Assembly: GCF_024343615.1 (NCBI RefSeq)
Contig: NZ_RJUB01000159.1
Span: 1 to 64,000 of the forward strand
Direction: 5' to 3'
DNA length: 64,000 bases
Source of the DNA: Ferruginibacter sp. HRS2-29
GTDB taxonomy: Bacteria; Bacteroidota; Bacteroidia; Chitinophagales; Chitinophagaceae
Each line of letters begins with the position of its first letter. The first letter of the stretch is position 1. The notes beneath the pieces were generated by a model. It saw only the letters and a program-made list of their open reading frames with translations, made no database searches and was not told the DNA's origin. The position numbers and the translations under genes were made by a program. Positions 1-64,000 of this stretch are shown here, piece by piece.

Positions 1-1327
1 GCTTGCCCGGAAAACAGACAGTCAGGTTTTCTACGGAAAGAATGGTCTTTTTCTCTGTTTCCCGAAATATATTTTCCTCCGAAGTTACTACCAGGCCGCC
101 GTTGTTGGTATTATCCTTAACCATACTTTTATCGCCGCCGTTGTTGGTGTTATCACCAACAACATCCTGTGTAGCAGCATAGGCGGTACCATCAGCAATA
201 TTCATTTTTTCGCCATTGCCGGTGTTATCCTTAACCATACTTTTATCGCCGCCGTTGTTGGTGTTATCACCAACAACATCCTGTGTAGCAGCATAGGCGT
301 TACTATCAGCAATATTCATTTTTTCGCCATTGCCGGTGTTATCCTTAACCATACTTTTATCGCCGCCGTTGTTGGTGTTATCACCAACAACATCCTGTGT
401 AGCAGCATAGGCGTTACTATCAGCAATATTCATTTTTTCACCATTGCCGGTGTTATCACCACCCAGATTCTTATCAATATTATCCCTTTCGATAAAATCG
501 CTGATGACCGGCAATCTTTTTCCCTTACTCCCTGCGCCGGGTCTGCAGGCCAGCAAAGCTTTGGTATACGGATGTTTGGGAGATTGTAATATTTCTTTGG
601 CGTCGCCTTGTTCCACAATCTGCCCCCTGTACATCACGATCACTTCATCGGCCATGTCGGCCACCAGTGCCAGGTCGTGGGTGATGAGCAGCACGGCCAT
701 GTTGTTTTGCTCCTGCAGGCCTTTGATGAGTTGAAGTATATTTTTTTGCACCCTTACGTCGAGCGCTGTGGTTGGTTCGTCGGCTACCAGTATCGCTGGG
801 TCGCAGCTCATCGCCATCGCGATCATCACACGTTGCTTTTGTCCGCCGCTCAGCTGATGCGGATACCGGTTGAATATTTCCGCGGGTTGGGGTAATGCCA
901 CCTGCACAAATAAAGCCAGCACCTGGTTTTTGGCGGAAGCCTTACTGATCTTCTTGTGTTTTATCAATGATTCCATTACCTGGTTTCCACAGGTATACAC
1001 CGGGTTCAGGGAAGTCATGGGCTCCTGGAAGATCATGGCGATCTTATTGCCGCGGATATCGCGGATCTGTTTTTCGGAAAGTTTTGTAAGGTCCTGCGAT
1101 TGTTTTCCATCCTCGCTGAAAAGTATCTCGCCTTTGAGCATGGTCTGTTTTGGCAATAACTGCAACAGCGATAATGCCGTCACCGATTTGCCCGAACCGC
1201 TTTCCCCTACAATGGCCGTCAGTTTGCCAGGGTTCATGCTGAAATTGCTGCTGTGCACAGCTTTGGCTGTTCCGTCTTTACCCGGAAATTCGATCTGCAG
1301 GTTGTTGATCTGTAAAAGCGGAAGCAT
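1..1327 (-). CDS. Dual-domain ABC transporter ATP-binding protein (oligopeptide/GsiA-YejF type), C-terminus cut by window edge
   Basis: The protein powers import of peptides or similar solutes at the inner membrane. The frame opens with ATG at 1327 and stays open to base 1 (about 442 residues). The first nucleotide-binding domain has Walker A GESGSGKS at residues 41-48, a Q-loop in IFQEPMTSLNP, signature LSGGQKQR near 157 and Walker B ILVADEPTTALD near 180. It ends in the oligopeptide-type sequence HPYTKALLACRPG. A linker of about 150 residues follows, with three in-frame 38-residue repeats (about residues 292-405). A second domain then begins (ILSVENLTVCFPGK) and runs off the window. Two fused ATPase halves fit the GsiA/YejF family, where the linker is normally short and unrepeated. 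AMP nucleosidase lies upstream on the same strand, and a 33-bp palindrome separates the two. The family call is firm; the substrate is unknown. Confidence 0.9.
   Translation of the reverse strand, partial: MLPLLQINNLQIEFPGKDGTAKAVHSSNFSMNPGKLTAIVGESGSGKSVTALSLLQLLPKQTMLKGEILFSEDGKQSQDLTKLSEKQIRDIRGNKIAMIFQEPMTSLNPVYTCGNQVMESLIKHKKISKASAKNQVLALFVQVALPQPAEIFNRYPHQLSGGQKQRVMIAMAMSCDPAILVADEPTTALDVRVQKNILQLIKGLQEQNNMAVLLITHDLALVADMADEVIVMYRGQIVEQGDAKEILQSPKHPYTKALLACRPGAGSKGKRLPVISDFIERDNIDKNLGGDNTGNGEKMNIADSNAYAATQDVVGDNTNNGGDKSMVKDNTGNGEKMNIADSNAYAATQDVVGDNTNNGGDKSMVKDNTGNGEKMNIADGTAYAATQDVVGDNTNNGGDKSMVKDNTNNGGLVVTSEENIFRETEKKTILSVENLTVCFPGK
111..452 (-). repeat. Three tandem 114-bp in-frame repeats in the ABC transporter linker
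   Basis: Three near-identical units of 114 bp lie at 111-224, 225-338 and 339-452. Each equals 38 codons, so the reading frame is kept. Each unit encodes two related Asn/Gly-rich blocks (DNTGNGEK and DNTNNGGDK) joined by an Ala/Gln-rich stretch. Each contains a hairpin with 10-bp arms, GTTGTTGGTG and CACCAACAAC, around TTAT (140-163, 254-277, 368-391). Degenerate partial copies flank the array near 101-110 and 449-460. Units differ at only a few bases, so the expansion is recent. Confidence 0.95.
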
Positions 1328-1329
1328 AA

Positions 1330-1357
1330 GTGAATGGTCAATAGTGAATAGTGAAAC
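1330..1357. repeat. Degenerate heptanucleotide repeat GT(G/C)AATR
   Basis: Four 7-bp units (GTGAATG, GTCAATA, GTGAATA, GTGAAAC) lie directly upstream of the ABC transporter start codon. The same family recurs at 37433-37460 and 49975-50002. Confidence 0.8.
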
Positions 1358-1384
1358 CTTTGAACTTTTCACGAAACGGCGATA

Positions 1385-1417
1385 AAACCCCGGAGGTTTT
1401 CGAAACCTCCGGGGTTT
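1385..1417. terminator. 33-bp perfect palindrome, terminator-like (copy 1 of 4)
   Basis: Arms AAACCCCGGAGGTTT (1385-1399) and AAACCTCCGGGGTTT (1403-1417) pair perfectly around TCG. The element sits between the end of amn and the start of the ABC gene, both on the minus strand, so it may terminate or attenuate amn transcripts. Related copies lie at 39584-39616, 51672-51704 and 61551-61583. Confidence 0.75.
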
Positions 1418-1424
1418 GGGCGTA

Positions 1425-2195
1425 TTAGAATTTCAAATGTCTTACGGTATGCCCGTCGTTGATCAGTTGTTTGAGTGAATCGATACCTATTTTAAGGTGC
1501 CTTTCCACAAACTGTGCGGTAACGCTTTTATCACTGGCTTCGGTTTTTACACCTTCGGGAACCATGGGTGAATCGCTTACGAGCAATAAGGCGCCGGTAG
1601 GGATCTTGTTGTAAAAACCAACGGTGAAGATGGTGGCCGTTTCCATATCGATCGCGTAAGCACGTACTTTTTTGAGGTATTCCTTGAACACTTCATCGTG
1701 TTCCCACACCCGCCTGTTGGTAGTATAACATACACCGGTCCAGTAATCGCATTCGTAATCGCGGATGGTGGTGGAGATCGCTTTTTGTAATGCGAAAGCC
1801 GGTAACGCCGGAACTTCTGCCGGCAGGTAGTCATTGCTGGTACCTTCGCCCCTGATGGCGGCAATAGGCAGGATAAGGTCACCAATACTATTGCGTTTTT
1901 TCAACCCTCCGCATTTGCCCAGAAATAAAACAGCCATTGGTTTAATTGCTGTCAGCAGATCCATAACGGTCGCCGCCCCAGGGCTGCCCATTCCAAAGTT
2001 GATGATGGTGATATCGCCGGCAGTGGAGCACTGCATCGGCCTGTCTTTACCGATGATCTCTACATTGTTCCACTCGGCAAACATGGTCACATAATTGGAA
2101 AAATTGGTCAGTAAAATGTACTTTCCAAACTCGCTCAGCTTCTTGCCGGTATATCTCGGCAGCCAGTTTTCTACTATCTCTTCTTTTGTTTTCAT
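1425..2195 (-). CDS. amn: AMP nucleosidase, short Bacteroidota form
   Basis: The predicted reaction is hydrolysis of AMP to adenine and ribose 5-phosphate in the cytoplasm, for purine salvage and AMP control. The 256-residue protein belongs to the PNP/UDP-phosphorylase superfamily: a glycine-rich phosphate-site segment (INFGMGSPGAATVMDLL, about residues 65-81), LFLGKCGGLK, and the conserved DMETATIFTVGF ribose-binding Glu motif followed by LLVSDSP. It lacks the N-terminal regulatory domain of the 480-residue E. coli enzyme, as is usual in this phylum. The start is ATG 2195. The gene is upstream of, and co-directional with, the ABC transporter. Confidence in the family is high; in AMP as substrate, good. 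Confidence 0.88.
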   Translation of the reverse strand: MKTKEEIVENWLPRYTGKKLSEFGKYILLTNFSNYVTMFAEWNNVEIIGKDRPMQCSTAGDITIINFGMGSPGAATVMDLLTAIKPMAVLFLGKCGGLKKRNSIGDLILPIAAIRGEGTSNDYLPAEVPALPAFALQKAISTTIRDYECDYWTGVCYTTNRRVWEHDEVFKEYLKKVRAYAIDMETATIFTVGFYNKIPTGALLLVSDSPMVPEGVKTEASDKSVTAQFVERHLKIGIDSLKQLINDGHTVRHLKF

Positions 2196-2224
2196 CTTTT
2201 GTTTTCATTTAAAATTACAAAAGA

Positions 2225-2259
2225 ATTGATAATTGGTAATTAATAATTGATAATTAATG
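2225..2259. repeat. Heptanucleotide array ATTGATA-type (5 units)
   Basis: Units ATTGATA, ATTGGTA, ATTAATA, ATTGATA and ATTAATG run in register in the divergent spacer between amn and the S8 protease. The rest of that spacer (2260-2417) shows the imperfect repeat CTGATCTCTAAACT but no clear promoter. Confidence 0.8.
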
Positions 2260-2417
2260 ATGATTTCATGTCGGCAACAGCAGTCAAATACCCGCTGTCA
2301 GGGCATTGCGGCAGACGGGGAGTGCTGAACCCTAACCTCTGATCTATAAACTTTCTCCCCCTGATCCCTGATCTCTAAACTAAATTATATATATTCATCA
2401 TACCAAAACTTGTCAAT

Positions 2418-3956
2418 ATGAAAAGAATACTCCCTTATTTAGTTTTATCCGTCATGGTTTTCGCGGCCTGTAAAAAAACAGCGAACGATTTGTCTGAACC
2501 TGCCCAGGAAGATAAACTGGCTTCACGTGAAGAGATCAATACTTTTATAAGATCCGAATTGGCGCGGGTGCAGAAATTTGAATGGAAAACGGCCTCCGAT
2601 GTGCTTATATGGAGCGCTTTGCAGCAGAGCGACAACGTAATGTCGGTTGGTTATAAAGCTGCAGGGGCCAGCAATGTAGAGGGCAACCTGCACAATATAG
2701 ATATCAATGCTGCTGACTGGAAAGCCGCGAAAGATAAAGTGCTGGCGCAAATTCTGGAATCGGAACGCAAGCTGGATAAGGATCTTCAGCTGGCCGATAT
2801 CATCCAGTGGGATGAAACGGTTTTGCCTGTTACGGATGTGCTGGTGAAAAATATCGAAACAGTCAAAATGCTTCGTGCCAATAACCTGGTGCGTTATGCC
2901 GAACCAATGGGGTACGAGCCCAACACGGGCATCGATGTACAGGCGAGGAGCAGCAGCGGCTGTGGCAGCAATGTTGCCGAAGGCGGACTGGTAGCCAATG
3001 TTGATTATACTACAGTTACGCCCAATGCAAAGCAATCCTGGAACCATTCTTACCATAAGATCACGCAGGCCTGGGCTAAATCTACCGGTGCCGGCACAAA
3101 AATATTCATCATCGATACCGGCTGCGAATTCGACCAGGAAAATCTTGGTTCAGCGTTCAACCAGGGATCTTCTTCCGGCCGTTCGGTAGAAAAGATCGTT
3201 ACCCTTCCACGTTCTACCTTTTTAGGAATTCCTACGGGCCCGGTGGAAACCCCGGATGATGGCTGCGGACATGGCACTTCCATGGCCGGCGCTGCCGCCG
3301 CTCCACGTGGTACCGATGGCGCTTCAGTTGGTGTGGCTTACAATTGCAACCTCGTAACCTGCCGTGCTGCCGAAGACGTATTGATCGATGGCAGCCGCGA
3401 AGTAAAAGGGGTGGCAGATGCTTATACCAATGCCGCCAACAGGGCAGATGTAAAGATCATCAGCATGAGCATGGGTAAGATCACCAGCAGTTCGCAGATA
3501 TCCGACGCTATCAATTATGCATATGGCAAAGGAAAACTGATGTTCTGCGCCGCAGGAACTTCTTTCAGCTGGACAGCCGGCTGGTATGGCGTGATCTTCC
3601 CGGCCTATCTTTCCAATGTGAATGCGGTAACCGGCGTGCGTGATAACAATTTCAAAACATCCTGCACCGATTGCCACGACGGCAGCGAAACCGACTTTAC
3701 CATCGTGATGGAAAAAGCTTCCAACGAACGCCATCCGCTTACATTGGCGATGACCGGCGATGCGCCGTCAACTGTAGGTGGCTCTTCGGTGAGTACAGCT
3801 ACTATGGCGGGTATCGCGGCATTGGTATGGAGCAGGTTCCCCACTTACACAAGGGACCAGGTATTGAATAAACTGATACAGAATTCGGCAAACTATCCTA
3901 CACGGAATGGAAGTTATGGATGGGGGAATGTGAATGCGGACGGAGCTACTAATTGA
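2418..3956 (+). CDS. Subtilisin-like (S8) serine protease, predicted lipoprotein
   Basis: A secreted endopeptidase of 512 residues. It begins with a lipoprotein signal (MKRILPYLVLSVMVFAACKK, lipobox Cys about residue 18), so it is probably anchored in the envelope. A propeptide-like region runs to about residue 215. The catalytic triad is visible: Asp233 in IFIIDTGCE, His285 in GCGHGTSMAG and Ser457 in GGSSVSTATMAG. The usual GTSMATP sequence is altered to GSSVSTA, with Ala replacing Pro, but the Ser is kept. Several Cys in the catalytic domain suggest disulphides. The C-terminus lacks a T9SS sorting domain. The gene stands alone between divergent amn and a small nuclease-fold gene. The substrate is unknown. 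Confidence 0.9.
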   Translation: MKRILPYLVLSVMVFAACKKTANDLSEPAQEDKLASREEINTFIRSELARVQKFEWKTASDVLIWSALQQSDNVMSVGYKAAGASNVEGNLHNIDINAADWKAAKDKVLAQILESERKLDKDLQLADIIQWDETVLPVTDVLVKNIETVKMLRANNLVRYAEPMGYEPNTGIDVQARSSSGCGSNVAEGGLVANVDYTTVTPNAKQSWNHSYHKITQAWAKSTGAGTKIFIIDTGCEFDQENLGSAFNQGSSSGRSVEKIVTLPRSTFLGIPTGPVETPDDGCGHGTSMAGAAAAPRGTDGASVGVAYNCNLVTCRAAEDVLIDGSREVKGVADAYTNAANRADVKIISMSMGKITSSSQISDAINYAYGKGKLMFCAAGTSFSWTAGWYGVIFPAYLSNVNAVTGVRDNNFKTSCTDCHDGSETDFTIVMEKASNERHPLTLAMTGDAPSTVGGSSVSTATMAGIAALVWSRFPTYTRDQVLNKLIQNSANYPTRNGSYGWGNVNADGATN

Positions 3957-4066
3957 TAATTTAATAGTGGATAATGGATAATGCCTTCGATTTGCAGGTT
4001 GTTCAATTTTTTGAATGACTTACAGACCGAAGGCATTATGCATTACCTCATTATCCATTAAATTGC
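3953..4066. repeat. Heptamer-armed inverted repeat after the protease gene
   Basis: AATGGAT-type heptamers at 3968-3983 are matched in inverse orientation at about 4049-4066. Inside them a perfect 12-bp stem, ATAATGCCTTCG (3978-3989) with CGAAGGCATTAT (4028-4039), encloses a small TTCAA/TTGAA hairpin. The structure could terminate protease transcription. The array begins at the protease stop codon. Confidence 0.75.
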
Positions 4067-4071
4067 GCCTG

Positions 4072-4506
4072 ATGCTAAAAGTTGTTTATCCCGATACCAG
4101 ACCTTCCATCAAAACCGATTCCGGCAAGGAACTCATCTTTTGCATTATCCGCAAAAAATGGCTGCAGATCACCCCGGAAGAATGGGTGCGGCAGAATTTT
4201 CTCCTGTATTTGATAGAAGTGCTGGGGTACAGCCGCTCGTTGATTGCGGTGGAGAAAAAGATCAGAGTAGGGGAGTTGGAAAAACGGTTTGATATTGTAG
4301 TGTACAATCAGCAGACCATGCCCTTCATCGTCATCGAATGTAAAGAAATGAATGTGGCCCTTTCAGCAGAAACGCTCAGCCAGGTGCTGCGGTACAATAT
4401 CAAGCTCGATGCGGCCTGCCTGGTAGTTACCAACGGTAGTTTTAGCCATGCTTTTGTAAAAAAGGATGGCGTATTTTATGAAGTAAAGGAGCTGCCTGTG
4501 CCATAA
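4072..4506 (+). CDS. HsdR N-terminal-type nuclease-fold protein (stand-alone)
   Basis: A 144-residue protein matching the N-terminal nuclease module of type I restriction subunits (HSDR_N_2 type). The conserved region KRFDIVVY followed by PFIVIECKEM supplies the Asp and Glu-x-Lys of a PD-(D/E)XK fold. No helicase domain follows, and no HsdM or HsdS is near, so this is not a complete restriction system. Such stand-alone proteins are common in Bacteroidota and their role is not established. ATG 4072 (MLKVVYPDT) is preferred over the upstream in-frame ATG at 4015, which lies inside the inverted repeat. Confidence 0.8.
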   Translation: MLKVVYPDTRPSIKTDSGKELIFCIIRKKWLQITPEEWVRQNFLLYLIEVLGYSRSLIAVEKKIRVGELEKRFDIVVYNQQTMPFIVIECKEMNVALSAETLSQVLRYNIKLDAACLVVTNGSFSHAFVKKDGVFYEVKELPVP

Positions 4507-4522
4507 GTGAATTTTTTTGCCC

Positions 4523-4577
4523 CGAATGCACGAATGAAATACAGGGATTATTGATTGGTATCTCATTCGTGCATTCG
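4523..4577. repeat. 15-bp perfect inverted repeat CGAATGCACGAATGA
   Basis: Arms 4523-4537 and 4563-4577 are perfectly complementary with a 25-base spacer. They lie just after the HsdR_N stop codon. The words ATTCGTG and CGTGG recur in hairpins at 17568-17757 and 56550-56608. The remaining 4578-4763 spacer is AT-rich, and nothing else is recognised in it. Confidence 0.75.
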
Positions 4578-4763
4578 TGGCATCTTTCGTTTTCCTCCAA
4601 AAAAAATACCGCGGTGAAGCGGTATTCTATACAACAAAACAAAGCTAAATAGAAATAGGTGTGTTCCTTAGGTTAGCTCAGTTTCTTGCGTTTTGTAATA
4701 AAGTATGTAAAGTTGTTTTTTAATAAGACTCCCTCAAGTCTCAAAATGTTGCATTATACTAAA

Positions 4764-4792
4764 CAAAAAAGCTGCCAGGAATGGCAGCTTTT
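4764..4792 (-). terminator. Intrinsic terminator of glutamate dehydrogenase
   Basis: Stem GCTGCCA (4771-4777) and TGGCAGC (4782-4788) with loop GGAA, flanked by an A-run on the left and T-run on the right. On the minus strand the hairpin is followed by a U-tract 20 bp after the gdh stop. It could act in both directions. Confidence 0.85.
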
Positions 4793-4810
4793 CTCATTTA
4801 ATTGTAAATA

Positions 4811-6232
4811 TTATGGGAAAATACCTAATTCGCTGTAGCTGGTAGCTACTTTATTGATGGCATTTACATAAGCTGCAGTCCTCATATCGGGAATTGCAGG
4901 ATTTGATTTCCATATTTCCATGATCTCCCTGGTAGCGGTGATCATGGTTTCTTCCAAGCCGCTGTGTACCAGGTCCTGCTCTTCAGGGCCATGCATGATG
5001 AATTTGCGTTCGCCATCACTTACCTGCTTGCCGGTCAGCTCTTCTATCTGGCTGAGGATATGCGTATTCAGGTTTTCGGTAAAACGTTTTTCCATGCGGC
5101 CATAACGTACGTGGCTGAGGTTTTTCAACCATTCGAAATAACTAACGGTAACACCACCGGCATTCAGGTACATATCAGGAACGCAAAGGATGCCTTTTTG
5201 TGCAAATATATCATCTGCTTCCGGTGTGCATGGGCCATTGGCCGCTTCACCTACGATCTTGGCTTTTATCCTTGGGGCATTTTCGCCATTGATCACGTTT
5301 TCCAAAGCAGCCGGGATGAGGATATCACATTCCAGTTCCAATGCATCGGTATTTTTAGCAAGGTTACCTGCGCCAGGGAAATTCAAAATAGATCCTGTTT
5401 TTTTCCTGTGCTGGAATACTTCTTCTTCGTTCAACCCTTCAGGGTTGTAGATAGCGCCTTCAAATTCTGCCAGGCCTACCACGATCGCACCGCTTTCGCG
5501 GAAAAATTTAGCGGAGTGGTAACCCACGTTGCCCAATCCCTGAACCACCACACGTTTGCCGGCGATACCCAGAGGAAGTCCTTGTTTTTCCATTACATCA
5601 GGCATGTTACAAACTTCGCGGATACCGAAGAAAACACCGAGGCCGGTAGCTTCTTTACGTCCGCGTACACCACCCTGGGTAACAGGTTTACCCGTAACAC
5701 AACCGGCAGCATCGATCTCGCCTGGCTTTAGGGAAGCATAGGTATCCACGATCCACGCCATTTCGCGTTCGCCGGTGCCGTAATCAGGAGCAGGAACATC
5801 GATGCCGGGGCCGATGAAATTTTTCTTTACCAGTTCGGATGTATAACGGCGGGTGATCTTTTCCAGCTCGTACACGCTGTAATTGCGTGGATTGATCTTG
5901 ATACCGCCCTTACCGCCGCCGAACGGCACGTTCACGATGGCACATTTATAGGTCATGAGGGCAGCCAGTGCCATCACTTCATCCTGGTTTACTTCGTCGC
6001 TGAAACGGATACCACCTTTACAAGGCGACTTATGCTGACTGTGCTGTACACGGTAAGCTTCCATTACTTCTATCGTTCCGTCGTCCCTTTTGATCGGGAA
6101 ACGCATCCTGTACACACTGTTACAGGCTTTGATCTGTTCAAGGATGCCAAGATCCCATTGGGTGAATTTGGCGGCTTTGTCAAAACTTCTTTCAACGCTT
6201 TCGAAAAAGCTGTACGCTTGATGTTCGCTCAT
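4811..6232 (-). CDS. gdhA: Glutamate dehydrogenase
   Basis: Interconverts glutamate with 2-oxoglutarate and ammonia in the cytoplasm. The 473 residues carry the Glu/Leu/Phe/Val dehydrogenase dimerisation domain (about 40-180) with the catalytic Lys segment ([19 protein letters not shown] and PFGGGKGGI). A Rossmann domain follows ([17 protein letters not shown], about 225-240), then [20 protein letters not shown]. The sequence resembles the GdhA2/NAD-type clade of Bacteroidetes; coenzyme choice cannot be settled by eye. The start is ATG 6232. The glutamate synthase-like gene nearby and two isocitrate dehydrogenases later in the window share 2-oxoglutarate/glutamate metabolism. A clear terminator follows. 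Confidence 0.93.
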
Positions 6233-6302
6233 AAAATTGTTTTAATTAATTGCAATCGATTTTTTATTAAAATAGCATGGCAAATGCTAAGTATTTACTT
6301 GG

Positions 6303-6521
6303 TTAACCGTTCTTTTCCAGTTTTTTCAGTTTCCTGTCGATAGATGCTACATAGAGGAACAATCCTATTAATATGGTAAGGCAAACTGCCACCACTACAT
6401 ATATCTTTCCGTTGCTGCGCATGGTGTCGGCCATTTCCACTTTATCGCCCTGGGCGAAAGATGAGAGGGAGCATACCATTATAAACAGTAAGAAGCAACA
6501 ACGTGCCATCAGCTTATTCAT
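6303..6521 (-). CDS. CcmD-like small membrane protein
   Basis: A 72-residue protein with a cleavable or anchoring hydrophobic N-terminus (MARCCFLLFIMVCSLSSFAQG). A single membrane span follows (IYVVVAVCLTILIGLFLYVASI, about residues 39-60), then a Lys-rich cytoplasmic tail (DRKLKKLEKNG). Size, topology and position directly after the CcsA-type gene fit the Bacteroidota CcmD family, which assists haem delivery for cytochrome c maturation. Its first codons overlap the end of ccsA by 8 bp, indicating translational coupling. Confidence 0.8.
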   Translation of the reverse strand: MNKLMARCCFLLFIMVCSLSSFAQGDKVEMADTMRSNGKIYVVVAVCLTILIGLFLYVASIDRKLKKLEKNG

Positions 6522-7212
6522 GCAGCAGGGATTTATCTTTTAATAATTGTATTCTGATCTTTAATGTGGCGATCCACACGCCCAGCAAGGTCCAGCCGAT
6601 CACTGCCGGATAGAAGACCATGCGCAGGCGGCTGTCTACATCCTTGAAATTCAAGGCGGGGTTGCCATTGGCTCCGCCTTCTCCACCCGGGTGCAGGCTG
6701 CCAACCAGCCTTGGGATGATCCAGATGCAGGGAAACAGCATGGCAAAGGCAAAAATATTGTAGACGGCACTGATACGTGCTTTTTTATCGATATCGGTCA
6801 TGGAGCCACGCAGTACAAAGTAGGCGCCATAGATCAGCAGGGCGATGCCGGTGCCGATGAGTTTGGGTTCTTTGAGAATGGTGGTAAGGCTTTGTCCCTG
6901 ATCGCTGATCCAGGTATAATTGGCCCAGATGGTGCCGGTAGCATACCCGAGTATGCCCAGGAAAGACCCTACGGCAGCAAACTGGTGGGCAAAAATGTCG
7001 TTGCGGATGTTGAAGCCACGCAGGTACTTGATACTGTACACGAAACTTACGCCAAAGATGATCATCATGGCAAACCACATGCACACATGAAAGTAAAGAT
7101 TGCGGATGGTTTCGTTAAGTATCGGCAGGGTTGGTACTGCCATCAAAAAGCCGCCTACAATGGTGTAGACCAGCAAAAGAAAGGATAATATTTTCCACCA
7201 GCTTTTACGCAC
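6514..7212 (-). CDS. ccsA: CcsA/CcmC-type haem transport protein for cytochrome c maturation
   Basis: A polytopic inner-membrane protein of about 232 residues with six predicted spans. It has the conserved family sequence KARISAVYNIFAFA, SLHPGG, then DSRLRMVFYPAVIGWTLLGVW. The Trp-containing periplasmic loop is TIWANYTWIS. It handles haem for covalent attachment to c-type cytochromes. The frame is open from 7257, but a -7 element TACCTTTG lies at 7246-7239. The start is therefore placed downstream, at GTG 7212 (giving (M)RKSWWKIL, as in relatives) or TTG 7221. ccmD overlaps its end. ccmB lies 2 kb away on the same strand with a glutamate synthase gene between them. Confidence 0.85.
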   Translation of the reverse strand: MRKSWWKILSFLLLVYTIVGGFLMAVPTLPILNETIRNLYFHVCMWFAMMIIFGVSFVYSIKYLRGFNIRNDIFAHQFAAVGSFLGILGYATGTIWANYTWISDQGQSLTTILKEPKLIGTGIALLIYGAYFVLRGSMTDIDKKARISAVYNIFAFAMLFPCIWIIPRLVGSLHPGGEGGANGNPALNFKDVDSRLRMVFYPAVIGWTLLGVWIATLKIRIQLLKDKSLLHE

Positions 7213-7238
7213 TAAAATCAAGGTTTTGATTAGTGGCG

Positions 7239-7246
7239 CAAAGGTA
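7239..7246 (-). promoter_or_regulatory. -7 promoter element TACCTTTG upstream of ccsA
   Basis: Matches the Bacteroidota -7 consensus TAnnTTTG. It lies inside the longest open frame and so argues for the downstream start at 7212/7221. Confidence 0.6.
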
Positions 7247-7257
7247 GGCTTACACAA

Positions 7258-7425
7258 TTAATAATTGATAATTAATAATTAATAATTCTGTCAAATTGAG
7301 GTTTGTTGAAAAAACTAAAGATTCCTCTAAATAATATCTAAAAATTGCGATACAAAATCATAAAAGAAATAATAGAACCTCCCCTTAAAAGAAAATTATT
7401 CATTATTAATTATTCATTATTAATT
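7258..7425. repeat. Heptanucleotide arrays flanking the ccsA / glutamate synthase spacer
   Basis: ATTAATA/ATTGATA units at 7258-7288 and ATTATTC/ATTATTA units at 7395-7425 bracket the spacer in opposite orientation. The right array ends within 5 bp of the stop codon of the glutamate synthase-like gene. Confidence 0.75.
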
Positions 7426-7429
7426 GAAA

Positions 7430-9016
7430 TCACTTCCAGCTGTCAATATGCGCCCGTTCAAAATCCATCCTGTACTTTTCCGGAACCTCTCCGCGGAGCA
7501 TACAACCGGTGGCCACCGGCGGGAAAATATCTTCAAAAGTCGTTACCTGGTTCATGAAAACGCGGCGGTAGATATGGTGGCGGTTGAGTTCTTCGGTACT
7601 TTTCATGCCTGCCGCACCCATCAGCTCTACCAGTGATTTCACCGTTTCATTGTGGTAGTTGCATACCCGTTGTTTTTTATCATTTACCACCAGCCCTGCT
7701 GTCAGTTGCGGATCCTGTGTAGCCACACCGGTGGGGCATTCGTTGGTATTGCACACGAGCGCCTGTATACATCCCAGCGCCATCATCATGGCACGGGCCG
7801 AACTGCAGGCATCTGCGCCCAGCGCAATGGCACGTACCAAATGGAAGCCGCTGATCATTTTGCCGGAGGCGATGAGTTTGATATGTTGCTTGATATCGAA
7901 CCCTACCAATACATTGTGTACAAATGCCAATCCGTCGAGCAAGGGCGCGCCCACATAATTGCTGAATTCCTGCGGTGCAGCACCGGTGCCGCCTTCGCCG
8001 CCATCTACGGTGATGAAATCGGGGTAAGTATCCAGTTCGATCATCGCTTTGCAAATGGCGATGAATTCGCTTTTGTGCCCGATACAAAGTTTGAACCCGA
8101 TGGGTTTGCCGCCGCTCAGTTCCCGTAGTTTAGCGATGAACAGGATCATTTCCTTTGGTGTGGAAAATGCCGAATGAAATGGAGGGGAATAAACAGTGGT
8201 GCCTTTTTCCACCAGGCGGATAGCCGCGATCTCTTCCGTATTTTTTGCCGCTGGCAAAATACCACCGTGGCCGGGTTTGGCGCCCTGCGATAATTTGATC
8301 TCGATCATTTTCACCTGTGGCAATGCTGATTTTTCCGCGAAAGCCTGTTCGCTGAAACTGCCATCGAGGTTACGGGCAGAAAAATATCCGGTCCCGATCT
8401 GCCAGATAAGGTCGCCGCCATGTTTGAGATGGTAAGGGCTGAGCCCGCCTTCGCCGGTGTTGTGTGCAAAGTTGCCCAGTTTTGCACCGCCATTCAGCGC
8501 CTCAATGGCATTGCGGCTGAGTGAGCCGTAGCTCATGGCGCTCACGTTGAGGATGCTGCCGTTGTAGGGCTGTTTGCAATCCCTGTTGCCGAACACCACT
8601 CTTGGATCATGATTCAGTTTATGAAAATCTACCGGTGAAATGCTATGTGTCATCCACTCGTATCCTTCCGCATATACATTCAACTGCGTACCGAAAGGCA
8701 TGGTATCGGTCTGCAATTTCGCCCGCTGGTAAATAGTGCTGCGATCAATACGGTTGATGGGTTTTCCATCGGTATCACTTTCTACAAAATACTGGTATAT
8801 TTTAGGGCGCAGTGCTTCCATGATCCAGCGGGCCCTGCCGAAGATGGGGAAGTTGCGGATAAGCGAATGTTTGGTCTGCACCATATCATAAATGCCCAGC
8901 AGGATGAACAATCCCGCTACCAGCAGCAGCCACCAGAAGCCACTCCATACAAACCAGGCAAGAGCCGCTAAAACGATGACGAGGAAAATGCTGAATTGGA
9001 GGAAGAGTTTTCTCAT
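7430..9016 (-). CDS. FMN-binding glutamate synthase family protein (membrane-anchored)
   Basis: A 528-residue protein with two N-terminal membrane spans (about residues 5-45) and then a glutamate synthase central/FMN-binding barrel. Hallmarks are SAMSYGSLSRNAIEALNGGA, NTGEGGLSPYH, KLSQGAKPGHGG, VDGGEGGTGAAP and the Cys-rich CNTNECPTGVATQDP region that in GltB supports an Fe-S cluster. It lacks the glutaminase domain and GltD partner of true GOGAT. Family members are widespread, and their physiological reaction is not firmly established; a flavin- and Fe-S-dependent oxidoreductase acting in nitrogen metabolism is inferred. The start is ATG 9016, just inside a nine-unit heptamer array. It sits between ccmB and ccsA. 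Confidence 0.88.
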   Translation of the reverse strand: MRKLFLQFSIFLVIVLAALAWFVWSGFWWLLLVAGLFILLGIYDMVQTKHSLIRNFPIFGRARWIMEALRPKIYQYFVESDTDGKPINRIDRSTIYQRAKLQTDTMPFGTQLNVYAEGYEWMTHSISPVDFHKLNHDPRVVFGNRDCKQPYNGSILNVSAMSYGSLSRNAIEALNGGAKLGNFAHNTGEGGLSPYHLKHGGDLIWQIGTGYFSARNLDGSFSEQAFAEKSALPQVKMIEIKLSQGAKPGHGGILPAAKNTEEIAAIRLVEKGTTVYSPPFHSAFSTPKEMILFIAKLRELSGGKPIGFKLCIGHKSEFIAICKAMIELDTYPDFITVDGGEGGTGAAPQEFSNYVGAPLLDGLAFVHNVLVGFDIKQHIKLIASGKMISGFHLVRAIALGADACSSARAMMMALGCIQALVCNTNECPTGVATQDPQLTAGLVVNDKKQRVCNYHNETVKSLVELMGAAGMKSTEELNRHHIYRRVFMNQVTTFEDIFPPVATGCMLRGEVPEKYRMDFERAHIDSWK

Positions 9017-9027
9017 AATAAAATAAA

Positions 9028-9184
9028 ATTACGAATTACGAATTACGAATTACGAATTACGAATTACGAATTACGAATTACGAATTACGAATTCACTTTT
9101 GGCGGCGCAAGATACTAAAAGCCTGTATAGTCAAGATTTACCAGCCGAATTAATCCATTCGTAATTCGTAATTGCCAATTCGTA
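9028..9184. repeat. Heptamer-armed spacer: nine ATTACGA units and inverted ATTCGTA units
   Basis: Nine exact ATTACGA copies occupy 9028-9090. ATTCGTA, ATTCGTA, ATTGCCA and ATTCGTA follow at 9157-9184, which are reverse complements of the first array. The 66-bp core contains a minus-strand near-promoter (TATCTTG). The arms could pair into a long cruciform or RNA hairpin. Confidence 0.95.
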
Positions 9185-9190
9185 ATTGAC

Positions 9191-9850
9191 TTAGTCTTTC
9201 CACAAATAAGGAAACAATATCACCGCCATTGCTATCACCATCAGATCGAGGAGGCCGATAAGCCCCACCAGCTGCAATACCGCACCATCGCGGAAAACTT
9301 CGCCGAAGGCAGCTTTGCTGAGTTTCATCATCATCAGTAATTGTGGCAATATGATCGGGAAACCGAGGATGGCGATAAGCGCCGCATTCTGCTGGGCCTT
9401 GGCCGCAATAGCGCTCATGAGGGTAAATACCAGGCTGATGCTTGTTCCGCCCAGCAATACAATGCCCAGGAAACGGAGGCTGTCGGATACCGGGTTTTCC
9501 AGGAAGGCATAAAACAACAAAAGTGTAACCACACTCATGAGCAGCATGAGTACAATATTATAGAGCAGCTTTGCAATGATAAAAGAAACAGGAGAAGAAA
9601 GTGTATAAAAATAAAGCATGCGGCCACGGCTTTCCTGCAGGAAGCTTTTGGCCACGGTATTTACACAAACGAATAATTGTATCACCCAGAAAAGGCTGTT
9701 CCAGGTATCGGCGGCAGGTTTGTCCGGACTGGCCAGAAAAAGTACGAACACGGTAGAAGCCACATACAGCAGGATGCCATAAAAAGTATGTTGCTGGCGC
9801 AACTCCAGCAGGATGTCTTTTTTGAGCAAAGCAGCAATATGTTTCATCAT
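9191..9850 (-). CDS. ccmB: Haem exporter protein CcmB
   Basis: Membrane subunit of the haem-handling ABC complex for cytochrome c maturation, 219 residues with six predicted spans. Recognisable features are the N-terminal KKDILLELRQQHTFYGILLY, FWVIQLFVCVNTVAKSF with the family sequence ESRGRMLYFYTL, and LGFPIILPQLL. The start is placed at ATG 9850 (or the adjacent ATG 9847), because TATCTTTG at 9863-9856 lies only 5 bp upstream. A frame extended to 9871 would begin upstream of that promoter. CcmA is not in the window. CcsA and CcmD lie downstream on the same strand beyond the glutamate synthase-like gene. Confidence 0.88.
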   Translation of the reverse strand: MMKHIAALLKKDILLELRQQHTFYGILLYVASTVFVLFLASPDKPAADTWNSLFWVIQLFVCVNTVAKSFLQESRGRMLYFYTLSSPVSFIIAKLLYNIVLMLLMSVVTLLLFYAFLENPVSDSLRFLGIVLLGGTSISLVFTLMSAIAAKAQQNAALIAILGFPIILPQLLMMMKLSKAAFGEVFRDGAVLQLVGLIGLLDLMVIAMAVILFPYLWKD

Positions 9851-9855
9851 GTGTG

Positions 9856-9863
9856 CAAAGATA
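9856..9863 (-). promoter_or_regulatory. -7 element TATCTTTG directly before ccmB
   Basis: TAnnTTTG match with its last G five bases before ATG 9850, so transcripts would be leaderless or nearly so. Confidence 0.6.
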
Positions 9864-9870
9864 GTTGACA

Positions 9871-10141
9871 ATTGATAATTGATAATTTGATAATGGATAA
9901 TGTATGAAGTTCATTCAGATGATAAAAACGCTGAGCCTGATCATTATCCACTATAATGTTTTTTTGCCGTCGTTGGTGTTATCACCAACGACTTTCGGGC
10001 TATTGTTGGTGATAACACCAACAATGGCGAAGGCCATCAATGGCGAGAATTGTATAATGTATAATAACGAAGTTCATATAAATCGTAAAAACTTAAACCT
10101 GACGCATTATCCATTATCCATTATATAATTATCCATTATAA
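9871..10141. repeat. Repeat-filled spacer: ATTGATA/AATGGAT heptamers and two GTTGGTG hairpins
   Basis: This region fills most of the 456-bp gap between ccmB and the metallopeptidase. Heptamers run at 9871-9902 and, inverted, at about 9939-9959 and 10100-10141. Between them are two hairpins: GTCGTTGGTG with CACCAACGAC around TTAT (9969-9992), and ATTGTTGGTG with CACCAACAAT around ATAA (10002-10025). These match the hairpin repeated in the ABC linker at 111-452. Bases 10142-10306 are AT-rich leader of the metallopeptidase with no motif recognised. Confidence 0.85.
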
Positions 10142-10306
10142 TGTTTTTCCCCCAATAAAAAAGTAGTATCCCCTGTAATTTTTCCGTAGAAAAAGTACTG
10201 TTGATAAATAAAGCTCAAATTGAGTAGTTTTTCTTGCAATCGGAATCGCTTTCCCTGTTATATTCACTTTAAGATTTCTTGCCATATTTCAAACCAAAAT
10301 TAAAAC

Positions 10307-13300
10307 ATGATGAAAAAAATTCTAACGGCTTTACTGCTTACCACCGGGGTATTCGCTTCATTGAGTACCTCTGCACAGGAAAATGCCTGGTCTTCCTATG
10401 ATGGCGTTGGCAAACTAACAACAGACAAAGCGGTTGCCCGGCAATCGTTTCCAAAAGAATTCAGATTATTCAATCTTAATATCGGCCCCCTAAAGCAACA
10501 ATTATCATCCGCATTGAGCAGTGCCCGTGGCATCCGCTCTTCCACCATCATTTCACTTCCTAACGCGGATGGTGGAATGGAGCAATTCGAAGTATTTGAA
10601 GCTTCCAATTTCGATGCAGAATTACAGGCCCGCTTCCCGGATATCAGGGCTTTTTCGGGGAAAGGGATCACGGATAAATACGCAACGCTGAAGCTCAGCA
10701 TTTCCCCGCAGGGCATCCAGACCATGGTTTTCCGCACGGATAAGGAGAATGAATTCATCGAACCTTATTCGCAGGATCATCATGTATACGCAGTGTTCAA
10801 ATCGGTGAGAAATACCGGGCAATTGCCATGGACCTGTACAACCGATGATAAGAACATGGCTGCTAACCTGAAGCAGATCGTTGGTTCAAATGAAAGCAGC
10901 GCCACCGGCACTTCTACGGGCACGCTGAAAACCATGCGCCTGGCGCAATCGGTAACCGCGGAATATTCCAATTATTTCGGCGCCACCAGCGCATCGCAGG
11001 TAGGGCTTGTATTGGCGGGCATCAATGCCACGCTTACCCGTTGCAATGGCGTATACGAAAGGGATATCGCTTTGCACCTTAACCTGGTAGCGGCTTCCAC
11101 CAATGTTATTTATTACAATGCTTCTACCGATCCATACGATGCAGCAGCTGCAGGCTCGGGCGGAACATGGAATGCACAGCTGCAGAATACGTTGACTTCC
11201 GTGATCGGCGCCGCCAATTATGATATCGGCCACCTTTTCGGCGCATCAGGCGGCGGCGGTAATGCCGGTTGTATCGGTTGCGTTTGTGTAAATGCTTCCA
11301 AAGGAAGTGGCTTCACTTCTCCGGCAGACGGCATCCCGCAGGGCGATAATTTCGATATTGATTATGTAGTGCATGAAGTGGGCCACCAGCTGGGGGCCAA
11401 CCATACTTTCTCCATGAGCAATGAGGGGTCTGGTGTAAACAAAGAACCGGGTTCGGGGATCACCATCATGGGATACGCGGGCATCACCAGCCAGGATCTG
11501 GCGCCTCATTCCATCGATGCATATCACCAGGCTTCCATTGCACAGATACAGGCTAACCTTGCCACCAAGACCTGCCCTGTAAGCACCAGCATCACTGCCA
11601 ACAATGTAGCGCCGGTGATAGGTGCAGTAAGCAATTACACCATTCCGAAAAGCACACCATTTGCCTTGACCGCTACCGCAACAGATGCCAACGGCGATGC
11701 ACTCACTTACAGCTGGGAACAGAATGATAATGCCTCTTCTTCGCAAACCGGTGCCAGCAGCGTGGCAAGCGCTACCAAGGCTACGGGGCCAAACTGGATA
11801 TCCTTCAGGCCTACTGCATCTCCCACAAGATATTTCCCCCAGCTTTCAACTATTCTCGCCGGCGGACTGGTTACAGGCCCGCTCGCAGGTGGTGACGCCG
11901 GTGCCAACACTGAAGCGTTGAGCTCGGTTGCAAGAACGTTGAACTTTCGCCTGACGGTGAGGGATAACGCTGCTTTCAGCGCAACGGCTCCCGTGAAAGT
12001 GGGCCAGACGGCTTTTACCGATGTAGTGGTAACAGTTAACGCGGCAACAGGGCCTTTTGCGGTAACAGCACCAAACACGGCTGTAAGCTACGCCGGTGGT
12101 TCTACGCAAAATATTACCTGGAGCGTTGCGAGCACTACCGCTTCACCGGTGAGCTGCGCCAACGTGAAAATTTCTTTGAGTACCGACGGCGGACAAACAT
12201 TCCCGACAGTGCTGGTAGCAAGCACGCCAAATGATGGTACCGAAGCGTTGGTGATACCAAATACACCCACCACCACTGCACGAATAAAAGTGGAAGCGGT
12301 GGGTAATATCTTCTTCGATATTTCAAACGCCAACTTTACGATCACAGCAGGTTCTTCCTGCGGAACACCGACAGGAATAGGGGCAACGTCTATTACTACA
12401 TCCGGCGCAACACTGGGCTGGACTGCTTCGAGCGGAGCAATCAGCTATGATGTGGATTATAAATTAACCTCCGCTTCTACCTGGACAAGCGCCGCAACAG
12501 GGGTTACAACCAATTCCGTTGCAGTATCCGGCCTCGCTTCCAGCACAACATACGACTGGAGGGTAAGGGCAAATTGCACCAGCGGGGCAAGCGGGTACAC
12601 AGCGGCACAATTTACCACAGCGGGTGTGTTCGTTTGTAATGTTCCGTCAGGGTTGTCATCATCTGCCATCACAACTTCCGGCGCAACAGTAAGCTGGGCT
12701 GCAGTTAGCGGTGCAGTAAGTTATGCAGTGGATTATAAACTGAACAGCAGTTCTGCCTGGACTTCAGCGGCCACTGCTACCACTTCTACTTCTGTAGCAT
12801 TAAGCGGACTAACTTCTGCTTCATTATATGACTGGAGAGTATTGACCAATTGCAGCAGCGGAACAAGTTCTTATGCTTCCGCACAATTTACAACAGCTAC
12901 CGTTCCAACCGGCTGTGCATCTGCATTTGAACCGAATGAAACACAGGCGACAGCTGCAGCCATCACATCGGGCACTACCAATTCAGCAGCGATCAGTAGT
13001 GCTACGGATATAGATTATTTCAAGATCACCACGACAGCGAGCAGCAACATCGTATACAATCTTGTTGGTCCGTCTGGTGTAGATTTTGATCTTTATATCT
13101 ACAACAGTGCAGGCACACAAATCGGGTCGGGTACAGGCAGCACTGCTACCGAAACAGTAACCCTGAATGCACAGGCGGCCGGCACTTATTACATCAAAGT
13201 GATCGGCTACAGCGGCGCAAACAGTGCCACCTGCTACACCATCAAAGCAACTGCTACAGCAGTAGCCACTGGTTGCCAGAGCGCTTATGATGTTTCTACC

Positions 13301-13897
13301 AACGGAACAACTTCTGGTGCTGCCAGCATTCCGCTCAACACCAACGTTACCGGGCTTATCAGTCCGAGTGCGGATGTAGATAATTACAAATTTACGATCA
13401 CCACCGGTGGCACCATCACGGTTACATTGGGTACACTGCCTGGCGATTACGATCTTAAATTGCTCAACAGCGCGGGAACGCAGGTAGGTATTTCGCAGAA
13501 CGGAAGCACAACTGCCGAAAGCATCAGCTACACAGCGGCAGCAGGTACTTATTATGCACAGGTGTATGGATACAACGGAGCCAACAGCTCTACTGTTTGC
13601 TACACACTAAAAGTAGCTACCGGCACTGCCGCTAAAGCAGCGCCATCGCTGATCAGTAAAGCGACCTTGAATGTGTATCCGAACCCGGCCATCAACAGCA
13701 TCAACATCAGCCTGCTGGGTGAAGTAAGCAAACAGAGCACGCTGCAGATCACCGATGCGAAAGGTATGCTGGTAAAAGAACTGACGGTAAAAAGTTCTAT
13801 TGAATCGATCGATGTTTCAAGGCTCGCGAAAGGCGTTTATATCGTGAAGGTATTGAACGGCACAAACGTGCTGACATCGAAATTTGTAAAACAATAA
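10307..13897 (+). CDS. Secreted reprolysin-like zinc metalloprotease with T9SS sorting domain
   Basis: A 1196-residue exported protease. Order: Sec signal peptide (about 1-23), a pro-region, a metzincin-type domain (about 200-430) with zinc motif HEVGHQLGANH at 356-366 and a downstream Met-turn candidate (GITIMGYAG). Next come a cadherin/Ig-like region (about 440-680), two fibronectin type III repeats (about 684-775 and 778-864), and two pre-peptidase C-terminal (PPC) domains (about 870-981 and 986-1105). A type A T9SS sorting domain begins with LNVYPNPAINS at about 1120 and ends in SKFVKQ. It should cross the outer membrane by T9SS and be released or lipid-anchored. Role inferred: extracellular protein degradation. 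A terminator follows. Confidence 0.92.
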   Translation: MMKKILTALLLTTGVFASLSTSAQENAWSSYDGVGKLTTDKAVARQSFPKEFRLFNLNIGPLKQQLSSALSSARGIRSSTIISLPNADGGMEQFEVFEASNFDAELQARFPDIRAFSGKGITDKYATLKLSISPQGIQTMVFRTDKENEFIEPYSQDHHVYAVFKSVRNTGQLPWTCTTDDKNMAANLKQIVGSNESSATGTSTGTLKTMRLAQSVTAEYSNYFGATSASQVGLVLAGINATLTRCNGVYERDIALHLNLVAASTNVIYYNASTDPYDAAAAGSGGTWNAQLQNTLTSVIGAANYDIGHLFGASGGGGNAGCIGCVCVNASKGSGFTSPADGIPQGDNFDIDYVVHEVGHQLGANHTFSMSNEGSGVNKEPGSGITIMGYAGITSQDLAPHSIDAYHQASIAQIQANLATKTCPVSTSITANNVAPVIGAVSNYTIPKSTPFALTATATDANGDALTYSWEQNDNASSSQTGASSVASATKATGPNWISFRPTASPTRYFPQLSTILAGGLVTGPLAGGDAGANTEALSSVARTLNFRLTVRDNAAFSATAPVKVGQTAFTDVVVTVNAATGPFAVTAPNTAVSYAGGSTQNITWSVASTTASPVSCANVKISLSTDGGQTFPTVLVASTPNDGTEALVIPNTPTTTARIKVEAVGNIFFDISNANFTITAGSSCGTPTGIGATSITTSGATLGWTASSGAISYDVDYKLTSASTWTSAATGVTTNSVAVSGLASSTTYDWRVRANCTSGASGYTAAQFTTAGVFVCNVPSGLSSSAITTSGATVSWAAVSGAVSYAVDYKLNSSSAWTSAATATTSTSVALSGLTSASLYDWRVLTNCSSGTSSYASAQFTTATVPTGCASAFEPNETQATAAAITSGTTNSAAISSATDIDYFKITTTASSNIVYNLVGPSGVDFDLYIYNSAGTQIGSGTGSTATETVTLNAQAAGTYYIKVIGYSGANSATCYTIKATATAVATGCQSAYDVSTNGTTSGAASIPLNTNVTGLISPSADVDNYKFTITTGGTITVTLGTLPGDYDLKLLNSAGTQVGISQNGSTTAESISYTAAAGTYYAQVYGYNGANSSTVCYTLKVATGTAAKAAPSLISKATLNVYPNPAINSINISLLGEVSKQSTLQITDAKGMLVKELTVKSSIESIDVSRLAKGVYIVKVLNGTNVLTSKFVKQ

Positions 13898-13916
13898 ATT
13901 TTTCTCATTTTAAGTT

Positions 13917-13948
13917 AAAAGCCATCTGTGTAGTGCAGGTGGCTTTTT
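13917..13948 (+). terminator. Intrinsic terminator of the metallopeptidase
   Basis: Stem AAAAGCCATCTG (13917-13928) and CAGGTGGCTTTT (13936-13947) with one wobble pair and a 7-base loop, then a T-run. Confidence 0.85.
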
Positions 13949-14041
13949 AATGTTACGATATAATTTTACTGGCTTAGTGTGAACTTAAAAACATAATTTT
14001 ATACTTAAGTAACATTAAATAAAACAGATACTGAAATATTG

Positions 14042-14071
14042 TTTGTGATTATTCTGCAATGAATATATTTG
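14042..14071 (+). promoter_or_regulatory. Full Bacteroidota promoter of the ATPase cassette
   Basis: A -33 box TTTG (14042-14045) and a -7 box TATATTTG (14064-14071) are separated by 18 bp, matching the phylum consensus. The ATG is 25 bp downstream. The cassette thus appears to have its own promoter. Confidence 0.65.
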
Positions 14072-14096
14072 AACAAAAAATTTCGGATTATTAATT

Positions 14097-15440
14097 ATGA
14101 AATCAATACTAAAAATAAAAGACTTCGGGCCCTTAAAAGAGGTTGACATAATTTTAAAAAATGTGAACGTTTTTATTGGGCCACAAGCTTCCGGAAAAAG
14201 TGCTTTAGCGAAAATATTTACCATCTTTAAATCTCCTAGGAAATTTTTTAAAGAAATTTCGGAAATCGGAATGGATGAACCTCATGTATATCCAAAGGAA
14301 ACGATAATTGAAATTTTAAAGCTTTTCAATATAGATACATTCATTACAGACGGAACAGAAATTTTTTTCGAATCTGAGGTGCATAAAATTTCATTGAAAA
14401 ATAATGAAGTGATTTATGACAGTAAATTGTTGAATAAGATAAAGTATATTAAATCTCTGTTTGAAGATTTTGAAAATAATAGGAATGCAATATCGGAGAA
14501 AATAGCATCACTATTTAATTTGTTCGTGCTATTCCATATTAGAGCAACGCTATATCTTAAGGATAATGAATTTATGCGAGAGGACGAGGGGTTCGCAACA
14601 ATTCAGCTAATCAAAAAACTTGATAAAGAGCAAATTGTTGACCTGATATCAATTTTAGAAAAAATTGAAAGTGGGCTCAGCACGAACGCCGCAATTTATA
14701 TTCCTGCGGAGAGGATTATTGCTAATATAATAAAAGACTATTTAGCAAATCTTGTGATAAATGAAGTCCCTATTCCTAAGCATATTTTATCTTTCGCAGC
14801 TGAGCTTGAAAAATTAACAACTACCACGATTGATCTAGGGTTTATCCAAAGTAATTTAAAATATAAAATTGAAAATGGAAATCATAGGATTTATATAAAT
14901 GAAAATAAATCTATTTCTCTTGAAGCGGCCGCTTCTGGCATACAAAGCGTAATCCCAATTTTATCTTTTGCAGATAAAATGAAAAGCGTTGAGCATAAAT
15001 CTTTTGTCATTGAGGAACCGGAGTTAAACCTCTTCCCTTCTGCACAATATAGGTTATTAGAGTTAGTGGAAAGTATTAGGCATGATGGATCTATGTTTGA
15101 AGGATGGGAAGACTTTGGAATCATTCATACTTATACTACACATAGTCCGTATGTATTATCTGCTTTGAATAATTTCCTTTATGCTTATCAAGTTATAAAC
15201 ATGGGTAATGTTGAGCCAAAGGTGAAACAACAGGATAAAAAAAGTTTATCTATTAAGGTTAATGAAATTGTTAAAGCTGCAATAGACCCTAAATCCTTCA
15301 CAGCATATCAAATTAAAGGAGGGTTTGCAAGCTCAATCTTTAATGAGAAAGAAGGATTAATTTCCAATAACTTTATAGATGAATCTACCGATGAAATAAA
15401 TGATGATTTTGATAAATTAATGAGTCTTACCAGTGAATAA
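14097..15440 (+). CDS. ABC-type AAA ATPase (AAA_15/AAA_21-like), first gene of a putative defence cassette
   Basis: A 447-residue ATPase of the OLD/PtuA/AriA/RecF-like class. Visible motifs: Walker A GPQASGKSA at residues 28-36, the family-typical IYIPAERII near 200, an ABC-like signature EAAASGIQS near 275-283, Walker B FVIEEPELNLFP near 302-313, and the H-loop TTHSPYVL with His near 348. There is no C-terminal TOPRIM domain, unlike OLD or GajA. The tail instead has the helical KGGFASSIFNEKEGLI and NFIDESTDEINDDFDKLM segments. The next gene overlaps by 8 bp. The pair is strikingly AT-rich beside its neighbours, suggesting transfer. In PARIS and Septu, similar ATPases sense phage and control a small effector. 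That role here is inference. Confidence 0.85.
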   Translation: MKSILKIKDFGPLKEVDIILKNVNVFIGPQASGKSALAKIFTIFKSPRKFFKEISEIGMDEPHVYPKETIIEILKLFNIDTFITDGTEIFFESEVHKISLKNNEVIYDSKLLNKIKYIKSLFEDFENNRNAISEKIASLFNLFVLFHIRATLYLKDNEFMREDEGFATIQLIKKLDKEQIVDLISILEKIESGLSTNAAIYIPAERIIANIIKDYLANLVINEVPIPKHILSFAAELEKLTTTTIDLGFIQSNLKYKIENGNHRIYINENKSISLEAAASGIQSVIPILSFADKMKSVEHKSFVIEEPELNLFPSAQYRLLELVESIRHDGSMFEGWEDFGIIHTYTTHSPYVLSALNNFLYAYQVINMGNVEPKVKQQDKKSLSIKVNEIVKAAIDPKSFTAYQIKGGFASSIFNEKEGLISNNFIDESTDEINDDFDKLMSLTSE

Positions 15441-15975
15441 TTTGATTGATACTTTAAAAATTGCCTTGGGAGAATGTAAACGCATAGACACTTCTGTTTG
15501 TTTATATAAAACTTCATATGAAATAATTGATAAAAATTTCTTCTTTATTGCGGATAATAAAAGTGAACCGGAAGAACCTGTTAGAGTTGTTAGCGATAAT
15601 GAGAATTATCAATTACGAGTTCAAAACAGAAACAGAAAAAGCATTTGTTTAATCAAAACGGACAATTGTTTGTTTGGTGATGATCATAAAAAGTCTGATT
15701 GTATTTTATTTAGCGATGATCAATTTTGTCTTGTAGAAATAAGTGAGTCCGGCCAAAGAAATCAAAAACGCAATGATGCGGTAGAGCAATTGGGAAGTAC
15801 TATTGAGATTCTAAAAAATAATGATATAAACTTAAGGCAATTTCAAGCAAGAGCGATTATTTGTTTTAAAAGTGGTAGAACAAAGCCTGTTCAAGCTTCT
15901 TTTAACACTCAACGAGCGAGTTTTTTGAAAAAATATAGAGTAAATTTAGAAGAAGGGAATTTTATATCTTTTTAA
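15433..15975 (+). CDS. Small partner protein of the ATPase cassette, unknown family (possible effector)
   Basis: A 180-residue protein starting at GTG 15433, eight bases before the end of the ATPase stop codon, so translation is probably coupled. No family is recognised with confidence. The middle reads KKSDCILFSDDQFCLVEISE, followed by KRNDAVEQLGSTIEIL. This is the spacing of a PD-(D/E)XK nuclease core (Asp89, Glu102, then a helix), but Lys of the E-x-K step is replaced by Ser104. It may thus be a divergent nuclease, an inactive relative, or unrelated. No signal peptide or membrane span is seen. It is the likely effector or regulator of the ATPase. Its AT-richness matches that gene. Confidence 0.7.
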   Translation: MNNLIDTLKIALGECKRIDTSVCLYKTSYEIIDKNFFFIADNKSEPEEPVRVVSDNENYQLRVQNRNRKSICLIKTDNCLFGDDHKKSDCILFSDDQFCLVEISESGQRNQKRNDAVEQLGSTIEILKNNDINLRQFQARAIICFKSGRTKPVQASFNTQRASFLKKYRVNLEEGNFISF

Positions 15976-16007
15976 ATAGACGGCAAGTAATGTAAAACTT
16001 GAATTTC

Positions 16008-16039
16008 AATTCGTGTAATTAGCTTAATTCGTGTAATTA
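16008..16039. repeat. Nonamer repeat AATTCGTGT (two units)
   Basis: Two AATTCGTGT copies, each continuing into AATT, separated by a short spacer. They lie between the ATPase cassette and the 3' end of tdk. This is the 9-bp family found upstream of several sugar genes. Confidence 0.75.
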
Positions 16040-16041
16040 TA

Positions 16042-16611
16042 TTAATCCTTCAGCTGCGCACATATCCTGCACCTCGGCTCATAAATATCCTTTTCCCCCA
16101 GCAACACCTGTCCTTCAGCAGGAACTTTGCGATACGATACATTCGCGATATTGCCACATTTCATACAGATAGCATGCAGTTTGGTGATATAATCCGCTTT
16201 GGCGAGTAATCCCGGCATCTGCCCGAAAGGATTCCCCAGGTAATCCATATCCAGGCCGGCAACAATCACCCGCATACCTTTCATGGCCAGTTGTTCGCAC
16301 ACATTACCAATTTCCGCATCAAAAAACTGGGCTTCATCAATGCCCACTACATCCACATCCTGCGCCAGCAGCAGGATCGTCTGTGAACTTTCTACCGGTG
16401 TACTGATGATGGAATTAGTATCGTGACTTACGATCTTCACCTCGTCATAGCGGGTATCGATCGCCGGTTTGAATATTTCCACTTTGAGGTTGGCGATCTT
16501 CACCCTCTTCAATCTGCGGATCAACTCTTCCGTTTTGCCGCTGAACATACTCCCGCAGATCACTTCTATCCATCCCCTCCGGTCGCCCCTCAAATTTGGT
16601 TCAATAAACAT
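16042..16611 (-). CDS. tdk: Thymidine kinase
   Basis: Phosphorylates thymidine to dTMP with ATP in pyrimidine salvage. At 189 residues it is the normal type II (TK1-like) length. It has P-loop [15 protein letters not shown] (about 22-36), the Mg-binding VGIDEAQFF, the lid/Tyr region and a zinc ribbon with CMKCGNIA and CRICAQ Cys pairs. The start is ATG 16611. thyA and folA, which make dTMP de novo and recycle its folate, are about 31 kb away in the same window. The hypothetical gene on the other side is divergent. Confidence 0.95.
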
Positions 16612-16737
16612 TAAATAATTTTTTTAAGAATGTGTTTGTAACTTTAAGCCCGATATGTGCAAAGATTATGGTTTCTGCCCACAGGGCAAAACAATTTTTC
16701 GACGCTGTATTTTTCTTCATTCCGATAAATAAAATGT

Positions 16738-17556
16738 ATGGAACGGGTGCAAACCCTTACAAATAAACTGCATGAACAGCTTGCCAGTAAAGCTTCTGTA
16801 AACGAGCTGATGCTTACCGTGGAAATGCTGCAATCCGAATTGCTGCACCTGCAGTCGGCAGAGCCGGCGCAACAGCCCGCAACGCCGGTAAGTATTCATG
16901 TAGCGACGACTGTTCAAAGAAGGCCTTTGTTGCCACCCAGGCCCGAAGCTATCACCATTTCGGAACCTGAGCCGGCACCTGTAGCGGCACCCGTGCCGGC
17001 AATTGCTCCGGAACCAGCACCGCCGGCGGAAGAAGAAAAAATCGTAGAAGTATTGCAGATCGATGAAGCGGAAGTGGAAGCTGAACTGGAAGAGATCAAA
17101 CGCAATGCGGAAGAAAGGGCCAAGATCAGCGCACAAAATAAACCCCACCTGCTGTTCGACCCGGTAGAAGATATTCCCACACTCACCCATCAGCAATCCG
17201 GCGAAAATGTGCCCAGGCAAAAGGAATTGCACGAAAGCATAGCCGGAGAAAATAAGACTTCCCTGAATGACCGGTTGAAAGAACAAAAAACCGAGCTCAG
17301 CGAAACACTACAGGATACACCCATAAAAGATCTTAAGAAAGGGATCGGCTTAAACGATCGTTTTCTATTCATCAAGGAATTATTCCGCGGGGACGAAACC
17401 ATGTACGAACGCAGCATCAAGACCATCAACGGGTTTTCTATTTTTCCCGAAGCAGAATACTGGATAAAAAGGGAGTTGAAACTGAAACTGGCCTGGGATG
17501 ATAAAAATGAAACAGTACGCCAGTTCGATCAATTGGTAAGAAGAAGATTCGCATAA
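16738..17556 (+). CDS. Conserved hypothetical coiled-coil protein with Pro/Ala-rich linker
   Basis: 272 residues, no signal peptide or membrane span. The N-terminus (1-45) is a predicted coiled coil. A Pro/Ala/Glu-rich low-complexity linker follows (about 45-100, many EPAP/APV steps), then an acidic helical segment. The ordered C-terminal part is LKKGIGLNDRFLFIKELFRG and NGFSIFPEAEYWIKRELKLK (about 200-272). That C-terminal block appears in uncharacterised Bacteroidota proteins. It is divergent from tdk. No function can be assigned. Confidence 0.8.
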   Translation: MERVQTLTNKLHEQLASKASVNELMLTVEMLQSELLHLQSAEPAQQPATPVSIHVATTVQRRPLLPPRPEAITISEPEPAPVAAPVPAIAPEPAPPAEEEKIVEVLQIDEAEVEAELEEIKRNAEERAKISAQNKPHLLFDPVEDIPTLTHQQSGENVPRQKELHESIAGENKTSLNDRLKEQKTELSETLQDTPIKDLKKGIGLNDRFLFIKELFRGDETMYERSIKTINGFSIFPEAEYWIKRELKLKLAWDDKNETVRQFDQLVRRRFA

Positions 17557-17567
17557 GTAATAAGTTA

Positions 17568-17757
17568 GCCACGAATTGCTCGAATAAACACCAATCGGTT
17601 CTTCTTCGCATATTCGTCAGCTTCGTGCCATTCGTGGTCATCCATCAGTTGAAATCGATTCTGGCTCTGAATTCTGCCAGGAATTGCTCGAATAAACACC
17701 AATCGATTCTTGTTCGCATATTTCATCAGCTTCGTGCCATTTGTGGCAATCTACTGG
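17568..17757. repeat. Two imperfect ~70-bp direct repeats with inverted ends
   Basis: The segment starting GAATTGCTCGAATAAACACC occurs at 17573 and again at 17691 (118-bp period). Each copy ends in CTTCGTGCCATT(C/T)GTGG. The ends CCACGAAT and ATTCGTGG are mutually inverted, giving each unit a hairpin-like form. The second copy runs into the end of waaA (stop at 17751). Confidence 0.8.
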
Positions 17758-19013
17758 AGAATGTTGTTATTTTTAATGTAGTTCAGGATCTTTCCGGTAG
17801 CGCCACGGTTGCCGTATACAAAGTCTTTTGCAGCTTTGCTGCTGGTATCCAGTCTTTCTTTGTCGGATAATAATTCCACCATCAGTTTTTCCAGCTCTAC
17901 CGCACTTTCAATGCTGAACGCGCCTCCGCAAGCCACCAGGCCTTTTGCTTCTTCAAACTTTTCATATTCCGGCCCGAAGATCACCGGTTTGCCATAAACT
18001 GCCGCTTCCAGCACATTGTGTATGCCCGAATCGCTGAACCCGCCACCAACGTAAGTTATATGGGCATAATGATAGAGCCGCGACAAAATGCCGATGGTAT
18101 CCACGATCAGCACATGCGTATGGTCATTGTCTTTCCAATTGCCTTGCTGCATATCCGAATACAGCACCGCCCCGGGAAATTCTTCCTGCACATCGCGGAT
18201 ACTTTCCCTGTCTACTTCGTGCGGCGCAATCATGAAACGTATTTCGGGATGCGCTTTTACATAATGCGTCCATTCGGCCTCATCTTCTTCCCAGGTGCTT
18301 CCAGCCACCACCGTGGTATGGCTGCCGCAAAAATCGATGATGGCCTGTGGCAGAGGCGTAAAGTTTTCGGCGATATCTGTCACCCGGTCAAAACGTGTAT
18401 CGCCGCTTACCGTAATATCTTTTTCCGCTACCAGCGGGGATAACAATTCGGCCGAATACTCCGTTTGCACAAAAAGGTGATGGAACGATAGCAGCATTTT
18501 TTTCCAGATGCCGCCATACCATTTGAAAAACGGCTGACTGGTGCGGAATATCCCTGAAACCAGCAGCACCGGAATGGATTTTTGTTTCAGCCTGGTAAGG
18601 TAATAATACCAGTACTCATATTTTACCCATACCACCAGCGATGGGTTAATGGCGTCTATGAAGCGGGCTGCGTTGCGGCGGCCATCCATCGGCAGGTAAA
18701 ATATCCAGTCGGCACCCGTATAATTCCTGCGGATCTCATAACCGCTTGGGGAAAAGAAGGTAAGGACAATTTTATACGATGGATAAGCGTTTCTAAGGCT
18801 TTCCAGAACAGGGCGGCCCTGTTCAAATTCACCGAGGCTGGCGCAATGCATCCAGATCGCGGGGGAAACATTGCCGGATAGAGCAGATTTAATATGGGAG
18901 AAGCTGTTTTTTCGCCCTTTTACCCACAATTTTGCCTTGGGGTTGAATAACGAAGCTATCCGGATACCGGCGCTGTACAGGAAGAGGAAAAGATTGTAAA
19001 AAGCAAGGCTCAA
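17751..19013 (-). CDS. waaA: 3-deoxy-D-manno-octulosonic acid (Kdo) transferase
   Basis: Adds Kdo from CMP-Kdo to lipid A precursor at the cytoplasmic face of the inner membrane. The 420 residues begin with a membrane-associating helix (LAFYNLFLFLYSAGIRIA). The Kdo-transferase domain follows (WMHCASLGEFEQGRPVLE, about 55-72; FFSPSGYEIRRNY), then a GT-B C-terminal domain with VVAGSTWEEDE and THVLIVDTIGILSRLYHYAHITYVGG split across about 300-330, and GIHNVLEAAVYGKPVIFGP. The start is TTG 19013; a -7 element TACTTTTG lies at 19037-19030. It is divergent from the polysaccharide cluster. Confidence 0.93.
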   Translation of the reverse strand: MSLAFYNLFLFLYSAGIRIASLFNPKAKLWVKGRKNSFSHIKSALSGNVSPAIWMHCASLGEFEQGRPVLESLRNAYPSYKIVLTFFSPSGYEIRRNYTGADWIFYLPMDGRRNAARFIDAINPSLVVWVKYEYWYYYLTRLKQKSIPVLLVSGIFRTSQPFFKWYGGIWKKMLLSFHHLFVQTEYSAELLSPLVAEKDITVSGDTRFDRVTDIAENFTPLPQAIIDFCGSHTTVVAGSTWEEDEAEWTHYVKAHPEIRFMIAPHEVDRESIRDVQEEFPGAVLYSDMQQGNWKDNDHTHVLIVDTIGILSRLYHYAHITYVGGGFSDSGIHNVLEAAVYGKPVIFGPEYEKFEEAKGLVACGGAFSIESAVELEKLMVELLSDKERLDTSSKAAKDFVYGNRGATGKILNYIKNNNILQ

Positions 19014-19029
19014 TACTGGTAATTTTGGT

Positions 19030-19037
19030 CAAAAGTA
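19030..19037 (-). promoter_or_regulatory. -7 element TACTTTTG upstream of waaA
   Basis: Exact TAnnTTTG match 16 bp before the TTG start at 19013. Confidence 0.55.
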
Positions 19038-19119
19038 AGATATTTCAAAACCTTTCAGTGATGGATAGTTGAGAAAGCTTATTTGCCAGCGGCTTTAGCC
19101 GCCGGGACAGATAAATTCT

Positions 19120-19127
19120 TATCTTTG
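19120..19127 (+). promoter_or_regulatory. -7 element TATCTTTG of the polysaccharide cluster
   Basis: Exact TAnnTTTG match followed by CGCC, 21 bp before ATG 19149. It is the best candidate promoter for the + strand run 19149-26773. A small GCGGC/GCCGC hairpin lies just upstream, near 19089-19102. Confidence 0.65.
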
Positions 19128-19148
19128 CGCCGCTTAAAATAGTTATGC

Positions 19149-20279
19149 ATGAAGCCTTTACAAATGGTAGATACTAAAACCCAGTATCAAAAAATAAAGA
19201 CGGAAGTAGATGCTGCGGTGATTGCTGTAATGGAAAGTTCACAGTTCATCGGCGGGAAAGTGGTCAGCGATTTTGCCACCAACCTGGCGGCTTACCACAA
19301 AAGCAGGCATGTGATCCCTTGCGCCAATGGCACCGATGCCTTACAGATAGCCATGATGGCGCTGGGTATAAAAGCGGGCGATGAAGTGATCACGCCTTCA
19401 TTTACCTACATCGCCACCGTGGAAGTAGCCGCACTGCTGGGCATCAAACCGATCTTTGTAGAAGTGGATCCAAAAACTTTCTGCATCGATGCAAATGCTA
19501 TCGAAAAAGCCATCACCCCAAAAACAAAAGCGATCGTTCCCGTGCATCTTTACGGCCACGCTGCCGATATGGAACCGATCATGGCAATTGCCAGAAAACA
19601 TAATTTGTTTGTGATCGAAGACAACGCCCAGGCTATCGGTAACGATTATACGTTTAGCGATGGCAGCATAAAAAAAACCGGGACCATCGGTGATATCGGG
19701 TGTACTTCATTTTATCCTTCAAAAAACCTGGGCGCTTTCGGCGATGGGGGCGCTATCACCACGGAGGATGATGCCCTGGCGGAAAAACTGAGGATGATCG
19801 CTTCCCACGGACAAAAAGTACGCTACTACCATGATGTGGTTGGCTGCAACTCCCGCCTGGATGCCATGCAGGCGGCCATCCTGGATATCAAATTAAAACA
19901 TCTCGACGAGTACATTGCCGCAAGGATAAAAGCTGCTGATTTTTATGACGCGGCTTTCGCCGGAAATGAAAAGATAACAGTACCATTCAGGGCTGCCAAC
20001 AACAAGCATGTTTTTCACCAATACACCCTTTTGCTCGAAGGAGTAGACCGCGATGCATTGCACCAGTTTCTTGCAGACAACGGCGTGCCTTCGATGATCT
20101 ATTACCCGGTACCGGCCCACAGGCAGAAAATGTTTGACGCATTCGGCGGTAGCAGCTACGTACTGCCCACCACCGACTGGCTGACCGAAAGGGTGATCTC
20201 GTTGCCGATACACACAGAGCTGGAGGAAGAGCAACAACAGTTCATTGTAGCTAAAGTATTAGAGTTTGTAAACAATTAA
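19149..20279 (+). CDS. DegT/DnrJ/EryC1/StrS-family sugar aminotransferase
   Basis: A PLP-dependent enzyme of 376 residues that transfers an amino group, usually from glutamate, to a nucleotide-linked keto sugar. Features: PCANGTDALQIAM (about 57-69), FTYIATVEVAALLG, EDNAQAIG, and the PLP-binding Lys in SFYPSKNLGAFGDGG (about 180-194). The C-terminus has YPVPAHRQ. Substrate cannot be told, but the neighbouring WbpO/WbpP-like enzymes suggest an amino-sugar for a surface polysaccharide. The start is ATG 19149 (MKPLQMVDTKTQY), with an alternative at 19164. Confidence 0.9.
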   Translation: MKPLQMVDTKTQYQKIKTEVDAAVIAVMESSQFIGGKVVSDFATNLAAYHKSRHVIPCANGTDALQIAMMALGIKAGDEVITPSFTYIATVEVAALLGIKPIFVEVDPKTFCIDANAIEKAITPKTKAIVPVHLYGHAADMEPIMAIARKHNLFVIEDNAQAIGNDYTFSDGSIKKTGTIGDIGCTSFYPSKNLGAFGDGGAITTEDDALAEKLRMIASHGQKVRYYHDVVGCNSRLDAMQAAILDIKLKHLDEYIAARIKAADFYDAAFAGNEKITVPFRAANNKHVFHQYTLLLEGVDRDALHQFLADNGVPSMIYYPVPAHRQKMFDAFGGSSYVLPTTDWLTERVISLPIHTELEEEQQQFIVAKVLEFVNN

Positions 20280-20352
20280 GAATTAAGAATTAAGAATTCC
20301 GGGCGCATAAAATAATTTGTGTAATTCGTGTAATTCGGAACATTCGTGTAAT
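20275..20352. repeat. AATTAAG heptamers followed by AATTCGTGT nonamers upstream of ugd
   Basis: Three AATTAAG units overlap the end of the aminotransferase gene (20275-20298). Nonamers AATTTGTGT and AATTCGTGT with a degenerate third (20314-20352) then run to 10 bp before ATG 20362. The spacer is almost entirely repeat. Confidence 0.85.
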
Positions 20353-20361
20353 AAAATAAAT

Positions 20362-21693
20362 ATGAAAATTGCAGTAGTTGGAACAGGATATGTTGGATTA
20401 GTGACGGGTACATGTTTTGCGGAAACAGGAAACACAGTGACTTGCGTTGATATCGACCAGCAGAAAATAGACAAACTCAACTCCGGCCAGGTGACCATCT
20501 ATGAACCCGGACTGGAAAAAATATTTTTACGCAACCAGAAAGAGGGCCGCCTCTTCTTTACCCGTTCGCTCGAAGATGCGATCAAAGATGCAGCCATTGT
20601 ATTTCTTGCATTGCCAACACCGCCGGGAGAAGATGGCAGTGCCGACCTGAAATACATTTTGGGTGTAGCCGCCGACCTGGGAAAACTGTTGAAGCCTTCG
20701 GATTATAAAGTGATCATCGATAAAAGCACCGTGCCGGTAGGTCCGGCCGATAAAGTAAAAGCGGCGATCCTCAAAAGTGCGACAGAAGATATTTCAGCAG
20801 CATTCGATGTAGTGAGCAATCCTGAATTCTTACGCGAAGGTGTGGCGGTGGATGATTTCATGAAACCTGACAGGGTGGTGATAGGCACCACTTCCGAAAA
20901 AGCCATCAAGCTGATGAACGACCTGTATGCACCATTCGTTCGCCAGGGCAACCCGATCATTTTCATGGATGAAAAATCTGCAGAGCTGACCAAATACGCG
21001 GCCAATTCTTTCCTTGCGGTAAAGATCACTTTCATGAACGAGATCGCCCAACTGTGCGAAAGGCTGGGCGCCGATGTGGATATGGTTCGCCGTGGTATCG
21101 GCAGCGATGAACGTATCGGCAAACGTTTCCTTTTCCCGGGTATCGGTTACGGCGGAAGCTGTTTTCCTAAAGATGTGCAGGCATTGGCACGCTCATCCCA
21201 GGAAGTGGACTATGAATTCCGCATACTCGATGCAGTGATGGAAGTGAATGAAAAACAAAAATTACACCTTCTGCCTAAGATCAATAAATATTTCAAGGGT
21301 GATCTTGAAGGCAAGCATTTCACTTTGTGGGGGCTTGCTTTCAAACCCAACACAGACGATATCCGCGAAGCTCCGGCTTTATACATCATAGAGGCATTAC
21401 TGGCCGCAGGCGCTACCGTAAACGCTTTCGATCCGGAAGCGATGGCGAATGTAAAAGCGTTGGTGGGTGATAAGATCGGCTTCGCTGAAAACCAATATGA
21501 CGCACTTGAAAATGCGGACGCGCTGATCATCGCAACAGAATGGAACGAATTCCGCACACCCGATTTCGACCGGATCAGCAAGACACTTAAGAACAAAGTG
21601 ATCTTCGATGGCCGCAATCTTTTTGATCTGGAACAGGTGAGCAAATTAGGCTATCACTATGAGAGTGTAGGGCGGAGAGTAATTAATAATTAA
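20362..21693 (+). CDS. ugd: UDP-glucose 6-dehydrogenase
   Basis: Oxidises UDP-glucose to UDP-glucuronate with NAD+. 443 residues: N-terminal Rossmann motif GTGYVGLVTGTCFAETG (about 7-23), STVPVGPADKV, NPEFLREGVAVDDF with the substrate-site segment, KYAANSFLAVKITFMNE with the conserved Lys, and catalytic Cys in GIGYGGSCFPKDVQAL (about 255-270). ATG 20362 is chosen because the 15 codons upstream encode an artefact of the nonamer repeat (Cys/Asn/Ser-rich). Its product feeds the UDP-xylose synthase that follows. The last codons (VINN-stop) lie in an ATTAATA heptamer. Confidence 0.95.
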   Translation: MKIAVVGTGYVGLVTGTCFAETGNTVTCVDIDQQKIDKLNSGQVTIYEPGLEKIFLRNQKEGRLFFTRSLEDAIKDAAIVFLALPTPPGEDGSADLKYILGVAADLGKLLKPSDYKVIIDKSTVPVGPADKVKAAILKSATEDISAAFDVVSNPEFLREGVAVDDFMKPDRVVIGTTSEKAIKLMNDLYAPFVRQGNPIIFMDEKSAELTKYAANSFLAVKITFMNEIAQLCERLGADVDMVRRGIGSDERIGKRFLFPGIGYGGSCFPKDVQALARSSQEVDYEFRILDAVMEVNEKQKLHLLPKINKYFKGDLEGKHFTLWGLAFKPNTDDIREAPALYIIEALLAAGATVNAFDPEAMANVKALVGDKIGFAENQYDALENADALIIATEWNEFRTPDFDRISKTLKNKVIFDGRNLFDLEQVSKLGYHYESVGRRVINN

Positions 21694-21701
21694 GAATGCA
21701 G

Positions 21702-21722
21702 GAACGTGCCTGTGGCGCGTTC
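21702..21722 (+). terminator. Hairpin GAACGTGCC / GGCGCGTTC after ugd
   Basis: 9-bp arms with one wobble and loop TGT, starting 8 bp after the ugd stop codon and followed by an A-rich stretch. The same hairpin design recurs after stop codons at 49953-49973 and 60046-60067. Confidence 0.7.
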
Positions 21723-21749
21723 ATTATAAAAAAATAACAGGATAACATG

Positions 21750-21785
21750 AATTCGTGTAATTCGTGTAATTCGCCTAATTCGTGT
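21750..21785. repeat. Four AATTCGTGT nonamers upstream of the UXS gene
   Basis: Four consecutive 9-bp units (the third is AATTCGCCT) end six bases before ATG 21792. They create a false upstream reading frame rich in Asn/Ser/Cys. Confidence 0.9.
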
Positions 21786-21791
21786 AATAAC

Positions 21792-22763
21792 ATGGCTAAA
21801 AAAGTTTTAATAACAGGCGCTGCAGGATTTCTTGGTTCGCATTTATGCGATCGGTTCATCAAAGAAGGTTTTGAAGTGATCGGGATGGATAACCTCATTA
21901 CCGGCGACCTGAAAAATATCGGGCATCTTTTCAAACTGAAGAATTTCGAATTCTATCATCATGATGTTTCAAAATTCATTCATGTTACCGGCGATCTCGA
22001 TTACATACTGCACTTCGCTTCGCCTGCGAGCCCGATCGATTATCTCAAGATACCTATTCAGACATTGAAAGTGGGATCGCTGGGAACGCATAATTGTCTC
22101 GGGTTGGCAAAAGCGAAAGGCGCCCGCATATTGGTGGCAAGCACCAGTGAAGTTTACGGCGATCCGCTGGTACATCCGCAAAATGAAGAATATTGGGGTA
22201 ATGTGAACCCGGTTGGCCCACGCGGAGTATACGACGAAGCCAAACGTTTCCAGGAAGCCATCACCATGGCCTATCATACTTTTCACCAGGTAGAAACCAG
22301 GATCATCCGTATTTTTAATACTTATGGCCCGCGTATGCGGCTCAACGACGGGCGTGCTTTGCCGGCATTCATCGGGCAGGCACTGAGGGGCGAAGACCTG
22401 ACGGTTTTTGGCGATGGCAGCCAGACAAGGAGTTTCTGTTATGTAGATGACCTGGTAGAAGGGATATATCGTTTGCTCATGAGCGATTACGCCTCTCCGG
22501 TAAATGTTGGTAACCCTGATGAGATATCATTGAAAGAATTTGCAGAAGAGATCATACAACTGACAGGCACCAAACAAAAGATCGTTTATAAACCTTTGCC
22601 GGTAGATGATCCGAAGCAACGTCAGCCGGACATTACAAGAGCAAAAGAAATATTGGGCTGGCAACCAACAGTGAGCCGGCAGGAAGGATTGAAAATAACC
22701 TACGAATATTTCAAAAGCCTTCCAAAAGAAGAGCTGGTGAAATTGCCGAAAGAATTTAAATAA
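21792..22763 (+). CDS. UDP-glucuronate decarboxylase (UDP-xylose synthase)
   Basis: Converts UDP-glucuronate to UDP-xylose by NAD-dependent oxidation and decarboxylation. The 323-residue SDR-fold enzyme has the glycine motif [16 protein letters not shown] (about 6-21), the UXS-specific [13 protein letters not shown], catalytic Ser in [10 protein letters not shown] and Tyr147/Lys in [30 protein letters not shown] follows near 210. The length matches bacterial and plant UXS cores. The upstream gene makes its substrate, so the two form a UDP-glucose to UDP-xylose route. ATG 21792 is chosen over an ATG inside the nonamer array. Confidence 0.92.
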
Positions 22764-22769
22764 TTATCA

Positions 22770-22856
22770 ATTACGAATTACGAATTACGAATTACGAATT
22801 TTCAACTTATTGAACTAATTCGTGTAATACGTGAAATTCGATTCGCCGAAGGCGAA
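22770..22856. repeat. ATTACGA heptamers, AATTCGTGT nonamers and TTCGCC/GGCGAA hairpin before the WbpO-like gene
   Basis: Four exact ATTACGA copies (22770-22797), degenerate nonamers (22817-22843) and a perfect hairpin TTCGCC-GAA-GGCGAA (22842-22856) fill the spacer. Confidence 0.9.
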
Positions 22857-22887
22857 AATAATTCGTGGAATAAAAATAAATAAATCT

Positions 22888-24177
22888 ATGTACCAGGACT
22901 TACTCGACAAAAAAAAGAAATTAGCTGTTATTGGTTTAGGTTATGTTGGCCTGCCAATCGCACTTGAATTTGCGAAGCAGATAAAGGTGATCGGTTTCGA
23001 CATCAATGCCGATAGGGTAAAGATGATGCAGAACAAGATCGATCCGAGCCAGGAGCTTGAATCCAGTGCGTTTGACGGATGTGATATAGAATTCACCAAC
23101 GACCTTGAAAAACTCCGGGAAGCTAATTTTTATATCGTTGCGGTACCAACACCGGTGGATGGAAATAATATTCCCGATCTTATTCCTGTTCAAAGAGCCA
23201 GTGAAACGATCGGCAAAGTATTGAAGAAAGGCGATTACGTGGTGTATGAAAGTACCGTGTACCCTGGTTGTACAGAAGAAGATTGTGTGCCGATCATTGA
23301 AAAATTATCAGGCCTTAAAATGGTGACAGATTACAAGATCGGTTATTCGCCGGAAAGGATCAACCCCGGAGATAAGGAACATACCATCACGAGCATCGTA
23401 AAAGTGGTGAGCGGTTGTTGCGACGAAAGCCTGGATACCATCGCCAAAGTGTACGAACTGGTGGTGAAAGCCGGTGTTCACAAAGCCTCTTCCATCAAAG
23501 TGGCGGAAGCGGCCAAGATCATTGAAAATACTCAACGCGACCTCAACATCGCATTGATGAATGAGCTGTCGATCATTTTCGACCGGATGAACATCAATAC
23601 TTTTGAAGTGCTGGAAGCGGCCGGAACAAAATGGAACTTCCTGAAATTTCAACCCGGACTGGTAGGGGGGCATTGCATCGGCGTAGATCCATATTACCTG
23701 ACTTATAAATCAAAAAAACTCGGGTACGATAGCCAGGTGATCCTTGCCGGAAGAAACATAAACGACGGTATGGCGGGATATGTGGCTAAAAAAGTTTTGC
23801 AACATATCATCCAGCATAACGGAAATGTGAAGGATGCTAAAGTGCTGGTGATGGGCGCTACTTTCAAAGAAAATGTAAGCGATATCCGTAACAGTAAAGT
23901 AGCCGATGTGGTGAAAGAACTGAAATCGTTTTCATTGAATGTAGATGTTGCCGATCCGCATGCAGACAGCGAAGAACTGCAGCATGAATATGGATTCGGG
24001 CTCGCTGATGACCTTTCAAGTGATTACGATGCAGTGATCGTGACGGTACCACACAACAATTATAAAACACTGGACGACGCTTACTTTGCTTCCATCACAA
24101 AACCAAAAGCCCTTGTGGCGGATCTGAAGGGAATTTACAGGAATAAGGTAAATTCCCGTGCTTACTGGAGTTTGTAA
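22888..24177 (+). CDS. Nucleotide-sugar dehydrogenase, WbpO/TviB (VipA)-like
   Basis: A 6-dehydrogenase of the UDP-glucose/GDP-mannose family, 429 residues. It probably oxidises UDP-N-acetylhexosamine to the uronate, as TviB and WbpO do. Features: KLAVIGLGYVGLPIALEF (about 11-28), YESTVYPGCTEEDCVPI, GYSPERINPGDKEHT, the conserved KIIENTQRDLNIALMNE and catalytic-Cys segment LVGGHCIGVDPYYLTYK (about 255-271). The YSPERINPGD block separates it from Ugd at 20362. The WbpP/TviC-like epimerase follows, matching the Vi-antigen and P. aeruginosa O6 gene pair. The exact sugar is inferred. Confidence 0.9.
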   Translation: MYQDLLDKKKKLAVIGLGYVGLPIALEFAKQIKVIGFDINADRVKMMQNKIDPSQELESSAFDGCDIEFTNDLEKLREANFYIVAVPTPVDGNNIPDLIPVQRASETIGKVLKKGDYVVYESTVYPGCTEEDCVPIIEKLSGLKMVTDYKIGYSPERINPGDKEHTITSIVKVVSGCCDESLDTIAKVYELVVKAGVHKASSIKVAEAAKIIENTQRDLNIALMNELSIIFDRMNINTFEVLEAAGTKWNFLKFQPGLVGGHCIGVDPYYLTYKSKKLGYDSQVILAGRNINDGMAGYVAKKVLQHIIQHNGNVKDAKVLVMGATFKENVSDIRNSKVADVVKELKSFSLNVDVADPHADSEELQHEYGFGLADDLSSDYDAVIVTVPHNNYKTLDDAYFASITKPKALVADLKGIYRNKVNSRAYWSL

Positions 24178-24249
24178 GAAGGAAGCAAAAACAAAAGCAT
24201 CGTACCTGTTGAAAGCTTTTCACCCATTCACTTATTGACCAATTCACGC

Positions 24250-25260
24250 ATGACATTTCATACAACAGACCTTTCAACTAAAAAGTTCCTCGTAACGGGT
24301 GGTGCCGGATTTATCGGCAGCCATATAGCAGAATACCTTTTAAAAAACGGCGCAGCTAAAGTGCGTGTGCTCGATGATCTTTCAAATGGGTTTCAAAAAA
24401 ATGTAGACCTGCTGTCGGCGTATCCGAATTTTGAATTCATCAAAGGCGATATCCGCGATCTTGAAACCTGTATGGCTGCTTGTAAAGATATCGACCATGT
24501 CAGCCACCAGGCTGCATTGGGGTCGGTTCCAAGAAGTATAAAAGAGCCTGTTTATTTCAATGAAGTAAACGTGAATGGTTTTGTGAACATGCTGAAAGCA
24601 GCGGTGGATAATAACATCAAAACGTTTGTATATGCCTCTTCTTCTTCCGTTTATGGCGATGAAGAAAGCCTGCCCAAAGTAGAAGGCAAGACGGGCAATT
24701 GCCTTTCGCCGTATGCTGTTACAAAAAAAGCAAATGAATTGTATGCGCAGGTATTTGCTGATATGTACGGCATAAAGTTGATGGGCTTCCGTTATTTCAA
24801 TGTGTTCGGTCCCCGCCAGGATCCGGATGGGGCGTATGCTGCAGTGATTCCATTGTTTGTAAAAGGGATCATCAGGCATACACCTGTATATATAAATGGG
24901 GATGGTGCACAAACGAGAGATTTTACTTTTGTGGAAAATGCAGTGCAGATCAATGTAAAAGGAATGCTCACAGAAAACGAAGCGGCTTTCAGGAAGGTAT
25001 ACAATGTTGCCATTGGCGAAAGCTTTACGGTGAATTATTTATACAATGCCTGCAAAGAATATCTTAACAGCGATACCGAAGCCATCTACCGGGCCCCACG
25101 GGCGGGTGATATCCGCGATTCACTGGCAGATATTTCGTTGGCGAAAGAATTGCTGGATTATACACCGACGAGGAAGTTTGAAGAGGGGCTGAAAGAAACG
25201 ATTCAATACTTTAAAAGCCTTTACGAAAAAATGGATAGTGAGTTAATGGATAATGGATAA
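24250..25260 (+). CDS. UDP-N-acetylhexosamine 4-epimerase, WbpP/TviC-like
   Basis: A 336-residue SDR epimerase expected to swap UDP-GlcNAc/GalNAc or their uronates. It has VTGGAGFIGSHIAEYLL (about 16-32), HQAALGSVPRSIKEP with the family-typical SVPRS, catalytic YASSSSVYGD and the Tyr/Lys pair in SPYAVTKKANELYA. FRYFNVFGPRQDPDGAYAA and GDGAQTRDFTFVENAV follow. It forms a pair with the dehydrogenase upstream. ATG 24250 is preferred over TTG 24235. The last codons (ELMDNG-stop) are written by AATGGAT heptamers, so the C-terminus is set by repeat DNA. Confidence 0.9.
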   Translation: MTFHTTDLSTKKFLVTGGAGFIGSHIAEYLLKNGAAKVRVLDDLSNGFQKNVDLLSAYPNFEFIKGDIRDLETCMAACKDIDHVSHQAALGSVPRSIKEPVYFNEVNVNGFVNMLKAAVDNNIKTFVYASSSSVYGDEESLPKVEGKTGNCLSPYAVTKKANELYAQVFADMYGIKLMGFRYFNVFGPRQDPDGAYAAVIPLFVKGIIRHTPVYINGDGAQTRDFTFVENAVQINVKGMLTENEAAFRKVYNVAIGESFTVNYLYNACKEYLNSDTEAIYRAPRAGDIRDSLADISLAKELLDYTPTRKFEEGLKETIQYFKSLYEKMDSELMDNG

Positions 25261-25343
25261 TGTTTCCGCATTAACTGATTTTCGTTATTTAAAATATTTT
25301 CTGTCGCACGATCTTATTATCAATTATAAAATTATCCATTAGA
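25245..25343. repeat. AATGGAT heptamers spanning the epimerase stop codon, inverted partner before rfbC
   Basis: AATGGAT, AATGGAT, AATG occupy 25245-25262, including the stop codon at 25258-25260. ATTATCCATTA in inverse orientation lies at about 25332-25343, just before ATG 25345. Confidence 0.85.
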
Positions 25344-25344
25344 A

Positions 25345-25908
25345 ATGCCTTTTACAAAAACAGATTTTCCCGGCCTTATGATCTTCGAGCCTGCTGTATT
25401 TGGAGATAGCAGGGGATATTTTTTTGAGAGTTACAGCGAAAGGATCTGTTCCGCTGAAGGCATCGATATAAAATTCATACAAGACAACCAGGCAAGTTCT
25501 GTATATGGCGTTGTGCGGGGATTGCACTACCAGCTTGCTCCGCATGCACAAACGAAATTCATCAGGGTGCTGCAGGGAACCATCATTGATGCAGTGGTGG
25601 ATCTGAGGAAAGGCTCGCCAACCTACGAAAAACATTTTGCGATAGAATTGTCTGCGGAAAATAAATTGCAGTTGTTGATCCCGAAAGGCTTTGCACACGG
25701 ATATTCCGTTATCAGCCAGACAGCTGAAGTGTTTTACAAATGTGATGCATTTTACCACAAAGAAGCAGAAGGCGGTATCAACCTGAACGACCCTGCATTG
25801 GGCATCGACTGGAAAGTGCCTGTTGATAAAATGATCATTTCCGAAAAAGACCAGCTCTATCCTTCATTTGAAAATTGTGTAAATAATTTCGAATATACTC
25901 CATCTTAA
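25345..25908 (+). CDS. rfbC: dTDP-4-dehydrorhamnose 3,5-epimerase
   Basis: Third enzyme of dTDP-L-rhamnose synthesis; epimerises C3 and C5 of dTDP-4-keto-6-deoxyglucose. 187 residues, a cupin barrel of normal length. It has GDSRGYFFESYSER, FIQDNQASSVYGVVRGLHYQ with the catalytic His in GLHYQ, VLQGTIIDAVVDLRKGSPTY and PKGFAHGYSVIS. It is immediately followed (4 bp) by rfbD. The first two genes of the pathway, rfbA and rfbB, are not in this window. Confidence 0.95.
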   Translation: MPFTKTDFPGLMIFEPAVFGDSRGYFFESYSERICSAEGIDIKFIQDNQASSVYGVVRGLHYQLAPHAQTKFIRVLQGTIIDAVVDLRKGSPTYEKHFAIELSAENKLQLLIPKGFAHGYSVISQTAEVFYKCDAFYHKEAEGGINLNDPALGIDWKVPVDKMIISEKDQLYPSFENCVNNFEYTPS

Positions 25909-25912
25909 TATT

Positions 25913-26773
25913 TTGAACAGCAACAAGAACATATTGGTAACCGGAGCCAACGGGCAGCTCGGAACTGAATTCAGGCAACTGGAAAAAACATATTCAGAAT
26001 TCAATTTTCTATTTGTTTCCCGCGACGAATTATCCATCGGTGATGCAGCAGCTGTCGCGGAATATTTTTCTGTAAATAAAATTGATGTCTGTATCAATTG
26101 CGCAGCATATACGGCCGTTGACAAAGCTGAAACAGAGAAGCTGACGGCATTTGAGATCAATGCGACTGCTGCGGGCAACCTGGCGGAAGTATGCAGCAGG
26201 TATGGAACCAGATTCATTCACATTTCAACGGATTATGTTTTTCCGGGGAATGGTGAACAGCCTTATAAGGAAACCGATGATACGCATCCGATCAATGTGT
26301 ATGCAGCATCCAAACTGGAAGGGGAAAAGCTGGTTATTGCCGCAAACCCTGGTGCGATCATCATCCGCACGTCCTGGGTGTACAGCAGCTTCGGAAAAAA
26401 CTTTGTAAAAACAATGTTGCGGCTGATGGCCGAAAAAGAAACCATCGGTGTGGTAAGCGATCAGATGGGATGCCCGACTTATGCAGCAGACCTTGCTGAT
26501 GCGATCATGTGCATTATTGCGGAAAATAATTTTGTGGCAGGCATCTATCATTATTGCAACCAGGGAGTGATCAGCTGGTTTGAATTTGCGACAGCGATCA
26601 AAACAATATCCGGCAGCAAATGCCTGGTAAACCCTATTGCTACACAGGATTATCCCACGCCTGCCATGCGCCCTCATTATTCAGCATTAGACACTGCAAA
26701 ATTCTCCGGCACATTCAATATCGTTATTCCCGCATGGGAAGACAGTCTTCGCAAGTGCATCGGTATGTTATAA
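25913..26773 (+). CDS. rfbD: dTDP-4-dehydrorhamnose reductase
   Basis: Final step to dTDP-L-rhamnose, NAD(P)H-dependent. 286 residues, SDR fold with ILVTGANGQLGTEFRQLE at the N-terminus, CAAYTAVDKAE, STDYVFPGNGEQPYKETD, catalytic YAASKLEGEKLV, RTSWVYSSFGKNFV and the C-terminal RPHYSALDTAKF. The start appears to be TTG 25913; no in-frame ATG lies near. It is the last gene of the + strand polysaccharide run and ends about 120 bp from the convergent giant gene. Confidence 0.93.
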   Translation: MNSNKNILVTGANGQLGTEFRQLEKTYSEFNFLFVSRDELSIGDAAAVAEYFSVNKIDVCINCAAYTAVDKAETEKLTAFEINATAAGNLAEVCSRYGTRFIHISTDYVFPGNGEQPYKETDDTHPINVYAASKLEGEKLVIAANPGAIIIRTSWVYSSFGKNFVKTMLRLMAEKETIGVVSDQMGCPTYAADLADAIMCIIAENNFVAGIYHYCNQGVISWFEFATAIKTISGSKCLVNPIATQDYPTPAMRPHYSALDTAKFSGTFNIVIPAWEDSLRKCIGML

Positions 26774-26827
26774 CATTTTTCCCGGGGAATAACGCAAACG
26801 AATACACGCAGATCGTCGCTGAAATAA

Positions 26828-26910
26828 ATCTGCGAAAATCTGCATGCTATTTATCTGCGAAAATCTATCTTACAAATATCTATCTTACAAATATCTATCT
26901 TACAAATATC
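26828..26910. repeat. Three exact 15-bp repeats TATCTTACAAATATC across the stop codon of the giant gene
   Basis: Units at 26866-26880, 26881-26895 and 26896-26910 are identical. On the minus strand each reads ATA TTT GTA AGA TAG (Ile-Phe-Val-Arg-stop), so the last codons and stop are present three times in tandem. Two copies of ATCTGCGAAAATCT (26828-26841, 26853-26866) adjoin. Confidence 0.95.
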
Positions 26911-29900
26911 TTCTCCGTTTTATTCATCCCCGCATTCACTATCTGCAACACATAAATCCCTTTTGAGATCACCGGTGAAAGCCTGAGGTTGTATTCGCTG
27001 ATATTAGTGGCTGTACTGGATTGGATCAGCTGGCCATTATCAGCATATAGATTGAAATAGGTTGCCGGTTGTTTTTCGGGGAACTTAATTTTCACCTGAT
27101 TTACCTGGCTGTTGTAAGTGACAATTATATTTTGCTCGCCTATAAGTCTTATCGCCACTACATTTGAAAGGTTTGCCCTGCCATCAAGATCTATCTGCCT
27201 CAACCTGTAATAATTCATACCCGTTGCCGGAGAAGGATCAATCAGTGAGTAGGAATGTGGTAGCGTAGTGGTACCGTGTCCGTTCACTCTTCCGATGAAA
27301 GTGAAGTGGATCCCATCCGTACTTTTTTCTACATCAAAGTAGTGGTTGTTATATTCCGCGGTAGTTTGCCAGTTCAGTAGCACCTGCCTGTTGCGAAGCG
27401 TACCGGTAAAGTTCAGCAAAGTAACTGGTGTAACACCCGAAGGCCTGATGCCTGCATCGATATTGAGCCTGTCGATGCCGGCTACCACATCGAAAGGGTT
27501 CGTTCTGCCGGATTGATCAGCTTTGCTGTTGTTGTCGGCATTGATACCGCCAACATTTTGAAGCGTAAAAATGTAACCGGAGGGTTTTGAGAAAATGATA
27601 TAATAACCGTTGCCTGGTGTCACATTCAGGAACGAATAATTTCCATTCGCATCGGTAGCCGTTGTAGCAACATTTAAATCGACATTGTTGTAAAGTTTTA
27701 CCGTAGCGCCGTTCACGCCAAGGTCTTCGGCATTTCTGATGCCGTTTTCATTGATGTCGAACCACAGCAGGTCACCCACCGTAGCGGTAGCGGCGCAGTT
27801 TTGTGCATTGAGGGTAGCGGTAACGGTGTTGGTGCAAAATGTATTGTTGTCTGTCACCTGCAATTGATATTGTTTGGTGCCTGCATCGGTTACAAATACA
27901 GTCGGGTTCAATGCGTGTATATCACTCAGTGTACCATCATCGGGGCTCCACAGGTAACTGTAGTTTCCGGCAGGCGTGATCACAGGATTGAAATTCACAT
28001 GGGTGGCACCAACACAAGCAGTGAGAGGTGTAACGCTCAAGTGTGCCGCAGGCACGCTGTTCACGCCTACCACTATGTTTGAGGTAGCAGAGCATCCATT
28101 CAGATCCGTTGCTGTAAGGGTGTAAGATAAAGTAGATGTACCTGCACATACCACCGGGTTTGCGATAGACGGGTTGGAAAGGCCGGTTACCGGTGTCCAT
28201 TGATATTGAATGCCGGGTAATGGTGATGTGCCTATCTGAACGCAACTGTTCTGGCAAATGGAAGCTGTGCTGATCAAAGGCAGCAATGAATCTATCACTT
28301 TTATGATGACCGTATCTTTTGCTATGCAAGACAGGTTGTTGTCTGTTTTGGTGAGGATATAACTGAAGATCCCTCCCGTAGTTCCTGTAAATGTAGGTTG
28401 ACCGCTCAATGGGTCGCTGAGGTTGATAACCGGGCTCCAGCTGTATGTGATGCCCGGAGAAGTAGTGTTGGCGGCACTTCCGATGACGGTACTGGCATTT
28501 TTGCAAATAGTTTTATCTACACCTGCATCAGGTTTTGGAACGGATGGAATGATGACCATCGTATCTCTTGCCATACAACCATCGGGGCTCCTCACTTCCA
28601 GCGTGAAAGTGGTAGGAATTGAAGGCGGTGGATCAAATGTACTTGGATTGGCGAGGGAAGCATCGGTAACAAGGTATGCCGGCGACCAGTAATAAGAAGT
28701 CATGTTTGCAGGCGCCGCATTACCAAGTGCAACAGCTCCATTATCCGGACAAAAATTAATATCAGGCATACTGAATGCCGCGGTGCTTGCTTTTACCAGC
28801 ACCTGATCTGTGGCCGGTAAAGCACAATTACCCGGGAATGTTGCGACTAAAGTATACAGAGTATTTACAGAAGGGCTTGCCAGAGGCTGAGCCAGTGTAG
28901 CATCATTGAGCCCGGTTGCCGGCGTCCACTGATAACTAACACCGGGCAGGGCCGGAGAGCCGATCATTACTGTATGTCCGGCGCAGACCGTTACATCCGG
29001 GGCATCCGGAATTGTCGGGCTGTTGTTTATAGTCAGTTGTACCACATCGCTGCTGATGCAACCGGCCGACGTGGTGGCATTTAAAGTAAAAGAAAGATCA
29101 GTGATGGCGAGTACCTGCGGTTGTGCAGAAGCCTGGTTTGTTCCGTTTTGCCATGGCGATGCAGATGGTTCCCACGAATAGGTGGTATTCGGTTGCGCAG
29201 GGGTACCCAACGTTGCAATGCCGTTGCTGCATATGATCCAGTCCGGGCCTGCATCTGCGTTTACATTTTGCACCTTCACCAAAACCGTATCGGTCAGTTC
29301 GCAGCCATTGTTGTCGGAGATCTTTACCGGGTAAGATGTTTCAAATGGAATAGTCACCAATGGATTGCTGATGAAATTATCCGACAACCCGGTGCCCGTC
29401 CATTCATATACATAACCGCTTACCGGGGGCGCCCCTATCTGCGTTGGCGTACTGGCACATACTACAGCATCCGGCGCAGGAAAGACAGGAATTGAGAATG
29501 CGGGATTATTCACCTCCACAGTGCCCTGGCAACTCAACTCAGGATCATAAATGCTGGTTACCGTTACGGTATATTGTCGGGCCACATTGTCTGTAAGCTT
29601 TACCTGTGCTGTGTTGTAATTGGATAACCCTACCTGCGGTGTCCATGAGTACGTAGCTTCGCCAACGGAACTCAATGCCGTAAGCGTTACATCATTTCCA
29701 TTGATGCCGTAAGAAGGGCATTTATATTTTGCATCGACTGCTATCAACACCAGGCATCCCTGGCATATTTCAGGAACACTCACCGTGCTGAAACATGCGT
29801 GCCCATTGTAGGTTACAATAAGTCCGTAGACAGTAGTCCCCCCCACGGAAGCGCTCACCGGCACCTGCGGAAGATTTGTAGCACCGGTGAAATTACCCGG

Positions 29901-32816
29901 GCCGGATATTTTGATCCAGTTATAAGTTTCATTGATATTCGGCGTGCGGTCTGGCAATCCAACAATCCTTGGCCCGCAACCTTCCAGTCCTGCACGGGAT
30001 TCAATGGTGGATACTACTACCTGGTCGGTAAACGTACAGCCGTTTTTTTGCATGCTCAGATTGATGTAGGCCGGGTTTACAGCAGGCATCACAATATTGC
30101 CCGGGAAGTAGGTAGTAAGCGATGTATTGTTGGAAGTGAGGTATTGCCCCGGGCTCCAGGTGTAGGTGAAATCCGCTTCAGTTGCGGTTCCCAGCGATGC
30201 ATCGGAACCAAGGCAGATCACCCTGTCAGGGCCTGCTGGTGTTGCTGTAACAGGCCCTTCTACCGGAACCACATTCACGACATCCTGTGTGGTGCAGGTG
30301 CCGCCGCCCGATTTGGCTATTGTAAGGGTAAGCGTGTAATCAGTAGGAGTTGATGGGTTTACTGTCGGCTGCGCAATATTGATATTGTTGATGGCGATGT
30401 TGGGCGACCAGTTGTATTGTAAGCCTGCAACACCCGGCACTTGCGGTGTACCGATGGTAACGGGGTTACCTGCACAATTGCGTTTGTCGCTTCCGGCATC
30501 TGCTGCAAAACTGTATACCAATGCCTGTCCGGCCTGCTGACAGCCCATGGCATCTGTAACAACAACTGTGTAGATCGTACTCACCGATGGAGAAACCTCA
30601 GGGTTGGAAATATTGCCAGCACCCATATCCCACACATACGAAGTGTAAGGAGCATTGCCACCTGTGGCGGTTGGTGTACCACCGATAGTTATAGGCGAAG
30701 TTGGGCAGGTAACAAACGGCCCGCCTGCATTTACGGTGGGTGCAGTAAGGCTGTTGACAAGTACCGAAGCAGTGTCGCTGATATGCACCGGTGTGCTTCC
30801 GCAGATAGGTAAGGAGAATGCAAGCCTGCGGTAATACTGTGCAATGCCACCGATCACCGGGGTATAGTCTTTCAGCGTTGCCGAAGGGATGTTGGTGAAT
30901 GGCCCGGTAGGCGCGTCCGCGATCTGCCATTGGTAAGTAGCTTCAATTCCTTTTTGCAGGTCTGCTACCCCATTGAGATAGATGGCGGGGAGGTTACTGC
31001 CCGGTACGAATATTCTTCTGCCGGAGATTTTTTTTGCCAATCCATATTTACAAACGGTTTGCACTTTAGCAGAAAGTGTATCATTGGCAACATCGTATTG
31101 TGCAGGACAAAATGAAAGTTTAGTGAGGAACGCATCCCCGGTACCCTGGTAAGTTGTAGTGTTGGTGACAGGATAATTGTTGGAATATGTTTTTCCTGAA
31201 AAATAAATATCGTTGTTGTCAATCATCATGCCGGTAGGATATTCGTTGTTGCCGCCGCCGATATAAGTACTGAAATGAGTACTGCCATCTTCATTTAATA
31301 TCATCAGCAGGTTATCGGTGCCGCCACTGGTCTTGCTGCTATCCGTTACGGTGAAAGTGGGGGCATCGGAACTTCCCAACAGGTAAAATTTATTATTGAC
31401 ATACTGTAAAGGCAGGATGGTATTCATTTTGCCGAGGAAGGAAGAATATTTCACATTGCCTGCAGCATCCAGGCTGGTAAAATATCCTGTACCGCCGCTG
31501 TAAAACTGGCTGTTGTTGGTTACCGGGTAATCCGGCGCACTTGTGATACCCGAAAAGTATAATTCGTTGTTTACTGCTTTAAAAGAAGGGAAACTGGCAT
31601 TGCCAGTAGGGTTATTGATGCGTTTGGAATAACTGATACTACCATTGCTGTTGATCTTATGGATCATGATATCCTGGTTGGGAAAAGTGGAATTGCCATT
31701 ATTGGGGATAGAGATGCCCGCAATGTAAGCCGTGCCGTTATCTAAGTTGATGGATGACAGGATATCCAGCCCGCTGGTGCTGAGGTACGTAGAAAAGGCC
31801 ATGGTACCGTCACTATTGAGCCTGGTATAAAATCCATCGATCGAATCGTCGGGGAGGCCGGAGGGGGTGCTACCGTTGGTAACGGGAAAATCGGGGGAGT
31901 AGGTAAAACCGGTCATGTGAAGTTCTCCGTTCACTACTTTGCCCGTACTCATGAAATCTTCCCTGCTTCCGCCAATATAACGGCTATATATAGACGCAAA
32001 TGTAGAGCTGTTCAATTTGGCCGCATAAATATGCCTGCCTGTTGGAGCACCCGGGTTACCGATAGTGATGGGTAGGTTGCCGGATTCTGTGCTGCCCGCA
32101 AAATACAGGTTCCCATTTTCTACCGCCATCGCACTGATGTTATCTATTTTATTACTTCCCCAGAAACGCGAAGAAATGATAGCGCCAGTAGTGGCGTTCA
32201 TTTTTGTGATGAAACCATCTGAGCTGCCGCCATTGTAAACGCTGCCGCCCGTTACCGGGAAATTGAGAGAAGAAGTGCTGCCCGCCAGGAATAATTCGTT
32301 GCCCACCAGCTGTATAGCGCCGGCAGGTAAGAAATCGCTTCCGCTTCCGCCTAAGTAAGTAGAGAACACGATATTGCCTGTAGTTCCCAATCTGGTAATA
32401 AACATATCGGAGCTGCCTTTGTGTGCAGTTCCGTTGGTTACCGGGTACCCGGAAGAATCCGTGGTGCCGATGATATACACTTCGCCACTCACTACCTTCA
32501 TGTCTACCATATATTCATCCCCTTTGCCACCCAGGTAGGTGGAGTAGACAACAGCGCCGGAACTATTGTATTTGCTCAATGTAAGGTCCCTTTTGCCACT
32601 GTGAGTGCTGCCGTTGGTAACGGGGAAATTAGTGGAGGTGGTAGTGCCCATCAGGAAGGTTTCTCCGTTTACCACGATCATTCTGCTGGCAGAATCGCCG
32701 GAAGTGCCGCCGGTATATTTTGAAAAATTGATGTAAGACTGTGCTTTCGCGTTTCCTGAGAAAAGGATAAACGCAATGAAGAGGGCACAGGAAATGCCGG
32801 GTATGGATATTCTCAT
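26895..32816 (-). CDS. Giant SBBP-repeat / Ig-like surface protein with T9SS sorting domain
   Basis: A 1973-residue exported protein. After a signal peptide (about 1-25) come roughly ten SBBP beta-propeller-type repeats (about 30-565; recurring STYLGG, GTTxSxxFPVTN and ITRL/MNxxG phrases). About twelve PKD/Ig-like modules follow (about 600-1670; recurring VCAGxxVxIG, YQWTPxxGL and YTLxATD phrases). Then an SdrD-B/Cna-B-like domain (GDLLWFDINENGIRNAEDLG, about 1680-1760), an LNWQTTAEYNNHYFDVEKS linker and a type A T9SS sorting domain (about 1890-1973) ending KIFVR. A role as a surface or released adhesin, or matrix protein, is inferred; no enzyme motif is seen. The start is ATG 32816. A -7-like TACTTTCG lies at about 32848-32841. 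Confidence 0.9.
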   Translation of the reverse strand: MRISIPGISCALFIAFILFSGNAKAQSYINFSKYTGGTSGDSASRMIVVNGETFLMGTTTSTNFPVTNGSTHSGKRDLTLSKYNSSGAVVYSTYLGGKGDEYMVDMKVVSGEVYIIGTTDSSGYPVTNGTAHKGSSDMFITRLGTTGNIVFSTYLGGSGSDFLPAGAIQLVGNELFLAGSTSSLNFPVTGGSVYNGGSSDGFITKMNATTGAIISSRFWGSNKIDNISAMAVENGNLYFAGSTESGNLPITIGNPGAPTGRHIYAAKLNSSTFASIYSRYIGGSREDFMSTGKVVNGELHMTGFTYSPDFPVTNGSTPSGLPDDSIDGFYTRLNSDGTMAFSTYLSTSGLDILSSINLDNGTAYIAGISIPNNGNSTFPNQDIMIHKINSNGSISYSKRINNPTGNASFPSFKAVNNELYFSGITSAPDYPVTNNSQFYSGGTGYFTSLDAAGNVKYSSFLGKMNTILPLQYVNNKFYLLGSSDAPTFTVTDSSKTSGGTDNLLMILNEDGSTHFSTYIGGGNNEYPTGMMIDNNDIYFSGKTYSNNYPVTNTTTYQGTGDAFLTKLSFCPAQYDVANDTLSAKVQTVCKYGLAKKISGRRIFVPGSNLPAIYLNGVADLQKGIEATYQWQIADAPTGPFTNIPSATLKDYTPVIGGIAQYYRRLAFSLPICGSTPVHISDTASVLVNSLTAPTVNAGGPFVTCPTSPITIGGTPTATGGNAPYTSYVWDMGAGNISNPEVSPSVSTIYTVVVTDAMGCQQAGQALVYSFAADAGSDKRNCAGNPVTIGTPQVPGVAGLQYNWSPNIAINNINIAQPTVNPSTPTDYTLTLTIAKSGGGTCTTQDVVNVVPVEGPVTATPAGPDRVICLGSDASLGTATEADFTYTWSPGQYLTSNNTSLTTYFPGNIVMPAVNPAYINLSMQKNGCTFTDQVVVSTIESRAGLEGCGPRIVGLPDRTPNINETYNWIKISGPGNFTGATNLPQVPVSASVGGTTVYGLIVTYNGHACFSTVSVPEICQGCLVLIAVDAKYKCPSYGINGNDVTLTALSSVGEATYSWTPQVGLSNYNTAQVKLTDNVARQYTVTVTSIYDPELSCQGTVEVNNPAFSIPVFPAPDAVVCASTPTQIGAPPVSGYVYEWTGTGLSDNFISNPLVTIPFETSYPVKISDNNGCELTDTVLVKVQNVNADAGPDWIICSNGIATLGTPAQPNTTYSWEPSASPWQNGTNQASAQPQVLAITDLSFTLNATTSAGCISSDVVQLTINNSPTIPDAPDVTVCAGHTVMIGSPALPGVSYQWTPATGLNDATLAQPLASPSVNTLYTLVATFPGNCALPATDQVLVKASTAAFSMPDINFCPDNGAVALGNAAPANMTSYYWSPAYLVTDASLANPSTFDPPPSIPTTFTLEVRSPDGCMARDTMVIIPSVPKPDAGVDKTICKNASTVIGSAANTTSPGITYSWSPVINLSDPLSGQPTFTGTTGGIFSYILTKTDNNLSCIAKDTVIIKVIDSLLPLISTASICQNSCVQIGTSPLPGIQYQWTPVTGLSNPSIANPVVCAGTSTLSYTLTATDLNGCSATSNIVVGVNSVPAAHLSVTPLTACVGATHVNFNPVITPAGNYSYLWSPDDGTLSDIHALNPTVFVTDAGTKQYQLQVTDNNTFCTNTVTATLNAQNCAATATVGDLLWFDINENGIRNAEDLGVNGATVKLYNNVDLNVATTATDANGNYSFLNVTPGNGYYIIFSKPSGYIFTLQNVGGINADNNSKADQSGRTNPFDVVAGIDRLNIDAGIRPSGVTPVTLLNFTGTLRNRQVLLNWQTTAEYNNHYFDVEKSTDGIHFTFIGRVNGHGTTTLPHSYSLIDPSPATGMNYYRLRQIDLDGRANLSNVVAIRLIGEQNIIVTYNSQVNQVKIKFPEKQPATYFNLYADNGQLIQSSTATNISEYNLRLSPVISKGIYVLQIVNAGMNKTEKIFVR

Positions 32817-33005
32817 GAAATAGTTTTGGTAGTTAAGGAGCCGAAAGTATCGTATTAAATTGATATAAAAATTTTGACCTTGTTATATACAGATTAAGTT
32901 TTGTACGGCTGCCCTGACACGTTTTCCCGAACCGGAATCTTTACCAGGTGAACCTGTTGTAAAGGCAAGAAATGGAACGGGCTGTTCATTTATCCACAGT
33001 GGCAA

Positions 33006-33797
33006 TCAAATTTCCTTGTTACGGATGTACACCAGCTTGATCCCGGACTTATCTGTTTCCCGTTTATCTATTTCAAATTGTGGCAGCGATTTCAGCAAGG
33101 GCGTCAGCTTTGCGAAACCATAATTCCTCGGATCGAAGTTGGGTTGTTTCTTCAGCAGTAGATTCCCGATATCTCCCAGGAAAGCCCATCCGTTCTCATC
33201 CGCCAGATCGTTGATCGTTTTTGCTATCAGCTTCAACGTTTCTTTATTCAATTTATCTACCGAAGGCTTAACTGCCGTTGGCGCAGCAGTTGCGGGTTTC
33301 GTGGATTTTCTGCGGGTATTCGTTTTGGCAGGAGTTTCCGCTTCCGCTTCATTCACCACAGGAATGATCTCCATGTAAATGAATTTATCACAGGCCACGA
33401 TGAAGGGGTTAGGCGTTTTCTTTTGCCCGATACCAAACACTTTCATTCCCGCTTCGCGTAAGCGGGTAGCCAATCTTGTGAAATCACTGTCGCTCGACAC
33501 GATACAAAAGCCATCTACTTTACCCGAATACAGGATGTCCATCGCATCAATGATCAGCGCCGAATCGCTGGAATTTTTCCCTTGTGTATAGCTATACTGC
33601 TGAATCGGCGTGATCGCATTTTCCAGCAATACATTTTTCCAGCCCGAAACAGTCGGCTTCGTCCAGTCGCCATAGATCCTTTTAAAAGTCGGCGTGCCAT
33701 ATTTGGCTATCTCTTCCATTACACCTTTTACATTGCTGTAAGGAACATTGTCTGCATCTATAAGTACCGCCAGGCGGATTTCTTTTGAAGTTTCCAT
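33006..33797 (-). CDS. NYN-domain ribonuclease-like protein with LOTUS/OST-HTH domain
   Basis: 263 residues. The N-terminal NYN (PIN-like) domain (about 8-145) has the acidic residues LIDADN (Asp14, Asp16), KNSSDSALIIDAMD and CIVSSDSDFTRLATRLREAG expected for metal-dependent RNA cleavage. A charged linker (about 150-175, TNTRRKSTK) leads to a LOTUS/OST-HTH domain (about 180-260, GWAFLGDIGNLLLKKQPNFD), an RNA-binding fold. Bacterial members (LabA/YaaK-like) are thought to act in RNA turnover; targets are unknown. ATG 33797 lies 4 bp from a -7 element, so the mRNA may be leaderless. The divergent RlmL-like gene also modifies RNA. Confidence 0.9.
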   Translation of the reverse strand: METSKEIRLAVLIDADNVPYSNVKGVMEEIAKYGTPTFKRIYGDWTKPTVSGWKNVLLENAITPIQQYSYTQGKNSSDSALIIDAMDILYSGKVDGFCIVSSDSDFTRLATRLREAGMKVFGIGQKKTPNPFIVACDKFIYMEIIPVVNEAEAETPAKTNTRRKSTKPATAAPTAVKPSVDKLNKETLKLIAKTINDLADENGWAFLGDIGNLLLKKQPNFDPRNYGFAKLTPLLKSLPQFEIDKRETDKSGIKLVYIRNKEI

Positions 33798-33801
33798 AGT
33801 G

Positions 33802-33809
33802 CAAATGTA
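33802..33809 (-). promoter_or_regulatory. -7 element TACATTTG of the NYN gene
   Basis: Exact TAnnTTTG match ending 4 bases before ATG 33797. Confidence 0.65.
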
Positions 33810-33810
33810 T

Positions 33811-33831
33811 GATCATAGATCATAGATCATA
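33811..33831. repeat. Three exact GATCATA heptamers between divergent promoters
   Basis: Three 7-bp units plus a partial fourth (GATAC) fill the short space between the divergent -7 boxes at 33802-33809 and 33859-33866. Confidence 0.9.
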
Positions 33832-33858
33832 GATACATTTTCCTTGCATTATGTTGCC

Positions 33859-33866
33859 TACTTTTG
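33859..33866 (+). promoter_or_regulatory. -7 element TACTTTTG of the RlmL-like gene
   Basis: Exact TAnnTTTG match ending 5 bases before ATG 33872. It lies downstream of an in-frame ATG at 33851, which is thereby excluded as the start. Confidence 0.65.
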
Positions 33867-33871
33867 CAGTT

Positions 33872-35044
33872 ATGCAATCATTTACTCAAAAGAGCCGTAT
33901 CATAGTTACCTGCAGCAACCGTTTGTCGCCTTATTTACAACAGGATGCAGAAGGGCTGGGGTTTAAACCTGTGCGTGTATTCAAGACCGGTGTGGAACTG
34001 GAAGGGAGCCTGGAAGATTGTATCCGGCTGAACCTGAACCTGCGTTGCGCCAGCCAGGTATTGTATTCACTCAGGACTTTCAAAGCGTTTACCGCGAACG
34101 ACCTGTATAAAACGTTGGTAGAAATTGCCTGGGAAACCATCATTCCGGCAGATGGGTATTTTTCCATCAGCAGTAATGTGAGCAATGAAACCATCACCAA
34201 TAATCTTTTTGCAAATGTAAAAGTGAAAGATGCCATTGCGGACAGGTTCAGGGAAAAGACAGGAGCGAGGCCGGATTCGGGCCCGGAACTGAATGGTGCT
34301 GTAATACATCTTTACTGGAAAGATGAAGAAGCGGAAATATTTCTGGATACATCCGGCGAAACGCTTTCCAAGCACGGCTACAGGAAAATTCCCGGGAAGG
34401 CACCGATGCTGGAATCTTTGGCGGCAGCCACCATACTTGCTACCCGGTGGGACAGGAAAAGCCCTTTTGTAAACCCGATGTGCGGTTCGGGTACAGTGGC
34501 CATTGAAGCCGCGATGATCGCCACAGACCGGAGGCCGGGCCTGTACCGCAGCAATTATTCCTTCATGCACATCCAGGGGTATGATGAAACATTTTATGAA
34601 AAAGAATTTTCGCTGCTGGAAAAAAAGGTGAAAGATGTACCGGGGTTGCAGATCATCGCCAGTGATATCAGTGAGGATGCGATCAATGTTTCTGCCATCA
34701 ATGCAGGCATCGCCGGTGTGGAAGAGATGATGACTTTCAAAGTGTGTGATTTTGCAGAAACAGGCATTCCCGAAGGCAAGGAAGGAGTGGTTTATTTTAA
34801 TCCTGAATATGGCGACAGGCTGGGAGAGGAAGTAGAATTGCAGGGCACTTATAAAAGAATGGGTGATTTTTTGAAAAAGGAATGCAAAGGGTATACGGGA
34901 TATATTTTTACCGGGAATCTCGAATTGGGGAAAAAGATCGGGCTTAAGCCGAAACGCCGGATAGAATTTTATACGAGTAAGATAGATTGCCGCTTATTTG
35001 AGTATGAATTATACGCCGGCAGCCGTGAAGAGGGGAAAAGCTAA
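33872..35044 (+). CDS. THUMP-domain RNA N2-guanine methyltransferase, RlmL-like
   Basis: A SAM-dependent methyltransferase of 390 residues, probably making m2G in 23S rRNA (RlmL N-terminal-half type). It has an N-terminal ferredoxin-like/THUMP region (about 1-150) with LRCASQVLYSLRTFKA, then a Rossmann methyltransferase domain with SAM motif FVNPMCGSGTVAIEAAMIA (about 205-223), IIASDISEDAINVSAINA and a catalytic motif NPEYGDRLGEE. The last is an NPPY variant with Glu in place of the second Pro. It lacks the second methyltransferase half of E. coli RlmL. The start is fixed by the promoter just upstream. Confidence 0.88.
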   Translation: MQSFTQKSRIIVTCSNRLSPYLQQDAEGLGFKPVRVFKTGVELEGSLEDCIRLNLNLRCASQVLYSLRTFKAFTANDLYKTLVEIAWETIIPADGYFSISSNVSNETITNNLFANVKVKDAIADRFREKTGARPDSGPELNGAVIHLYWKDEEAEIFLDTSGETLSKHGYRKIPGKAPMLESLAAATILATRWDRKSPFVNPMCGSGTVAIEAAMIATDRRPGLYRSNYSFMHIQGYDETFYEKEFSLLEKKVKDVPGLQIIASDISEDAINVSAINAGIAGVEEMMTFKVCDFAETGIPEGKEGVVYFNPEYGDRLGEEVELQGTYKRMGDFLKKECKGYTGYIFTGNLELGKKIGLKPKRRIEFYTSKIDCRLFEYELYAGSREEGKS

Positions 35045-35184
35045 GGCGTTTGTTCATTATCTTCCACAGGTTGAGCAATAAATATCCACTGAAAAAATTT
35101 TATTTAATATTAAATAGTCACTCATTTTTATGTGGGCATAGTATTTGAAAATTAGTGTATGTATTAATCACTAAAACAAATGTT

Positions 35185-35817
35185 ATGTTACATACAAAAT
35201 CATTTTCAGTAAAATTATTCGGTGCCGCGTTGTTGTTGGGTGGCGTAATTGCTACAGGTTGTAATAACGATAAAAAAGAACCTTCCGTTACTTCGGTAAG
35301 TTCAATGGACACCGCTTCCATGAAAGTAGATTCATCCAACAGCATGGTGAGCGATGGTTCCACAGCCGCTGTAGTTCCTGCTACCACTGCTGATACAGCA
35401 GGTACGGCAAAACCAAACGCAGCCAAAAAAGGAATGAAAGGAAAAGCTACCATCACCATGCCTACAAAGGGTACTGGAAGTATGGAAGCGGATAATACCG
35501 GTGTATATTCCAATGTAGAATACCTGCCATCTTTCCCGGGAGGTAACAAAGGCCTGCAGAAATTTTTTGATGACAACCTGGAGTATCCGGCCGCAGCCAG
35601 CGATGATGGGGTGGAGGGTACTGTAAATGTGAGCTTTGTGGTTGACGAAAATGGTAAGCTTACATCACCACAGGTTGTGGGTGCGCCACTGGGGTATGGT
35701 ATCGAAAATGAGGCCATCAGGGTAGTGAATAAAATGCCTGTATGGAATCCGGGTAAATTGAAAGGCAGGAATGTGAAAACAAGATTTACACTGCCGGTAG
35801 TGTTTCAATTATACTAG
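35185..35817 (+). CDS. Lipoprotein with TonB C-terminal domain
   Basis: 210 residues. A lipoprotein signal (MLHTKSFSVKLFGAALLLGG, then VIATGC with lipobox Cys near residue 27) replaces the usual TonB N-terminal membrane anchor. A Ser/Thr/Ala-rich spacer follows (about 30-105). The TonB C-terminal fold (about 115-210) has the signature YPAAASDDGVEGTVNVSFVV then DENGKLTSPQVV and the ending RFTLPVVFQLY. Because a lipoprotein cannot use ExbBD energy in the classical way, it may be a periplasmic or outer-membrane TonB-domain protein. ATG 35185 is preferred over 35155 because it starts the signal peptide. Confidence 0.82.
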   Translation: MLHTKSFSVKLFGAALLLGGVIATGCNNDKKEPSVTSVSSMDTASMKVDSSNSMVSDGSTAAVVPATTADTAGTAKPNAAKKGMKGKATITMPTKGTGSMEADNTGVYSNVEYLPSFPGGNKGLQKFFDDNLEYPAAASDDGVEGTVNVSFVVDENGKLTSPQVVGAPLGYGIENEAIRVVNKMPVWNPGKLKGRNVKTRFTLPVVFQLY

Positions 35818-35871
35818 TCCCGTTAGGGAATAAAATATCCACAAAAATTTTCTCCTATGGAGAATACACAG

Positions 35872-35912
35872 AATGTCGCAGATGATTTTTTTTTCTGCGG
35901 CATTTTGTTTTT
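35872..35912 (+). terminator. Intrinsic terminator after the TonB-domain gene
   Basis: Stem AATGTCGCAG (35872-35881) and CTGCGGCATT (35895-35904) with one wobble, followed by T-rich sequence. Beyond it (35926-36070) no gene is supported. Confidence 0.8.
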
Positions 35913-36070
35913 TTGTCAATACCAAATACCGCTATGCCCCCGGCGTGATGGACCGTCTGGCAGCGATAGCCGCAGATGAATCAGTGAAAACATTATTGTA
36001 GTTGGCTGCATCATAGATGAGGTTGCAGTCATTTTCTCTCTTAAAAGGAGATCCACCTGGTAACCAGGAA

Positions 36071-36598
36071 TTAGCGCAGTGGAAGTCGCATCATCAGGTC
36101 TGTCTGCACATCATTGCCCAATCTGAAAAAATGTTTATCAAAAACTACAAATCCGTTCTTGGTGTAAAATGCGATCGCACGGGCATTTTCTTCCCATACG
36201 GCCAGCCATATGTAAGCGGCCTTTCGTTCATACGCTACCGTTAGTGCCTTTTCGAATATTAATTTCCCGAGGCTTTTTCCGTGATATTCTTTCAGGGCAT
36301 AGATCCTTTCAATCTCCATTCCATCCTTGTCCCGCAATTCTGTCTGGGCTGTGTTGAAATTGAGTTTAAGATATCCTGCTACATTGCCTGAATCATCTTT
36401 GGCAAGAAAAAAAGCCGAGTCCGGGTTGCAGGCTTCCGAAGTCAATTTCTCCGGTGAAAGATTTTCTGCCACGTACAACTGCATATTTTCTTCGGTATTC
36501 ACATCCGCAAATGTTTCAGTGAAAGTACGGATGCTGATGGCTCTCAGTGCGTCGAAGTCAGCCATCCCGACAGGAATGACCTGTATGTTTTCAGTCAT
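36071..36598 (-). CDS. GNAT-family N-acetyltransferase
   Basis: 175 residues transferring acetyl from acetyl-CoA to an amine of unknown identity. The acetyl-CoA site is visible: GMEIERIYALKEYHGKSLGK, with the Gln/Arg-x-x-Gly-x-Gly/Ala loop in the variant form EYHGKSLGKLIFEKAL (about 105-120), then AYIWLAVWEENARAIAFYTKNGF, the usual C-terminal beta-bulge segment. The start is ATG 36598, 6 bp beyond the ThuA gene end, so the two genes are likely co-transcribed. Confidence 0.88.
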   Translation of the reverse strand: MTENIQVIPVGMADFDALRAISIRTFTETFADVNTEENMQLYVAENLSPEKLTSEACNPDSAFFLAKDDSGNVAGYLKLNFNTAQTELRDKDGMEIERIYALKEYHGKSLGKLIFEKALTVAYERKAAYIWLAVWEENARAIAFYTKNGFVVFDKHFFRLGNDVQTDLMMRLPLR

Positions 36599-36603
36599 GA
36601 ACT

Positions 36604-37422
36604 TTATTTTTTTGATCCCAGCCACAAAAGGCTGTTCAATACAAGTTTGTCCTGTAGCGGGTTTCCAAAAGTGAATGACAATTCTTTGTCGCTGTTATGT
36701 TCGTAATCGATATCATTGTGCCCCATGTTGAAATAGATCATTTTATATTTCGTATTTGCCCATACAACGGGGTAATAGCCGCTATGCCAGATCTCGTGCG
36801 GCTTTGGGCCGGTTCCTAGCGGGAAGCTACTGCTGTCGATAGACACTAAAATTTTGATATCCGGGTTTTTACGGAGATCATTTTTCCAGCGGTACCATTC
36901 GTTGGGTGAAGACCTGAATGTTGTGGGGAAATTTCTGGTTACAGGATGTTTTTGTTCTACCCGCAATACGGCAGAAGTGGGCCTCCAGGTATTGCTCACA
37001 TATTCTCCCGAACCGAGAAAATCATTGTGGTACCAGGTCCAGTCCTGCAGTATACCTGATCCATTCATCGCGAATGCCGCAAAATGAAAGCCTATCCAGG
37101 CTCCGCCATTCTTCATATATTTTTCAAAAGCCGCCCGCCGGGCAGGAGATTCGGGCCTTGTGTCGAGGAAAATAACTACCTGGTATTTTTTCAGGAAGGT
37201 ATCGTTAAGGTTATTCCAGTCGCCGGTAGAATCATACTCAAAGTTATGCGTGGAAGCCATGGACGAAAACCATTTGTTGGCTTCGTGCAAAAAGCTGATA
37301 TGCGCCTGGTCGTTTTTGCCGGTGTAAAAGCCGATTGCCTTGAATTTTGGAGAAGTCTGCGCAACGGCGGAGAGAGAAAATATACTAAGCAGGATTAACA
37401 AAAAAGGGGAAATTCTTTTCAT
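36604..37422 (-). CDS. ThuA-domain secreted protein
   Basis: 272 residues with a signal peptide (MKRISPFLLILLSIFSLSAV, cleavage near AQT), then one ThuA (class I glutamine amidotransferase-like, trehalose-utilisation) domain. It has IGFYTGKNDQAHISFLHEA, VVIFLDTRPESPARRAAFEKY, GGAWIGFHFAAF and the C-terminal NMGHNDIDYEHNSD. The amidotransferase Cys is not evident. Members of this family are often fused to or near glycoside or cytochrome domains, and their reaction is unproven. ATG 37422 starts the signal peptide; the open frame continues upstream only through repeat DNA. Confidence 0.87.
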   Translation of the reverse strand: MKRISPFLLILLSIFSLSAVAQTSPKFKAIGFYTGKNDQAHISFLHEANKWFSSMASTHNFEYDSTGDWNNLNDTFLKKYQVVIFLDTRPESPARRAAFEKYMKNGGAWIGFHFAAFAMNGSGILQDWTWYHNDFLGSGEYVSNTWRPTSAVLRVEQKHPVTRNFPTTFRSSPNEWYRWKNDLRKNPDIKILVSIDSSSFPLGTGPKPHEIWHSGYYPVVWANTKYKMIYFNMGHNDIDYEHNSDKELSFTFGNPLQDKLVLNSLLWLGSKK

Positions 37423-37432
37423 TTGGCTTGTA

Positions 37433-37460
37433 GTGAATGGTGAATAGTGAATGGTCAAAC
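37433..37460. repeat. GTGAATR heptamer array upstream of ThuA
   Basis: Units GTGAATG, GTGAATA, GTGAATG and GTCAAAC in register, 10 bp upstream of ATG 37422. It is nearly the same set as at 1330-1357. Confidence 0.85.
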
Positions 37461-37559
37461 CTTCGGTACGTTGTGCTACGGATGAAATATGCAAGGTTCG
37501 CCAGCCTGAATATTTATCTGGATATAAATATAATCTTAATAAACTTACCTCAAAAGAAA

Positions 37560-37580
37560 GGCCCTGCAATTTACAGGGCC
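37560..37580 (-). terminator. Intrinsic terminator of the NADP isocitrate dehydrogenase gene
   Basis: Stem GGCCCTG (37560-37566) and CAGGGCC (37574-37580) with a 7-base loop. In the minus direction a T-rich run (CTTTCTTTTG) follows. Confidence 0.82.
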
Positions 37581-37583
37581 TTC

Positions 37584-37618
37584 ATTATCCATTATGAATT
37601 ATTCATTATCAATTGATC
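37584..37618. repeat. ATTATCC/ATTATGA heptamers overlapping the icd stop codon
   Basis: Five units (ATTATCC, ATTATGA, ATTATTC, ATTATCA, ATTGATC); the last one includes part of the stop codon at 37617-37619. Confidence 0.85.
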
Positions 37619-38846
37619 AGTTCATCTTCTTTTTGAGGTTCTCATCAATGGCATCCAGGAACTCTTCGGTGTACAGGTAATGTTCGCCGTGGTTCACTTT
37701 ATTGCCGTGGATACAAACCGCCAGATCTTTTGTCATCTTACCGCTTTCAACCGTTTCGATACAAACCGATTCGAGGTCGTTACAGAATTTGATCAGCGCT
37801 TCGTTGTTGTCCAGTTTACCACGGAAAGCAAGCCCTCTTGTCCATGCGAAGATAGAAGCGATCGGGTTGGTGCTGGTTGGTTTGCCGGCCTGGTGATCGC
37901 GGTAGTGGCGTGTTACCGTACCATGAGCAGCTTCCGCTTCCATGGTAGACCCGTCGGGAGTAACCAATACGGAGGTCATGAGGCCCAAAGAGCCAAAACC
38001 TTGTGCCACCGTATCGCTCTGCACGTCACCATCGTAGTTTTTACAAGCCCATACAAAATTACCGTTCCATTTCAATGCGCTCGCCACCATGTCATCGATC
38101 AGTCGGTGTTCGTAAGTGATGCCTGCAGCTGCGTATTCGGCTTTAAATTCATTTTCATATACTTCTTCGAAGATGTCTTTGAAACGGCCATCGTATTTTT
38201 TAAGGATGGTGTTTTTTGTAGAAAGGTACAAGGGCCATTTTTTGCTCAGGGCCATATTGAAACAGCTTCTTGCAAAACCATAAATACTTTCATCGGTGTT
38301 GTACATGGTCATTGCCACACCATCACCTTTATAATTGTATACTTCAAATACCTGCGCTTCGCCGCCATCTTCAGGGGTGAAGGTCATAGTGAGCTTGCCT
38401 TTACCTTTTATAACGGTATCGGTTGCACGATATTGGTCGCCGAATGCGTGACGGCCAACGATGATCGGGGCAGTCCAGTTGGTAACCAGCCTTGGTACGT
38501 TCTGCATCACGATCGGTTCGCGGAAAACGGTGCCATCGAGGATGTTGCGGATCGTTCCGTTAGGGGATTTCCACATTTGTTTCAGGTTGAATTCTTTTAC
38601 ACGTGCCTCATCAGGAGTAATGGTGGCGCATTTGATACCCACACCACAAGCCTTGATGGCATTGGCCGCATCGATGGTTACCTGGTCGTTTGTTTCGTCG
38701 CGGTATTCCATTCCAAGATCGAAATATTGAATGGGAACTTCCACATAGGGAAGGATCAGTTTGTCTTTAATGAATTTCCAGATGATCCTTGTCATCTCAT
38801 CTCCATCCAGTTCTACTACCGGATTTGCTACTTGAATTTTACTCAT
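37617..38846 (-). CDS. icd: NADP-dependent isocitrate dehydrogenase, eukaryote-like type
   Basis: Oxidative decarboxylation of isocitrate to 2-oxoglutarate. 409 residues of the type II homodimeric IDH subfamily shared with eukaryotic IDH1/2. It has [40 protein letters not shown] with the substrate Ser, [20 protein letters not shown], the catalytic Lys/Asp region [20 protein letters not shown] and [20 protein letters not shown]. The start is ATG 38846. It lies on the same strand as a second, E. coli-type IDH (39635-40945), with a small damaged toxin module between the two. Confidence 0.95.
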
Positions 38847-38866
38847 ATTGCTTTGTTGGTTTTGTA

Positions 38867-39040
38867 TTATTTTTTCAATTTAATATCTCTCGCTTTTACA
38901 GTTACAATCTTTCCATTTCTTGAAAAAGCCAGTACTTCATTTTTATAACGTTTTTCTTTAACGAGTTTTTTGAAAGAAAGATCTAATCCCACTTTCAATG
39001 CTTCTGAAAAACTGAGGCTCTCAATATTAATCTTTTTCAT
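38867..39040 (-). CDS. Small ORF, candidate antitoxin paired with the zeta-toxin gene
   Basis: 57 residues, starting [20 protein letters not shown] and ending in a basic tail (KARDIKLKK). The ATG at 39040 overlaps the end of the zeta-toxin gene by 14 bp, typical of coupled toxin-antitoxin genes. No family is recognised. It is basic and probably single-domain, possibly DNA- or toxin-binding. It lies only 20 bp upstream of the isocitrate dehydrogenase start, so all may share a transcript. Confidence 0.6.
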
Positions 39041-39602
39041 GAGCAATTTTAGTTATGATGTTCCATTCATCTTCGCGGAAAATAATATTTATTTCCGGGT
39101 CGTATTTTTCGGAGATAAAAAAAAACTTGTCCGAATTATTCATAACTATCCAACTGTCGCAAATGGGTATAAAAATATTTATAAGATTTTTTATTCCGCT
39201 TTTATACCTTCTTTGAATGACATCCTTAGGAATATGATGCCCTCCTTTTTCAACACGTAATTGGACCCTGTCGATTGCCAAATCTACGGAATTTAGCCAA
39301 AAGAATAGTAATGTTACCTCATAACCAACATTTTGCGCTTCTTGAATTAACGACCGATAAGAACGTGTGGCAAGCGTAGTTTCAATTGCGAAATTTTCTT
39401 TTAATGCTATCAATTCGTCAATTCTTTTAAGCATGATCCTGCCTGCCTGTACAGCAACCTTCTCCGGCTGAAACGGAGATAATCCACGTGCAATCTCATC
39501 AGCGTTTACAAACTCTTTGCAATTCAGTTTTTCGGGTAATACATTGTAAGACGCAGTCGTTTTACCTGCGCCATTTGTCCTCAAAACCCCGGAGGTTTTC
39601 AA
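39027..39602 (-). pseudogene. Zeta-toxin family kinase with damaged N-terminus
   Basis: 191 residues of the zeta-toxin/UDP-GlcNAc-kinase-like family: TNGAGKTTASYNVLPEKL, CKEFVNADEIARGLSPFQPE, FAIETTLATRSYRSLI, VTLLFFWLNSVDLAIDRVQLR and HHIPKDVIQRRYKSGIKNL. Relatives begin with about ten residues ending in the P-loop start AGP. Here the frame instead begins with a TTG inside a 33-bp palindrome (39584-39616), and the P-loop Gly is replaced (LRTNGAGKTT instead of GPNGAGKTT). One extra C would restore GPNG, but that frame meets a stop just upstream. The gene is probably inactive or altered. A small partner ORF overlaps its end. Confidence 0.75.
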
Positions 39603-39616
39603 AACCTCCGGGGTTT
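39584..39616. repeat. 33-bp palindrome (copy 2 of 4) forming the 5' end of the zeta-toxin gene
   Basis: Arms AAACCCCGGAGGTTTT (39584-39599) and AAAACCTCCGGGGTTT (39601-39616) are perfectly paired around one base. It lies 18 bp after the stop codon of the E. coli-type IDH gene. Confidence 0.95.
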
Positions 39617-39634
39617 AAAATCCGCAGCGGAAAA

Positions 39635-40945
39635 TTATAAACTCGAGCTCTTCTTCAACTGTATATCACTCGTCACCACGCCCATATTGGTAATGATCTC
39701 ATCGCCGAATTCGCTTGTCTTCAGCAAAGTGGCGCCTGTCATCAGGTTGTAGAAGTCGATGGTGACGGTCTTGCGCATGATGGTAGCCTGCAATGCAGTG
39801 GTGATGAGGTCGGCCGCTTCTTTCCAGCCGATGTATTCCAGCAGCATGCAACCGCTCAGTATCACCGAAGAGGGGTTCATGCTGTTGGTGCCGGCAAACT
39901 TAGGCGCTGTACCATGTGTAGCTTCAAATACGGCATAACCGGTTTTGTAATTGATGTTGGCGCCAGGCGCAATGCCTATTCCGCCTACTTCAGCAGCTAA
40001 TGCATCGGAAATATAATCGCCGTTAAGATTGAGCGTAGCCACCACGGAAAAATCTTTCGGGGCAATCAATATCTGTTGTAAAAAATTATCCGCGATGATA
40101 TCTTTTACCAGCAATTTACCTTCGCTGAGGGCTTTGCGCTGCACTTCATTGGCATGCGCTTCGCCGTGTTCTTTTTTCAGTTCATCCCATTCGTCCCACG
40201 TAAATGTTTTGTCGCCAAATTCCTGCCTGGCCACTTCATACCCCCAGTTCCTGAAATATCCTTCGGTATACTTCATGATATTCCCTTTGTGAACAAGGCT
40301 CACAGATGGCAGGTTGTTTTCAAGCGCATGGAGGATAGCCGCACGTACAAGGCGTTTGGTGCCTTCCTGCGAAACAGGTTTTACACCATAACTAGAATCT
40401 CCTGGGAAACGTACATTTTTCACGCCCATTTCTTCCAGCAGGAATTTCTCGAATTTCTGTGCTTCCGCAGAACCCGCTTTCCATTCGATACCGGCATAGA
40501 TATCTTCCGTATTTTCCCTGAAGATTACCATATCCACATGTTCGGGATGCACTACGGGAGAAGGCACGCCTTTGAACCATTTCACGGGGCGAACACAGGC
40601 ATAGAGGTCAAGATCCTGGCGCAGGGCAACATTCAATGAACGGATACCGCCGCCTGTAGGGGTGGTAAGCGGGCCTTTGATGGAAACGATATAATCTTTC
40701 GCCATCTGCAAAGTTTCAGCAGGCAGCCATTCTCCGGTTTTGTTGAAGGCTTTTTCCCCGGCCAGCATTTCTTTCCACTCAATTTTCTTAGAGCCGCCGT
40801 AAGCTCTTTCAACTGCCGTATCAAAAACCTTTTCCGCCACTTTCCAGATTTCGGGGCCGATGCCGTCCCCTTCAATAAAAGGGATGGTCGGGTTGTCGGG
40901 AACAACCAGTTTGCCATCCGTGCCCATGGTGATCTTTTCTGCCAT
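39635..40945 (-). CDS. icd: NADP-dependent isocitrate dehydrogenase, E. coli type
   Basis: Second isocitrate dehydrogenase, 436 residues, of the bacterial type I subfamily. It has [40 protein letters not shown] with the regulatory/substrate Ser, [46 protein letters not shown] and [23 protein letters not shown] 40945 ([12 protein letters not shown]) is chosen; a TTG eight codons upstream lies within the -7 element. It is not a close homologue of the eukaryote-like IDH at 37617-38846, so the cell carries two non-orthologous enzymes for one step. Confidence 0.95.
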
Positions 40946-40966
40946 AATGATTTTCTTTTTGTGGTG

Positions 40967-40974
40967 CAAATTTA
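40967..40974 (-). promoter_or_regulatory. -7 element TAAATTTG of the E. coli-type icd
   Basis: Exact TAnnTTTG match 21 bp before ATG 40945. Confidence 0.55.
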
Positions 40975-41029
40975 AGCTAAAGCGGTGGAAAAGAGATGGC
41001 TGGTTTGTAATAGTAACTCAAGTATGGCC

Positions 41030-41072
41030 TATAGAACAAAAGGCTCCCTTTTGAGGAGCCTTTTGTTCTATA
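41030..41072 (-). terminator. Strong terminator with 18-bp perfect stem
   Basis: Arms TATAGAACAAAAGGCTCC (41030-41047) and GGAGCCTTTTGTTCTATA (41055-41072), 7-base loop. It lies downstream of the acetyltransferase gene (minus strand) and before the icd promoter. Bases 41073-41191 hold nothing else recognised. Confidence 0.88.
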
Positions 41073-41191
41073 GTATGAATCTTATCCTGAAGTTACAGGT
41101 AAAAGTAAATTTGGCACTTTGCTGTGCGTTCCGGCTGAGCGTTAGGGGCCTCTTTCGTATAGTGTGGTAGTAAGATGGCCCAAAAGCAATT

Positions 41192-41662
41192 TTAGAAATT
41201 TATGCTGCAGTTCAGCCATCCCGCATCAATATCTGCTTTATATCTTTTGTAAAAAGCAATGGCCGGCTCATTCCATTCCAGTACCTGCCATACCATGCCG
41301 CTGAAATGATGTTCGCGGGCGTGATCGATGAGTTTATCCATCAGCAATTTGCCGATGCCTTTGCCCCGCATGCATTCTGTTACCAGCAGGTCTTCCAGGT
41401 AAAGCCGTTGCCCTTTCCAGGTGCTGTAACGGGTATAATATAATGCGAAGCCGATCACTTCGAGGCCATTATCTTCCGACAATGAAGCTGTTTCGGCTAC
41501 ATATGCTGCCCATACAGGGTTTGGGCCAAAACCACTTTCTACAAAATGATCGTAATCTACCGTTACCTGCTCCGGAGCTTTTTCGTACAATGCCAGTTCG
41601 TGAATGAGCTGCATCATTTTTTTACAATCCGATTTTATCGCCGGGCGAATATTAACTGTCAT
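41192..41662 (-). CDS. GNAT N-acetyltransferase, diamine/spermidine acetyltransferase-like
   Basis: 156 residues resembling SSAT-type acetyltransferases: IRPAIKSDCKKMMQLIHELA, LYEKAPEQV, GFALYYTRYSTWKGQRLYLE with DLLV, the acetyl-CoA loop RGKGIGKLLMDKL, and the terminal WQVLEWNEPAIAFYKRYKAD. It probably acetylates a polyamine or thialysine-like amine; substrate unproven. The start is ATG 41662, four bases from a six-unit GAAGGTT array. A TACTTTCG -7-like element lies upstream near 41737-41744. Confidence 0.88.
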   Translation of the reverse strand: MTVNIRPAIKSDCKKMMQLIHELALYEKAPEQVTVDYDHFVESGFGPNPVWAAYVAETASLSEDNGLEVIGFALYYTRYSTWKGQRLYLEDLLVTECMRGKGIGKLLMDKLIDHAREHHFSGMVWQVLEWNEPAIAFYKRYKADIDAGWLNCSINF

Positions 41663-41665
41663 GGA

Positions 41666-41795
41666 GAAGGTTGAAGGTTGAAGGTTGAAGGTTGAAGGTT
41701 GAAGGTTTACTTAGGATTGAAAATCGTATGTAAATCGAAAGTACGTCAAACCGGAAAGATTTTCAACTTTCAACTTTGAACCTTCAACCTTCAAC
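41666..41795. repeat. Inverted GAAGGTT / AACCTTC heptamer arms
   Basis: Six exact GAAGGTT copies (41666-41707) face five TTTCAAC/CTTCAAC units (41761-41795) in inverse orientation across a 53-bp core. The arms fill the spacer from the acetyltransferase start to the 3' end of the lipoprotein gene. Confidence 0.95.
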
Positions 41796-41796
41796 T

Positions 41797-42678
41797 TTAA
41801 TTATGGGAGAGCATTACCTGCCTGGTGCCATAACCATTGTAGTAGTAGCTGGCCACCACGGTATCGCATACAACTTTATGATTGGGCAATGCACGCAGCG
41901 AATCGCAGTTGGTGCCCGGGAGGTCGCAATTAACAGGGGTGGTCACCGTGCCGCTTCCGGAAGGATTCGGGTAGGTGTGTTTGCAGTTGTTGATGGCGAG
42001 TGTTGGCTGGTATTCCCAACTGATCACATCGCGGTAAACAAGCCCGATCGTATCGGCATATATTTCATAGCCTTTGTCGTACGTGGCAAAAGCGAAGGCA
42101 GAAAATTCTTTGTTGTCGGTCGAATCATATTGTACCACCGTCACTGTTTTTGGAAGATTGAATGTTCCTACCTGTAAAGGCTGTCCGGCATCTTTATAGA
42201 AGAAATTCCAGGTCTGGTAAAATGAATTCTGATGAAATACCGGTTGGCTCAGGTAACTGTTGCCGAGCCAGCTTTTTCCTTCTTCCACCGGACTTACCAT
42301 CTTTATATAACGAAGGTTGTTTTCAACGTATTCGAGGCTGTTGTCGGTAGGAGTGAAAAAGAATGTATTGATCGGCGACCAGGTATTGTTCGCCTGGTTG
42401 AGGTGATACCTGAAAACCTTGAAGGTTTGCCGGTTGGAATTATCCACGATCTCTTCCACGATAGAATCTTTCACGATATGCGAAGTCTTGATAAAAGATG
42501 TACCAAATGAACGGGTAACGGTGGAATCCAGCGCATAGATGATGTACTTTCCTACTTTGAAATTGTTGTACTGCCTGTAAGAAGTGAAGACAGTATCGTC
42601 ATTTGTTTTCTTGCAGCTCACAAACAAGGTAGCAAGTGTTGCGATCAGCGCCAGAAAGAGTACGTGGTTTTTTCTCAT
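41797..42678 (-). CDS. Hypothetical lipoprotein
   Basis: 293 residues with a lipoprotein signal (MRKNHVLFLALIATLATLFV, then SCKK; lipobox Cys near 22). The mature part has alternating strand-like segments such as GKYIIYALDSTVT, IVKDSIVEEIVDN and VTVVQYDSTDNKEF, suggesting a beta-rich fold. The C-terminus has four Cys (NCKHTYP, NCDLPGTNCDSLR, VVCDTV). No family recognised; likely periplasmic or at the outer membrane. ATG 42678 is chosen because it begins the signal. Confidence 0.8.
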   Translation of the reverse strand: MRKNHVLFLALIATLATLFVSCKKTNDDTVFTSYRQYNNFKVGKYIIYALDSTVTRSFGTSFIKTSHIVKDSIVEEIVDNSNRQTFKVFRYHLNQANNTWSPINTFFFTPTDNSLEYVENNLRYIKMVSPVEEGKSWLGNSYLSQPVFHQNSFYQTWNFFYKDAGQPLQVGTFNLPKTVTVVQYDSTDNKEFSAFAFATYDKGYEIYADTIGLVYRDVISWEYQPTLAINNCKHTYPNPSGSGTVTTPVNCDLPGTNCDSLRALPNHKVVCDTVVASYYYNGYGTRQVMLSHN

Positions 42679-42693
42679 GAGAAGAAGTGAATT

Positions 42694-42845
42694 GTCAATA
42701 GTCAATAGTCAAATCGTTGTACGTTGTTTGCGATCTACACTCTTTTATATTGGTAAAAAATAATTTCTGTTATGTCTTTGGTCAAAAGTCGGTAAAAAAA
42801 GTTATAAAGTTCAAGGATTGACCATTGACTATTCTCTATTCACTA
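42694..42845. repeat. Inverted GTCAATA / TTGACTA heptamer arms
   Basis: GTCAATA, GTCAATA, GTCAAAT (42694-42714) face TTGACCA, TTGACTA, TTCTCTA, TTCACTA (42818-42845) in inverse orientation. They occupy the spacer between the lipoprotein gene and mnmA; the right arm ends 2 bp from the mnmA stop codon. Confidence 0.9.
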
Positions 42846-42847
42846 AT

Positions 42848-43948
42848 TCAGGTTCGCTGAATGATCCCGCCGCCTATTACATCATTCCCTTCATAAAAAA
42901 CAGCGCTTTGCCCGGGTGCAACTCCTTTTACATCATCGTAAAAACGTACGGTAATGCCATTTTCGTATGTGTAGAGGTTACTTAATGCGCCTTTATCCTT
43001 GTAACGTATCTTGGTAACGGCTTCCATTCCATCCGTCACACCATCATATTTCATCCAGTTGATGCCGGTTACTTTCATTTCGATACGGTTCAGGTCTTCT
43101 TCGTTGCCCAGCACCACCGTATTTGTTTCAGGGATGATCTCCGTCACGAAAGCGGGCTTACCCAGCGCAATGTCCAATCCCTTCCGTTGGCCAACAGTAT
43201 AAAACGGATAACCTTTGTGTTTACCAAGTATTTTACCCTGCGGGTCAACGAAGTTTCCGCCATTCACTTTTTCTTCCAGGCCTTCCACTTTACGTTTCAG
43301 GAAACCTCGGTAATCATTATCGGGCACAAAACAGATCTCGTAGCTTTCATTCTTTTTCGCCAGTTCGGGATAGCCGAAATCATGCGCCATCTGGCGGATC
43401 TCCGTTTTGCGGTAAGTTCCGAGCGGCAGCAACGTACGTTTCAGCAGATCCTGCTGCAATCCCCACAGGGCATAACTCTGGTCCTTGGTTTCATCCAGTC
43501 CCTTGCTGATAAAATACCGGCCATTGCTGTGCTGATGCACCTGCGCATAATGCCCGGTGCTGATGAAATCACACCCCAGCGCATCTGCCCTTTTCAGCAA
43601 TGCCCTCCATTTGATATGCGTATTACACATCACACAGGGGTTGGGTGTACGCCCCGCTATATATTCTTCAATGAAATTCTCAATGACAAAATCCCCGAAC
43701 TCATCGCGGATATCAAGTATAAAATGCGGAAACCCATGTTGTACCGCCGCCATACGGGCATCGTTGAAGCTATCGATATTGCAGCAGCCGGTTTCTTTTT
43801 TACCCGTAGTACCAACACTGCTGGCATAATCCCATGTTTTCATGGTGATACCCACCACTTCATAACCTTCCTTGTGAAGCATCAAAGCCGCTACGGTGCT
43901 GTCTATGCCGCCGCTCATCGCCATCAATACTTTTCCTTTTGTGCTCAT
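42848..43948 (-). CDS. mnmA: tRNA 2-thiouridine(34) synthase
   Basis: Thiolates U34 of tRNA-Lys, -Glu and -Gln with sulphur from a persulphide relay. 366 residues: PP-loop MSGGIDSTVAALML (about 10-23), catalytic Cys in PNPCVMCNTHIKW, the second Cys in NESYEICFVPDNDYRGFL, then the central and beta-barrel domains with GQRKGLDIALGKPAFV. ATG 43948 follows a -7 element by 4 bp; the frame upstream of it is not coding. It neighbours other RNA-modification genes but is not in an obvious operon with them. Confidence 0.95.
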   Translation of the reverse strand: MSTKGKVLMAMSGGIDSTVAALMLHKEGYEVVGITMKTWDYASSVGTTGKKETGCCNIDSFNDARMAAVQHGFPHFILDIRDEFGDFVIENFIEEYIAGRTPNPCVMCNTHIKWRALLKRADALGCDFISTGHYAQVHQHSNGRYFISKGLDETKDQSYALWGLQQDLLKRTLLPLGTYRKTEIRQMAHDFGYPELAKKNESYEICFVPDNDYRGFLKRKVEGLEEKVNGGNFVDPQGKILGKHKGYPFYTVGQRKGLDIALGKPAFVTEIIPETNTVVLGNEEDLNRIEMKVTGINWMKYDGVTDGMEAVTKIRYKDKGALSNLYTYENGITVRFYDDVKGVAPGQSAVFYEGNDVIGGGIIQRT

Positions 43949-43952
43949 CCCG

Positions 43953-43960
43953 CAAAGGTA
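43953..43960 (-). promoter_or_regulatory. -7 element TACCTTTG of mnmA
   Basis: Exact TAnnTTTG match with the ATG beginning 5 bases after its last G; implies a leaderless or near-leaderless mRNA. Confidence 0.65.
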
Positions 43961-44023
43961 CGTCAATGGGGGAATAAGTGAATGGTTGGATACGGAAACA
44001 TTGAAATTTTTCGATATTCGGAA

Positions 44024-44075
44024 ACAGTTGACAACTCCCTGCAGTTGACAACTCCCGGGAGTTGTCAACTGCAGG
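44024..44075. repeat. 38-bp perfect palindrome with an extra half-site
   Basis: CCTGCAGTTGACAACTCCC (44038-44056) and its exact inverse (44057-44075) meet with no loop. An additional direct copy of CAGTTGACAACTCCCT precedes (44025-44040). Each half also contains AGTTG-A-CAACT. It lies between divergent mnmA and the M48 protease gene. Confidence 0.95.
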
Positions 44076-44216
44076 AGGATTTTCTACACTTATGGCTATT
44101 TTGTTGCAGTTATCAAATTATCAGCCTGAAAAACCGTGTTTTATGAACATACCAATACTTCCGGAAGCAATATTTCACGATATTCACCGTTTTTGAAGGT
44201 TCCTATTACCCAAAAC

Positions 44217-45665
44217 ATGCAAAAATATACCAAAACGTCCATCACGGCGATCTTCCTGATCACTGCTTATTTGTATTCCCCGGCACAGAGCGCCCAACCC
44301 GGCAGGTACAACCAATTGTCGAAAAGCAGTTACTCCAAACAAAAGGATTCCCTGAAAAAAGCATTGGTTTGTCCGGTTTTATTCAAAAAGAAAGAAACGC
44401 AGAAAAAGTACAAGGAATTCTGGGATTCCCGCACCGATTTCATCACAGCCGCTATTGACGATAACGATTTCACCCGCGAACCGGCGATGTACAATTATGT
44501 TTCAGAAATATTATCTGAGCTGGTTTCCGCCAACCGCGAATACATCAAATCGTACCCGCTGCTCTTCATCGACCGCAGCCCAAGCGTAAATGCCTATGCT
44601 ATCGGAAATAATATGGTGGCTGTGAATATGGGACTGCTTTCCTTTTCGGGATACCGCGAAGAGATCGCCCTGGCACTGGCGCATGAGCTGGCGCACAACA
44701 TCCTCATGCATCCCGAAAACTCCATGAAGGAAAGGGCCGAACTGCTCACTTCGGATGAATATATCAATGACGTGAAATCGGTACTGGATTCAAAATACGG
44801 CCGCTACAGCAAGCTGAAAAAGATCATGGAAGGGTACAGTTTCAGCCACAACAGGCACACACGTTACCACGAAGAAGAAGCGGATTCGATGGCTACCATC
44901 TTACTGAAAAATAGTAAGATCGCTTTTGCACCCGGGTTTTTCCTCAGGCTCGACAGCGCCGACCTGGTATACAAGACCCCGCTGAAAAACGGGACAAAAA
45001 CGTATATGTCAGACCTCAATATCAATGTGGAGGAAACCTGGATGCGTAAAGGCACCAAAGGCCTTTCCAACCGCAATTATTCTTTTTCGCAGGGAGAGAT
45101 CAGCGACTCTGCAAAAACGCATCCCGATTGTAAAGCACGTTACGAAAAACTGCTGCCGTACGCCACCGGCAATACTCTTACTCCAATAAGCGCCTCCCTG
45201 AAGGCGGATGTGAATAAATCCATCATCTGGTCGTTGTTTGTGAACAGTAACCTCACCTCCGCGTTTTACCGGCTGCTGCTCGAAAAAGACCGTGGCAACT
45301 TCGATGCGTGGCACAAAGTAATGGCAGCCTACATCATGAACGGGTTGTTTTATGCGGATAAGAAACTATCGCGTTTCAATGTCATCAACATCCGGTCGAA
45401 AGAATATATTTCATCAAATTATTACGAACTCCAGACAATGTTCGAACAATTTCCCCGCGACCGGCTGGAGAGTTCCTGCAAGGAATGTTTCAATCAACCT
45501 TTCTGGCAGCAGGCCAGTGCCGATGAAAGATCGTTCAGGTCATTGCTCGCTTATCTCAACTTTACAGGAGAGCAGAGCGCAAGTGAGATCAAAAGCATGC
45601 GCAAAGAATTTCAGGAGTCGTATGGCCAAAGCCTTTACCTGGAATTCATTGAACAGATAAAATAA
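44217..45665 (+). CDS. M48-family zinc metalloprotease (secreted)
   Basis: 482 residues with a signal peptide (about 1-25, ITAIFLITAYLYSPAQS). The peptidase M48 motif is ALAHELAHNILMHP (His156, Glu157, His160). A third zinc-ligand Glu is likely in HEEEADSMATILL, near residues 218-224. PYLLFIDRS-type and VNAYAIGNNMVAVNMGLLSF segments precede, as in BepA/LoiP-like proteases that act on outer-membrane proteins. The C-terminal 200 residues are helical without a recognised TPR signature. Role inferred: envelope protein quality control. The next gene is 40 bp downstream. Confidence 0.88.
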   Translation: MQKYTKTSITAIFLITAYLYSPAQSAQPGRYNQLSKSSYSKQKDSLKKALVCPVLFKKKETQKKYKEFWDSRTDFITAAIDDNDFTREPAMYNYVSEILSELVSANREYIKSYPLLFIDRSPSVNAYAIGNNMVAVNMGLLSFSGYREEIALALAHELAHNILMHPENSMKERAELLTSDEYINDVKSVLDSKYGRYSKLKKIMEGYSFSHNRHTRYHEEEADSMATILLKNSKIAFAPGFFLRLDSADLVYKTPLKNGTKTYMSDLNINVEETWMRKGTKGLSNRNYSFSQGEISDSAKTHPDCKARYEKLLPYATGNTLTPISASLKADVNKSIIWSLFVNSNLTSAFYRLLLEKDRGNFDAWHKVMAAYIMNGLFYADKKLSRFNVINIRSKEYISSNYYELQTMFEQFPRDRLESSCKECFNQPFWQQASADERSFRSLLAYLNFTGEQSASEIKSMRKEFQESYGQSLYLEFIEQIK

Positions 45666-45705
45666 TTACTACCAAACCAACACTAAAACCAAAACAACTC
45701 AAAAG

Positions 45706-47277
45706 ATGACCAGATCGTTTTTCCTTACCCTCGCCGCCGTATGCATTACAACGTTTGCACAGGCGCAGTCACGCGTATTCAAGCAGGTGGCTGAAGAGAT
45801 ATCTTCCGACATGGATGCTATCCAGCAGGATGGCGCCGTAGTAGGATATGTGGTACTTACCAAACTAGAAAAGATCAAAGAAGACAGTTTCAATTACAAA
45901 CTTACTTTGATGGATGAAAACCTGAACGATATCGGCAGCATCAACATGAAAGACATCAATATGAACCTGATGAGCGTGGCTTTTGAGCAGGATGTGCTTT
46001 GTCTTTCTTATTATAAAAGCAACATCAGCGGAAGCACGTTCAAGAACAGGCGTCAGTACAAGGCAGCAAAAGAAGATGCGGTTAACACGATCATGAACCA
46101 GTTCGTATCACTTGATGGGAAGATCATCAACACACATAGTTTTGCTATCAGCGCCAAGATCAATTCAGCCCAGGGGGGGCTCTATGGCGCTACCGGAAAA
46201 GTATATGCTTACTCAGGATTGAAGAACAGCGGGCAGGTGAAGAATATTCCCGGAAAAGGATTTTGTTTCCTGTATGGAGATGATGATAAAAGTGAAATGC
46301 TGTCGTACGATACAAAGGGGGAGGTATTGTGGAAAAAAGAAATACCAAGGTATGCATCCTATTCCATGGTTCCTTCCAGCGAGGTGGTTTACCTGCTTGG
46401 CGGAACCGACGGCAATAACCCGCTGGAGCTTAACAGGCTTTCTGTGGCAGATGGTACCAAAGCAGCCGTTTATACCCTGGAAGATAAAGATGAGAACAGG
46501 TTTAATATCCTGAATTTTGAAATGAACCAGGTAACGGGCAAGCCATATATTGCCGGATCGGTGGTGAGTAAATCACGTATTGTGAAGGGCAATTCCGGCA
46601 GGGCCGTAACGAAAGGTTATTATATGGGGGTATACACGCTTACGCTCAATGGTATGAAAAAAGGCGATATCAAAGAAAATATCACTTACTGGTCGGAAGG
46701 TGAACTGAAGCCGGAAATATCTACCCGCGGCCGTGTAGTGGAAGATAATGGGGTGCCTTATTTAAGGACAGCTTCGCAGGATTCTGCCGGCAATACTTTT
46801 TTTGCAGGAACGCTGGTGCAACGGAAATTACGTGTCGGTTCAGTAGTTGCCAGTGTTATAACAGCGCCATTGATCGTGTTTCCGATCTATATCCTGGGTT
46901 CTACCGGTACCCACAAGTTCCGCATGACGGATGGCGTGGTGCTGAAACAGGGAAATAAGGGTTCGCTTACGAAAGTACAGACACTGGAAAAACAGCATAC
47001 CCGTTATTACCATGCAAAAGTGGGGGTGTCGGAGTACGATAATTCCAACGATTATTTTACCATGTACAACCCTGCTACCAAATCGGAAGTGATCATTTAC
47101 AGCGATGATAAAAGCTACCAGATTTACAGTGTTGCACAAAACAAGATCTCCCGTTCTATCCCTACCAAAGTTTCCAAAAGTACCCTGCGTGTATTTGGCG
47201 CCAAGGAAGGTCATATCATGATCATGGAAAATAACAAAAAGGAAAAATATACCAAGCTGTCTATCGAAGCTATTTAA
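45706..47277 (+). CDS. Hypothetical secreted protein
   Basis: 523 residues with a clear signal peptide (MTRSFFLTLAAVCITTFAQA). No known family is recognised. The mature protein has repeated strand-rich segments suggestive of a beta-propeller (YVVLTKLEKIKEDSFNYKL, LSYDTKGEVLWKKEIPRYA, VYLLGGTDGNNPLELNRLS, PYIAGSVVSKSRI). One hydrophobic stretch (VGSVVASVITAPLIVFPIYI, about 380-400) could be a membrane span. It follows the M48 protease by 40 bp and is probably co-transcribed, so it may be a partner or substrate of that protease. A strong terminator follows. Confidence 0.8.
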   Translation: MTRSFFLTLAAVCITTFAQAQSRVFKQVAEEISSDMDAIQQDGAVVGYVVLTKLEKIKEDSFNYKLTLMDENLNDIGSINMKDINMNLMSVAFEQDVLCLSYYKSNISGSTFKNRRQYKAAKEDAVNTIMNQFVSLDGKIINTHSFAISAKINSAQGGLYGATGKVYAYSGLKNSGQVKNIPGKGFCFLYGDDDKSEMLSYDTKGEVLWKKEIPRYASYSMVPSSEVVYLLGGTDGNNPLELNRLSVADGTKAAVYTLEDKDENRFNILNFEMNQVTGKPYIAGSVVSKSRIVKGNSGRAVTKGYYMGVYTLTLNGMKKGDIKENITYWSEGELKPEISTRGRVVEDNGVPYLRTASQDSAGNTFFAGTLVQRKLRVGSVVASVITAPLIVFPIYILGSTGTHKFRMTDGVVLKQGNKGSLTKVQTLEKQHTRYYHAKVGVSEYDNSNDYFTMYNPATKSEVIIYSDDKSYQIYSVAQNKISRSIPTKVSKSTLRVFGAKEGHIMIMENNKKEKYTKLSIEAI

Positions 47278-47298
47278 ATTGAGCAATTTATATATCAG

Positions 47299-47329
47299 GC
47301 CGGCCACCCCAGGGTGGCCGGCTTTTTTT
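47299..47329 (+). terminator. Strong GC-rich intrinsic terminator
   Basis: Stem GCCGGCCACC (47299-47308) and GGTGGCCGGC (47313-47322), tetraloop CCAG, then seven T residues. Confidence 0.95.
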
Positions 47330-47420
47330 AGGGTCGGCTGCCTTCCGGAGGTTGCTGCCCTTTAAGATACTGTGCATAAGAACCCGTAACCCGCCACCCG
47401 CTAACCCTCACTTTTTTTCC

Positions 47421-47428
47421 TAAATTTG
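47421..47428 (+). promoter_or_regulatory. -7 element TAAATTTG of thyA
   Basis: Exact TAnnTTTG match with only CACCC between its last G region and ATG 47434, implying a leaderless transcript. Confidence 0.65.
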
Positions 47429-47433
47429 CACCC

Positions 47434-48228
47434 ATGCAGCAATATCTCGATCTCGTACAACATATCATTTCCACCGGCAACGATAAAAGCGACCGCACCG
47501 GTACAGGCACCCGCAGTGTTTTTGGCTACCAGATGCGTTTCAACTTACAGGAAGGTTTTCCATTGGTGACTACCAAAAAAACACACCTGAAAAGTATCAT
47601 CTACGAACTGCTGTGGTTTCTGCAGGGTGATACCAACATCGCTTACCTGAAAGAGAATAATGTGAAGATATGGGACGAATGGGCCGATGAAGACGGTAAT
47701 CTCGGTCCGGTTTACGGCAAACAATGGCGCAGCTGGGAAGGTGCCGATGATACCGAAGTAGACCAGGTAAAAGACCTCATCCACCAGATAAAGACCAACC
47801 CCGATAGCCGCCGCCTCATCATCAGCGCCTGGAATGTGGCCGACCTGCCAAAGATGAAACTGATGCCCTGCCATTGCCTCTTCCAGTTTTATGTAAGCAA
47901 TGGTAAACTCAGTTGCCAGCTTTACCAGCGTTCCGCAGATGTATTCCTCGGCGTGCCTTTCAACATCGCCTCCTACGCATTGCTCACGATGATGATATCG
48001 CAGGTATGCGGTCTGGAACCGGGCGATTTCATCCATTCTTTTGGTGATGTACATTTATACAAAAATCATTTCGAGCAGGCAGAATTACAACTGACCCGAA
48101 CACCATTTCCGCTTCCGCATATGAAGATCAATCCGGAAGTGAAAGATATCTTCGATTTCAAATTTGAAGATTTCGAACTGGTGAATTACCAGTCGCACCC
48201 GGGGATAAAAGCGCCGGTAGCGGTGTAG
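47434..48228 (+). CDS. thyA: Thymidylate synthase
   Basis: Methylates dUMP to dTMP with methylene-tetrahydrofolate, yielding dihydrofolate. 264 residues, identical in length to E. coli ThyA. It has [55 protein letters not shown], the nucleophile Cys in [32 protein letters not shown] and [12 protein letters not shown]. folA, which recycles the dihydrofolate formed, lies 2 kb downstream on the same strand, and tdk is in the same window. Confidence 0.97.
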
Positions 48229-48259
48229 GGACGGGCCTGTGGTATCGCCCCCCTCCGCT

Positions 48260-48291
48260 TATTCGTGTAATTCGTTTCAATTCGTGTAATA
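48260..48291. repeat. AATTCGTGT-type nonamers between thyA and the OmpA gene
   Basis: TATTCGTGT, AATTCGTTTC and AATTCGTGT in near 9-bp register, ending about 40 bp before ATG 48333. Just upstream (48231-48250) GGGCCTGTGGTATCGCCC forms a weak hairpin. Confidence 0.7.
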
Positions 48292-48332
48292 AAAAAAACT
48301 TTCATTCGTTGTAAGAGAACCAATTACCTCTT

Positions 48333-49949
48333 ATGCGAAAAATCTCTACACTGTTACCCCTTCTTTTGTCTGCTTTTACCGTTTTGGCGCAGCCTTCAGC
48401 CCATGTTGGCGATACCACCATAAAGCTCAAAGAGCAGTCAGAAAATATCATCAAAGAAGGTACTGTCGTAAAGATCGAGAACCTCGGTCCGCTCATCAAT
48501 ACCGGCAACCCCGAAATGAGGCCCACGATTTCCGCCGATGGCAATCTGTTGTTCTTCATCCGTCAGGATGACCCTATGAACACACAGTACAATACCGTTC
48601 CCAATTCGCAGGATATCTGGTATTCTACCAGGGATACCGCTGGTAAATGGGCAAAAGCGAAACACCTGAATGCATCCGTAAATGCCTCACATTACAACGC
48701 GGTGTACTGGATATCCCCCGATCTCAATACCATCTTATTGAAAGGCGCTTACCGCGACGGGCAATACTTTGGCACCGGGCTGAGCATGATCCATAAAAGA
48801 GAAGACAATAGCTGGACCAATGCAGAAATGCTTAAGATCCGCAACTTCGGAAAATTCAACATGACACCACAACTGGGCGCCTGCATGGGGCACGACGGAA
48901 AGACCCTCTTGTTTTACATGACGGATAAAAAAGGAAGTTTCGACAACGATCTTTATGTATCTTTTTTAGAAGGGGATGATATCTGGACGGCTCCCAAAAG
49001 CCTGGGTAAAAAAATAAATCTCCCCGATTATAATGAAATGAGCCCGTTCCTGGCCGCAGATGGCGTTACGCTGTATTTCAGCAGCGACAGGCCCGGAGGG
49101 CTGGGCGAGAACGATATCTGGATGACGAAACGCCTGGACAACAGTTGGACAAAATGGAGCGATCCCGTTAATCTTGGAGCGCCCATCAACACCGAAGGTT
49201 CCGAAGCATTCTTTACCCTCGACGCAGGCGGCGAATACGCTTACCTCACATCAAGCGATGGGGCATATGGCGCCAGCGACATAGTACGCGTGAAACTGCT
49301 GGAAAAAGAAAAGCCCGATCCGGTGATACTGGTAAGCGGAAACGTATACAATGCCAAAACGAAAGAGCCGCTCACCGCCTCCCTGGTATACCAGACTTTG
49401 CCTGACGGAAACGAAGCAGGTACAGGTGTTTCAAGCCCTGTGGATGGTGCATTCAAGATCGTGTTGCCCTACGATAAAAATTACAGCATCCGTGCATCCG
49501 CCGATAAATTCTTTGCCATCTCCGAAAATCTCAACCTCGATTCGCTGATCAAAGAAGGGTATAAAGAAATACACAAAGATCTTTACCTGGTACCGATCGA
49601 GATCGGGCAGGTATTCAGGCTCAACAATGTATTTTTCGATTTTGATAAATACGACCTGCGTGCAGAATCGAATGTGGAACTCGACAGGGTAGTGGCATTC
49701 CTCAACGAATACCCGAATGTGGAAATAGAAATGAGCGCCCACACGGATAGTAAAGGATCAGACCAATATAACTTCACGCTGAGTGATAACCGTGCCAGAT
49801 CGGTGATGAATTATATCCTTGCCAAAGGCATCCAGCCCAACCGCATCACATCGCAGGGGTATGGCGAAACCAAACCGGTGGCAACCAATGATACTGATGA
49901 TGGCAGGCAGCTGAACAGAAGGGTGGAATTTAAGATAATGAAGAACTAG
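48333..49949 (+). CDS. OmpA-family protein with WD40-like (PD40) propeller and carboxypeptidase-regulatory domain
   Basis: 538 residues. Signal peptide (MRKISTLLPLLLSAFTVLAQ), PD40 beta-propeller repeats (about 50-320; PEMRPTISADGNLLFF, DIWYSTRD, NEMSPFLAADGVTLYFSSDR, GGLGENDIWMTKR), a carboxypeptidase-regulatory-like domain (about 330-420; VSGNVYNAKTKEPLTASLVY) and an OmpA peptidoglycan-binding domain (about 425-538; NNVFFDFDKYDLRAES, SAHTDSKGSD, NRARSVMNYI, GQ/GYGETKP, NRRVEF). The order recalls PorE/SprE-associated proteins of the T9SS but without TPRs and without a lipobox. It likely links outer membrane to peptidoglycan; a T9SS role is possible, not shown. Confidence 0.88.
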   Translation: MRKISTLLPLLLSAFTVLAQPSAHVGDTTIKLKEQSENIIKEGTVVKIENLGPLINTGNPEMRPTISADGNLLFFIRQDDPMNTQYNTVPNSQDIWYSTRDTAGKWAKAKHLNASVNASHYNAVYWISPDLNTILLKGAYRDGQYFGTGLSMIHKREDNSWTNAEMLKIRNFGKFNMTPQLGACMGHDGKTLLFYMTDKKGSFDNDLYVSFLEGDDIWTAPKSLGKKINLPDYNEMSPFLAADGVTLYFSSDRPGGLGENDIWMTKRLDNSWTKWSDPVNLGAPINTEGSEAFFTLDAGGEYAYLTSSDGAYGASDIVRVKLLEKEKPDPVILVSGNVYNAKTKEPLTASLVYQTLPDGNEAGTGVSSPVDGAFKIVLPYDKNYSIRASADKFFAISENLNLDSLIKEGYKEIHKDLYLVPIEIGQVFRLNNVFFDFDKYDLRAESNVELDRVVAFLNEYPNVEIEMSAHTDSKGSDQYNFTLSDNRARSVMNYILAKGIQPNRITSQGYGETKPVATNDTDDGRQLNRRVEFKIMKN

Positions 49950-49952
49950 CAG

Positions 49953-50002
49953 GCACGTGCCTGCGGCGCGTGCAGTCAATGGTGAATAGTCAATAGTGAA
50001 AC
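49953..50002. repeat. Hairpin GCACGTGCC / GGCGCGTGC plus GTCAATA heptamers
   Basis: A 9-bp-arm hairpin (49953-49961, 49965-49973) starts 3 bp after the OmpA stop codon. Four heptamers (GTCAATG, GTGAATA, GTCAATA, GTGAAAC; 49975-50002) follow directly. The hairpin differs from the one after ugd by paired changes in the arms. Confidence 0.85.
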
Positions 50003-50076
50003 CTTTGTGGGTTATTATAAAAGACCAGTTCACACAAGCTGCATTCAAATTTCCCGCCTTTTCCGGACAAATGTGT

Positions 50077-50277
50077 AATCCGTGTAATCCGTAAAATTAG
50101 TGTCATTAAATAAAAGGCCAGGCTGCATGATCTTTGCAAGCGTTGAATAACTAAACCGTTCTGGCTCTTTTTAAATCAGAATACAAAATAAGGAATAAGG
50201 AAGTTGTAACTTCGCATCAATATAAAATCAGTGCGGAGTTCCATACTTCCTTATTTTACATTTCTTATTCCTTATTT
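50077..50277. repeat. Rest of the 330-bp spacer before folA: nonamers and inverted CCTTATT heptamers
   Basis: Nonamers AATCCGTGT, AATCCGTAA, AATTAGTGT (50077-50103). AATAAGG heptamers (50188-50202) face inverted CTTATT/CCTTATT copies (about 50246-50276). Between them lies TAACTTCG (50207-50214), a one-mismatch -7 element that may be the folA promoter. Confidence 0.7.
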
Positions 50278-50279
50278 GT

Positions 50280-50780
50280 ATGACCATTTCACTCATCGTT
50301 GCCGCATCCGAAAACAATGCCATTGGCAGACAGGGCCAGCTGCTCTGGAGCCTTCCCATCGATCTTAAATTTTTCAAAGACACCACCTGGGCCATGGTAG
50401 TGGTCATGGGGCGTAAGACATACGAAAGTGTAGATAAACCTTTGCCCGGCAGGGTCAATATCGTGATCACCAAACAAGCCGATTGGTCAAGGCCGGGCAC
50501 ACAGGTGGCCAAAGACCTGGATGATGCTATTGCGCAGGCGAAAGCTACCAATTGTAAAGAGATATTCATCATCGGCGGCGGAGAAATATACAGGCAAAGC
50601 ATGGACATAGCCGATAAGATTTATATGACCCGTGTGCATGCCACCCTCGAAGGGGATACTTATTTTCCGGAGATCGATCCATCAAAATGGATAATGACCG
50701 GGCATGTGGATTTTCTGAAAGATGAAAAGCATGCTTATGATTTTTCATTTCAAACATGGGAGAAAAAAATTACGAATTAA
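50280..50780 (+). CDS. folA: Dihydrofolate reductase
   Basis: Reduces dihydrofolate to tetrahydrofolate with NADPH. 166 residues of normal bacterial type: ISLIVAASENNAIGRQGQLL with LWSLPIDLKFFKDTTW, MGRKTYESVDKPLPGRVNIV, KEIFIIGGGEIYRQSM, TRVHATLEGDTYFPEID. The acidic active-site residue is Asp in LPIDLKFF. The final codons (Ile-Thr-Asn-stop) are formed by the ATTACGA heptamer array that begins at 50769, so the C-terminus extends into repeat DNA. It works with thyA upstream. Confidence 0.95.
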   Translation: MTISLIVAASENNAIGRQGQLLWSLPIDLKFFKDTTWAMVVVMGRKTYESVDKPLPGRVNIVITKQADWSRPGTQVAKDLDDAIAQAKATNCKEIFIIGGGEIYRQSMDIADKIYMTRVHATLEGDTYFPEIDPSKWIMTGHVDFLKDEKHAYDFSFQTWEKKITN

Positions 50781-50839
50781 TAATTACGAATTACGAATTA
50801 GAATGTACCACATTCGTAATTCGTAATTCGTAATTCGCA
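50769..50839. repeat. Inverted ATTACGA / ATTCGTA heptamer arms across the folA stop codon
   Basis: ATTACGA, ATTAATA, ATTACGA, ATTACGA, ATTAGAA (50769-50803) face ATTCGTA x3 and ATTCGCA (50812-50839) in inverse orientation around an 8-bp core. The arms end about 9 bp before ATG 50848. Confidence 0.95.
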
Positions 50840-50847
50840 ATTTATTT

Positions 50848-51651
50848 ATGTATTCAGCATTTCAACTCGCAAAAAAATATATTCGTTACTACCTCACCGC
50901 TTCCAATGGAAAAGGCCATGGTGTACATTCTCCGTTTGTTTTTGAATTCATCCGCGATGTGTTGAATGATAAGAAACAACCTTCTTTTTACAAAAGCATT
51001 GAGGCAAAAAGAAAAAGCCTTTTATCTGATAACAGTACGATTGAGGTGGAAGATTTCGGGGCGGGGTCTGCGGTTATTAAAACAAACACCAGGGTAGTCG
51101 GAAAAATTGCGGCTTCTTCTTTAAAGCCCCGCAAATACGCACAGCTGTTGAGCAAAATGGTGAGTTATTATCAACCGTTGACGATTGTAGAACTGGGTAC
51201 TTCATTTGGCATCACCACCGCTTATCTTACAAAGGGAAGCGATCCTAACGCCTCCGTATTTACATTTGAAGGGGCTCCTGCCATAGCCCGCATTGCACAA
51301 CAAAACTTCGATGAACTGGGCTTGAGGAATAGCAAACTGGTACAGGGAGATTTTGCTGCTACATTCCCCGCTTTCCTGCAGGAAACAAAACGGATAGATT
51401 TCGCTTTTGTAGATGGCAATCATCGCAAAAAGCCTACGCTTGATTATTTTTATCAATTATTACAACATGTGGATCCGGCCGGGTCCATTCTTGTTTTCGA
51501 CGATATCCACTGGAGCAGCGAAATGGAAGAAGCCTGGGAAGAGATAAAAAAGCACGGATCGGTTAATTTATCCATCGATCTTTTTTTTGTCGGCATCATT
51601 TTCCTGCGAAAAGATTTTAAAGTGGAGCAACACTTCAGCATCCGGTTTTAA
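50848..51651 (+). CDS. Class I SAM-dependent methyltransferase (O-methyltransferase type)
   Basis: 267 residues, cytoplasmic. A helical N-terminal part (about 1-100) precedes a Rossmann methyltransferase core with motif I TIVELGTSFGITTAYLTKGS (about 112-131), FTFEGAPAIARIAQQNFDEL, and the acidic FAFVDGNHRKKPTLDYFYQL with ILVFDDIHWSSEMEEAWEEI. This resembles catechol/caffeoyl-CoA-type and other Methyltransf_24 enzymes. The substrate is unknown. ATG 50848 directly follows the inverted heptamer arms. A palindrome of the AAACC-GG-GGTTT family lies 20 bp after the stop. Confidence 0.85.
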   Translation: MYSAFQLAKKYIRYYLTASNGKGHGVHSPFVFEFIRDVLNDKKQPSFYKSIEAKRKSLLSDNSTIEVEDFGAGSAVIKTNTRVVGKIAASSLKPRKYAQLLSKMVSYYQPLTIVELGTSFGITTAYLTKGSDPNASVFTFEGAPAIARIAQQNFDELGLRNSKLVQGDFAATFPAFLQETKRIDFAFVDGNHRKKPTLDYFYQLLQHVDPAGSILVFDDIHWSSEMEEAWEEIKKHGSVNLSIDLFFVGIIFLRKDFKVEQHFSIRF

Positions 51652-51671
51652 TTGCCTAACTTAGTTCGCAT

Positions 51672-51704
51672 AAACCATGGAGGTTTTTAAAACCTCCATG
51701 GTTT
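51672..51704. terminator. 33-bp palindrome, terminator-like (copy 3 of 4)
   Basis: Arms AAACCATGGAGGTTTT (51672-51687) and AAAACCTCCATGGTTT (51689-51704) around one T. Compared with the other copies, CCCGG became CATGG on both arms with pairing kept. It lies between the methyltransferase and pntAA. Confidence 0.8.
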
Positions 51705-51737
51705 GAATCAATTCATGAAAAATTCCCGTAATCTACC

Positions 51738-52859
51738 ATGATCATTGGCGTATTAAAAGAACCATCTCCCGAAACACGGGTCTCCTTATTGCCAGAACAC
51801 GTTGCTATCCTGAAAAAAATGAATGCCGAAGTGCTGGTAGAAACCGGTGCCGGTGCCAAAGCCTTTGCTGGGGATAACAAATATTCGGATGCAGGCGCTA
51901 CCATCGGAAACAGGCAGCAGGTACTCGAACAGGCTACCATCCTGCTTTCCATCAATCCATTATTGAAAGAAGAAACGGATACCCTACAGGGAAAAGTATT
52001 GCTCGGATTTTATCAGCCTTTATTCAATCATTCACTTGCCAAAGAATGGGCTGATAGAAATATCACGGTATTCAGCATGGATATGCTGCCCCGCACTACC
52101 CGTGCGCAAAGCATGGATGTACTGAGCAGCCAGGCCAATATTGCAGGATATAAAGCAGTGTTGCTGGCGGCAAATCTTTACCCCAGATATTTTCCCATGT
52201 TCATGACGGCGGCAGGTAGCATAGCCCCGGCGAAAATGCTCATACTCGGAGCTGGCGTGGCTGGCCTGCAGGCCATTGCTACCGGTAAAAGGTTGGGCGC
52301 TGTAGTGGAAGTATTCGATACCCGTCCGGCAGTAAAAGAAGAAGTGATGAGCCTCGGGGCGAAGTTTGTAGAAGTGGAAGGTGCCGCCGATGCCAGCAAA
52401 GCCGGAGGTTATGCGGTGGAGCAATCAGAAGAATTCATGCAGCGGCAAAAACAAAAGATAGCGGATAGTGTGGCCAAGGCAGATATCATTATCACCACCG
52501 CACAGATACCCGGGAAAAAAGCGCCGGTGCTGATCACCGATGAGATGTTATCAGCCATGAAAAACGGTTCGGTGATCATTGATCTTGCTGCCGCAACGGG
52601 TGGTAATACCACGCAGACAAAAAACGAGGAGACTGTTCATCACAACGGTGTTTCCATCGTGGGCAATTCACGCCTGTCGGCGGATATGCCCAGCGATGCA
52701 AGCAAGTTGTATGGAAAAAATATCTGTAATTTCCTTCAGCTCATCATTGATAAGGAAGGCAACATAAACCTGAATTTTGAAGATGACCTGGTGAAAGGAA
52801 CCTGTATCGCTACGGATGGTAAGATCACGAATGAACGGGTAGCTGATCTGGTAAAATAA
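51738..52859 (+). CDS. pntAA: NAD(P) transhydrogenase subunit alpha, part 1
   Basis: NAD(H)-binding domain I of the proton-translocating transhydrogenase, which uses the proton gradient to make NADPH. 373 residues with the alanine dehydrogenase/PNT fold: MIIGVLKEPSPETRVSLLPE at the N-terminus, SMDMLPRTTRAQSMDVLSSQ with ANIAGYKAVL, the NAD-binding MLILGAGVAGLQAIATGKRL (about 169-188), and ITTAQIPGKKAPVLIT. The start is ATG 51738. The membrane segments are encoded separately in pntAB and pntB, giving the three-gene form of the enzyme. Confidence 0.95.
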   Translation: MIIGVLKEPSPETRVSLLPEHVAILKKMNAEVLVETGAGAKAFAGDNKYSDAGATIGNRQQVLEQATILLSINPLLKEETDTLQGKVLLGFYQPLFNHSLAKEWADRNITVFSMDMLPRTTRAQSMDVLSSQANIAGYKAVLLAANLYPRYFPMFMTAAGSIAPAKMLILGAGVAGLQAIATGKRLGAVVEVFDTRPAVKEEVMSLGAKFVEVEGAADASKAGGYAVEQSEEFMQRQKQKIADSVAKADIIITTAQIPGKKAPVLITDEMLSAMKNGSVIIDLAAATGGNTTQTKNEETVHHNGVSIVGNSRLSADMPSDASKLYGKNICNFLQLIIDKEGNINLNFEDDLVKGTCIATDGKITNERVADLVK

Positions 52860-52875
52860 TAAAAAAACAAAAACC

Positions 52876-53016
52876 CCGTCAGCCGTCGAAGACGCTGACG
52901 GCGGTCCCTACAAGAACGAATTCCTAAACCACCCGCCCAGGTTAAAACCGCTGAAGTCGGTTTGGGAAGAAATAAAAATAAATAGAACCCCCGTCAGTAG
53001 TCAAAGACGCTGACGG
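52876..53016. repeat. Two CCGTCAG/CTGACGG hairpins between pntAA and pntAB
   Basis: CCGTCAGC (52876-52883) pairs with GCTGACGG (52894-52901), with an inner GTC-GAA-GAC stem. CCGTCAG (52991-52997) pairs with CTGACGG (53010-53016). A third small hairpin, AAACCG/CGGTTT, lies between. The hairpins interrupt an operon, so they may tune subunit ratio or mRNA decay. Confidence 0.8.
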
Positions 53017-53035
53017 CGGTTGAAAAAAATATTAT

Positions 53036-53344
53036 ATGGACAACATCTTAAATTTTATTTCCGCCAATCAGCAGATCATCTACATCGTCATCCTCATGAT
53101 ATTTGTGGGGATAGAAGTCATCGGCCGTGTGCCAAGCGTTCTGCATACACCGCTGATGAGTGGCGCCAATGCGATACATGGTGTGGTGATCATCGGCGCC
53201 ATCATCGTGATGGGAAAGGCGGAAACGGATAATTATCTCGCCCTCGGATTAGGATTTCTGGCAGTGATATTGGGTACACTGAATGTGGTGGGTGGATTTG
53301 TGGTGACAGACAGGATGCTGGAAATGTTTAAGAAGAAGAACTGA
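53036..53344 (+). CDS. pntAB: NAD(P) transhydrogenase subunit alpha, part 2
   Basis: Small membrane subunit (domain IIa) of 102 residues with three predicted spans: IIYIVILMIFVGIEVIG, IHGVVIIGAIIVMG and LGLGFLAVILGTLNVVGGF. It forms part of the proton channel with PntB. ATG 53036 follows the second CCGTCAG hairpin by about 20 bp. The stop is followed at once by ATTACACGA nonamers (53344-53367). Confidence 0.93.
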   Translation: MDNILNFISANQQIIYIVILMIFVGIEVIGRVPSVLHTPLMSGANAIHGVVIIGAIIVMGKAETDNYLALGLGFLAVILGTLNVVGGFVVTDRMLEMFKKKN

Positions 53345-53448
53345 TTACACGAATTACACGAATTACGTTCGCATGGCTTCAAGTCGTTTTTCAGATAATG
53401 AAGTTGCAAAACCTTGAACCTTTTGAACTTTGAACCTTTTGAACTTTA
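53344..53448. repeat. ATTACACGA nonamers and GAACCTTTTGAACTTT repeats before pntB
   Basis: Two exact ATTACACGA units, the inverse of AATTCGTGT-type repeats, begin at the pntAB stop codon. GAACCTTTTGAACTTT (16 bp) is repeated twice at about 53415-53446. The spacer therefore contains almost no unique DNA before ATG 53452. Confidence 0.85.
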
Positions 53449-53451
53449 TAT

Positions 53452-54879
53452 ATGGAATTCAACATACTTACTCTTTGTTATCTGATCGCGTCGGTCACAT
53501 TCATTCTTGGCCTCAAGATGTTATCGAATCCCGCGAGTGCCCGTAAAGGCAACCTGGTAGCGGCTTTCGGAATGGGGTTGGCGATTTTTGGGACTATCTT
53601 TTTATACCGTGATATAGAAAGCGGCGAACGGCTGCACAATTACGGATGGATATTTGGGGGATTGCTGATCGGAGCGATCGTTGGAACGCTTGCCGCAAAA
53701 AAAGTGAAAATGACGGCTATGCCTGAAATGGTAAGTTTGTTCAATGGAATGGGTGGAGCCTGTGCGGCATTAATATCACTGGTTGAATTCAATCATCTTT
53801 CTAAGGAAATTTCATCCGGCGGTAACAATGAGTTCATTGCAGCACACCAATCTACCATTCTCATTATTGCTCTGGGGCTGATCATCGGCTCCATATCATT
53901 TTCCGGCAGTATGATAGCCTGGGGAAAACTAAATGGTAAAGTGAAAGACTTCAGTTTTACCGGGCAGAATATCCTGAATCTTATTTTGCTTGCAATTGCG
54001 CTTAGCGCTGGTGTATGGCTCGTTGTAGATCCTGTACAAGGATACCTGCTGTACATCATTCTCGCACTTTCTTTATTGTATGGTATCTTATTCGTGATGC
54101 CCATCGGCGGTGCCGATATGCCTGTCGTGATCTCCCTGCTCAACTCCTTTACCGGTGTGGCCGCGGCTTTCGGTGGTTTTCTTTACGACAACAAAGTGAT
54201 GCTCACCGGCGGTATACTCGTTGGCGCAGCCGGCACATTGCTCACCATACTCATGTGTAAAGCCATGAACCGCTCGTTGCTGAATGTACTGGTAGGCTCT
54301 TTCGGAGGAAATAAATCGGGAGGTGGCGCAGCCGCTGGCCCGCAGGGAGCTTACAAAGAAATATCTGTGAGCGATGCCGCCATGGTGATGGCATATGCCA
54401 ATAAAGTGATCATCGTTCCGGGATATGGCCTGGCGGTGGCGCAGGCGCAACACGTTTGTCATGAACTCGAAAAGATATTGAATGAAAAAGGGGTGGAAGT
54501 AGTCTATGCCATCCATCCTGTTGCAGGCCGCATGCCTGGCCATATGAACGTATTGCTGGCCGAAGCCGATGTGGCATACGAAAAGCTGGAAGAAATGGAG
54601 CAGGCGAATGAACAATTCAAAACCACCGATGTGGTACTGATATTGGGAGCCAATGATGTGGTAAACCCTGCCGCAAAAACCGATCCTTCCTCGCCGATCT
54701 ATGGCATGCCGATCCTGGAAGTGGAGCAGGCCAAAACGGTGATCGTAAATAAACGAAGCATGAAGCCGGGGTATGCCGGTATCGAGAACGACCTGTTCTT
54801 TCAACCCAAAACTTCCATGTTGTTTGGCGATGCAAAGAAAGTACTGCAGGAACTCTGTGCTGAGGTAAAGATCATTTGA
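53452..54879 (+). CDS. pntB: NAD(P) transhydrogenase subunit beta
   Basis: 475 residues. About nine membrane spans (residues 5-270) form the rest of the proton channel (GAIVGTLAAKKVKMTAMPEM, FNGMGGACAALISLVEFNHL, YGILFVMPIGGADMPVVISL with LNSFTGVAAAFGGF). The NADP(H)-binding domain III follows (about 300-475), with VIIVPGYGLAVAQAQHVCHE, IHPVAGRMPGHMNVLLAEAD, LILGANDVVNPAA and VNKRSMKPGYAGIENDLFF. The stop codon lies just before an AATTAAGA array. It is last of pntAA-pntAB-pntB. Confidence 0.96.
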   Translation: MEFNILTLCYLIASVTFILGLKMLSNPASARKGNLVAAFGMGLAIFGTIFLYRDIESGERLHNYGWIFGGLLIGAIVGTLAAKKVKMTAMPEMVSLFNGMGGACAALISLVEFNHLSKEISSGGNNEFIAAHQSTILIIALGLIIGSISFSGSMIAWGKLNGKVKDFSFTGQNILNLILLAIALSAGVWLVVDPVQGYLLYIILALSLLYGILFVMPIGGADMPVVISLLNSFTGVAAAFGGFLYDNKVMLTGGILVGAAGTLLTILMCKAMNRSLLNVLVGSFGGNKSGGGAAAGPQGAYKEISVSDAAMVMAYANKVIIVPGYGLAVAQAQHVCHELEKILNEKGVEVVYAIHPVAGRMPGHMNVLLAEADVAYEKLEEMEQANEQFKTTDVVLILGANDVVNPAAKTDPSSPIYGMPILEVEQAKTVIVNKRSMKPGYAGIENDLFFQPKTSMLFGDAKKVLQELCAEVKII

Positions 54880-54881
54880 TA

Positions 54882-54909
54882 ATTAAGAATTAAAAATTAA
54901 GAATTAAGA
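54882..54909. repeat. ATTAAGA heptamers running directly into a start codon
   Basis: ATTAAGA, ATTAAAA, ATTAAGA, ATTAAGA (four units) fill the entire 30-bp gap between the pntB stop and ATG 54910. The leader of the OmpA gene is therefore wholly repeat sequence. Confidence 0.95.
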
Positions 54910-56094
54910 ATGCAGGCCTTTGTGAAAACTAAATCTATAGTCCTGCACTTCAAATACTGGTGCCTTTTATTATTGTCAGTTACGTTTTCTTATGAACGTA
55001 TTGCTGCGCAAAATCTATTTGCAAATTCCTCTTTTGAAGACATCAACATATGTGTTGAGTTCAATGCGTCCTGTGCGGCGGAAGGATGGTTTTACATCAA
55101 ACCAACCACCAATCCGCTGGTCAACAGGCAGGTGGTGCCTGAGCCTTATTCGGGCATGAATCTCTTGTTGGTTCCGGTGGAAAGTGTGTATGGTAAAAAG
55201 GAATTCAGTGCGGTATATTCCCATCCCTTTGTTTATACGATGTTGTGCTGCCCGTTGATAAAAGGAGAGTCATATAAAATTCAATTCTACATTCATACTG
55301 CTTCCCGGAAATTTTATGCACTCGACTTCTGTTTTACCCAAACAGAACCGGCTACCGATGGTTTTGATCTCGTCAGACAAAAACCATCTTTTTCAATACA
55401 ACCGCAGGAACTTCGGGAAGAAGTTAAAAACGGCTGGAGAAGAGTGCAACATGTATTTACCGCAGATGGTACCGAAAGATTTTGCACCATCGGTAATTTT
55501 TCTGAAAAGCCCTGGGGGTACAAGGCAAAAGAAAGGATGAACTCGGGAGGTGCGGTTTATTATTTCCTGGATGATGTCAGCCTGGTACCTGTAGACAGTA
55601 TTGCTCCTTGCAAAAAATATGAGGCTAATATTGTAAAATTATATGAGCAGAATTTCCGCCATACCAATTTCGCTACCGTGCAAAAGCCAGGCGATACCAT
55701 AGAGCCTGTGCTGCATTCCGCACCGGTATTCACTTCCGATACACTCATTATTCCCGCGGCTTTGTTTGAAACGAACAGTGCCGTTTTAAGGCCTGAGTTT
55801 GTAAAACTCTTTGATGAATTCAGCGCGGGCATGAACGAAAAGAAAATAGCCAGCATTCATATCTTCGGGCATACGGATAGCAGGGGTACGCAGGAGAAGA
55901 ATAAAGTACTCTCACAAAACAGGGCAGAAGCCATCAGGAAATATTTTACAGAGAAGTTTCCGCAATACACCGATGTGATATTCGCGAAAGGCAAAGGGCA
56001 AGACCAGCCTGTTGCTGATAACAAAACAGAACAGGGGCGTACCAGAAACAGGCGGGTGGAAATTGTGGTTACAACAGTTTCGCTTTCGCAATGA
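54910..56094 (+). CDS. OmpA-family outer-membrane/peptidoglycan protein
   Basis: 394 residues. A hydrophobic signal segment (about 14-34, YWCLLLLSVTFSYERIAAQ) is followed by a carbohydrate-binding-like or jelly-roll region opening NLFANSSFEDINICVEFNAS (about 35-235). An OmpA C-terminal domain (about 280-394) has IPAALFETNSAVLRPEF, IHIFGHTDSRGTQEKN, NRAEAIRKYF and RTRNRRVEIVV. It should bind peptidoglycan from the outer membrane; the ligand of the N-terminal domain is unknown. It directly follows pntB but is probably not functionally linked. Confidence 0.87.
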   Translation: MQAFVKTKSIVLHFKYWCLLLLSVTFSYERIAAQNLFANSSFEDINICVEFNASCAAEGWFYIKPTTNPLVNRQVVPEPYSGMNLLLVPVESVYGKKEFSAVYSHPFVYTMLCCPLIKGESYKIQFYIHTASRKFYALDFCFTQTEPATDGFDLVRQKPSFSIQPQELREEVKNGWRRVQHVFTADGTERFCTIGNFSEKPWGYKAKERMNSGGAVYYFLDDVSLVPVDSIAPCKKYEANIVKLYEQNFRHTNFATVQKPGDTIEPVLHSAPVFTSDTLIIPAALFETNSAVLRPEFVKLFDEFSAGMNEKKIASIHIFGHTDSRGTQEKNKVLSQNRAEAIRKYFTEKFPQYTDVIFAKGKGQDQPVADNKTEQGRTRNRRVEIVVTTVSLSQ

Positions 56095-56097
56095 TCA

Positions 56098-56520
56098 TCA
56101 GCAATCGTTCGTTGAGTAATTCAGCTTGTCCCAGATATCAAAAGTCTCCTTCAGTTTTTTTGCAGAAGATCTTTCTTTCGTAAGCTTTACTTCCAATGCT
56201 TTTGTGCGATCGGGACTGTGCCAGGTTCCTTCCAGTGAGGTTGTTTTATCGCTAAGTAATAACACGCCGGTGAAATCGTGTTCCACCAGGCAATAAAAAC
56301 CTTTGTTGTTACGGGAGGCACTTAGTAAAAGCCAGTGTTTGCCTTCATCATAACTATACATGGCGGTGTAGTAATAATCATCACCGCAGCCCTCGCCTTT
56401 GCCAATGTAGAGTAATACTTTATGAGTGCCGACGGTGCCCCTGTAAAGGGCGGATTCTACCGGTTCCGCAAAGGAGGTAGAAAGAATAAAGACGCTGAGG
56501 AGTGTGAGGAAAAGTTTCAT
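56098..56520 (-). CDS. Hypothetical secreted protein
   Basis: 140 residues with a signal peptide (MKLFLTLLSVFILSTSFAEP). The mature part is small and beta-rich (SALYRGTVGTHKVLLYIGKG, YYYTAMYSYDEGKHWLLLSA, FTGVLLLSDKTTSLEGTWHS) with three Cys, one at the very C-terminus (NDC). It resembles short periplasmic lipocalin- or copper-resistance-like barrels only in outline. No family is recognised. It converges tail-to-tail with the OmpA gene (3-bp gap). ATG 56520 starts the signal peptide. Confidence 0.78.
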   Translation of the reverse strand: MKLFLTLLSVFILSTSFAEPVESALYRGTVGTHKVLLYIGKGEGCGDDYYYTAMYSYDEGKHWLLLSASRNNKGFYCLVEHDFTGVLLLSDKTTSLEGTWHSPDRTKALEVKLTKERSSAKKLKETFDIWDKLNYSTNDC

Positions 56521-56536
56521 AGGTTTTAGCTTTTGA

Positions 56537-56608
56537 GTATCAGTTGATACCACGAATGGTACGAAATATCACAAAAAAACTATTAGTGATATTTCGTGCC
56601 ATTCGTGG
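56537..56608. repeat. Large 23-bp-arm hairpin with CGTGCCATTCGTGG end
   Basis: Left arm 56550-56572 and right arm 56586-56608 pair at 22 of 23 positions (the other is G-T on the + strand) around an A-rich 13-base loop. A perfect 14-bp palindrome GTATCAGTTGATAC (56537-56550) adjoins. It sits between two minus-strand genes. Words from the arm recur at 17622-17636. Confidence 0.9.
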
Positions 56609-56621
56609 CTTCTTAACAAAG

Positions 56622-57581
56622 TTATTTTTTCAGGAATTCTTTTATCAGGGCAAATTCTTTTGCGGGTTCTTCCACCTGTGGATTGTGCCCGCTGTTTTCA
56701 AACATTACAAATTGCGCCTGCGGGCAATACTCTTTATATTTTACCTGCATCCACGGAACAGCTACACGGTCGTACCGGCCGGCGATCACCAGCACAGGCA
56801 TTTTCAGGCCTTTGAGTTGCTTCCTGAAATCGAAATTGCCGATGTCGTTGCCCACGATGAAGTCGCCATCTTTACCTACCATCTGGTAATACAATTTTGA
56901 ATTGAATGGATTAGGATAAGGTTTTCTTCCGCGGGAAATAAAGTTGGTCGGGTTGTAGGCATACAAAAATCCATAAGGCACACGGCCGTAAATATCCTGG
57001 TGGATATCATCGCTGGAGATGGCTCCTTTTTCCCTTGCTTTCATCAACGTATCCCATACTTCGGGGTAATTCGTTTTGATCTCGTGATTGCTGTTGTCGT
57101 CATTTTCCTGCCACATAAGATAGCTGTGAAAGCCGTTGGCTACAATGAGGTGGCTTAGGTGTTCGCCATATTTTACCGCATATCCCTGCGCTACCAGGCT
57201 TCCGTAAGAATGCCCCAGCAGGTTGATCTTATCGAGGTGCATTGCTTTGCGCAGGCCTTCGATGTCTTCAATATCCCTTTCCAGCGAGTACTCTTTCACG
57301 TCTTTGGCCGTATCGGATTTTCCCCTGCCAAAACCATCGAAGTAGATCAGCTGAATGTTTGAACCCACGCTCAAAGAATCGAAATTGCGGTAGCCGATAT
57401 GCGTGCCACCCGGCCCGCCGGGAATGATGAATACAGGCTGGCCGGTACCTACTGTTACCGTGTAGATCTTAGCTCCATTCACCGTATAATATTTGCCATC
57501 CTTCCAGCTATCCGGAAAACCCTGTGCCGGCAGGCTATTGCTTATAACAATTCCTAAAAGGAGAAAAAAGAAATTTTTCAT
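56622..57581 (-). CDS. Secreted alpha/beta hydrolase, proline iminopeptidase-like
   Basis: 319 residues with a signal peptide (MKNFFFLLLGIVISNSLPAQ). An alpha/beta hydrolase core follows: oxyanion region VFIIPGGPGGTHIGYRNFD, FDGFGRGKSDTAKD, nucleophile Ser in NLLGHSYGSLVAQGYA (about 127), acid Asp in VIAGRYDRVAVPWM and His in FENSGHNPQVEEP. The HGGPG-like segment and GHSYGG-type elbow fit the proline iminopeptidase/S33 group, so release of N-terminal residues from peptides is plausible. It is divergent from the RNA methyltransferase. Confidence 0.87.
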   Translation of the reverse strand: MKNFFFLLLGIVISNSLPAQGFPDSWKDGKYYTVNGAKIYTVTVGTGQPVFIIPGGPGGTHIGYRNFDSLSVGSNIQLIYFDGFGRGKSDTAKDVKEYSLERDIEDIEGLRKAMHLDKINLLGHSYGSLVAQGYAVKYGEHLSHLIVANGFHSYLMWQENDDNSNHEIKTNYPEVWDTLMKAREKGAISSDDIHQDIYGRVPYGFLYAYNPTNFISRGRKPYPNPFNSKLYYQMVGKDGDFIVGNDIGNFDFRKQLKGLKMPVLVIAGRYDRVAVPWMQVKYKEYCPQAQFVMFENSGHNPQVEEPAKEFALIKEFLKK

Positions 57582-57592
57582 GATTTGATAAT

Positions 57593-57600
57593 TACTTTTG
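57593..57600 (+). promoter_or_regulatory. -7 element TACTTTTG before the RNA m5C methyltransferase
   Basis: Exact TAnnTTTG match 22 bp upstream of the TTG start 57623. Confidence 0.55.
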
Positions 57601-57622
57601 AACATTCATCAAATATAAATAC

Positions 57623-59002
57623 TTGTCACAACAATTACCGTCGGCACTACTCAGTTCTTTACAAACGGCAAAAGGCTTTGATGAAGCGGCTTTTGTGCGC
57701 ACACATGCATCGGGAGAGCAGATCGTATCCATCAGGCTCAATCCTGCAAAGTGTGAGCCTGCTCAATTGGAGTTAGCGGTGGGTGATAAAGTTCCCTGGA
57801 GCAGCAACGGATATTATCTTCCCGCTCGTCCTTCTTTTACGCTTGATCCCATGTTTCATGCAGGCGCATATTATGTGCAGGAAGCGAGCAGCATGTTTAT
57901 AGAAGAAGCGGTAAGGCAATGCTGTGCAGTTTCGGAACCCTTGAAGGCATTGGATCTTTGCGCCGCCCCCGGCGGAAAATCTACCTTGCTGCAATCGGTG
58001 TTGTCAGCTGAAAGTTTGCTGGTAAGTAACGAAGTGATCAAGACAAGAGCAGCGATACTGGCAGAAAATATCACCAAGTGGGGGGCGCCAAATGTGGTGG
58101 TGACGAATAATGATCCGAAAGATTTTCAGCGGTTACCTGGTTTTTTTGATCTCATAGTGGTGGATGCGCCTTGCAGCGGAAGTGGTTTGTTTCGCAAAGA
58201 CCCTTCGGCAATGGAAGAGTGGAGCCTGAATAATGTGGAACTCTGCAGCCAACGCCAGCAAAGGATATTGGCGGATGTATTGCCCTCGTTGAAAGATGGC
58301 GGTGTGCTCATCTATTCTACCTGTTCCTATTCTGAAAAGGAAGATGAAGAAATTGCAGACTGGTTGTTATCGGAAGAAGGATTACAAATGGAGAATATCC
58401 GGTTGCAGATAAAACCTGACTGGAATATTGTAGAGTCCTCATCCAAAAATAAAACGGCATACGGCTATCGTTTTTATCCTGATAAAGTAAAGGGCGAAGG
58501 TTTTTTTATCGCGGTGTTCCGCAAGCTGGGGGCGGCCGTTACACAAAAACAATCAGCCGGCAAATCAAAACCTTTATTGCCAACAAAACAGGAAGTGGCT
58601 GTTGTACAAAAATATGTATCGGATGATGAGATGTTTTCGCTGTTGAAATTGAAAGACGAAGTCATCGTATTTCCTTCCGTACAATTTGAAAACATGTTGC
58701 TGCTGCAATCTTTGTTATACCTTAAAAAAGCCGGGATAAAGGCGGGCACTGTGATACGCGATGAATTGGTACCCGATCACGAACTGGTGATGAGTACGAT
58801 CATGTCGGGTACTATTCGGCGGGTGGAGGTGGATAAAGAAACTGTACTTGATTATCTGCGCCGGAAAGATGTGCATATTGAAGCGGAGAAAAAGGGCTGG
58901 GCCATCATCACTTATCACGGACTGAATATAGGATTGGCGAAGATCCTGCCCAACAGGGTCAATAATTATTACCCCCGTGAGTGGCGTATTATTAACAAGT
59001 AA
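57623..59002 (+). CDS. RNA cytosine-C5 methyltransferase, RsmF/NOP2 family
   Basis: SAM-dependent m5C methyltransferase acting on rRNA or tRNA. 459 residues: N-terminal region with SIRLNPAKC, FHAGAYYVQEASSMFIEEAV, SAM motif I LDLCAAPGGKSTLLQSVLS (about 112-130), the releasing Cys in VVDAPCSGSGLFRKDP and catalytic Cys in IYSTCSYSEKEDEEIADWLL. A PUA-like C-terminal domain (about 330-459) includes HGLNIGLAKILPNRVNNYYP. The start is TTG 57623; no ATG is near in frame. The length and C-terminal domain match RsmF. Confidence 0.9.
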   Translation: MSQQLPSALLSSLQTAKGFDEAAFVRTHASGEQIVSIRLNPAKCEPAQLELAVGDKVPWSSNGYYLPARPSFTLDPMFHAGAYYVQEASSMFIEEAVRQCCAVSEPLKALDLCAAPGGKSTLLQSVLSAESLLVSNEVIKTRAAILAENITKWGAPNVVVTNNDPKDFQRLPGFFDLIVVDAPCSGSGLFRKDPSAMEEWSLNNVELCSQRQQRILADVLPSLKDGGVLIYSTCSYSEKEDEEIADWLLSEEGLQMENIRLQIKPDWNIVESSSKNKTAYGYRFYPDKVKGEGFFIAVFRKLGAAVTQKQSAGKSKPLLPTKQEVAVVQKYVSDDEMFSLLKLKDEVIVFPSVQFENMLLLQSLLYLKKAGIKAGTVIRDELVPDHELVMSTIMSGTIRRVEVDKETVLDYLRRKDVHIEAEKKGWAIITYHGLNIGLAKILPNRVNNYYPREWRIINK

Positions 59003-59021
59003 ATGGGCAGATAAACCAACT

Positions 59022-59029
59022 TATTTTTG
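59022..59029 (+). promoter_or_regulatory. -7 element TATTTTTG of the LysM gene
   Basis: TAnnTTTG match 28 bp before ATG 59057. A second near-match (CATATTTG) follows at 59030-59037. Confidence 0.5.
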
Positions 59030-59056
59030 CATATTTGCAGACATAACAATCATCAG

Positions 59057-60004
59057 ATGAAAAAAATATTGATCCTGTTGTTTTTTGCGCCGTTGTTTTC
59101 ACTGGCGCAGGGCAAATATATCACTCACACGGTTGCAGCAAAAGAGAGCCTGTCGAGTATCGGGCGTTTATATAATATCAATCCACGCGAACTGGCTAAA
59201 TATAATAAGATAGATTATGAAAAAGGATTGGCATTGGGACAGGTGTTGAAAGTACCTGTAACAGCTAATACCAAAGTGAATGCTAAAGGCAATAATCCTG
59301 TGGCAGAAATAAAAACACCGGTGGCTGAAACGAAAGCTTCTGTAAAAAATCCCGTGGCATCTGCCAAAGGTTCTACACCGATCTATCATACTGTAGCGAA
59401 AAAAGAAACATTATACCACATCAGTACTTTATACAACAAAGTGCCGATCGCTAATATCAAAAAATGGAACAACCTCAGCGGCGATGGATTGAATGAAGGG
59501 GCGAGGCTGATCGTAGGGTACACGGATGGCCCCAACGAAACAAATACACCTGCGCCGGTAGTGAAAGTTCCTGAACCAACAAAGGTTCCGGATGTAGTAA
59601 AGACTGAGCCGGTGAAGGCTGTTGAAACCAATACCCCGGTTGTAAAAACTACAGAAACAAAACCGGTCGCCACATCTGTTACCGGGAAAGATTTTGAAGG
59701 AGGTTCTTTTAAAGCGATGTATACGAAAGCGCCGGGTAAATCGGAAGAGACCGGAACTGCGGGGATTTTCAAAAGCACCAGCGGTTGGGAAGACGGAAAA
59801 TATTATTGCATGCACAATTCGGCTACGGCAGGCTCCATCGTGAAGATCACCAACCCGGCAACCAATAAATCAGTATATGCACGTGTGCTGGATATCATGC
59901 CTGATCTGAAACAAAACGACAACCTGACCATCCTGGTAAGCAATGCCGCTGCGGATGCGCTGGGCGCAGGTTCGGGAAATTTTCAGTGTACGGTAACCTA
60001 CTAA
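59057..60004 (+). CDS. LysM-repeat secreted protein with RlpA-like C-terminal domain
   Basis: 315 residues. Signal peptide (MKKILILLFFAPLFSLAQG), LysM repeat 1 (about 22-68; THTVAAKESLSSIGRLYNIN), LysM repeat 2 (about 108-155; YHTVAKKETLYHISTLYNKV), a Pro/Thr/Val/Lys-rich spacer (about 160-225) and a double-psi-barrel-like C-terminal domain (about 235-315; YYCMHNSATAGSIVKITNPA, SVYARVLDIMPDLKQNDNL, LVSNAAADALG). It should bind peptidoglycan in the periplasm, and RlpA-like domains can cleave or bind denuded glycan. The catalytic Asp is plausible in DIMPD but unproven. ATG 59057 starts the signal. Confidence 0.87.
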   Translation: MKKILILLFFAPLFSLAQGKYITHTVAAKESLSSIGRLYNINPRELAKYNKIDYEKGLALGQVLKVPVTANTKVNAKGNNPVAEIKTPVAETKASVKNPVASAKGSTPIYHTVAKKETLYHISTLYNKVPIANIKKWNNLSGDGLNEGARLIVGYTDGPNETNTPAPVVKVPEPTKVPDVVKTEPVKAVETNTPVVKTTETKPVATSVTGKDFEGGSFKAMYTKAPGKSEETGTAGIFKSTSGWEDGKYYCMHNSATAGSIVKITNPATNKSVYARVLDIMPDLKQNDNLTILVSNAAADALGAGSGNFQCTVTY

Positions 60005-60045
60005 TGTGGATCATGCCTTTGGCATGTTCAGAATATTTTTCAGAT

Positions 60046-60067
60046 GAACGCGCCGGCAGGCGCGTTC
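60046..60067 (+). terminator. Hairpin GAACGCGCC / GGCGCGTTC after the LysM gene
   Basis: Perfect 9-bp arms (60046-60054, 60059-60067) with loop GGCA, followed by CTGTTTTTG. It has the same design as the hairpins at 21702-21722 and 49953-49973. Confidence 0.85.
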
Positions 60068-60157
60068 CTGTTTTTGTCTATTTAAAATGTCGTTCGTCGA
60101 GTAGAAGGTTTTTTATGTTCCTATCAATGGTAGGTTTGCGATGTAAAACATCGGATT

Positions 60158-60526
60158 ATGAAAAACACGTTGATTCTTCTCTCTGTTGCCATGACTATTT
60201 TATGTTGTGTTTCTTCCTGTAAAAAAGATAAGGTTGAGCAAACTGTTGTGGGTTACTGGAAAGGTAAATATTTAGGAAACCCGAATACAGATTGGAGTTG
60301 GGTAATACGGGCCAATAATACGGTTCGGGTATATGTGGGACCGGATACTTCAGTAGCCAGCAAATACGAGGGTACCTACACCAATACAGATAGCACCATT
60401 TCCGTAGCATATTCTATTGGCGGGTCTTTAAATGTAGTATTGAACGGGGCTAAGATCAGTAATGCATTCAGACGGATCGATGGGCAGGATTTTGTAGGGT
60501 ATAAATTTTTTCTTGATAAGCAATAA
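60158..60526 (+). CDS. Small hypothetical lipoprotein
   Basis: 122 residues with a lipoprotein signal (MKNTLILLSVAMTILCCVSS, lipobox Cys at about 21). The mature part, opening VVGYWKGKYLGNPNTDWSWV and continuing with YEGTYTNTDSTISVAYSI, looks like a small lipocalin-type beta-barrel common in Bacteroidota lipoproteins, but no function is known. It converges with fmt, with only 2 bp between the stop codons. A small CGATGT/ACATCG hairpin lies just upstream (60138-60152). Confidence 0.8.
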   Translation: MKNTLILLSVAMTILCCVSSCKKDKVEQTVVGYWKGKYLGNPNTDWSWVIRANNTVRVYVGPDTSVASKYEGTYTNTDSTISVAYSIGGSLNVVLNGAKISNAFRRIDGQDFVGYKFFLDKQ

Positions 60527-60528
60527 TA

Positions 60529-61539
60529 TTATTGAAAGCGGTACCCACGGAGAAAATCTTTCACCAGCATTTTTTTCTTGCCTTCGAGCTGTAATTCTTT
60601 GATGGAAATATATCCATCGTCGCAGGCAAAATGGAGAAATGTTTTTCCATCCGTGGCATGTTCGCCGGCTTTTATCGAAGGTTGTTGATCGATCTTTTCC
60701 GCAGAAAATATTTTCAGCTTTTTATTGTCCAGTTGTGTAAACGCCGTCGGGAATGGAGATAGTCCACGGATAAGATCGTACACTTCTTTGGTAGGTTTAG
60801 AAAAATCGATCAGGCATGTTTCGGTAAATATCTTTGGCGCATGCTTCAACGGTTGATGGTGAAAGGTGGAAGGTTGAGGAACTTCTTTCAACGAGTTTTC
60901 CGCTAATCCTTTGACAGTTCTTAATAAGACTTCTGCGCCTGTTTCTTTCATCCTGTCATGAACCATTCCGGCATTATCTTTCTCACCGATCGCAAAACTT
61001 TCCTGCAATAAAATATCCCCCGTGTCTATCTCGTGTTGTAATTTAAATGTTGTTACGCCGGTTTCTTTTTCCCCGTTGATCACTGCCCAGTTGATGGGAG
61101 CGGCGCCCCGGTATTGCGGTAGCAGCGAACCATGCAGGTTGATCGTTCCCATCGGCGGCATATTCCACACCAGTTCGGGCAGCATGCGGAATGCCACTAC
61201 TATCTGCAGGTCGGCGTTGAGCGAGGTTAATTCTTTTAAAAAATCAGGGTTCTTTAATTTTTCCGGTTGTAAAATATTCAGCCCATGTTCGAGGGCATAT
61301 TTTTTTACAGCGCTTTGTTGTAGCTCCATTCCGCGGCCGCCGGGTTTATCGGGAGCAGTGATCACACCAACAATATTGCAGCCATTTTCCACCAGCTTTT
61401 GTAAAGATGCTACGGCAAATTCCGGCGTTCCCATGAAGACGATGCGCAGTTCTTCCAGCTTTTTAATTTCCTTTTTTGTTGGAAAAAGAGGAGCTGTATT
61501 TGCAGGCAGGTTTATATCTTTTTTTCTTTGTTCGATCAT
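60529..61539 (-). CDS. fmt: Methionyl-tRNA formyltransferase
   Basis: Formylates initiator Met-tRNA with 10-formyl-tetrahydrofolate. The core has LRIVFMGTPEFAVASLQKLV, VITAPDKPGGRGMELQQSAV, the active-site NLHGSLLPQYRGAAPINWAV with INGEKETGVTTF, and DTGDILLQE. The C-terminal OB-like domain is present. 336 residues from ATG 61539. Relatives start right before LRIVFMG; here about 31 charged residues precede, and no ATG lies at the usual place. The codon at the usual position is CTG. The start is therefore uncertain: an N-terminal extension or a non-ATG start. The AAACC-type palindrome lies 12 bp upstream. Confidence 0.93.
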   Translation of the reverse strand: MIEQRKKDINLPANTAPLFPTKKEIKKLEELRIVFMGTPEFAVASLQKLVENGCNIVGVITAPDKPGGRGMELQQSAVKKYALEHGLNILQPEKLKNPDFLKELTSLNADLQIVVAFRMLPELVWNMPPMGTINLHGSLLPQYRGAAPINWAVINGEKETGVTTFKLQHEIDTGDILLQESFAIGEKDNAGMVHDRMKETGAEVLLRTVKGLAENSLKEVPQPSTFHHQPLKHAPKIFTETCLIDFSKPTKEVYDLIRGLSPFPTAFTQLDNKKLKIFSAEKIDQQPSIKAGEHATDGKTFLHFACDDGYISIKELQLEGKKKMLVKDFLRGYRFQ

Positions 61540-61550
61540 ATATAGTGGTG

Positions 61551-61583
61551 AAACCCCGGAGGTTTTTAAAACCTCCGAGGTTT
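61551..61583. repeat. 33-bp palindrome (copy 4 of 4) upstream of fmt
   Basis: Arms AAACCCCGGAGGTTTT (61551-61566) and AAAACCTCCGAGGTTT (61568-61583) with one mismatch, around one T. Confidence 0.9.
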
Positions 61584-61660
61584 TATTTTAACAATAAAGT
61601 TTATAAAAGTCTGCCTGTTTTAAACTTCTACAGTAATGCGATCTGGAATTAAATAAACGT

Positions 61661-61687
61661 AATTCGTGTAATTCGCATAATCCGTGT
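61661..61687. repeat. AATTCGTGT nonamers (3 units) at the 3' end of namZ
   Basis: AATTCGTGT, AATTCGCAT, AATCCGTGT in register, 10 bp beyond the namZ stop codon. Confidence 0.85.
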
Positions 61688-61696
61688 AATTAAAGA

Positions 61697-62953
61697 CTAT
61701 TTGAAATCATCGTACAGCAAATACTTTTTCCTGATCGCTTTAAAGGCCGTCAATCCAGGCTCCCAGGTCTTTTTTATTTCTGCTTCTGTTTTGCCGGCTT
61801 TTATCTGTTTTGAAAAATCATCGTTACCAGCGAGTTTGCTGATAAAATTATTTTTCAAAAAGAAACTGTCTTTTCCGGGAAATAATTTATAGGCTTCAAT
61901 AAAATATTTCAACTGGATTTTACCATCGATCTTTTTCAGCACTTCTTCATTGGTGCCATGCAGGTTCCAGCCATAACAAACCTGGTAAAAACATTTACTG
62001 CTTTTCGCCCCAAGGTTAGGTTTTGGGGTGAATGAATACAGGTTCTTAGGCATCGCAGGGTGGCCAAAAACCTCAAAAGGCATATCGGTTCCTCTTCCTT
62101 CGCTGAAAACGGTTCCTTCAAAGAAACAGGTGGAAGGGTAAAGGTAGATCGCCTGCATCGATTTCAGATTAGGAGACGGCATCACCGGCAACACATATTT
62201 GGTATTGTGGTCGTAATTTTTGCATTTGATCACCTGGATATGAAAAGGCGTATCAGCAGTTGGCTGGGTGGTGATATTATATGCATTGATCGCATTGGCT
62301 TTTTCGGACAACCAGTTTTCGCCGGCGAGCATCAGTCCATATTCGCCGATGGTCATTCCATATACGATCGGCACAGGTTTCATACCGATGAAACTCTGGT
62401 ATTTCATATCAAGGATGGGGCCGTCTACATAAAATCCATTGGGATTTGGCCGGTCGAGGATCAGCAATGGTTTGTGGTTTTCCAGCGCAGCTTCAATATA
62501 ATATTCCAGTGAGCTGATGTAGGTATAAAATCTTGCGCCCACATCCTGGATGTCGAATATCAATACATCTACGCCTTTGAAATCGTCCGCAGTAGGCTTT
62601 TTATGATTGCCATAAAGAGCGATGATCGGGATGCCGGTCTTTTTATCAACACCATCATCTACATGTTCGCCCGCGTCGGCCACGCCGCGGAAGCCATGTT
62701 CGGGCCCGAATATCTTCACCACATTCACCCCTCTTTTTATCAGGGTGTCCACCAGGTGCGTATTTTTGACCATACTGGTCTGGTTGGCAAAAACAGCTAC
62801 GGCTTTACCTTTCAGCAAAGGAAGGTATACTTCCATACGATCAGCGCCCGTGATCACGTCCTTATTGCCGTTGGCGGGCGTTACCGACTGGGCGCAGGAC
62901 GTATTTCCCCATAACAGCATGGCTGCCATCAATATGTTTCCCAATGTTTTCAT
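61697..62953 (-). CDS. namZ: Exo-beta-N-acetylmuramidase NamZ (DUF1343 family)
   Basis: 418 residues with a signal peptide (MKTLGNILMAAMLLWGNTSC). The DUF1343/GH171 family removes terminal N-acetylmuramic acid from peptidoglycan fragments for recycling. Characteristic segments: GKAVAVFANQTSMVKNTHLV, VKIFGPEHGFRGVADAGEHV, LIFDIQDVGARFYTYISSLE, LLILDRPNPNGFYVDGPILD, SFIGMKPVPIVYGMTIGEYG and FFEGTVFSEGRGTDMPFEVF. The acidic residues of EHGFRG and the EGRGTD loop are kept. ATG 62953 is chosen; the frame continues 30 codons upstream but ATG 62953 begins the signal. It is divergent from the FKBP gene. Confidence 0.9.
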   Translation of the reverse strand: MKTLGNILMAAMLLWGNTSCAQSVTPANGNKDVITGADRMEVYLPLLKGKAVAVFANQTSMVKNTHLVDTLIKRGVNVVKIFGPEHGFRGVADAGEHVDDGVDKKTGIPIIALYGNHKKPTADDFKGVDVLIFDIQDVGARFYTYISSLEYYIEAALENHKPLLILDRPNPNGFYVDGPILDMKYQSFIGMKPVPIVYGMTIGEYGLMLAGENWLSEKANAINAYNITTQPTADTPFHIQVIKCKNYDHNTKYVLPVMPSPNLKSMQAIYLYPSTCFFEGTVFSEGRGTDMPFEVFGHPAMPKNLYSFTPKPNLGAKSSKCFYQVCYGWNLHGTNEEVLKKIDGKIQLKYFIEAYKLFPGKDSFFLKNNFISKLAGNDDFSKQIKAGKTEAEIKKTWEPGLTAFKAIRKKYLLYDDFK

Positions 62954-63036
62954 AAAACAAAGGTCTAGAAAGTTTTTTAATTCGGTCATATTAGCATTAA
63001 TTTTTAATTTTACCGTTCGAAAAAAAATAAATCTAT

Positions 63037-63465
63037 ATGACACAAGTTAAAAATGGTGATACAGTAAAAGTGCATTACACCGGTAAATTGACCACTGGCG
63101 ACCAATTTGATTCATCTGCAGGTCGTGAGCCACTGGAGTTTACAGTGGGCGCAGGACAAATGATCCCGGGGTTTGATGCTGCATTGCCAGGCATGATCGT
63201 TGGTGATAAAAAAACCGTTACCATCCCTGCGGCAGACGGATATGGCGAAGTGAACGAACAGGCGATCATCGAATTTCCAAAAGAAAACGTACCTGCAGAT
63301 ATGAAACTGGAGCCGGGCATGAGCCTTACCCTCAGCAACCAGGAAGGACAACCTTTTCCTGTAGTGGTGAAAGAGATAAAGGATGACATGATCATTCTGG
63401 ATGCCAATCATTTTCTGGCAGGAAAAGATCTGGTGTTTGACATCGAGCTGGTGGAAATAGCTTAA
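63037..63465 (+). CDS. FKBP-type peptidyl-prolyl isomerase, SlyD-like
   Basis: Folding helper that isomerises Xaa-Pro bonds. 142 residues: FKBP halves VKVHYTGKLTTGDQFDSS and LEFTVGAGQMIPGFDAALPG flank an IF (insert-in-flap) domain (about 70-120) as in SlyD/FkpB. The C-terminus is DANHFLAGKDLVFDIELVEI. Unlike E. coli SlyD it has no His-rich metal-binding tail. The start is ATG 63037. A terminator-like hairpin, TAAGGGCAG (63518-63526) and CTGCCCTTA (63541-63549), follows. Confidence 0.93.
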   Translation: MTQVKNGDTVKVHYTGKLTTGDQFDSSAGREPLEFTVGAGQMIPGFDAALPGMIVGDKKTVTIPAADGYGEVNEQAIIEFPKENVPADMKLEPGMSLTLSNQEGQPFPVVVKEIKDDMIILDANHFLAGKDLVFDIELVEIA

Positions 63466-63474
63466 TGACAACGG

Positions 63475-63624
63475 ACCACAGACGACCGACCACGGAAGAT
63501 CGGCAATAACGATAAACTAAGGGCAGTACATAAAGAATGGCTGCCCTTATTGTTTGCCCGGATCGATAGCCCGTGGTCTGTCGTCTATCGTCGTTGGTCC
63601 GTGGTCTGTCGTCTTTGGTCTGTT
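63475..63624. repeat. Inverted degenerate heptamer arms (GTCTGTC type) around a terminator hairpin
   Basis: From 63576 the + strand reads GTCTGTC, GTCTATC, GTCGTTG, GTCCGTG, GTCTGTC, GTCTTTG, GTCTGTT: seven 7-bp units all beginning GT. The left side (about 63475-63503) holds the inverse of similar units. The hairpin TAAGGGCAG/CTGCCCTTA lies in the core. Confidence 0.85.
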
Positions 63625-63648
63625 GTAGCCCGATTGCTCATTACTTAC

Positions 63649-63656
63649 TAAGTTTG
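63649..63656 (+). promoter_or_regulatory. -7 element TAAGTTTG of pepT
   Basis: Exact TAnnTTTG match 16 bp before ATG 63673. Confidence 0.6.
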
Positions 63657-63672
63657 CATAAACTATTAACCG

Positions 63673-64000
63673 ATGATTGAAATAAACAAGGATCAGCTTG
63701 CCGAACGCTTCATGAAATACGTGCAGGTAGACACACAGAGCGATCCCAACGGGACATCATTTCCTACAACAGAAAAACAAAAAGACCTCAGTAAGATATT
63801 GCTGAAAGAACTGAAGGAACTGGGGCTACAGGCAGAAACGGATGAATTCGGGTATGTATATTCTTCCATTCCTTCCAACAGTTCTAAAAATAATATTCCC
63901 CCGATCTGTTTTTGTTCGCACGTGGATACGGCACCGGATTGCAGCGGTACCAATGTGAAGCCCATCCTTCATAAGAATTACGATGGCAATGATATCGTTT
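63673..64000 (+). CDS. pepT: Peptidase T (tripeptide aminopeptidase), 5' part only
   Basis: The first 109 residues of an M20-family zinc aminopeptidase that removes N-terminal residues from tripeptides. The segment AERFMKYVQVDTQSDPNGTS with the PTTEKQKDLSKILLKELKEL pattern, and PPICFCSHVDTAPDCSGTNV with the metal-binding His and Asp of SHVDTAPD, match PepT closely. The remainder lies beyond the window. A good -7 promoter precedes it. Confidence 0.93.
   Translation, partial: MIEINKDQLAERFMKYVQVDTQSDPNGTSFPTTEKQKDLSKILLKELKELGLQAETDEFGYVYSSIPSNSSKNNIPPICFCSHVDTAPDCSGTNVKPILHKNYDGNDIV

Follow-up and report, generated by a model that had tools for sequence, protein, structure and literature searches.

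The window, meaning the whole stretch of 64,000 nucleotides that was analysed, begins at base 1 of contig C158 in a genome assembly of 5.07 Mb and 161 contigs. At its left edge lies a minus-strand gene for an oligopeptide-type ABC ATP-binding protein (identified with Pfam by ABC_tran and oligo_HPY) in which a tandem array of 114-bp units occupies the linker that follows the first ATPase domain (Table 1). In C158 the minus-strand array is a single open frame with the peptide VVGDNTNNG in every unit, and pairwise comparison of the three units finds 1, 3 and 4 differences in 114 bases. Each unit carries one exact copy of the 24-mer GTTGTTGGTGTTATCACCAACAAC (140-163, 254-277 and 368-391), a palindrome of 24 bp with a 10-bp stem, a 4-nt loop and the tag GCC/GGC on one side; the stability of its hairpin is -13.5 kcal/mol (RNA parameters). 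In coding order, a unit reads VVGDNTNNGG, DKSMV and KDNTGNGEK, the last of which is, in our own reading, a second and decayed REP-like word. From PVISDF to TILSVENL the linker has 149 residues with seven DNT motifs, and its composition is biased and polar (26 N, 20 G and 18 D).

Table 1. Features of the ABC transporter gene and of the intergenic palindrome pair in the window
Feature	Position	Strand	Basis or remark
First ATPase domain, linker with repeats and start of second ATPase domain	2..1327	-	ABC_tran 2.6e-25, oligo_HPY 4.5e-07
Tandem array in linker, 3.1 copies of 114-bp (38-codon) unit	107..457	-	TRF, 98% matches
Array unit, outermost, adjoining second ATPase domain	107..220	-	
Array unit, middle	221..334	-	
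Array unit, adjoining first ATPase domain	335..448	-	
Palindrome (probable REP) with GCC tag in array	137..163	-	tag at plus-strand 137-139; codes VVGDNTNNG
Palindrome (probable REP) with GCC tag in array	251..277	-	tag at 251-253
Palindrome (probable REP) with GCC tag in array	365..391	-	tag at 365-367
Intergenic palindrome (probable REP), first of inverted pair	9966..9992	+	GCC tag at 9966-9968
Intergenic palindrome (probable REP), second of inverted pair	10002..10028	-	GGC tag at 10026-10028

The window takes in no more than the beginning of the second ATPase domain. The gene runs on into contig C145 (56,972 bases), where its continuation was read and where the remainder of the domain, with the Walker A sequence GESGCGKT, is found. 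An earlier note on this DNA had placed the repeats in a linker between two ATPase domains, which is confirmed, with the second domain lying mostly on C145 and outside the window. The last ~680 bases of C145 match C158:1-679 except at one junction inside the array, where C145 differs by a net +2 bp and its version of the array translates into stops. Most simply, the locus is one gene spanning a contig break; an apparent second array at C145:56398 proved to be this locus again, seen in the overlapping contig end, and was rejected. The number of units and the exact structure of the array depend on the assembly because the two contig ends overlap yet disagree, and the array is an example of a repeat at which contigs can end and assembled versions conflict. 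The three in-frame 114-bp units of the earlier note are present in C158, where they are found by TRF and form an open frame, but their number is unsettled given the frame-breaking junction of C145.

The contig ends that meet at the array and disagree also bear on two alternative readings. The array may have been misassembled (collapsed, expanded or chimeric), in which case the real gene would be shorter or broken. However, both versions hold several REP units and C158 is open through to the second ATPase domain, and misassembly is regarded as unlikely. Near-identical units with a stable hairpin, together with two differing assembled versions, could instead mark a hypervariable contingency locus at which hairpin-driven slippage makes the linker longer in some cells than in others and tunes the transporter. 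In the C145 version the frame is broken and array is joined to array flank, which fits an assembly error better than a variant under selection; a contingency locus is considered quite improbable. The near-identity of the units reported in the earlier note stands, but its claims that the copying was recent and that the array is expanding and varies by slippage are not established by one assembly that breaks at the array.

The palindrome is dispersed. Two further copies of GTTGTTGGTGTTATCACCAACAAC, each with 2 mismatches, lie in intergenic DNA of the window at 9969-9992 (+) and 10002-10025 (-) and are mutually inverted, in agreement with the earlier observation of two hairpin cores at 9969-10025. 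No match to GTTGTTGGTGTTATCACCAACAAC was obtained in 100 dinucleotide shuffles of the window. Genome-wide, the core GTTGGTG-N4-CACCAAC occurs at 34 exact places compared with 0 for a reversed control; six of the 34 are the array counted on two contigs, which leaves 31 after removal of the second reading. The tag plus core at up to 3 mismatches gives 42 forward and 34 reverse matches (1 and 2 for the control), from which about 21 loci were counted by eye. The hairpin word is present in other intergenic DNA across the genome, an occurrence on which the notion of an interspersed repeat depended. The palindrome shares with REPs the character of a dispersed short hairpin, and its copy number is modest for a REP. 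Most copies in this genome are outside genes and many form inverted pairs. GGC directly follows the stem in 28 of 28 distinct contexts in the own genome (A-rich-loop orientation), which include copies within one array and were gathered by searches without the tag in the pattern, and GCC precedes the stem in 2 of the 28. For the 175 contexts in other genomes, fetched with the tag in the pattern, the tag letters are found at 95-98%. An unpaired, one-sided tag at the foot of the hairpin, which is also characteristic of REPs, is therefore present. The DNA between the palindromes of the array behaves differently: other genome matches of a 344-bp query span just 25-74 bases around the palindrome, and this query gave no occurrence of the units' spacer DNA outside the array in the own genome.

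Some arrangements of repeats stand apart from the linker. At C7:82510-82795 (L048), seven palindromes lie outside a known gene, first a single copy and then six in direct orientation at 43-bp spacing. A paired-REP element of ~160 bp, resembling a miniature transposon, is present at C6:49688, C19:24538 and C29:16525; the C19 and C29 copies are identical at 155/161 positions, and the C6 copy, which opens a stop-to-stop frame of 747 aa, matches the others at 136/162 and 137/163. A weak match at C125:43703, inside an ORF, was treated as chance. The window also contains a second short palindrome with arms AACCTCCGGGGTTT (one arm mismatched) at 1385-1417, 39584-39616 and 61551-61583. Its arms give 6 matches in the window compared with 0.01 expected, and it is possibly another REP class or a terminator-like element. 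Heptamer tandem repeats of the form (AATTACG)n, with variants, are found at 9027-9093, 22769-22800 and 50768-50842, where an 18-mer of the repeat has 21 overlapping matches in the window compared with 0 expected.

The linkers of orthologous transporters are ordinary. A search of 39 genomes gave 31 with a match (own included) and 29 loci from other genomes. The HPYT region and the second Walker A are 91-113 residues apart in 28 of the 29 orthologues (26 loci, or 28 with a second anchor; L201 is unmeasured) and 221 residues apart here, in keeping with the earlier suggestion that the linker has been lengthened. NTNNG was found in none of the 26 orthologous linkers examined. The core matches somewhere in 6 of the 29 orthologous loci at 3 mismatches and in none at up to 2, and no match at up to 3 mismatches is inside a measured linker. 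The palindrome is thus absent from every orthologous linker examined, and the repeated linker is not shared by the orthologues examined. A sister-strain empty site for the palindrome was not found. The frame kept over three units and the biased polar composition could point to an ancestral or selected protein repeat, with the DNA palindrome as a by-product of the peptide. However, the 28 measured orthologues have at most 113 residues, the 26 linkers are without NTNNG, and in its own genome the palindrome is mostly outside genes. An ancestral protein domain was rejected on the linkers of the orthologues and the dispersal of the palindrome; this reading, already largely refuted, is very improbable indeed. 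The idea of the earlier note that an interspersed palindrome sits in frame in a tolerant linker agrees both with the ~21 genome loci and with the ordinary linkers of the orthologues.

The palindrome is linked to RAYT transposases through other genomes. The C48 protein of this genome, in which the motifs NHLH and YIHSNP were read by eye, was compared with 198 genomes of the class; 49 genomes matched, and 30 loci were taken by protein alone. A GTG-N4-6-CAC hairpin with a stem of at least 8 lies within 250 bp on the 5' side at 8 of the 13 loci scoring at least 114 bits, at 0 of the 17 loci below that score and in 4 of 333 control windows; the dividing line was set after the scores were seen, and the RAYT tree yields the same division. 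The other 5 of the 13 close loci have no such hairpin in the 5' flank. The 3' flank carries a hairpin at 7 of the 13 (one locus is without 3' sequence). Stems vary between genomes with the pairing kept (CGGTG/CACCG, CAGGTG/CACCTG, TTCGTG/CACGAA and TCTGTG/CACAGA). Upstream hairpins have mostly T-first loops with gcc or a near form before them, and downstream hairpins have A- or G-first loops, often with ggc after them; exceptions are the flanking hairpins at L208 and L211, which have another tag. In a midpoint-rooted tree of 42 sequences (3 of 45 were left out as short), all 18 flanked RAYTs, part of which had been picked by palindrome, fall in one 23-row clade with support 99/97. This clade also includes the own-genome C48 copy and four unflanked RAYTs, and its 18-row sister group contains none that is flanked.

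The genome itself supplies no such pair. Neither C48 nor its nearest relative L207 is flanked by a hairpin, and at up to 3 mismatches the core is not beside any of the four own-genome Y1_Tnp hits; one 3-mismatch match is ~950 bp from the C126 Y1_Tnp gene. A cognate transposase sought in the flanks of own-genome RAYTs was dropped for lack of a flanking palindrome, and the link is drawn via other genomes. No resident mobiliser is demonstrated, as the own-genome RAYT and Y1_Tnp hits are all unflanked. Two loci nearby in kind were also recorded. At C1:141500-141730 (L060), a palindrome pair (at C1:141562) lies directly before a short sequence that resembles, on reading by eye, a RAYT C-terminus; the locus is possibly a REPtron relic. 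On own contig C125, different strong hairpins at L062:1281-1375 adjoin a Y1_Tnp gene (1411-1884) and may mark the termini of a separate element of IS200/REP type.

The palindrome is not confined to this genome. The core is present in 24 of 295 genomes of the class (own included), with the highest number, 34, in the own genome and 30 in the next. The exact 24-mer GTTGGTGATAACACCAACAACGGC occurs in at least 111 stretches of named genomes; the names of the 80 matches listed are those of Bacteroidota throughout, the phylum to which we take the carrying genera to belong.

In several genomes the palindrome is read as protein. Carriers were sought as long ORFs among 275 distinct palindrome places (at most 2 mismatches), many of which ORFs are spurious. 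Pfam assigned a family to 8 of 10 carrier proteins, with PMT_2 in L065 falling under its cut-off; L065 carries two copies, read VGVITNNG and VGVFTNNK, and the L164 and L095 carriers have no Pfam family. Searching other ORFs of the own genome for the hairpin word found an M23 peptidase at C153:12814, and with the ABC linker this makes two loci, among the part of the palindrome loci with annotated genes, at which the palindrome is well inside a long Pfam ORF. Carriers other than these two come from metagenome-assembled genomes. In riboflavin synthase RibE (L108), 9 residues stand at the site compared with 2 in all 20 aligned homologues (the best 20 of 372 matching genomes among 395), a net gain of 7. 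TilS (L138) reads another frame of the palindrome, LLVITPTT, in a variable stretch, and the palindrome of the M23 peptidase is likewise in a length-variable stretch; a clean insertion was dropped for both since their homologues vary in length there. The nitrilase-like (L089) and enolase-superfamily (L102) carriers can be aligned with PDB chains over almost their whole length, and as the PDB homologues have a comparably long segment there, a net insertion is unproved in both. An amidohydrolase ORF in L102, a two-mismatch match only, was not counted. Palindromes in frame inside conserved proteins are therefore found in the ABC linker, M23 peptidase, RibE, TilS, nitrilase-like and enolase-superfamily proteins, a trait that resembles the Rickettsia palindromic elements (RPE) by analogy only. 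The in-frame hits in several conserved enzymes were counted for the REP explanation. The earlier statement that no such case was known in this phylum is weakened by the in-frame palindromes in genes of other Bacteroidota/Bacteroidetes genomes and by in-frame REPs in tnpAREP genes of a Bacteroidetes-rich subclass (accessible text of PMC6006769).

Dispersal, the one-sided tag, flanking of a RAYT clade in other genomes and absence from orthologous linkers suggest that the palindrome is a REP. As a whole, the explanation that it is a RAYT-linked REP, placed in the linker and then tandemly amplified, is likely. The REP would be a non-autonomous hairpin with relatives that flank a RAYT (TnpA-REP) clade in inverted orientation, their GCC tags standing at the outer foot. 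Some RAYT from this clade, present in the lineage now or formerly, would have put a REP or REP pair into the naturally length-variable linker between the ATPase halves. Five of the six frames of the 24-bp word are open, which could explain why such an insertion was tolerated; here the word yields a polar peptide. A block of 114 bp, divisible by three and containing an intact REP as well as a decayed REP-like word, would then have been duplicated in tandem, adding roughly 108-130 residues to the linker. The absence of the array in orthologues and its polar composition suggest that the product is probably a longer, flexible and near-neutral tether and not a new domain. A bolder reading, in which a Bacteroidota family of GCC-tagged REPs with its own RAYT clade repeatedly wrote the same peptides into enzymes and is here amplifying in frame so that linker length varies between cells, is possible but rather doubtful. 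A transposase-linked REP identity adds a mechanism to what the earlier note inferred. The locus offers a test case for mobile DNA turning into protein sequence, as one palindrome is read in several proteins and in more than one frame.

The palindrome was judged to form a new family of REPs, of a kind already known, and its tandem amplification in frame to be unusual. Among the best-ranked literature matches, supplements and most subscription papers aside, none concerned this palindrome or GCC-tagged REPs. It resembles REPtrons, REPINs and BIMEs in its one-sided tag, dispersed copies, inverted pairs and hairpins on both sides of a tyrosine transposase. In the accessible part of PMC3733652, however, the published superfamilies of REPs are tagged GTAG or CGTC, whereas the tag here is GCC. 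Neither GTAG nor GTGG stands at the 5' foot, where the strand with the T-loop bears GCC, and CGTC stands at neither foot. RAYT recognition has been described for GTAG hairpins (accessible text of PMC8266576), and the GCC tag and GTG...CAC apex rule let it be tested beyond GTAG systems. Judged by eye from the C48 motifs, the transposase clade appears close to the mostly Bacteroidetes RAYT subclass 2.6, for which the available portion of PMC6006769 gives the motifs NH[LIV]H, WQ and YIH[QN]NP and describes atypical hairpins around the genes. The "atypical secondary structures" of subclass 2.6 may be this hairpin or a related one.

Repeats of this kind within genes have been described before. REPs are found inside ORFs in several species, and CGTC repeats occur in Bacteroidetes among others (PMC3733652, accessible part); clusters that code for 43-82 aa are reported from Thauera and R. 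conorii (PMC3733652). The present palindrome is like intragenic REPs and RPEs in being a mobile palindrome in frame at tolerant protein sites, and differs in sequence and tag and in forming a tandem block of ~114 aa or more in one linker. It shares in-frame insertion with the REPs in tnpAREP genes of subclass 2.4, which is abundant in Cyanobacteria and Bacteroidetes (PMC6006769, as far as its text is accessible), but those REPs lie in the transposase itself and the copies here lie in unrelated enzymes and a transporter. Tandem palindromic coding repeats, with cited cases in Rickettsia, Wolbachia and Methanocaldococcus, are described in the accessible text of PMC2996958, and the PARCELs of that paper are alike in being tandem coding repeats with dyad-symmetric DNA. 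PARCELs are 25-aa amphipathic repeats, whereas the array here encodes a polar linker, has many intergenic relatives and is linked to a transposase.
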